This document shows positions 1 to 22,440 of a stretch of DNA of 22,440 bases, one piece after another. Numbering within the stretch: position 1 is the first letter of the stretch; each line of letters begins with the position of its first letter. The stretch lies in the IMG/VR virus record IMGVR_UViG_3300010883_000553, positions 1 through 22,440 of that record; one strand, given 5' to 3'. This DNA comes from a virus. The notes beneath the pieces were generated by a model. It had not been told where the DNA came from and did no database searches. It saw only the letters and a program-made list of their open reading frames with translations. A program made the position numbers and the translations under genes.

Positions 1-118
1 GAGATCCCCCCTCGAAAGTCTTGCCTTGCCACGGACCACCGAGAGTCCCTTCCTTTAACCCAAGCCTGCTAATCTCTTCCTTAATAATCTTCTTAAGTTG
101 TTGTTTCGTAATTTTCAT
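1..118 (-). CDS. Partial gene with a Lys-rich N-terminal helix (cut by the left edge)
   Basis: An ATG at 118-116 opens a frame of 39 complete codons that runs off the left edge. A GGGAG ribosome-binding site lies 8 bases upstream, and the gap to the amidase stop is only 20 bases, so it continues the same operon. The protein begins MKITKQQLKKIIKEEI and then has a Gly-rich stretch (LGGPWQGKTFEGG). From memory, this amphipathic Lys/Glu/Ile start (MKIT-x-x-x-L-x-x-I-I-K-E-E) recurs at the head of otherwise unrelated proteins of large marine phages. It does not by itself reveal a function. The rest of the gene is outside the window, so the product cannot be named. Confidence 0.7.
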   Translation of the reverse strand, partial: MKITKQQLKKIIKEEISRLGLKEGTLGGPWQGKTFEGGS

Positions 119-138
119 GGTATACACTCCCGATATAA

Positions 139-1020
139 TTAGTCTTTAGAACCCACAGGATACTCTTTTAAATCATTAATAATTTCATCGAGCTTCAGTC
201 CTGCCGTGTCGATTTTTCTCTTTGTAAGATGGTAGTGACATACAACACCATCAAACTTGCCCTTAGCAGCGTCTTTATCAATGCTTGTATTTAACTCTTC
301 AAAGCGTTCGCGAGGATAATCTGCCGCGATTTTATAATGAGTTAGCAGTGCTTCCAATAATGCTTTATAGGCTTCTATTTGCACAGGATAATACCCAAGA
401 TGGGGAGATAATTTCCTTCCATGCACCATGCTGTCATTTAAAATGGGGCGTTCTCCGTGGCCCCTGGCAATATAAGTTTTTTGATACCTAGTATAATACG
501 CATTGCTAAAATCTACCCCAACAGAATTATTGTTCACCGCTCTGATTCCGGCGTGCCAGGCCACATCGTTGCAATCCACTAATTGAACAATAGTGCCATC
601 GTTATCAATGCAGAAATGAGTAGAAATATTTCTCTTTTCTAAAACTCTTTTGCAAGAATCCGCTGATAAACATACATCCCAATGAGTCACGATCATGTTA
701 GGATAACGAGCTTTGGTGGACCTCTTATAACAACTAGAGTCCATCATATCAATCTTAACTTTGTCCCACTCAATTGGAATTTGCATTCCGTTGCATATAA
801 TTGAATTCTCTGCTTTGTTCTTCGCTTCCTTGGCGGTAAACAGCCTTCTATATGTTTGAGGCCCTACGAGGCCGTCTGGTATTAGATCCCACTCGACTTG
901 GAAAAGTCTAATGCTTTCGATAAGTTCTCCGCTAAACCCAGTGAGCCCAAACCAAGACGGCAACCAGCCATATTTTTTTGAACTTCTTTTGTTATAAAAT
1001 AATTTACTAAACCAAGCCAT
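139..1020 (-). CDS. N-acetylmuramoyl-L-alanine amidase (endolysin) with N-terminal peptidoglycan-binding domain
   Basis: The 293-residue protein is predicted to cut the amide bond between N-acetylmuramic acid and the peptide stem of peptidoglycan, for host lysis at the end of infection. Residues about 30-62 look like a PG_binding_1 repeat (SIRLFQ...DGLVGPQTYRRL). Residues about 107-275 look like an Amidase_2 zinc amidase: His113 in THWD, His156 in AWHAG, and a third ligand region at CHYH (261-264) followed by K-x-D near 271. No signal peptide is visible, so release would need a holin or another exported factor. The ATG start follows AGGGG, 6 bases upstream. The gene lies 9 bases after the clpP-like stop. 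Placing the binding domain before the catalytic domain is typical of phages of Gram-negative hosts. The family call is firm; the exact cleavage bond is inferred from the family. Confidence 0.88.
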   Translation of the reverse strand: MAWFSKLFYNKRSSKKYGWLPSWFGLTGFSGELIESIRLFQVEWDLIPDGLVGPQTYRRLFTAKEAKNKAENSIICNGMQIPIEWDKVKIDMMDSSCYKRSTKARYPNMIVTHWDVCLSADSCKRVLEKRNISTHFCIDNDGTIVQLVDCNDVAWHAGIRAVNNNSVGVDFSNAYYTRYQKTYIARGHGERPILNDSMVHGRKLSPHLGYYPVQIEAYKALLEALLTHYKIAADYPRERFEELNTSIDKDAAKGKFDGVVCHYHLTKRKIDTAGLKLDEIINDLKEYPVGSKD

Positions 1021-1029
1021 TTTTAGCCC

Positions 1030-1677
1030 CTATATGATGTAATCAGCAATTCCATATTTGATTGCTTCTTTCGCACTAAAGTATACATTAGTCTTTTTAT
1101 CAAAAAGATCTCTAATTTGCTTTTGACTCATCTCCGAATCCCTGGCGAGGGCTCGTATATATTGTTTTTGTGCCCACTTGGTTTCCCCCAGTTCGCTCTG
1201 TAATTCATCAATATTACCCTGTTGTCCCGAAGAAACCCCGTGAATCATAAGTCTGCAATTTGCGCCAACATATCTTTCTCCCTTGGTGCCTCCTGCCAAG
1301 AGTATAACTCCTGCGGACATAACTTTACCAAAACCAAATGTTCTCACGTCACACTCCTTTTGCATCATCTTCATAACATCGTAGACTGCAAACATATCTA
1401 CAACAGATCCTCCCCACGTTGAGATATAAAAATCAACCGGTTCATAACTTACATAAATTGTGTTCGCTTCCTCCGGGTCCGCTATCATACTTTTCCCGGA
1501 TTCTTTTAAATAGAGTAGGTTGTAAATCGCTTCGCTACATTTTTCTTGGGTTATATCCCCATAGATAGCCGCAATCCTTAACTTGACTTCATCACTAGAA
1601 GAATTCTGTCCAACCAAAGATGCTAAAAGCTGTTCGATGGCCTTTCTTTCTTCCCCTTGTAATTCTTCCGAACTCAT
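1030..1677 (-). CDS. clpP: ClpP-like serine protease (triad Asp replaced by Asn)
   Basis: The 215-residue protein has the ClpP fold signatures: a substrate-strand GG loop (STWGGSV, near 86-92), the nucleophile in KVMSAGVILLAGG (Ser121), and the base in LMIHG (His146). The 25-residue Ser-His spacing equals that of E. coli ClpP. Aligning the closing SAKEAIKYGIAD with SAPEAVEYGLVD of E. coli puts Asn197 where the triad Asp171 should be. Phage ClpP-like enzymes may act as prohead maturation proteases or may interact with host Clp ATPases. With a scaffold-like acidic gene two genes upstream and a lysis gene downstream, a morphogenesis role is a reasonable inference. The 35-residue N-terminal extension is Glu- and Ser-rich and could be a propeptide. 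The ATG overlaps the upstream stop by 4 bases (ATGA), indicating translational coupling. Confidence 0.88.
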   Translation of the reverse strand: MSSEELQGEERKAIEQLLASLVGQNSSSDEVKLRIAAIYGDITQEKCSEAIYNLLYLKESGKSMIADPEEANTIYVSYEPVDFYISTWGGSVVDMFAVYDVMKMMQKECDVRTFGFGKVMSAGVILLAGGTKGERYVGANCRLMIHGVSSGQQGNIDELQSELGETKWAQKQYIRALARDSEMSQKQIRDLFDKKTNVYFSAKEAIKYGIADYII

Positions 1678-2063
1678 TTTATGTCCTTTTGAAATTTACG
1701 AAGATATTTCATGGCACTATCCCAGTCGCTAAACTTAACCGCTCCCCTCAGTGTGTGTGGGCATGAGCTAATTATGGCGAGAATCACCATGTCACGCCAC
1801 GTATCCCGAAGTAGTTTATCAGCTTCCCTCTCTTTGAATAGCTCTTCCGAGGTTTTATTTGATTTGTAGATGTTCTCTTTCAAATCCAAAGCAGCTTCAT
1901 AGGATTTGTCACTATACTTTACTAAGCACAAACAATGGATAATAGTTTCTTCTATAATTAAAAGAGAGCGAGCAGAGAAAATAAGTGAACTAATAAATCT
2001 ATATGATAACGTGCCGAGGAAAAACCAAAGAGCACTATTAATAACTTCACTTTCCGCTAACAC
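1674..2063 (-). CDS. Conserved phage protein of unknown function with N-terminal hydrophobic helix
   Basis: The product has 129 residues. The start is GTG at 2063-2061, preceded by AAGGCGG at 5 bases; no in-frame ATG lies upstream before a stop. Residues about 10-40 are hydrophobic (ALWFFLGTLSYRFISSLIF, then ARSLLIIEETIIHCLCL) and may form one membrane-associated helix or hairpin. The rest is a charged helical domain rich in Lys and Glu, ending with WDSAMKYLRKFQ. From memory, small proteins of this form are found in marine T4-like phages next to structural and protease genes, but no function is known to me. It sits between the acidic protein and the ClpP-like gene and overlaps the latter by 4 bases. 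It could be a prohead or membrane-site assembly factor; this is speculation. Confidence 0.7.
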   Translation of the reverse strand: MLAESEVINSALWFFLGTLSYRFISSLIFSARSLLIIEETIIHCLCLVKYSDKSYEAALDLKENIYKSNKTSEELFKEREADKLLRDTWRDMVILAIISSCPHTLRGAVKFSDWDSAMKYLRKFQKDIK

Positions 2064-2108
2064 TTTATCCGCCTTATAAAAGGAAGGAAGACCTAAGTCT
2101 CCCTTCTA

Positions 2109-2130
2109 AATACACACTAGGGGGTGTATT
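2109..2130 (-). repeat. Intercistronic hairpin after the acidic-protein gene
   Basis: A perfect 7-bp inverted repeat, aatacac (2109-2115) and gtgtatt (2124-2130), with an 8-base loop. It starts 2 bases after the stop codon of the acidic-protein gene and lies 46 bases upstream of the next start. On the minus-strand RNA it is followed only by a short U run, so it is at best a weak or factor-dependent terminator, or an mRNA-stability element. Confidence 0.35.
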
Positions 2131-2132
2131 AT

Positions 2133-2690
2133 TTATCTCTTCTTGCTAAGTGATAAAAGTCTCTTCGCAACTCTTTTTGTTACTTCATTAATGAAAGCTT
2201 CTTGATTAAATTTCTCTTCCAGAGAAACGTCGGCTGCGTCTAAAGCCTCTTCTACCTCATCCCACTCTTCAAGAGACTCTTCTCCAGCGGGATCATCTAA
2301 AGCATCCTCCGCAGTACCCAGAAGTTCCTCTTCGCCGCCCTCTTCCTCTGCGTCCAATTCTACTTCTTCACCTCCTCCAGCAGAATCGACATTAATCTCA
2401 ACACCGGTCACTGATTCTAGCGCGTCTGCGATTGCATCAACGATAGCTTCGACAGTCTCCGGCGGGACATCGCCCATGGCGTCCTCTTCGGGAGGTAGTT
2501 CATCTAGTTCAGCCCCCATCTCTTCGGGAGGTAATTCATCTAGTTCCCCCCCCATCTCTTCGAGGGTGTCTACTTCCTCAGTATCTTCCTCTCCCTTTAT
2601 TGTTTTGTCAACAAAGTTCTCCGTGAGGCCTCCAATATTAGCAAGCTTCATGAACTTGCGAACCGTTGATTCATTTAATGCCTTTTTCAT
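2133..2690 (-). CDS. Very acidic repeat protein, candidate prohead core/scaffold or other virion protein
   Basis: The product has 185 residues and is extremely Glu/Asp-rich between residues 33 and 160, with basic ends (RKFMKLANIGGL at 11-22; KRVAKRLLSLSKKR at the C-terminus). Residues 44-55 and 56-67 are near-identical 12-residue units (EEMGGELDELPP / EEMGAELDELPP) followed by a third, decayed copy. The N-terminal pattern V-R-K-F-M-K-L-A-N-I resembles the start of acidic virion or core proteins in marine phages as I recall them. A charged, low-complexity, helical protein next to a ClpP-like protease would fit a scaffold degraded during head maturation, but no sequence motif proves this. The start is ATG with AGGAG 7 bases upstream. 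The region before it (2691-2760) holds no clear sigma-70 promoter. Confidence 0.75.
   Translation of the reverse strand: MKKALNESTVRKFMKLANIGGLTENFVDKTIKGEEDTEEVDTLEEMGGELDELPPEEMGAELDELPPEEDAMGDVPPETVEAIVDAIADALESVTGVEINVDSAGGGEEVELDAEEEGGEEELLGTAEDALDDPAGEESLEEWDEVEEALDAADVSLEEKFNQEAFINEVTKRVAKRLLSLSKKR
2490..2561 (-). repeat. Tandem 36-base direct repeat inside the acidic-protein gene
   Basis: Two adjacent 36-base units (2490-2525 and 2526-2561) differ at only three positions and keep the reading frame. They encode the 12-residue EEMG-[GA]-ELDELPP repeat. The near identity at the DNA level, including synonymous positions, points to a recent duplication. A slipped-strand change in repeat number would alter the protein length by 12 residues. 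Confidence 0.9.
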
Positions 2691-2760
2691 TTTAGTACTC
2701 CTAGTGCGTATTAAAGACTTGCACGAATAAATAGTACCCTAACTGCGTAAATTCTAAATA

Positions 2761-3000
2761 TTATTCTAGTAGCTTTGCTAATTTTTTCATAGCCTCAGTT
2801 TCTATTTGCTTTATCCTGACAAAACTAAGCTTTAATCTCTCGCCAACTTCTTGAAGAGTGAGCGGTCTATTCTTAATATCAATACATTTATCTATAGCTT
2901 CTAAAACACAATTATACTCGGCATCGTAGTTGATCCAAAGCCTACAACTAGTATTGGGGCATGATGTTTCATGCTCTCTACACTTTTCTAAACATCTCAT
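2761..3000 (-). CDS. Small sigma-70 region 4-like transcription factor with Cys-rich N-terminus
   Basis: The product has 79 residues. The C-terminal half (about 46-78: LTLQEVGERLKLSFVRIKQIETEAMKKL) is a close match to sigma-70 region 4.2, the helix-turn-helix that reads the -35 box (consensus T-L-x-E-I-G-x-x-L-x-x-S-x-x-R-V-R-Q-I-E-x-x-A-L-x-K-L). Regions 2 and 3 are absent, so it cannot be a complete sigma factor. The N-terminal part has Cys3, Cys7, His10, Cys14, Cys19 and Cys31, a possible zinc site. The C-x4-C-R-x-W-I-x-Y pattern is one I associate with small phage and proteobacterial sigma-like proteins. It may redirect host RNA polymerase, in the manner of T4 gp55 or an anti-sigma/co-activator. 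It overlaps the upstream stop by 4 bases and is the last gene before the presumed late block. Confidence 0.78.
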   Translation of the reverse strand: MRCLEKCREHETSCPNTSCRLWINYDAEYNCVLEAIDKCIDIKNRPLTLQEVGERLKLSFVRIKQIETEAMKKLAKLLE

Positions 3001-3425
3001 AGTTCCGGGTGCTCCTCTGCGATTATGTCGAAAAGATCTTCGATGTCACCATCATCCAGAGAAAATGTTTTTTTTGTTTCTTCCGCTTTTTTTCTTAGTC
3101 TCTTAGATTTACTACGTTTCGCTATATTATGTATCTCCATTTTTTCTTTGTACTCCTCAATGAAAGATAGTATATGAGGATCACATTCTAGATAACCAGA
3201 GATCATTACCCTGAAGAACTCAGACTGTTTGATGTTGTCATATTTTAATTTAATATTAAGGTCCGTTCGTCTTTTTGCAGAATCGTAGAACATTATCTTC
3301 TTTCTTTCATCCATGTCAGGGACAGTTGCATCTCTTATTCTAGCATCAGGGTTCATCCGACCGCGTACCCAGTCCCTATCATCCCCTTTTCTAGTTTTGT
3401 TCAAATGCTTTTTTTCTTCACTCAT
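2997..3425 (-). CDS. Conserved phage protein of unknown function, highly charged
   Basis: The product has 142 residues. Residues 1-45 are basic and disordered-looking. Residues about 50-80 (RRTDLNIKLKYDNIKQSEFFRVMISGYLE) resemble a beta-strand followed by a helix. This faintly recalls a ribbon-helix-helix DNA-binding protein, although the first helix would be unusually short. A Lys/Arg-rich coil (about 100-118) and an acidic tail (SLDDGDIEDLFDIIAEEHPEL) follow. The ATG begins 1 base after the stop of the IMPDH/GMPR-family gene, with AAGGAAA as ribosome-binding site. The next gene encodes the sigma-like protein and overlaps by 4 bases, so a joint role in transcription control is possible. I do not recognise a named family. 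Confidence 0.65.
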   Translation of the reverse strand: MSEEKKHLNKTRKGDDRDWVRGRMNPDARIRDATVPDMDERKKIMFYDSAKRRTDLNIKLKYDNIKQSEFFRVMISGYLECDPHILSFIEEYKEKMEIHNIAKRSKSKRLRKKAEETKKTFSLDDGDIEDLFDIIAEEHPEL

Positions 3426-3426
3426 T

Positions 3427-4434
3427 TTATTTCCTTGTCAATATGTGAGTATAACTCTCATGCTGCCCTGCGGGAGTTTGACGAATAAATTCACACTTAT
3501 TTCTTAGTTCTTGGAGGGTAGAGCATCCACTGTATGAAAGGCCGCTATTGATCCCACCTTGGATATCCGCCAAAACATGTGCTACCTTTCCTTTATATGG
3601 AATAGTCGTAGATATCCCTTCCGGTGTGGAGGAACGCCCTCTCCAATCAACTTGGGCGGCCTTTGATGCCATTCCTCTATAAACTTTGTATTTCTTGCCG
3701 TCATTGCCTGTAAATATTTCTCCGGGGCTCTCTTTGGTCCCGGCAAGCATGGAGCCAATCATTACAAAGTCTGCTCCAGCGGCCAGCGCTTTAACCATGT
3801 CACCGGTTGTTCTCACTCCTCCATCTGCGATGAGAACGGCATTACTAGTTGATTTGGCGCACTCTATGATGCTTTGAAAAACCGGCATTCCACTCCCTGC
3901 TACTAATCTCGTTGAACAGATAGCTCCGGAACCAATTCCAACTCTGATGCTATTCGCGCCCCACGAAGCCAGATCATCAAAAGCCTCTCGTGTAGCCACA
4001 TTACCAGCCATGATATGAATGTCCTCATCAAATCTCTCTCTAAGGGCCGAAAGACACCTTCGCATGGTTGAATGGTGGCCGTGTGCAGTATCTACACAAA
4101 AGATTTTAGCTCCATGGTTAGAAAGATAAGTTGCTCTTTCCATAAAATCACCTGTAGCTCCAATAGCCACCGCAGGATTTCCTTCACAGGCAACAAAAAT
4201 ATCTTTTTGTTTATCGATTGTATTATATCTATGTATGACTCCAAGACCGCCCGCTTTAGCCATAGCTTTAACCATTTCGACTTCTGTAACCGTGTCCATC
4301 GGGCTGGAGATAACCGGTAGGCGGTACGTGTTGTCCGAATCTAGATCGCTTCGTGTAGAGACTTTAGACCGACTTTCTATCTCGCTATATTGAGGAACAA
4401 GTAATACATCGTCAAATGATAGTGCTTCTTTCAC
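3427..4434 (-). CDS. IMP dehydrogenase / GMP reductase family enzyme without CBS domains
   Basis: The 335-residue TIM-barrel oxidoreductase acts on purine nucleotides. Visible marks are SFDDVLLVP at the start, SSPMDTVTE near 43-51, the phosphate-binding and catalytic loop [11 protein letters not shown] with Cys173, the [26 protein letters not shown] phosphate site near 203-228, and YRGMASKAA near 252. CBS domains are missing. The active-site flap between YRGM and PEGI is short (about 10 residues) and lacks the Arg-Tyr pair typical of IMP dehydrogenase, which favours GMP reductase or a diverged IMPDH. The C-terminus ([12 protein letters not shown]) is IMPDH-like. It may adjust the IMP/GMP balance for phage DNA synthesis. 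GTG start at 4434 with GGAG 5 bases before it; it overlaps the upstream stop (GTGA). Confidence 0.87.
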
Positions 4435-4706
4435 TCTGTCTCCTTTTTAATGTTTTCTAAATGTCTTTTGAGATACCAAATGGCTTTCTCCACATCTTGT
4501 ACCGGACTGCCTTTGAACCTATGGCGACAAATGTATTTTACTGCATTGCCATCATTAAACCCTAAATCCCAGTCTTCTATAACATCAATGGCCTCATATT
4601 TCGATCCCTCTGGCTTATAGTGCGTCGGATGATCAACCATTTCTTTTTGTTTTATTTCGCGAGGCATTCCTCTTCTGTCTCTCTCATGCAAATTAGCTAT
4701 GCTCAT
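4431..4706 (-). CDS. DUF3310 protein (T7 gp1.7-type domain)
   Basis: The 91-residue protein contains the DUF3310 pattern: VDHPTHY near 24-30, YEAIDVIEDWDLGFNDGNAVKYI near 38-60, and DVEKAIWYLKRHLENI near 71-86. This domain is common in phages and occurs in T7 gp1.7, which has been described as a nucleoside monophosphate kinase. Whether this short form is catalytic is unknown, since no P-loop is present. Its position between dUTPase and a purine-nucleotide enzyme, overlapping each by 4 bases, supports a role in nucleotide metabolism. The ATG overlaps the dut stop (ATGA). A downstream Met (residue 14) is possible but less likely, given the coupled overlap. Confidence 0.82.
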   Translation of the reverse strand: MSIANLHERDRRGMPREIKQKEMVDHPTHYKPEGSKYEAIDVIEDWDLGFNDGNAVKYICRHRFKGSPVQDVEKAIWYLKRHLENIKKETE

Positions 4707-5155
4707 GACCCTGTACTCCCCAAAGCACCACCGCCTCTATTTGTAATCGCTATGGGTTCTTCATATAAGTCATCCCGCGATTCAACTGGTCTGAAGTGGA
4801 TAACAGGAACTAAAACTACTTGAGCAATCTTCTCTCCGGATTTGATTACCGTATCTTTACGATTGATGTTGTGTAAGTCTATGAACACCTCCCCATCATA
4901 GCCTGCATCAATGCAATGGGCTCCAACTATGAGCCCTCTTACCGCTGCCATACTGGACCTGTTCATGACTTGGAGCATATAACCGTGTGGAACTCCAAAT
5001 TTAAGTCCGGTTGGTAGAATAGCGCTCTCTCCAGGTCTCAAGTTAATATTTTTATTGTTCTCCGGACTATAAAAAACATCAAGTCCCGCATCTGATGGAT
5101 TAGATCTCGATGGACTTTTCACGTCTTTGCGTAACTTACAATACTCAAGTAACAT
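4703..5155 (-). CDS. dut: dUTP pyrophosphatase (trimeric dUTPase)
   Basis: The 150-residue enzyme hydrolyses dUTP to dUMP and pyrophosphate, keeping uracil out of phage DNA and supplying dUMP for dTMP. All five trimeric-dUTPase motifs are visible in order: PSDAGLDVFYS (motif 1), MNRSSMAAVRG (motif 2), GAHCIDAGYDGEVFIDLHN (motif 3, with the catalytic Asp and the uracil-gating Tyr), GEKIAQVVLVPV (motif 4) and RGGGALGSTGS (motif 5, where Leu replaces the usual Phe that stacks on uracil). The length is normal for the family. The ATG follows AAGGAGCC and heads a five-gene operon (dut, DUF3310, IMPDH/GMPR, unknown, sigma-like) behind one or two good promoters. Confidence 0.95.
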   Translation of the reverse strand: MLLEYCKLRKDVKSPSRSNPSDAGLDVFYSPENNKNINLRPGESAILPTGLKFGVPHGYMLQVMNRSSMAAVRGLIVGAHCIDAGYDGEVFIDLHNINRKDTVIKSGEKIAQVVLVPVIHFRPVESRDDLYEEPIAITNRGGGALGSTGS

Positions 5156-5180
5156 ACTGGCTCCTTCGATTTAATAATTT

Positions 5181-5209
5181 AAGGTAACATTATTTTTTTT
5201 TCTTGTCAA
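5181..5209 (-). promoter_or_regulatory. Sigma-70-type promoter for the dut operon (proximal)
   Basis: Perfect -35 TTGACA (5209-5204), 17-base spacer containing an A tract, and TACCTT (5186-5181) preceded by TG at the extended -10 position. The inferred start near 5174 leaves a leader of about 19 bases before the dut ATG with an AGGAG site. The -10 match is poor (3 of 6), compensated by the -35 and the TG. Confidence 0.6.
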
Positions 5210-5243
5210 TAACAAAAAGTATGAAGCCAAGATAGTTAGAATT

Positions 5244-5272
5244 ATTATAAAGTGCTATCCCAGTAATTTAAA
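5244..5272 (-). promoter_or_regulatory. Possible distal sigma-70-type promoter for the dut operon
   Basis: TTTAAA (5272-5267), 17-base spacer and a perfect TATAAT (5249-5244). The -35 half overlaps the last codons of dnaE. With the proximal promoter it would form a tandem pair in the 99-base gap between dnaE and dut. No terminator hairpin is visible in this gap, so readthrough from dnaE is also possible. Confidence 0.45.
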
Positions 5273-8200
5273 GTTGTGCCTAATAGATCTCGTAGAAAAT
5301 CCCCACTGTTCATCATAATCTAGCCTAGCCATGTAGGGACGGTTAATGTGTAGCTCATCTTCTTTTTTAACCCCCCAACATTTAATACTCGTAATAGTCG
5401 AAGTTGGATCAAGAACTCTAACGACCCAATAATCTTTACCATTCTTTGTCTTTTTTCTCACTATCTCTCTGGGAACAAACCAAGCGACCCCCAGATCGGT
5501 ATCCCACTCTCCCAAAGGAGGGACGCAGTATTCTTGTAGTTTCCTCTGGACATCTTTGTTTACAACAATATCGAATGGGAACACTCCGGTCAAATCAGAA
5601 ATATGTCTAATCCTCTCCTCGTCACTGAACTCTCCTTCCGAAGCGAAGGCTTCGATATTATTTAGAAACTTCTTTTTATTCTTCGGTCTTTCACATGCAA
5701 CTGCTCCCCAGAAGTGTTTGGCTCCAGTAAATCTCTCATCGATAAGATTATCTAAGGATCCGCATCTACAAAGCACGTCTAACACTCTTTTATTTAATTT
5801 GGAATAAGATATATCTTCATTAAACAAAAGTTCTTCTGCCGTATGAAATGGCCTATTATCTATGATTTGTTTTATTGCAGCTTCTCCTAACCCTTTTATC
5901 GAATTAAACGGCTGGATCAAACTCTTGTCGTCTTCACTAATTACCCATTTTGTTGTAGAGAGATTGATATCAATTGGTTGGATCTCATACCCCATTTTCT
6001 TAGCAATATTGATTGCCAGTTCTTTTCTGCCTTCCGGCTCGCGATCTAAGAATGCCGCTACCCACTCGGAAGGATAATAGTTAAGAAGCCATGCGCATTG
6101 ATAGCTCAATACAGAATAAGAAACCGCATGGCTTTTATTGAAACCGTATCCAGAGAAGTATTCAAAGTTAGCCCATAGTTTCTCTGCGCTAATTTTATCA
6201 ATTCCCTTCTCCATGCAACCTTCGATAAATTTCTTTTCAATTTTAATTTTTGCCGATACTGCGCTGCCAGTACCTTTCTTTGTTAACAACTTTCGTAGAG
6301 CGTTCCCCTCATCAAGGGAAATGTTATTGCCCAACTTGTGTGCCAATAAAGCAATCTGTTCTTGAAAAATAAGAAAACCATAAGTTTCTTGCGTCACTTC
6401 CCTCAACAGGGGATGTATATAATGGATATTCTCCGGACTATCTTTGGCCTCCACATAAGATTTGTCTACATTGGCACCAAGAGGGCCGGGGCGGTAGATG
6501 GAAGTAATAGCAGAAATATCGATAATGTTTTTTGGTTTTGCTTTCACACAAAACTCTTGTGCTCCTTCCTGTGTAAACTGAAACACTCCCGCAAAATTAC
6601 CCTTATGAAAAATGTTTTGATAAACGTTTTCATCATTCAAGTCAATCACATCGGGATGCAAAGTTTCATTATAATATTTTCTAATATCATTATAAGTCAC
6701 ATTTTTCATGCCATGATGTCTTTCTAAAATATGTTCGATCGCTACCTCAATCATTCTAAGGGTGCTTAATCCCAAGAAATCAAATTTAATAAATCCAAGA
6801 GGTTCTAAGTGCCGAACATTCTGGCCCTCCGACCACGGTGTTTGTACTACACCCTTATTACTAATGAGGGGCATGTACTTGTCTAGCTGTTCCCCTATGA
6901 CGACTCCGCCCGCGTGGCGACTAATTGATCTCACAGAGCCATATATAGCCTCGATATGAGTCTTGATAAATGGATATTTATCAAGATAGTTCCGGAGGGT
7001 CGTCGAAAATTCCATAGTCTCTTCGAAAGTTGGAACATATACGCCGGACTTGATTCCATGCTTTTTCTTTGCCGCAGGGGTAGCCTCTTGGATCATTTTA
7101 GATGTAACCGGATTCACCTCAGTGAACGGTACATTATAGAATTTAGAGACATCTTTAATCAAGGATCTCAGTTGTAAAGTATTATAATTGGATATAGGAA
7201 CAACCGTATCGGCCCCCCATTCATCTATTAACAAGTTTGTAAGCTTCATTCGATCACTAACATCATAGTCAATGTCCGGATAGTCCTTCGTGTCTCTTCT
7301 TATAAATCGTGAAAAGAGCAAATCATATTTAATAGGGTCTATTTGTGTGATCCCCAAAACATATGACAATAGCGATCCTGCTGCACTCCCTCTGCCGGGT
7401 CCTGCAAGCATGACATCATTGGCTCTGTCTGCAATCGCTTTCATTGTAAGGAAGTACTTGCTGAACCCTCTCTCATCGATAACTTTTATTTCCTCTTTAA
7501 GCCTATCAACGTAGTTAAGTTTTTTATGAAGATTCATATCTTTTAAACCTTCAATAGCTAACTTTGTTAATGCTCCTGTTGCGGTATGGTCAGGCGGCAC
7601 AACAAATCCAGGGAGCCGCACGGTACTATCCGGCATAAAGTCTTCGATTCTTTCAAATGCAATCTTATGAGTGTTGGTAATTGAATTTAATACTAATTCA
7701 TCATCATATTCAACGCCACACATGGAAGAATATTTTTTATAAGACTCCCACATTTGGTCTCCATTCTTTGGAAATAGCTCCATACCAAGCTCTTCTATGT
7801 CAACCGGTAATTCATCTGTCATCCATTCCGGCTTCTGTGCTCTTCCCAAAAATCCAAGACGTTTATATAGTTCTCTATCTTTCCAGGCGTCAGGTGTTGG
7901 ATAATGACTATCGGCTGTCGATATTAACTCCATGCTATATTCTTCTGCCATTTGAATAATATGTTTATTCAACTCGTGTTGTTCGGGTGCCGAGAACCAC
8001 TGAAGTTCACCGTACCATCGATCCCCAAAGATGGCCTGCATTCGTTCAGTTGTTTCTCTCATAGCCTTTAAAACAGCGTCAGAGCCGTCGTCACGATTAT
8101 CCCAATAATTACCTGCATACACGCCGCCAAGACAAGCAGACGAAGCAATAACTCCTTCATTATGTTCCTCCAATAATTTGTAATCAACACGAGGATATCG

Positions 8201-8680
8201 ATAGCGATTGTCTCCCTCATATGATTTCGAGATAAGTGCAAAAATATTGTTAAGCCCCACTTGATTCTGCGCGATGAGAATAAGGTGATTCTTTTTCTTT
8301 ATGATATTAGCTTTAGATTTAGAATCGCCTTCATTCTCAATCGACATGTTGTCCGAGTTTTTTAGTTTTCTCGCTTCCTTTTTATCCTCTTTCGCTTTCT
8401 CATATGCTTCTTTCCATTTATCAATCGATGGCAAAAAGTATGCCTCAACCCCAAAAATAGGTTTGAAATTTTTACCTTGCTCTTTCATTTTTCTTGCATG
8501 AAGGATTTGGTAAGACATGCCGTTAGCATTACCGTGGTCTGTTAAGGCCAACGCCTCACTTCCATTCTCGTAGGCGAAGTCCATGTGCTCCTGCGGGTAG
8601 CCAAGCGCATCGAAGGGTGACCCCACTACACTATGTGCGTGTAGTCCTACAAAAGGTATTGATGATTTTTTTCTCTCCAC
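5255..8680 (-). CDS. dnaE: DNA polymerase III alpha subunit (family C replicase)
   Basis: The protein has about 1141 residues, the usual DnaE length. An N-terminal PHP domain (HAHS near 14-17, TDHGN near 47-51, ADSHYPT near 256) carries a Lys/Glu-rich insertion at about 87-131. The palm has GPGRGSAAGS near 427 and the catalytic aspartates in YPDIDYD (about 469 and 471) and FDFLGLSTL (about 634). Fingers follow (YRPGPL; FIFQEQ-like LIFQEQIALLAHKLG; GYGFNKSHAVSYSVLSYQCAWL), then a helix-hairpin-helix and an OB-like C-terminus. No intein is seen. I chose GTG at 8680: GGAGG lies 5 bases before it, whereas the in-frame TTG at 8692 has no such site and would sit about 5 bases from the predicted transcript start. 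It has its own promoter. It is the probable replicase; no phage clamp or loader gene is in the window. Confidence 0.95.
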   Translation of the reverse strand: MERKKSSIPFVGLHAHSVVGSPFDALGYPQEHMDFAYENGSEALALTDHGNANGMSYQILHARKMKEQGKNFKPIFGVEAYFLPSIDKWKEAYEKAKEDKKEARKLKNSDNMSIENEGDSKSKANIIKKKNHLILIAQNQVGLNNIFALISKSYEGDNRYRYPRVDYKLLEEHNEGVIASSACLGGVYAGNYWDNRDDGSDAVLKAMRETTERMQAIFGDRWYGELQWFSAPEQHELNKHIIQMAEEYSMELISTADSHYPTPDAWKDRELYKRLGFLGRAQKPEWMTDELPVDIEELGMELFPKNGDQMWESYKKYSSMCGVEYDDELVLNSITNTHKIAFERIEDFMPDSTVRLPGFVVPPDHTATGALTKLAIEGLKDMNLHKKLNYVDRLKEEIKVIDERGFSKYFLTMKAIADRANDVMLAGPGRGSAAGSLLSYVLGITQIDPIKYDLLFSRFIRRDTKDYPDIDYDVSDRMKLTNLLIDEWGADTVVPISNYNTLQLRSLIKDVSKFYNVPFTEVNPVTSKMIQEATPAAKKKHGIKSGVYVPTFEETMEFSTTLRNYLDKYPFIKTHIEAIYGSVRSISRHAGGVVIGEQLDKYMPLISNKGVVQTPWSEGQNVRHLEPLGFIKFDFLGLSTLRMIEVAIEHILERHHGMKNVTYNDIRKYYNETLHPDVIDLNDENVYQNIFHKGNFAGVFQFTQEGAQEFCVKAKPKNIIDISAITSIYRPGPLGANVDKSYVEAKDSPENIHYIHPLLREVTQETYGFLIFQEQIALLAHKLGNNISLDEGNALRKLLTKKGTGSAVSAKIKIEKKFIEGCMEKGIDKISAEKLWANFEYFSGYGFNKSHAVSYSVLSYQCAWLLNYYPSEWVAAFLDREPEGRKELAINIAKKMGYEIQPIDINLSTTKWVISEDDKSLIQPFNSIKGLGEAAIKQIIDNRPFHTAEELLFNEDISYSKLNKRVLDVLCRCGSLDNLIDERFTGAKHFWGAVACERPKNKKKFLNNIEAFASEGEFSDEERIRHISDLTGVFPFDIVVNKDVQRKLQEYCVPPLGEWDTDLGVAWFVPREIVRKKTKNGKDYWVVRVLDPTSTITSIKCWGVKKEDELHINRPYMARLDYDEQWGFSTRSIRHNFKLLG

Positions 8681-8685
8681 AACTT

Positions 8686-8690
8686 CCTCC
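8686..8690 (-). promoter_or_regulatory. Ribosome-binding site deciding the dnaE start
   Basis: GGAGG on the minus strand, 5 bases before GTG (8680-8678). It would lie inside the coding sequence if translation began at the upstream TTG (8692-8690), so it argues for the GTG start. Confidence 0.75.
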
Positions 8691-8703
8691 AATCTCGGAC
8701 TAA

Positions 8704-8732
8704 ATCATAACAATATAGCCAGGATTTGTCAA
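8704..8732 (-). promoter_or_regulatory. Strong sigma-70-type promoter for dnaE
   Basis: TTGACA (8732-8727), 17-base spacer, TATGAT (8709-8704) with TG one base upstream (extended -10). The predicted start near 8697 gives a leader of about 17 bases to the GTG. The -35 box overlaps the stop codon of the cysteine synthase gene. Confidence 0.8.
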
Positions 8733-9595
8733 TCAAATATACTCAAATATCTTTCCCCGCGATCACACAGAAAAGTGACCACCACCCCTTCAAATTCATT
8801 GTCTTTCATCCATCGTTCAGAAGCTAGCACATTGGCCCCAGAGCTTATGCCGACAAGAAGGCCATCCTCTCTCGCCAATTTTTTCGCTCTCTCGATGGCT
8901 TCCTCGGTCGTTATGCTAATCACTTCGTCTATCTCTTCGCGGTTCGCTAAGTAGTCTCCTCCATCCCCGATCCCCTGTATGCCGTGTGCGTGGCTCTCGG
9001 CAGGCGTCACCATTACAAACTTAGGCATTGGATCTACAAATCTCTCTAGAGCCCTTTTTGTTCCCATTATAGTTCCACCAGTCCCGGCACCAGATACTAT
9101 CGCGGCAATTTCTCCTCTTCCTTTACTTATCAATTGCTTCTTTATTTCAAAACCAGTTGTCCACTCGTGACATTTAATATTATCGGGGTTAGCAAATTGG
9201 TTAGGAGAAAAATAGTTTTCATTTTCTTCTACCATTTTATCCCTTAGTTCAATAGCTCCCTCAAAATCACTTTCGCCTACTTCGATTATTTGTGCTCCGA
9301 AGAGCCTCATCATTTGTTTTCTCTCTTCACTCATGTTGCTTGGTAATATGATGATTACTTTATAGCCCTTTACCGAGCCTAGCATAGAGAAGGAGATGCC
9401 TGTGTTTCCCGACGATGCCTCAACAATAGTATCTCCCGGCTTTATTTCGCCTCGTTCTTCCGCCTTCGTTAAAACATAGTATGTCATCCTGTCTTTGATA
9501 GAACCAGTTGGACTGTATGTTTCAAGTTTTGCAAATAAATTTGGAGCCAATTGAATTAATGGTGTCTCTCCGATATAATTTAAAATATCACTCAT
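8729..9595 (-). CDS. cysK: PLP-dependent cysteine synthase (O-acetylserine sulfhydrylase family, CysK/CysM-like)
   Basis: The 288-residue protein is a fold-type II PLP enzyme that would make cysteine from O-acetylserine (or O-phosphoserine) and sulfide or thiosulfate. Seen in order: GETPLIQL near 9, PTGSIKDR near 29-36 with the Schiff-base Lys34, SSGNTGIS near 61-68 (substrate loop), GAGTGGT near 154-160 (PLP phosphate cup), HGIQGIG near 189-195, GISSGAN near 237-243, and CDRGERYLS near 277-285. This last motif is closer to CysM than to CysK. It is about 30 residues shorter than E. coli CysK, mainly at the C-terminus. All catalytic motifs are intact, so an active enzyme is likely. It overlaps the nucleotidyltransferase-like gene by 8 bases and ends the operon. 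Specificity (free sulfide or a carrier protein) cannot be read from the sequence. Confidence 0.92.
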   Translation of the reverse strand: MSDILNYIGETPLIQLAPNLFAKLETYSPTGSIKDRMTYYVLTKAEERGEIKPGDTIVEASSGNTGISFSMLGSVKGYKVIIILPSNMSEERKQMMRLFGAQIIEVGESDFEGAIELRDKMVEENENYFSPNQFANPDNIKCHEWTTGFEIKKQLISKGRGEIAAIVSGAGTGGTIMGTKRALERFVDPMPKFVMVTPAESHAHGIQGIGDGGDYLANREEIDEVISITTEEAIERAKKLAREDGLLVGISSGANVLASERWMKDNEFEGVVVTFLCDRGERYLSIFD

Positions 9596-10457
9596 TCTCT
9601 ACTCCAATCCCCTTTAGTGAGCGTGGGTTTAATATCCTCTTAACTGGGCGCCGCAACTCCTCCGGTTTGTTGGATATATAATTTTGATATCCATCCCAAC
9701 TGCTTATATTAAAGTAGTAAGGTGTTTCTTCAATGATCTCAAAATCTAAATCACAAAATACATCACTTAAACTAAAAAAGCGAGCGGAATACTGCTCCTC
9801 CCTCGGTAATTGCACCTTCTTATCACCCCATTCTTGATTGATAAATCGGGAGGTGCCCTTCCCTCTGACGCTATCTATAAAATACAAACACTGTTCGTAG
9901 TCGAAAGTAAAAGGCAGATATTCATCTTCAATAACCGTTTTACCTTGCCAAGATAGTGAAAAATTTTGCGGGCTAGAAATTGCTCTCCTGTGCTCTCTCA
10001 ACAATTCCGGATCATGTATTCCATACGGGAAAGACGCAAAGAACTTGTTCGGGACAAGCCAACTGCTGAGTCTTCCAATCATTTCATTTGCTACCTTGGC
10101 CCCATACAAAACACTCCATGCAAGGCTATCTCTCTTGTCTCTATCATGTGGGTGTACCGCTATATAATAGATCGGAATTCTAACTCTGACTTCATGTGAG
10201 AATGTTTCAAAATTTCTATAGGCATACACTGGATCTTCGATATAATCTCCGAGTCTAGCTCTGATCAACGGCATCATATCGTTATGACAAACTACAAATA
10301 TCGTCTCGCACCCTGCATATCCGCAACCAACGACAGCCCTCTCTATGGCAAGATAATTCTTTGCAATCGGCATTAAGCAATCATGCCATGGCATGTTAAA
10401 ATCCAGCTTTTGTCCGGCTACCGGAACAATCCCGGCGAGATGGTATCCGGGCTCCAT
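9588..10457 (-). CDS. Nucleotidyltransferase / GT-A-like protein of unknown substrate
   Basis: The product has 289 residues. The N-terminus (AGIVPVAGQKLDFN, then MPWHDCLMPIAKNYLAIERAV, then GYAGCETIFVVCHND near 50-66) follows the layout of sugar-phosphate nucleotidyltransferases. These have a Rossmann-like first strand, a loop that normally reads G-x-G-x-R, a P-K-x-L-x-P-I-like segment, and a second strand after a long helix. The G-x-G-x-R signature is degenerate here (VAGQKLD). A central part has HPHDRDKRDSLAWSVLYGA (near 132-150). I recall similar proteins in marine T4-like phages without an assigned function. It shares one base with the upstream stop (TAATG) and overlaps the cysteine synthase by 8 bases, so the pair is made together. 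It may modify sugars, nucleotides or virion glycans; unproven. Confidence 0.72.
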   Translation of the reverse strand: MEPGYHLAGIVPVAGQKLDFNMPWHDCLMPIAKNYLAIERAVVGCGYAGCETIFVVCHNDMMPLIRARLGDYIEDPVYAYRNFETFSHEVRVRIPIYYIAVHPHDRDKRDSLAWSVLYGAKVANEMIGRLSSWLVPNKFFASFPYGIHDPELLREHRRAISSPQNFSLSWQGKTVIEDEYLPFTFDYEQCLYFIDSVRGKGTSRFINQEWGDKKVQLPREEQYSARFFSLSDVFCDLDFEIIEETPYYFNISSWDGYQNYISNKPEELRRPVKRILNPRSLKGIGVENE

Positions 10458-11263
10458 TAAAGAACCTTATTATCAAAGGTTATATTGCCAAATTTAATAA
10501 ATTCTTTACGTCTTTGTGGCATAATCTCTCTCTTCATGAAATCTAATTTAATAGGCCGGTACCTAGGTACATCGGGTTTGTGTCTATAAAATCCATTCCG
10601 TGGGCCTCTTAATTCATTTTTTTTAAGGGTCCTTTCTGCACTAAACCTGCTCATTGTATCGGAGAAATCAAACTTTTTAAGTTGTTTATCAGTAAGAAAT
10701 GATTGCGTAATAACAAGATTTTCTGGTTTTTTCCTAATGATGACCTTCTTCGCCAAAGCGCTGTCTTTATTGAATAATTCTAAAAAATGTACTTCTCTAT
10801 TTATATTTGATTTGAACCAATCATATACAATATTTATATCTGTTTTTTGGGTTATATTGAATGGCAAGCCAGAAATCAAATTATCATCAAAAATACGAAG
10901 TGTCGTATAATGGACCTTGATCCTCGTAGTATCAGATATGATAATACTCAAGAGATTATCTTCTGGTTCAATTCTAATTGAATCTACTTTTCGGTTAATA
11001 GGGGCTTTGCCATCAAGACATAAATCGAACAAAAGCTGATCTATTAAAGTCTTTTTGTTTGCTATCATTGTGTCGTATTCGAGGGATTGAAGTGTCTCTT
11101 CGTCCCTAAATATCTCAAACTGGAATGTCTCCTCCAGTCCGTTAACAATGAGCTTACAATTATTTTTCTTCGCATAAACAAAAGAGGCCAGATTGTTTCC
11201 AATCACAACCTCTTCCCAGGTATAAACATGGTTGTCTATCCTAGCATCCAATTGGTGGCTCAC
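10457..11263 (-). CDS. Phage protein of unknown function, possible Rossmann-like N-terminus
   Basis: The product has 268 residues. Residues about 17-42 (EEVVIGNNLASFVYAKKNNCKLIVNG) look like a beta-alpha-beta unit similar to the start of a Rossmann domain, but the glycine motif is not canonical. The middle is beta-rich and hydrophobic. The last 60 residues are basic (RGPRNGFYRHKPDVPRYR and beyond) and may bind nucleic acid or a partner. No family is recognised. The start is GTG at 11263, overlapping the lytic transglycosylase-like gene by 23 bases; no strong ribosome-binding site is close, so it probably depends on coupled translation. It immediately precedes the nucleotidyltransferase-like gene, with a TAATG junction that suggests a functional pair. 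Confidence 0.65.
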   Translation of the reverse strand: MSHQLDARIDNHVYTWEEVVIGNNLASFVYAKKNNCKLIVNGLEETFQFEIFRDEETLQSLEYDTMIANKKTLIDQLLFDLCLDGKAPINRKVDSIRIEPEDNLLSIIISDTTRIKVHYTTLRIFDDNLISGLPFNITQKTDINIVYDWFKSNINREVHFLELFNKDSALAKKVIIRKKPENLVITQSFLTDKQLKKFDFSDTMSRFSAERTLKKNELRGPRNGFYRHKPDVPRYRPIKLDFMKREIMPQRRKEFIKFGNITFDNKVL

Positions 11264-11840
11264 ATGATAACTTTTTCGCCTCGGCGTGCCAATCGTTTAA
11301 AAGCCGCAGATGATTCGGTACCTCCCGACATCGACCACCCTTTTTAGGATAGCGAATACCAGTCACCCAGGCACCAATCCATTTCCTAACCTCGTCCCTG
11401 AATCTACATTGCTTTCTAACTTTCTCAAGCTTGCTGACGATGTGTTTCATCCATCCATCCGCAGCAGAGATGGGATCCGTTCGCACAGTCCCATATGCCT
11501 TTTCGTACATAGGCCATTGTTGAAGTATGCCTATTGCTTTTGGTGTCTTCCCATCTTTGCTAAATTTTCTATCTCCCTTCGCTAATGGATTATAGCCGGA
11601 CTCCATGCATGCAGCGGCAAGAATCATCCCTCTAAGATGATATGGGACATTATATTTCTCTTCTATCGCGACTAAAGACCACAATAAATCAATATTAATG
11701 TTCTCAGATTTTGCGTATTTACAATGATTAGCAGCAACCTCTACAATATTTTCATAAGTATAAACACCGTCTTCACAGTCTTTTGCTGGATGCGTACTGG
11801 CGACAAAAATCGTCGTTAAAGCTAAAATTAAAGCAGTCAT
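11241..11840 (-). CDS. Exported lytic transglycosylase/lysozyme-like protein
   Basis: The product has 199 residues. An N-terminal hydrophobic segment (residues 2-16, LILALTTIFVAS) ending before THPAK looks like a signal peptide or signal anchor, though it lacks the usual early Lys/Arg. Residues about 55-125 resemble the SLT/goose-lysozyme fold: LRGMILAAACMESGYNPLA with candidate catalytic Glu80, then AIGILQQWP near 102-110 (the G-L-x-Q element). Cysteines at 22, 40, 78, 145 and near the C-terminus could form disulfides in the periplasm. It would cut the glycan chain of peptidoglycan. It lies inside a replication and metabolism operon between the GroES-like gene and an unknown gene, unlike the amidase in the late block. 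ATG with GGAG about 6 bases upstream. Confidence 0.75.
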   Translation of the reverse strand: MTALILALTTIFVASTHPAKDCEDGVYTYENIVEVAANHCKYAKSENINIDLLWSLVAIEEKYNVPYHLRGMILAAACMESGYNPLAKGDRKFSKDGKTPKAIGILQQWPMYEKAYGTVRTDPISAADGWMKHIVSKLEKVRKQCRFRDEVRKWIGAWVTGIRYPKKGGRCREVPNHLRLLNDWHAEAKKLSCEPPIGC

Positions 11841-11841
11841 T

Positions 11842-12123
11842 CTATTCTCCTTCTCCGTTTGTTATAGCAAGCACATAATTCTCTAATAATAAATTAACCT
11901 CTTCGTCTGCCACGATGACGGTTTGAAGCATGGAATTTTCAAAGATTATTTCATCACCCTCAGACAAATCAATTTTGCAATCTTTTGCTATCAATTGAAC
12001 CTTCCCGAAACCATATTGCTCGGCGGGTTTGAACCCCTCCGGAAGAAGCACCGTTGACGATTCTTCCTCGTCTGTCAATTTAACATCAATTAAAATCATT
12101 CTATTTACCGGTCTAAAATTCAT
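11842..12123 (-). CDS. GroES-like co-chaperonin
   Basis: The 93-residue protein follows GroES along its whole length: NFRPVNRMILIDV (GroES N-I-R-P-L-x-D-R-V-I-V), an acidic mobile loop TDEEESSTVLLPEG (the GroEL-binding I-V-L is V-L-L here), GKVQLIAKD, LSEGDEIIFEN (V-K-V-G-D-x-V-I-F) and the closing VADEEVNLLLENYVLAIT. GroES works as a heptameric lid on GroEL; phage versions such as T4 gp31 replace host GroES to fold the large capsid protein. No GroEL gene is in the window, so it would use the host chaperonin. It lies 1 base before the lytic transglycosylase-like gene and 9 bases after nrdJ. The fold call is by eye and fairly secure; the function is inferred from T4-type phages. Confidence 0.75.
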   Translation of the reverse strand: MNFRPVNRMILIDVKLTDEEESSTVLLPEGFKPAEQYGFGKVQLIAKDCKIDLSEGDEIIFENSMLQTVIVADEEVNLLLENYVLAITNGEGE

Positions 12124-12132
12124 CGGATTCTC

Positions 12133-14550
12133 CTATCCACATTTAGCATAACCACAAGATGTGCAAGTGACACAACCTTCGACATATACGAGGCCCTCGG
12201 AATTACATTCCGTGCAAGTTTTATCGGATGCCTTACTACCATCTTGAATATATTTTTTTAATACTCTCGCAATCACTTTTGAGAAACTAAACACATCGCT
12301 ATCTCTATCTTTATTTAATTGTTCTACAACGTATTGTACACCAGAACCGTGCCTCATTGCAAGAGAAATCATCCTAGTGAATACTGAGTGGTTCGGATTA
12401 TCGAAAACTTTCACAACATTTTTAATAACAATTTCATCTCCATCCTCACCAAACTTCAAATCATAAATGCTATTAGTACTCTTTCTTGTATGTTTTATGA
12501 TTGTACCCTCCGTGTACCTTCTCGGTATTTCAACAAAAGTAGATAAGCCGCCCATAATTTCATAAGGTTTCTCTTTAATGAGACCTACTAGTATAGTCCA
12601 CTCCTCCCCTCTAATCGTTGGCCTGTGTATTTCGCAATTAAGTTCAATGGGCCGCTTTGGAGAATTGTTTTGAGGGAATGGATCGCCTGGGCTCCGCGCC
12701 GAATCCTCCGATATCAAAACTCCAGATCGTGATCCATCAACATAGACTGTAACCCCTTTAAGTCCGTTTCTCCATGCATCAAAATATAGGTCTCCTACTA
12801 CTTTGGAAGAAGTTCCTTTGGGTAAGTTGATTGTTGAACTGATCGAATGGTCAATGTGTCGTTGTATGACCGACTGTATGCTGATTCTTTTCGTCCAATC
12901 AATTTGATTGCTTTCAGTAAAGAATTCAGGTAAGTCCTCAACTCCATACTTATCAATATATTGTTGTGCGTTGTGATGAAAAACCTTAAACTCCTTCCAC
13001 CTATCCCCTAGATCATCTACAAAATCAACTTCTGCCTCCTCACTATGATCCAATTTTCTTCTACGAATATAAGAGTTTCTAAACACTGGTTCTAGCCCAG
13101 AGCTTGTCTGGCTCATAATAGAAACTGATCCAGTTGGAGCGTTAGTCAGAATAGAGATATTTCTTCTCCCGTGCTTTTGTATTCTTTCTCGTAATCCTTT
13201 TGGTAGAGATTTTATAAAGGCGTTATCCTTCTCCGTGTCCCAAGAGAAAACAGGGAAAGAACCTCTCTCAATAGCAAGTTCTACGCTCTCTTCATACGAT
13301 GAGATTTTCAAAGTCTTATAAATTTTATCAATAACTTTGAGACTTTCGTCCGAATCATAGGCTATATTTAAACAAGCTAGTGCATCCGCAAGCCCATGAG
13401 TGCCAAGACCAGTTCTTCTGCCATTTGTACAAGTATCATAAAGTTTTTGCCATAATTCCTTTTCATCCTGCGTGTCCGACACCGTTCTAATATTTTCAAG
13501 TTTTTCCAGTTCTAACTCTACAAGATCGTCAGATAACCGCATCGCAGATGAAACTATCTGTGAAAATTCTTTAAAATCAAAAGCTGCCTTCTTAGTAAAC
13601 GGATTTTTTACAAAATTCTTTAAATTAATCGAGATCAATCTACAACTATCATAAGCAGACAGTGGTAATTCCGCGCAGGGGTTGACACACACTGTCTTAA
13701 ATTGGTCATATTCATTTGCTGGAAGATACTTCAGGATATTATCCCACATTAAAAGTCCTGGCTCCGCCGTTTTAGTAGCAGAGTCCACAATAAGCTCCCA
13801 AAGTTTAACAGCCTCTATTTCTTTAGTTGTCGTGGGATCCTGAGAGTCAATCGGAAATTGCAAAGTAAACATTTGCTTATTCTCTACCGCTTGCATGAAG
13901 CGATCACTTATCTTGACAGATACATTCGCACCAGTAACTTTCGTTAAGTCACGCTTCATTCTAACAAACTGTTCAATGTCCGGGTGTCTGATGTCCATGC
14001 TAATCATAAGCGCGCCACGGCGCCCATTTTGGCCAATCATTCGGCACACATACGAATAAAAATCAGCGAAGCTCCACGCGCCACTAGTAGTCCCAGCGGA
14101 ATTATTCACAGATGTCTTCTCCGGGCGTAAATGAGAAATATCAAGTCCAACTCCACATCTGCGCTTAAATAAATTCGCGATATCTTTGCCAGTATCCACA
14201 ATGGAGGAAATATTATCTTCAGGTGGGCCGACAACTACACAATTCGATAAAGATACATTAACATGATTGTTCCCAATTCCCATCATAGGCGACCCTTGAG
14301 GAACAATGTAATCAAAATTATTTAGTACTTCAAACACCTCATCTTCCGACATTGCGCGCGTACCATTAAATTTCTTCTCCACTCTTGCGAACTCTTTAGC
14401 AAGGCGCTTGTGCATATCTTCCGGTGTCTTTTCTAAAAAATTGCCGTCCTTATCCTTTAAGCAATATTTTGTCAGCCAAACATTGGTGGCCAATTCATCA
14501 CCATTAAAATACTCTAAAGTACTTTGTTCAGTTTCTCTTTTATCGTACAT
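12133..14550 (-). CDS. nrdJ: Class II (adenosylcobalamin-dependent) ribonucleoside reductase
   Basis: The 805-residue enzyme reduces ribonucleotides to deoxyribonucleotides without oxygen dependence, using B12 to make the thiyl radical. The active site is NPCAE (290-294) with radical Cys292, Asn290 and Glu294. The redox pair is Cys104 (SNC) and Cys303 (DSC). The 104-292 and 292-303 spacings match those known for NrdJ. RCGVGLDISHLRP near 131-143, GRRGALMISMDIRHPDI near 176-192 and APTGSVSIMSQTSSGLEPVF confirm the class. The C-terminus has CTEC...CVTCTSC with a final KCG, the metal-binding and redox tail. No partner NrdB is present or needed. No intein or intron interrupts it. ATG at 14550 directly follows the dnaB stop, with AAGGAG 7 bases upstream. 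The host or medium must supply cobalamin. Confidence 0.96.
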   Translation of the reverse strand: MYDKRETEQSTLEYFNGDELATNVWLTKYCLKDKDGNFLEKTPEDMHKRLAKEFARVEKKFNGTRAMSEDEVFEVLNNFDYIVPQGSPMMGIGNNHVNVSLSNCVVVGPPEDNISSIVDTGKDIANLFKRRCGVGLDISHLRPEKTSVNNSAGTTSGAWSFADFYSYVCRMIGQNGRRGALMISMDIRHPDIEQFVRMKRDLTKVTGANVSVKISDRFMQAVENKQMFTLQFPIDSQDPTTTKEIEAVKLWELIVDSATKTAEPGLLMWDNILKYLPANEYDQFKTVCVNPCAELPLSAYDSCRLISINLKNFVKNPFTKKAAFDFKEFSQIVSSAMRLSDDLVELELEKLENIRTVSDTQDEKELWQKLYDTCTNGRRTGLGTHGLADALACLNIAYDSDESLKVIDKIYKTLKISSYEESVELAIERGSFPVFSWDTEKDNAFIKSLPKGLRERIQKHGRRNISILTNAPTGSVSIMSQTSSGLEPVFRNSYIRRRKLDHSEEAEVDFVDDLGDRWKEFKVFHHNAQQYIDKYGVEDLPEFFTESNQIDWTKRISIQSVIQRHIDHSISSTINLPKGTSSKVVGDLYFDAWRNGLKGVTVYVDGSRSGVLISEDSARSPGDPFPQNNSPKRPIELNCEIHRPTIRGEEWTILVGLIKEKPYEIMGGLSTFVEIPRRYTEGTIIKHTRKSTNSIYDLKFGEDGDEIVIKNVVKVFDNPNHSVFTRMISLAMRHGSGVQYVVEQLNKDRDSDVFSFSKVIARVLKKYIQDGSKASDKTCTECNSEGLVYVEGCVTCTSCGYAKCG

Positions 14551-15906
14551 TCACTTACTCCTTTCCTCCCATTGTTCATATACTTTCTTCATTTCTCTTT
14601 GTTGTCTCTTAACCTCACTTACTTCCATCTCATCAATAGTCTCATCAGTCGGCTCTAATACTTCTATCTTGACATTTGAGGTATCAAAGAGCAAAGGGAA
14701 GACCATTCCGTCAGGACCATTGCGATTTTTTGCAATATACATCTTGCCCGTATTCGCTACCTTATCTTCTTTAGTGCGAGAGATTGTACAAATAAAATCA
14801 GATACAAAACACTTGTTAAAGGCTTCCGATATAGCTTCCATGGTGATCACTGCTTGGTTCAATCCAGTCCTGTTAGTTTGGGAGGCTGTCCAGATCGGAC
14901 ATTCATATTCTTTTGCGATTCCTCGCAATTCCTCATAAATAGATTCTAGTTGATTCCTTTTCTCCTTATAATTTGTCATCGGCTTGAGAATATCCGCATA
15001 ATCAACTATGATTAAATCAACTTTCTTCTCTCTTTTCAAGAGCTTATCTAGAGAAGCTCTTATAGTATTTGTTGATGCAGATTTTGTTGGATATTCTTTA
15101 ATAAAAAGTTCTCCATCCACCTCTAAACAAGTTTCTTTGATTCTATCTTTAAATGCGTGGAGTCCCGATAGCGGATATCTTGTGATGCAGCTATCATATC
15201 GTTGTCCTATTATTTCCTCCGATAGCTCTAGTGTGTAATGAGCAACCGTCTTACCTTCCTTTAGAGCAGAAGCCCCTAAATGAACGAGCGCATGCGTTTT
15301 GCCCGCGCCAGCAGGGGCGACAACAACCCCCAGTTCTCCTTTCCCTAAACCGCCTTTGGTTACCTTATCTACGCGAGGCCATCCCGTGCTTACCGGATTT
15401 CTTGCCTTAAACAAGTATCTTAATTCAAAATCTTTCTTATAATCATGGCCATGATCATTATCAATACCTAACTTAACAGCTTCATCAATGACATTTTTGA
15501 TCTCTTCAAAAGAAGAACTATCTAACAGCCCCACCGAAATCATCATTGCCTCCTTTAACTTTTGCTTTTTACAAAAATCTAAAGAAGTGTCTTTGACATA
15601 CTCGGAATCCTCTATCTCTCTTATCCGAATTCGTGTAAAGAAATCACGAACTTGTTTCTTTACAAGATCGGGTTCTTCCTCTAATTCTGTTCGTAAGATA
15701 GAGTCTAATATCTCATTGCTGGGATGTACACTATACTTGTTTCTATACCCAAAAAGAAGATTTGTAAATACTTGTAGGTATTTTGATTCAAAGAACTTGA
15801 TGTCCAGCACTTCCTGCATCTGTTCCGAGAACGGCCTATCCTCCAGAATTAACTGGACAAGCTTTTCCTGAAAGTTTTTTCCATATAGAGAAAAGTCTTG
15901 TTGCAA
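14551..15906 (-). CDS. dnaB: DnaB-family replicative DNA helicase
   Basis: The 451-residue protein is a hexameric 5'-3' replicative helicase. The N-terminal 150 residues look like the DnaB N-terminal (primase-interacting) region. The RecA-like ATPase has GLGKGELGVVVAPAGAGKTH with Walker A near 198-204, the strand TVAHYTLELSEE (H1a-type Glu), Walker B LIIVDYADIL near 300, PIWTASQTNR (H3 Gln) and KNRNGPDG (H4). This architecture is also that of T4 gp41. There is no fused primase domain and no primase gene in the window. The start is TTG at 15906 with a strong AGGAGG 7 bases before it, and a perfect-type promoter just upstream, so it begins the operon dnaB-nrdJ-groES-like and onward. Confidence 0.92.
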   Translation of the reverse strand: MQQDFSLYGKNFQEKLVQLILEDRPFSEQMQEVLDIKFFESKYLQVFTNLLFGYRNKYSVHPSNEILDSILRTELEEEPDLVKKQVRDFFTRIRIREIEDSEYVKDTSLDFCKKQKLKEAMMISVGLLDSSSFEEIKNVIDEAVKLGIDNDHGHDYKKDFELRYLFKARNPVSTGWPRVDKVTKGGLGKGELGVVVAPAGAGKTHALVHLGASALKEGKTVAHYTLELSEEIIGQRYDSCITRYPLSGLHAFKDRIKETCLEVDGELFIKEYPTKSASTNTIRASLDKLLKREKKVDLIIVDYADILKPMTNYKEKRNQLESIYEELRGIAKEYECPIWTASQTNRTGLNQAVITMEAISEAFNKCFVSDFICTISRTKEDKVANTGKMYIAKNRNGPDGMVFPLLFDTSNVKIEVLEPTDETIDEMEVSEVKRQQREMKKVYEQWEERSK

Positions 15907-15928
15907 TTTCCCCTCCTAATATTGCTTT

Positions 15929-15957
15929 ACTATAGAGGATACAGACCTATTTGTCAA
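15929..15957 (-). promoter_or_regulatory. Strong sigma-70-type promoter for the dnaB-nrdJ operon
   Basis: TTGACA (15957-15952), 17-base spacer, TATAGT (15934-15929). The predicted start near 15922 leaves a 16-base leader that holds AGGAGGGG before the TTG start of dnaB. The -35 box overlaps the 3' end of the exonuclease gene. Confidence 0.85.
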
Positions 15958-16924
15958 TCAGTATCTTGTTGAACCGCTGGAAAAGATCCAGCCAGCTAGT
16001 TTCCCCAAATCCGTCCTGCCTCATCATTTTAATGATTTCGGTCTTGTTGAAGATAAGGTCGTCTTTCCCAATAATTGATCGTATTTTCATTTTAGTACTT
16101 GCACTAATACTAGGGGAATGAAGTTGCATGAGCTTATAGTTCTCTCTAATAAGATGTTCTTCTTGTAGAATTGATGAATATGCTTTAACACCGTCAACGT
16201 TTTTCCTGCAATGCTCTATAATGTCTCTTACCATATATTCTTCTTCATCTTTCATAAATGGAAAACGCTTCTTAACCGTTGCTAAACCAACTCCCCCAAC
16301 TCCTGGGAGGTTATCATTCTTATCCCCGGCGATTGCTCGTGCCAGCGCAAAATTATTAGGATGAATTCCATATTCATTAATTACTCTATTAATATTAAGA
16401 ACTTGTTCTTGAGTAGGCCTATATAAAACTGTTTCCTTGTCTAAGATTTGTATAAAATCTTTATCGCTTGAAACTACAATCTTTTGCCAGCCTGCGTAAT
16501 CTTCTAATTTGGTAGCGAATGCTATAAGGTCATCTGCCTCTATACTCTCGAACATTAACTGAGGTACCGGCATGTAACTTAAATATTCCACAAGTCTTGT
16601 TTGCTGCCAGACTTTATTTTGGAGTTCTTGATTCTCTGTCAAATTCCTTATAGAACGATTTAATCGAATAGGGTTTCTACCTTCTTTATAATTCTTATTG
16701 ATGCTCTTTCTGCGCCTGGACCCTCCGGCACCGTCCCAACAAATAACAATCCTGTCAGGTTTTATATCGCGGACGAGCTTTTGTAAAATTTTTAAAAACC
16801 CTTTCATGCCGCCAATCGGTTGCCCATTGGTGGATAAAGAAGGATCTACTATATAGGCTCGATAATAGGAATTCAGAGCGTCTATAAATAATACTCTTTT
16901 AGTCTTTTTCTTGGAGCTTGTCAA
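15947..16924 (-). CDS. 5'-3' exonuclease / flap endonuclease
   Basis: The 325-residue enzyme is of the PIN-like FEN family (T4 RNase H, T5 exonuclease, Pol I 5'-nuclease). Metal-binding acidic residues are visible: Asp15 in FIDALNSYY, Asp64 in CWDGAGG, Glu129/Asp131/Asp132 in IEADD, Asp154 and Asp156 in SSDKDF, and Asp201/Asp204 in GDKNDNLPGVGGVG, which is also the start of the helix-3-turn motif. It removes RNA primers and 5' flaps during lagging-strand synthesis. In Pol I this activity is fused to the polymerase; here it is a separate gene, while the family A polymerase in this phage lacks it. The start appears to be TTG at 16924, overlapping the upstream gene by 26 bases; no other start codon lies before the first conserved strand. 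Confidence 0.92.
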   Translation of the reverse strand: MTSSKKKTKRVLFIDALNSYYRAYIVDPSLSTNGQPIGGMKGFLKILQKLVRDIKPDRIVICWDGAGGSRRRKSINKNYKEGRNPIRLNRSIRNLTENQELQNKVWQQTRLVEYLSYMPVPQLMFESIEADDLIAFATKLEDYAGWQKIVVSSDKDFIQILDKETVLYRPTQEQVLNINRVINEYGIHPNNFALARAIAGDKNDNLPGVGGVGLATVKKRFPFMKDEEEYMVRDIIEHCRKNVDGVKAYSSILQEEHLIRENYKLMQLHSPSISASTKMKIRSIIGKDDLIFNKTEIIKMMRQDGFGETSWLDLFQRFNKILIDK

Positions 16925-17234
16925 CTCTCAGCACCCTGAATGCCATAGTTCCTTCGATCTTCTTCGCGGCCAAAGCAAGCTTGTTTAAATGAAGCTTTAA
17001 ACTTGGATTCGTTAAGAAGAATTTGAGGGTGCATATTGTGATCTCCGATGTTTCACTAAGACTTTTTGATGGTGATGAAATATTGACAATAGTGACTCCG
17101 CATAGGGCTCTCATTTCGTCAAGGATTTCAGTTATGTTGCGATCTTTACTAGACTTTATAGATACTTCTGCTTTATAAACATCATGCCGCAGAGCCTCTA
17201 AAACAACTTCTCTAACTTTATCCTTTAAAAACAT
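16899..17234 (-). CDS. Small conserved phage protein of unknown function
   Basis: The product has 111 residues with an ATG start behind AGAGGT. Its secondary-structure pattern reads helix, strand (YKAEVSIKSS), helix (NITEILDEMRALCG), strand (VTIVNISS), a loop, strand (SEITICTLKFFL), helix and a final strand (AFRVLRV), which suits a small alpha/beta (ferredoxin-like) fold. No catalytic motif is visible. It sits between recA and the flap endonuclease, overlapping the latter by 26 bases, and therefore probably serves DNA replication or recombination. I recall similar small proteins near recombination genes in marine phages, but no established role. Confidence 0.68.
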   Translation of the reverse strand: MFLKDKVREVVLEALRHDVYKAEVSIKSSKDRNITEILDEMRALCGVTIVNISSPSKSLSETSEITICTLKFFLTNPSLKLHLNKLALAAKKIEGTMAFRVLRVDKLQEKD

Positions 17235-17286
17235 ATGTTTGACCTCTAGGTATAAGTAGTCCAGAGTCCGATTAGAATCTCACTTA

Positions 17287-18408
17287 CTATGGATCAACAT
17301 TGTAAAAGTCTGAGGCGTCTCCTGTCCTATTGTGGAACTTAAGAATAATTTCTTCTTCCATGATTTCAAGAACGCGATTCTTGAATTTTTCATCTTTTAA
17401 TTTTTCGTTCCAGCCAGCGGATTGAAACTTTTCTTCGGTACCATCCCCATACGAAATCGAATACCATGGTCCCCGAGAGGCGAAGTGCTCAGAAGATTTG
17501 ATAGCCTCAAGCCAACTTTCCTCATCCTGTACTCTTACTTCGTCGCCCCATAGGATCTTAAAAGTACATTCACGAGCTTGAGTCCCGAACTTGGACTTCT
17601 CAAGTTTTGCTTTGATTTCCGAACCAATTCTAAATCCATTGTCGTCTTTTACAAACGAAGCTTTAGATTTACGTCCTGTTAACCATATGCGCAAATCATA
17701 TGCATAATGCATGGCCTTCCCTCCCGGTGTGAAATAGGGGGTAGTCATTGCTTCGGCCACATTAGACGTAATGTTGGTCTTAAGCTGGTTCAGGACAAGA
17801 AATGTGGCCTTCGCGTTGGCAAGCGGTATAGTTAATTTTGCCATGCCCTTAGACAAAATACGAGGCTTTACAGCCATGGACGAGAGTGGATTGAAATCCC
17901 CCTCGATATCAGTAATTGCCGGGGTCAGCGCGAGACTATCCCAGATAAACAACATTTTATTTTGGTTGCTACCCAACAACTCTTCTATAGTCTCAAGCAC
18001 AAACTCCACACTCTCCGCTTGAATATAAAGCACTTTTTCTAAATCGCACCCAGCCTTTGACAAGAACTCCGGGTCTATCGCCGATTCCGAGTCAAAATAA
18101 ATAACATCTATATCTTGCTTCTGGGCGTTTGCCGCGATCATAGCCGCAACATATGATTTTCCCGTGGATTCCAACCCGGCAATCTCTGTAATTTTACCTA
18201 TCGGTATTCCCGCCATCCTGCCTTTGCAGATGATTGAGTCCAGCCATCTAGAGCCGGTTGGTATCCACCCCACTACTTGGGTTGGATTGTCTTGTGTCAA
18301 ATTGTAGGCCAGATCGTATCCCGCTTTGCGATTAATAATTTTACGCATCTCGTCCATACTTAATCGACCTAAATCGCTATTAGTTTCTTTTTTGCTGCGC
18401 CTTGACAT
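17287..18408 (-). CDS. recA: RecA/UvsX-family recombinase
   Basis: The 373-residue protein is a strand-exchange ATPase that forms filaments on ssDNA for recombination and recombination-dependent replication. The Walker A is GLESTGKS (78-85), closer to RecA (G-P-E-S-S-G-K-T) than to T4 UvsX. VIYFDSESAIDPEF follows near 105-119. Walker B is MLFIWDSLAL near 152-161. A loop-2-like region (NQLKTNITSN...TPGGKAMHYAYDLRIWL) matches RecA's N-Q-x-R-x-K and T-x-G-G-x-A-L-x-F-x-x-x-x-R-x-x-V. The C-terminal 90 residues diverge from bacterial RecA. ATG start with AGGA 7 bases before it. It is 84 bases downstream of ssb; the gap holds a large perfect inverted repeat and no convincing separate promoter. Confidence 0.9.
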   Translation of the reverse strand: MSRRSKKETNSDLGRLSMDEMRKIINRKAGYDLAYNLTQDNPTQVVGWIPTGSRWLDSIICKGRMAGIPIGKITEIAGLESTGKSYVAAMIAANAQKQDIDVIYFDSESAIDPEFLSKAGCDLEKVLYIQAESVEFVLETIEELLGSNQNKMLFIWDSLALTPAITDIEGDFNPLSSMAVKPRILSKGMAKLTIPLANAKATFLVLNQLKTNITSNVAEAMTTPYFTPGGKAMHYAYDLRIWLTGRKSKASFVKDDNGFRIGSEIKAKLEKSKFGTQARECTFKILWGDEVRVQDEESWLEAIKSSEHFASRGPWYSISYGDGTEEKFQSAGWNEKLKDEKFKNRVLEIMEEEIILKFHNRTGDASDFYNVDP

Positions 18409-18434
18409 TATAAAATCCTAATTATGGTGAAGGT

Positions 18435-18484
18435 GTAACACGAGGTGTAAAGCGGAGGGGGACCGGCAAAACACCTCGTGTTAC
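18435..18484 (-). repeat. Perfect 14-bp inverted repeat between ssb and recA
   Basis: Arms gtaacacgaggtgt (18435-18448) and acacctcgtgttac (18471-18484) are exact reverse complements around a 22-base loop. On the minus-strand RNA the loop is C-rich (UCCCCCUCC). No U run follows the hairpin on either strand, so it is not a standard intrinsic terminator. It starts 8 bases after the ssb stop and ends 26 bases before the recA start. It could set the ssb:recA ratio by RNA processing or attenuation, or act as a protein-binding or origin-like site. Confidence 0.85.
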
Positions 18485-18492
18485 CAAACTGC

Positions 18493-19245
18493 CTATGAGT
18501 TTACTAACTCATTAAAGGCACTATCGACAGAATTGTCTTCACTAGTGAGGGTAGCCTCAGTCGTGCTAGAGGTCGCTGCCTCAGACAACTCTTCATCGAT
18601 GCTAGTCATATAGTCATGAAGCATCTTCCCGACATCATCGGGAGTTGGCCGCACAAAAAGCGTTGTCACATCCGGAATTGCATCCAAAAGACGCCCAGCC
18701 TCGTCGCTGTCTTCTACCAACGGAGAAGTGCGGCGGCGAGGAGTGATGGTAGTCTGCGGAAATTGCGCCCCTGCGGGCTTCCCATAGGAAATAACCAAAT
18801 CTGTTCCGCTGTCGACATCAGTGATATCGCCATAATCAGGATTGAGAACTAAGTTCAGTAACTCCTGATACGCGGTCCGTCCGAATCCCCAAATGCGGAC
18901 ACCTTGCTCTTCCTCTCCTCTCACGAGGACCGGAGCGAAAAAGCGCTGTCTGGCGCTAAGGTTCTTCGCCATCTTGACGCTATCCGGATCTCCCTGCTTA
19001 TAGAGGGTGCGGACGAAATCGTCAAGAGGACACTCATCGCCATAATTCTTCTTCGGGCTCAAAAACGGAGTGTTGTTTCCAAGATTATAGTGGAACCAAA
19101 ACTCCTTAAATGGATCACCATCAGGCGTGGAAACAATACGAATTGTCTGCTCGCCATCCTTCGGTCGCCAAAAGTTATTCTTGTCATTGCCCTTGCGATT
19201 CAAGGTCGCCAACTTATCTTTCATCTTAGACATATCAATACCCAT
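18493..19245 (-). CDS. Single-stranded DNA-binding protein, T4 gp32-like
   Basis: The 250-residue protein begins with a short basic N-terminus (MSKMKDKLATLNRKGND), followed by an OB-like core (NFWRPKDGEQTIRIVSTPDGDPFKEFWFHYNLG, then SARQRFFAPVLVRGE and RIWGFGRTAYQELLNLV), and ends in an acidic, Ser/Thr-rich tail (about 215-250, ending AFNELVNS). This is the layout of T4 gp32: a cooperative N-terminus, the ssDNA-binding core, and an acidic tail that contacts replication proteins. The gp32 zinc ligands are not evident, since only one Cys (near residue 73) is present. It coats ssDNA for the helicase, replicase and RecA encoded nearby. ATG with AAGGAG upstream, behind a strong promoter and a 64-base leader. 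Confidence 0.85.
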   Translation of the reverse strand: MGIDMSKMKDKLATLNRKGNDKNNFWRPKDGEQTIRIVSTPDGDPFKEFWFHYNLGNNTPFLSPKKNYGDECPLDDFVRTLYKQGDPDSVKMAKNLSARQRFFAPVLVRGEEEQGVRIWGFGRTAYQELLNLVLNPDYGDITDVDSGTDLVISYGKPAGAQFPQTTITPRRRTSPLVEDSDEAGRLLDAIPDVTTLFVRPTPDDVGKMLHDYMTSIDEELSEAATSSTTEATLTSEDNSVDSAFNELVNS

Positions 19246-19276
19246 GATAAACTCCTTTTAATCAATAGGATAGAGT

Positions 19277-19300
19277 ATGGTTAGCAAATTTTCCAACCAT
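19277..19300 (-). promoter_or_regulatory. Small inverted repeat in the ssb leader
   Basis: A 6-bp inverted repeat (atggtt at 19277-19282, aaccat at 19295-19300) with a 12-base AT-rich loop, inside the predicted 64-base leader of the ssb mRNA. T4 gene 32 is controlled by its product binding a structured leader; a similar role here is conceivable, but the stem is short. Confidence 0.3.
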
Positions 19301-19315
19301 CTCAATTGTGGATAG

Positions 19316-19344
19316 ACTATAGCCTATACAAATTGATTTGTAAA
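19316..19344 (-). promoter_or_regulatory. Strong sigma-70-type promoter for ssb (and recA)
   Basis: TTTACA (19344-19339), 17-base spacer, TATAGT (19321-19316). The predicted start is near 19309. It lies in the gap after the tubulin-like gene. The 100-base gap contains this promoter, the leader repeat and the ssb ribosome-binding site. Confidence 0.82.
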
Positions 19345-19345
19345 G

Positions 19346-20191
19346 CTATAAATCAATTTTTTGTTCTTGGATGTATGAACAATGAGCCGTACAGTAAGCG
19401 TAATCCTGTTCATATTCAGTAGGATAAACCCCGAATGATGCACGTAAATTTTCATCATTTTTTTCTTTAACCGCAGTGGTTAATTTACGAAGAAGTGTCC
19501 CGTCCGTCTTCAGCCGTTCATTATTAATAGCGTAGTAAAGGACGATCTCCCTAGGATATTCGAGATCATAAAAATACTTCATATCCCCGCTATTAATATC
19601 AGCCAGACCAATAGAAGAAATCCTGCATACATCAAGAGAGTCTCCAAACGTGTTTATTACTGGCTCCGTATTCCGGCAGACATTGAGCATATGGATTGTG
19701 GAAACCAGCAATTGATTTATTTTCTCGTAATACCCAATAACCGGGACGTCACCAAGAGCCTGCTCTACTTTTGAGTTTTCTATAATATATAATCGCTCTA
19801 AAAGCGCCGATCTCGCGTACTGTTGCAGGATGTTAAAGACTACGTTATGCTGCTTTTCTTTGATTTCCGACAACAAAGAGGTGTCCGGCTTCACATATAA
19901 TACATGAATAGGATGAGCTTTCAACTTTTCTAGAATGCGCAAGACCGCGCCGGAAATATCTCCCGATCCTCCTATAACGAAGAGAATGGGTCCACTTATT
20001 TTCTCAAAAAATGCTTTTTTTAATCTTGTTTTTGCTTCGTAGTCTTCATGTGTTTTTTGAGGAGCGATATAAAGATAATTCTCTTCATTGCTCTTTTTAG
20101 AATTTATTTTATATACATCATATTGCGGGTATGTGCCGAAGCATTCCGCAATCGCACAGCCAGCATCTCCTAACCCAATAATTGTTTCCAT
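19346..20191 (-). CDS. Tubulin/FtsZ superfamily GTPase-like protein
   Basis: The 281-residue protein has the tubulin/FtsZ layout. IIGLGDAGCAIAECF (4-18) matches the first nucleotide loop (G-x-G-x-A/G-G). YKINSKK (27-33) matches the FtsZ I-N-T-D strand. FVIGGSGDISGAVLRILEKL (71-90) matches the tubulin signature G-G-G-T-G-[ST]-G, degenerate but with the following helix. LYVKP (98-102) follows, then the IIEN strand (136-139) and YYEKINQLLVSTIHMLN (154-170), which corresponds to the H7 core helix. INTFGDSLDVCRI (179-191) resembles the catalytic T7 loop (FtsZ L-I-N-x-D-F-A-D-V). It is shorter than PhuZ or FtsZ. It might form filaments that position phage DNA or capsids, or act on host division; both are inferences. 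It shares one base with the polymerase stop (TAATG), so the two are coupled. Confidence 0.7.
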   Translation of the reverse strand: METIIGLGDAGCAIAECFGTYPQYDVYKINSKKSNEENYLYIAPQKTHEDYEAKTRLKKAFFEKISGPILFVIGGSGDISGAVLRILEKLKAHPIHVLYVKPDTSLLSEIKEKQHNVVFNILQQYARSALLERLYIIENSKVEQALGDVPVIGYYEKINQLLVSTIHMLNVCRNTEPVINTFGDSLDVCRISSIGLADINSGDMKYFYDLEYPREIVLYYAINNERLKTDGTLLRKLTTAVKEKNDENLRASFGVYPTEYEQDYAYCTAHCSYIQEQKIDL

Positions 20192-21375
20192 TATAACCTC
20201 TTTGTTTTCATGGAGCCGTAATTCTTCCCCACACTCATGTTTATTTTGAATTCCCCCAGATCCGTAGCTGAGAACACTCCAACAATCTCATTAAGAAGAT
20301 GTTTGTCCTCCATGCTAAAATCGATAACCAACGAATCATGTACTGAAAAGGCCACGTAAGACTTCTTCTCTTTCAAAACATTCGCTACTTTTATCATCAC
20401 CCGCAAGAACAGATCGCTTGTAGTGCTCTGCACAATATAATTGAACGCGCGCCTGGTGTCTACTTCAATTCGTCGATCAAAGGGGGTGATAACTTCTTGG
20501 CCATTAAAATATTTATCCGTAATCTTAGTTCTATGGAATATTCGCTCTAGAGTATCGTTCTTCGCAACAGGGTTATATAGCCATGCAAAGACTTTTTTCT
20601 TAATTTCATCACGGGTCTCGTCAGAGGTAAACACTTCTTTAGCTATCCATTCGTGAATATCCTGATCTGGTTGTTCAACCCCGGAGAGAGCCAGGACCGT
20701 GCGCAATTCTGCCGCATTAAAATCTAATTCAATAAAGAGATCGTTGTTTGGTTTGATGACAGACCTAAAATCCTTATCAATCGTTAAAATAGGGAACGAA
20801 TTCTTCTTGGTAGTTAATCGACCCGTGCGCGTTCCTACAATATCATAATCGACATAGGGCGAGAGTATATTGATCTTTTTAAGGAATGCGCGAGTCTTTG
20901 GCTTGGCAAAAATTTTCTTTACCCCATTGATATCGATATTTAATTTTCGATATTTAATATCGTGTAAAACAGCAGTAATATCTCGCAAGAAATCGTAATT
21001 GTTTGGTTTCTCGTAGTTGTCAAATACATGCTGTGTGATCTGGTTCTTTACATCACAGTATTCAAGCAAAAACCGATCTTGAACTAGATCAAAAAAACAA
21101 AGATTATTCATATCAACGAGAGCTATCCCAAATGAGCGTTGAAAGGCTTTTAACTTCTTATTGATGCTCTCCCACCTATCCTTCAAACGAGGCGGACAGG
21201 CATCATCTAAAGAGTACCCTACGCAATATAAATTAGCGTATTCTACATCCCCGGAGACATAGGGGACATAATTCCAAGTTTTAGTGAGGCCGACAGGAAT
21301 ATCCTCAAGATTGAGAGAACCTTCCGAGTAGACTGCAACACACTGGTTTTTGTCGTCAAGCGTTTGGAATAGCAT
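20191..21375 (-). CDS. Minimal family A DNA polymerase-like protein
   Basis: The 394-residue protein covers only the polymerase domain of the Pol I family. GTRTGRLTTKKNSFP (181-195) matches the T-x-T-G-R-L-S-S-x-x-P segment. Motif A is ELDFNAAELR (216-225, catalytic Asp218). The motif B helix has Arg255, Lys259, Phe263 and Tyr267 with correct spacing, but Asn replaces the Gly after Tyr. FNYIVQSTTSDLFLRVM (311-327) matches the N-x-x-I-Q-G-T-A-A-D segment. Motif C is SVHDSLVID, with Asp347 but Ser348 instead of the usual Glu. No 3'-5' exonuclease motif (DxE) is seen in the first 150 residues, and no 5' nuclease. With DnaE also encoded, it may fill gaps, work with the separate flap endonuclease, or be translesion-type. 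ATG immediately follows the upstream stop. Confidence 0.85.
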   Translation of the reverse strand: MLFQTLDDKNQCVAVYSEGSLNLEDIPVGLTKTWNYVPYVSGDVEYANLYCVGYSLDDACPPRLKDRWESINKKLKAFQRSFGIALVDMNNLCFFDLVQDRFLLEYCDVKNQITQHVFDNYEKPNNYDFLRDITAVLHDIKYRKLNIDINGVKKIFAKPKTRAFLKKINILSPYVDYDIVGTRTGRLTTKKNSFPILTIDKDFRSVIKPNNDLFIELDFNAAELRTVLALSGVEQPDQDIHEWIAKEVFTSDETRDEIKKKVFAWLYNPVAKNDTLERIFHRTKITDKYFNGQEVITPFDRRIEVDTRRAFNYIVQSTTSDLFLRVMIKVANVLKEKKSYVAFSVHDSLVIDFSMEDKHLLNEIVGVFSATDLGEFKINMSVGKNYGSMKTKRL

Positions 21376-22440
21376 TTAGATCTCTATAGTCATTCTTCTT
21401 TTCACTTCTCGCTCACTATAGAATGAAGCGACCCGGATGTCAATAGAATTATTATTCTTGCTCTTGGCTAAAATAGAAATCAAGATAGAGTCTAAACCAG
21501 ATTCAGTAAAGCTTATTTTTTCTTCTATCATCCTGAGCTTGAGATACAGCTTAACCCAGTTCCTGGATCCGTAAGACTCTATCGCATTATTAATATGCAC
21601 AGGCTTCCTGTCAAACTTTTTAAGCACCAACCCACCAGTCACACCGTACAATCCTTTTTTTGGACTACAATTAGAGGGATGTGCTATTTCTGGTTTGTAT
21701 CCCACCGGTTGTTTTGTCACATATGTATTATAAAATGTTCTCGCATGCCTTATTAGAAGGTTTAAATCTAATAAGAAAGTGTTAATGTAAAAATCTTTAA
21801 ATAAAAGATTTTTTTGAATATTTTGTGTTGTCATGTATTTTTGCATTCTCGGAGAAGAAATGTTTGCCATTAACCGCCAAGGAACATCTCGATCAATCAC
21901 AAATCCAAAATGTTTAGTCACTTTGGAAAATATACTAAAATTTGGATTATTGTAGAAAGATTGTAATTTTTTTTGTTCTTCATCCTTGGGTATATCTTCT
22001 ATTTGTATTGTAAGGCCGTTAGAAAGAGGGTCAGAATAAATACTCCTAGTGAAGCCGCTACGTGTTATGGGATTTTCCGACGCAACTTGGTAAAGAAATC
22101 CAACAAAATCTGCCATAAATTCATTAAAATTTCTTATCCTGTCAATGGCCCCCTTAGAATTCAAATATGCCGTTAAAACATCGAAATACCGTTGGATATG
22201 CGCCTCGTGGGCGTTAACAATGCTCTCATACCCTCTCTTTATCTCTAAATCCACTAGAGTCCCCGGTGTAACATTGACTTTGCCATGTTCGCGAGCCGTC
22301 CTATAATAAAGAGCCATGTCAGTAAAAGCTAAATAAATAAAGTTTGGTACAAAAACGGGTGTCGTGCCCCTCCCCACAAGCCTTAAATAATTATTATTCA
22401 TCAGATCTTGATAAGTCCCATTCAAATTAACCGCGTCAAA
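21376..22440 (-). CDS. Conserved phage protein of unknown function (5' end beyond the right edge)
   Basis: The frame is open to the right edge. The TTG at 22425 is only an internal codon, with no ribosome-binding site, so at least 354 residues of a longer protein are seen. Notable segments are TPVFVPNFIYLAFTDMALYY near the start, a helical stretch with NFNEFMADFVGFLYQVASENP, RSGFTRSIYSDPLSNGL, NPNFSIFSKVTKHFGFVID, and DVPWRLMANISSPRMQKYM. I recall proteins with a PWRL-x-A-N/D-x-x-S-x-x-M element in marine phages, usually listed as putative structural or hypothetical. It is basic at the C-terminus (EREVKRRMTIEI). It directly abuts the family A polymerase gene, and its last codons carry a strong promoter for that gene. 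The function is unknown. Confidence 0.72.
   Translation of the reverse strand, partial: FDAVNLNGTYQDLMNNNYLRLVGRGTTPVFVPNFIYLAFTDMALYYRTAREHGKVNVTPGTLVDLEIKRGYESIVNAHEAHIQRYFDVLTAYLNSKGAIDRIRNFNEFMADFVGFLYQVASENPITRSGFTRSIYSDPLSNGLTIQIEDIPKDEEQKKLQSFYNNPNFSIFSKVTKHFGFVIDRDVPWRLMANISSPRMQKYMTTQNIQKNLLFKDFYINTFLLDLNLLIRHARTFYNTYVTKQPVGYKPEIAHPSNCSPKKGLYGVTGGLVLKKFDRKPVHINNAIESYGSRNWVKLYLKLRMIEEKISFTESGLDSILISILAKSKNNNSIDIRVASFYSEREVKRRMTIEI
21415..21443 (-). promoter_or_regulatory. Strong sigma-70-type promoter for the family A polymerase and tubulin-like genes
   Basis: TTGACA (21443-21438), 17-base spacer, TATAGT (21420-21415), lying within the last codons of the upstream gene. The predicted start near 21408 gives a leader of about 33 bases to the polymerase ATG. 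The match to the dnaB promoter (same -35, spacer length and -10) argues against chance despite the coding location. Confidence 0.75.

Follow-up and report, generated by a model that had tools for sequence, protein, structure and literature searches.

The question raised by this locus is what a tubulin-like protein does among the DNA replication genes of a phage. The window, i.e. the whole stretch of 22,440 nucleotides that was analysed, derives from an uncultured T4-like virus of bacteria, and an initial annotation made from its letters had placed at 19346-20191 an open reading frame of 281 amino acids, encoding a tubulin/FtsZ-like protein. These coordinates are exact (minus strand), and the sequence features that had been listed for the protein are all present in the reading frame. 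Its start codon overlaps the stop codon of the upstream gene for a small DNA polymerase-like protein in the sequence TAATG (junction, TTATAATGGAA). Comparison with a 95% identical relative gave a dS of 0.325 and a dN of 0.026; at a dN/dS of about 0.08, the reading frame is regarded as a real gene under strong purifying selection. It is conserved in more than 100 further distinct loci and is single-copy in all seven large contigs tested, and a second tubulin was not recognised (PF00091 profile) in the contigs of this lineage that were tested.

Single-sequence searches with the window protein gave no match to any sequence family of Pfam, PHROGs or the PDB, and an IMG/VR scan with it yielded six close relatives. 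When the neighbouring gp32-like single-strand DNA binding protein (SSB) was used for the IMG/VR search instead, 80 loci were obtained; a tubulin-like homologue, with identities down to 26%, was present in 58 of the 61 SSB-found loci that have more than 1.2 kb of sequence upstream of the SSB gene. In loci L064, L079 and L097, other reading frames lie directly upstream of the SSB gene, and neither the tubulin-like gene nor the polymerase gene was recognised in the available sequence; these loci are therefore not counted as losses. Further scans used tubulin-like sub-alignments or members as query, and hence carry no SSB bias; 35, 80 and 28 loci were among the matches listed, and 372 candidates were confirmed from one scan alone. 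The alignment for structure modelling comprises 61 distinct full-length members, and motifs were counted in 80 members. Nine of the 61 members gave a weak match to the Pfam Tubulin profile (PF00091; best E 0.011), with the curated cut-off not reached and the window protein itself without a match. For cultured phages, tblastn with four family members against 50,697 phage records gave no relative, nor did a scan of GTDB genome contigs with one member as query; a literature search that covered few subscription papers gave no description of the family.

By its predicted structure, the protein has the fold of the tubulin/FtsZ structural superfamily. The structure prediction and structural search that had been proposed with the initial annotation gave a confident model, which CetZ, TubZ and FtsZ match over its full length. 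The AlphaFold2 model (61-sequence alignment, no templates) reached a pLDDT of 93.5 and a pTM of 0.91; a first run with seven close relatives had a pLDDT of 46, and its structural matches were already tubulins. The model contains a Rossmann-like GTPase domain, the core helix H7 and a second alpha/beta domain. With elements named as in FtsZ, it comprises S1 (residues 2-7), H1 (8-18), S2 (24-30), S3 (69-74), H3 (78-89), S4 (95-101), H4 (109-127), S5 (133-138) and H7 (154-173), followed by a compact second domain; the order of strands and helices is that of FtsZ, and the long core helix that had been noticed in the sequence corresponds to residues 154-173 of the model. Residues 174-214 show neither of the FtsZ helices H8 and H9, and the FtsA/ZipA-binding C-terminal peptide is absent, the chain ending about 10 residues past the last strand in the model.

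In a Foldseek search against the PDB, the top 50 matches were exclusively FtsZ and TubZ (best E 9e-14, TM 0.72). With VIA-align, the best match was the archaeal, cellular CetZ (Z 24.2, rmsd 2.9 A over 256 residues; 13% identity), followed by TubZ (Z about 22 over 269-275 residues) and by tubulin and FtsZ (Z about 21); these matches (Z 20.9-24.2) extend over the whole chain, residues 1-278. The top viral structural match in BFVD is A0A6J5RW92, a protein of 452 aa from an uncultured Caudovirales phage that is labelled 'FtsZ Cell division GTPase' (E 1.1e-13, TM 0.76, 17% identity). The independent sequence evidence is weaker than the structural evidence, but agrees with it: hhalign against an FtsZ alignment gave an E of 4.5e-4 over 159 columns, in the register of the fold, and against PhuZ an E of 4.7e-5, and the control with an unrelated SSB gave 0.048 over 10 columns. 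This profile-profile comparison, likewise proposed beforehand, is thus in weak agreement and in the same register. If the protein were instead an NAD(P)-binding protein of Rossmann type (TrkA_N or dehydrogenase-like), its tubulin likeness would stem from the shared Rossmann core only; this would account for the weak matches to TrkA_N, seen in 15 of 61 members with a best E of 0.0019, and to alcohol dehydrogenase. The dehydrogenase matches listed are, however, confined to N-terminal segments, whereas the tubulin match spans residues 1-278 including H7 and the second domain at Z >20, and the hhalign alignment with FtsZ runs on through T6 into H7. The tubulin assignment is preferred because the second domain and H7 are present, and the NAD(P)-binding alternative is extremely improbable.

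For the nucleotide pocket, the residues on the guanine side are kept according to the family alignment, and nucleotide binding itself is predicted. All motifs of the protein are given on the minus strand. The T1-type Gly loop IGLGDAGCA (residues 5-13; 20153..20179), which includes the first-loop GLGDAG (residues 6-11), has the consensus IGLGxAGCN and aligns with IGVGGGGGN of FtsZ; positions 6 and 8 are both Gly in 76/80 members. An I-N-x-K strand had also been noticed, and KINSK indeed ends the second strand (residues 28-32), but its Asn is mostly Asp across the members. N139 (19775..19777) aligns by hhalign with the T6 Asn of FtsZ (N165 in E. coli), a guanine contact, and is Asn in 54 of 61 members. 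The core helix H7 (19673..19732), placed by the model and the FtsZ alignment, carries Y155 and N159, which in the hhalign register correspond to F182 and N186 of E. coli FtsZ; their Y-x3-N spacing is that of the base contacts Y224 and N228 of tubulin. Residues 139 and 159 are both Asn in 73/80 members, and in 65/80 there is an aromatic residue at 155 in addition. The hallmark of the family is an almost invariant patch, QQYARS (residues 123-128; 19808..19825), located where H4 ends; Q123, R127 and S128 are invariant in 61/61 members (weighted frequency 1.0 in 80); Q123-x-Y-x-R-S128 is the most conserved stretch of the family.

On the phosphate side, the T3, T4 and T7 elements are degenerate in the family, as judged from the alignments. 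The GAGANP motif of the FtsZ T3 loop is absent, and its position is taken by the conserved motif EDYE (residues 49-52; 20036..20047; E49 in 55, Y51 in 57 and E52 in 55 of 61 members). The T4 signature loop is represented by GGSGDISGA (residues 74-82; 19946..19972); the canonical form [GA]GGT[GS][TS]G (GGGTGTG-type) was found in 0/80 members, and G-x4-[ST]-G in the T4 region in 49/80. DSLDV (residues 184-188; 19628..19642) had been proposed to mirror the T7 loop of FtsZ. This proposal fails: the motif is not conserved, since DxxD occurs at the T7 position in 3/80 members only, with residues 184 and 187 both acidic in 14/80, and in the model H7 is followed by the next strand without an intervening H8. 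As a working T7 loop, DSLDV was rejected, the pattern being not above chance. In the comparison sets, NxDxxD is present in 6/6 FtsZ, and D201 and D204 are invariant in seven PhuZ sequences that share 23-37% identity. The earlier doubt as to whether GTP is hydrolysed is supported, since the phosphate loops are degenerate; some hydrolysis may still take place, since G75 and, in many members, [ST]G are retained in T4, and position 187, taken by itself, is acidic in 55/80 members.

In jumbo or plasmid-like phages, the tubulins PhuZ and TubZ form dynamic filaments. By analogy, the protein could be a dynamic cytoskeletal GTPase that polymerises to position or segregate replication centres, as its full tubulin fold including the C-terminal domain, its base pocket and the position of its gene among replication genes would allow. 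We consider such a role unlikely: the T3 motif is missing, T4 is degenerate, the DxxD pair retained by the PhuZ and FtsZ sets is unconserved, and H8 is absent in the model. PhuZ of the phiKZ-like nucleus-forming jumbo phages, which has been reported to form dynamic filaments (PMC4244570) despite a variant T4 loop of its own, is likewise a phage-encoded tubulin fold, and its likeness by hhalign is in the N-terminal part and fits distant homology only. PhuZ keeps the T7 DxxD pair and a T3-region GxG, whereas the present family is without both, is shorter, and lies in a T4-type replication operon where it overlaps a polymerase gene. Chimallin gave no match in five large contigs, in a search that also missed two of four PhuZ-bearing phages. 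In comparison to TubZ of type III plasmid/phage partition, the protein is without the long C-terminal extension and its gene has replication genes as neighbours; neither the window nor locus L036 has tubC-like tandem repeats close to the gene, and in locus L063 there is one 3-copy array of 21 nt about 1.2 kb upstream of the gene. FtsZ shares with the protein the fold, an in-register profile alignment and the guanine-contact Asn, but the protein lacks GAGANP, GGGTGTG, NxDxxD and the FtsA/ZipA-binding tail, as well as H8 and H9 in the model. The protein should be labelled a divergent tubulin-superfamily homologue, and not assigned to FtsZ, PhuZ or TubZ.

The following replication genes of the window are encoded on the minus strand. 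The gene that overlaps the tubulin-like gene (20191..21375) encodes a small family-A DNA polymerase-like protein of 394 aa (PF00476, E=9e-17), in which Asp218, Lys259, Tyr267 and Asp347, presumed to be catalytic, are invariant in an 8-sequence alignment, and in which no exonuclease domain was recognised. On the other side follow genes for the gp32-like SSB (18493..19245; PF08804, E=1.5e-9; phrog_1192), a RecA/UvsX recombinase (17287..18408; PF00154, E=2e-35), a 5'-3' exonuclease (15947..16924; PF02739), a DnaB-like replicative helicase (14551..15906; PF03796) and a DnaE-type DNA polymerase III alpha of 1145 aa (5255..8692; PF07733, PF17657, PF02811). The window phage thus has two DNA polymerases, DnaE and the 394-aa family-A protein. 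DnaE is likely the replicative polymerase, and the small polymerase is probably not the main one, since the lineage also carries DnaE; the small polymerase is also encoded by phages that have a full PolA or a PolB as their main polymerase. A T4-type gp23 capsid protein is encoded in 7/7 contigs of the lineage tested. The sliding clamp profile PF02916 gave no match anywhere searched, which is uninformative.

The gene order polymerase-tubulin-SSB-recombinase is conserved. In counts taken from loci that were found with the tubulin-like protein itself, the small polymerase gene lies upstream of each of the 94 distinct genes for which the upstream sequence is long enough, with an in-frame start no more than 60 nt from the polymerase stop in 77 of the 94 (most commonly a 4-nt overlap), and the SSB gene is downstream in 102/103, though in 45 of these not directly adjacent and more than 250 nt away; such adjacency and coupling is evidence of co-expression, not of binding. 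The link to the polymerase is therefore tighter than that to the SSB. Inserted reading frames of 290-583 aa lie between the tubulin-like and SSB genes in loci L117, L124-L128, L142 and L143, and none of them lies between the polymerase and the tubulin-like gene. Together with fold and profile comparison, this synteny strongly supports the initial description of a short, divergent, polymerase-coupled protein of the tubulin/FtsZ type.

The related operons of Flavobacterium phage immuto and Microcystis phage Mel-JY01 have no tubulin-like gene, and carry a full PolA or a PolB in place of DnaE. Loci L014, L015 and L016, related operons that lack the tubulin-like gene, encode a protein of 129-151 aa after the small polymerase (L014, 1346-1801; L015, 9374-9763; L016, 5813-6256), directly in L014 and L016 and about 1.5 kb downstream in L015; these small proteins share an HRKK-x-x-NT-x-YTIN-[SA]-LN-like motif and have no confident PHROGs family.

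The coupling bears on two further alternatives. Firstly, the protein might cap or poison host FtsZ through subunit mimicry, for which there is precedent of FtsZ inhibition in other phages (T7 Gp0.4, T5 Hdi) and for which an FtsZ-like fold with an altered T7 region could bind one filament end. These known inhibitors are, however, small and unrelated proteins, and a near-fixed coupling to polymerase and SSB across very divergent phages is unexpected for a host-takeover protein; the genomic context favours a role in replication, and FtsZ inhibition appears quite improbable. Secondly, the protein might serve the DnaE replisome or the ribonucleotide pathway, rather than the small polymerase, as a nucleotide sensor or allosteric cofactor. 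The conserved base pocket would fit, as would the genes of this phage for an IMP dehydrogenase/GMP reductase-like protein, RNR and dUTPase, but it is with the small polymerase, and not with dnaE, that the gene is tightly coupled, and this option is left with a low probability as well. The homologue of IMP dehydrogenase/GMP reductase is encoded at 3427-4434 (PF00478, E 2e-101). Other features of the window comprise a PLP-dependent enzyme of the cysteine synthase type within the replication region (8729-9595; PF00291) and a tandem repeat (2484-2562; 36-nt unit, 2.2 copies) inside a Glu/Asp-rich acidic reading frame (2133-2690, minus strand).

The reading we prefer, with a probability of roughly 0.48, is that this compact, divergent tubulin relative is an accessory factor of phage replication/recombination that is nucleotide-bound and non-cycling, and that works with the small polymerase and the SSB. 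The exonuclease-less family-A polymerase and the tubulin-like protein would be made together from their overlapping genes, beside the gp32-like SSB and the UvsX-like recombinase. The protein would bind guanine (or a related) nucleotide without passing through a normal cycle of GTP hydrolysis, and may therefore act as a nucleotide-bound subunit or static oligomer, not as a dynamic spindle. Contacts to the small polymerase and/or the SSB would be made through the EYE and QxYxRS motifs, both of them specific to the family, and the tubulin-like protein would scaffold these partners at phage replication sites; we infer such a physical role in replication or recombination. More tentatively, and rather doubtful at present, this may be the first tubulin-superfamily protein that has turned into a dedicated DNA polymerase/SSB subunit, i.e. 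a pseudo-GTPase of a large uncultured T4-like lineage with its base pocket kept and its hydrolysis and T7 machinery lost. With a gene this small and with specific partners predicted (PolA-like protein, SSB), the idea lends itself to direct testing.

The tubulin fold seen here is much more reduced than that of PhuZ or TubZ, and T4-type phages from the environment have conserved it in fixed association with a polymerase gene; hundreds of related viruses carry the gene, and that it is almost always joined to the polymerase gene and beside replication genes suggests that a tubulin relative was recruited into DNA copying. If the protein is indeed a replisome scaffold or pseudo-GTPase, the tubulin fold would have been put to a new use, and its function in the absence of a hydrolytic cycle could be learned from this case.
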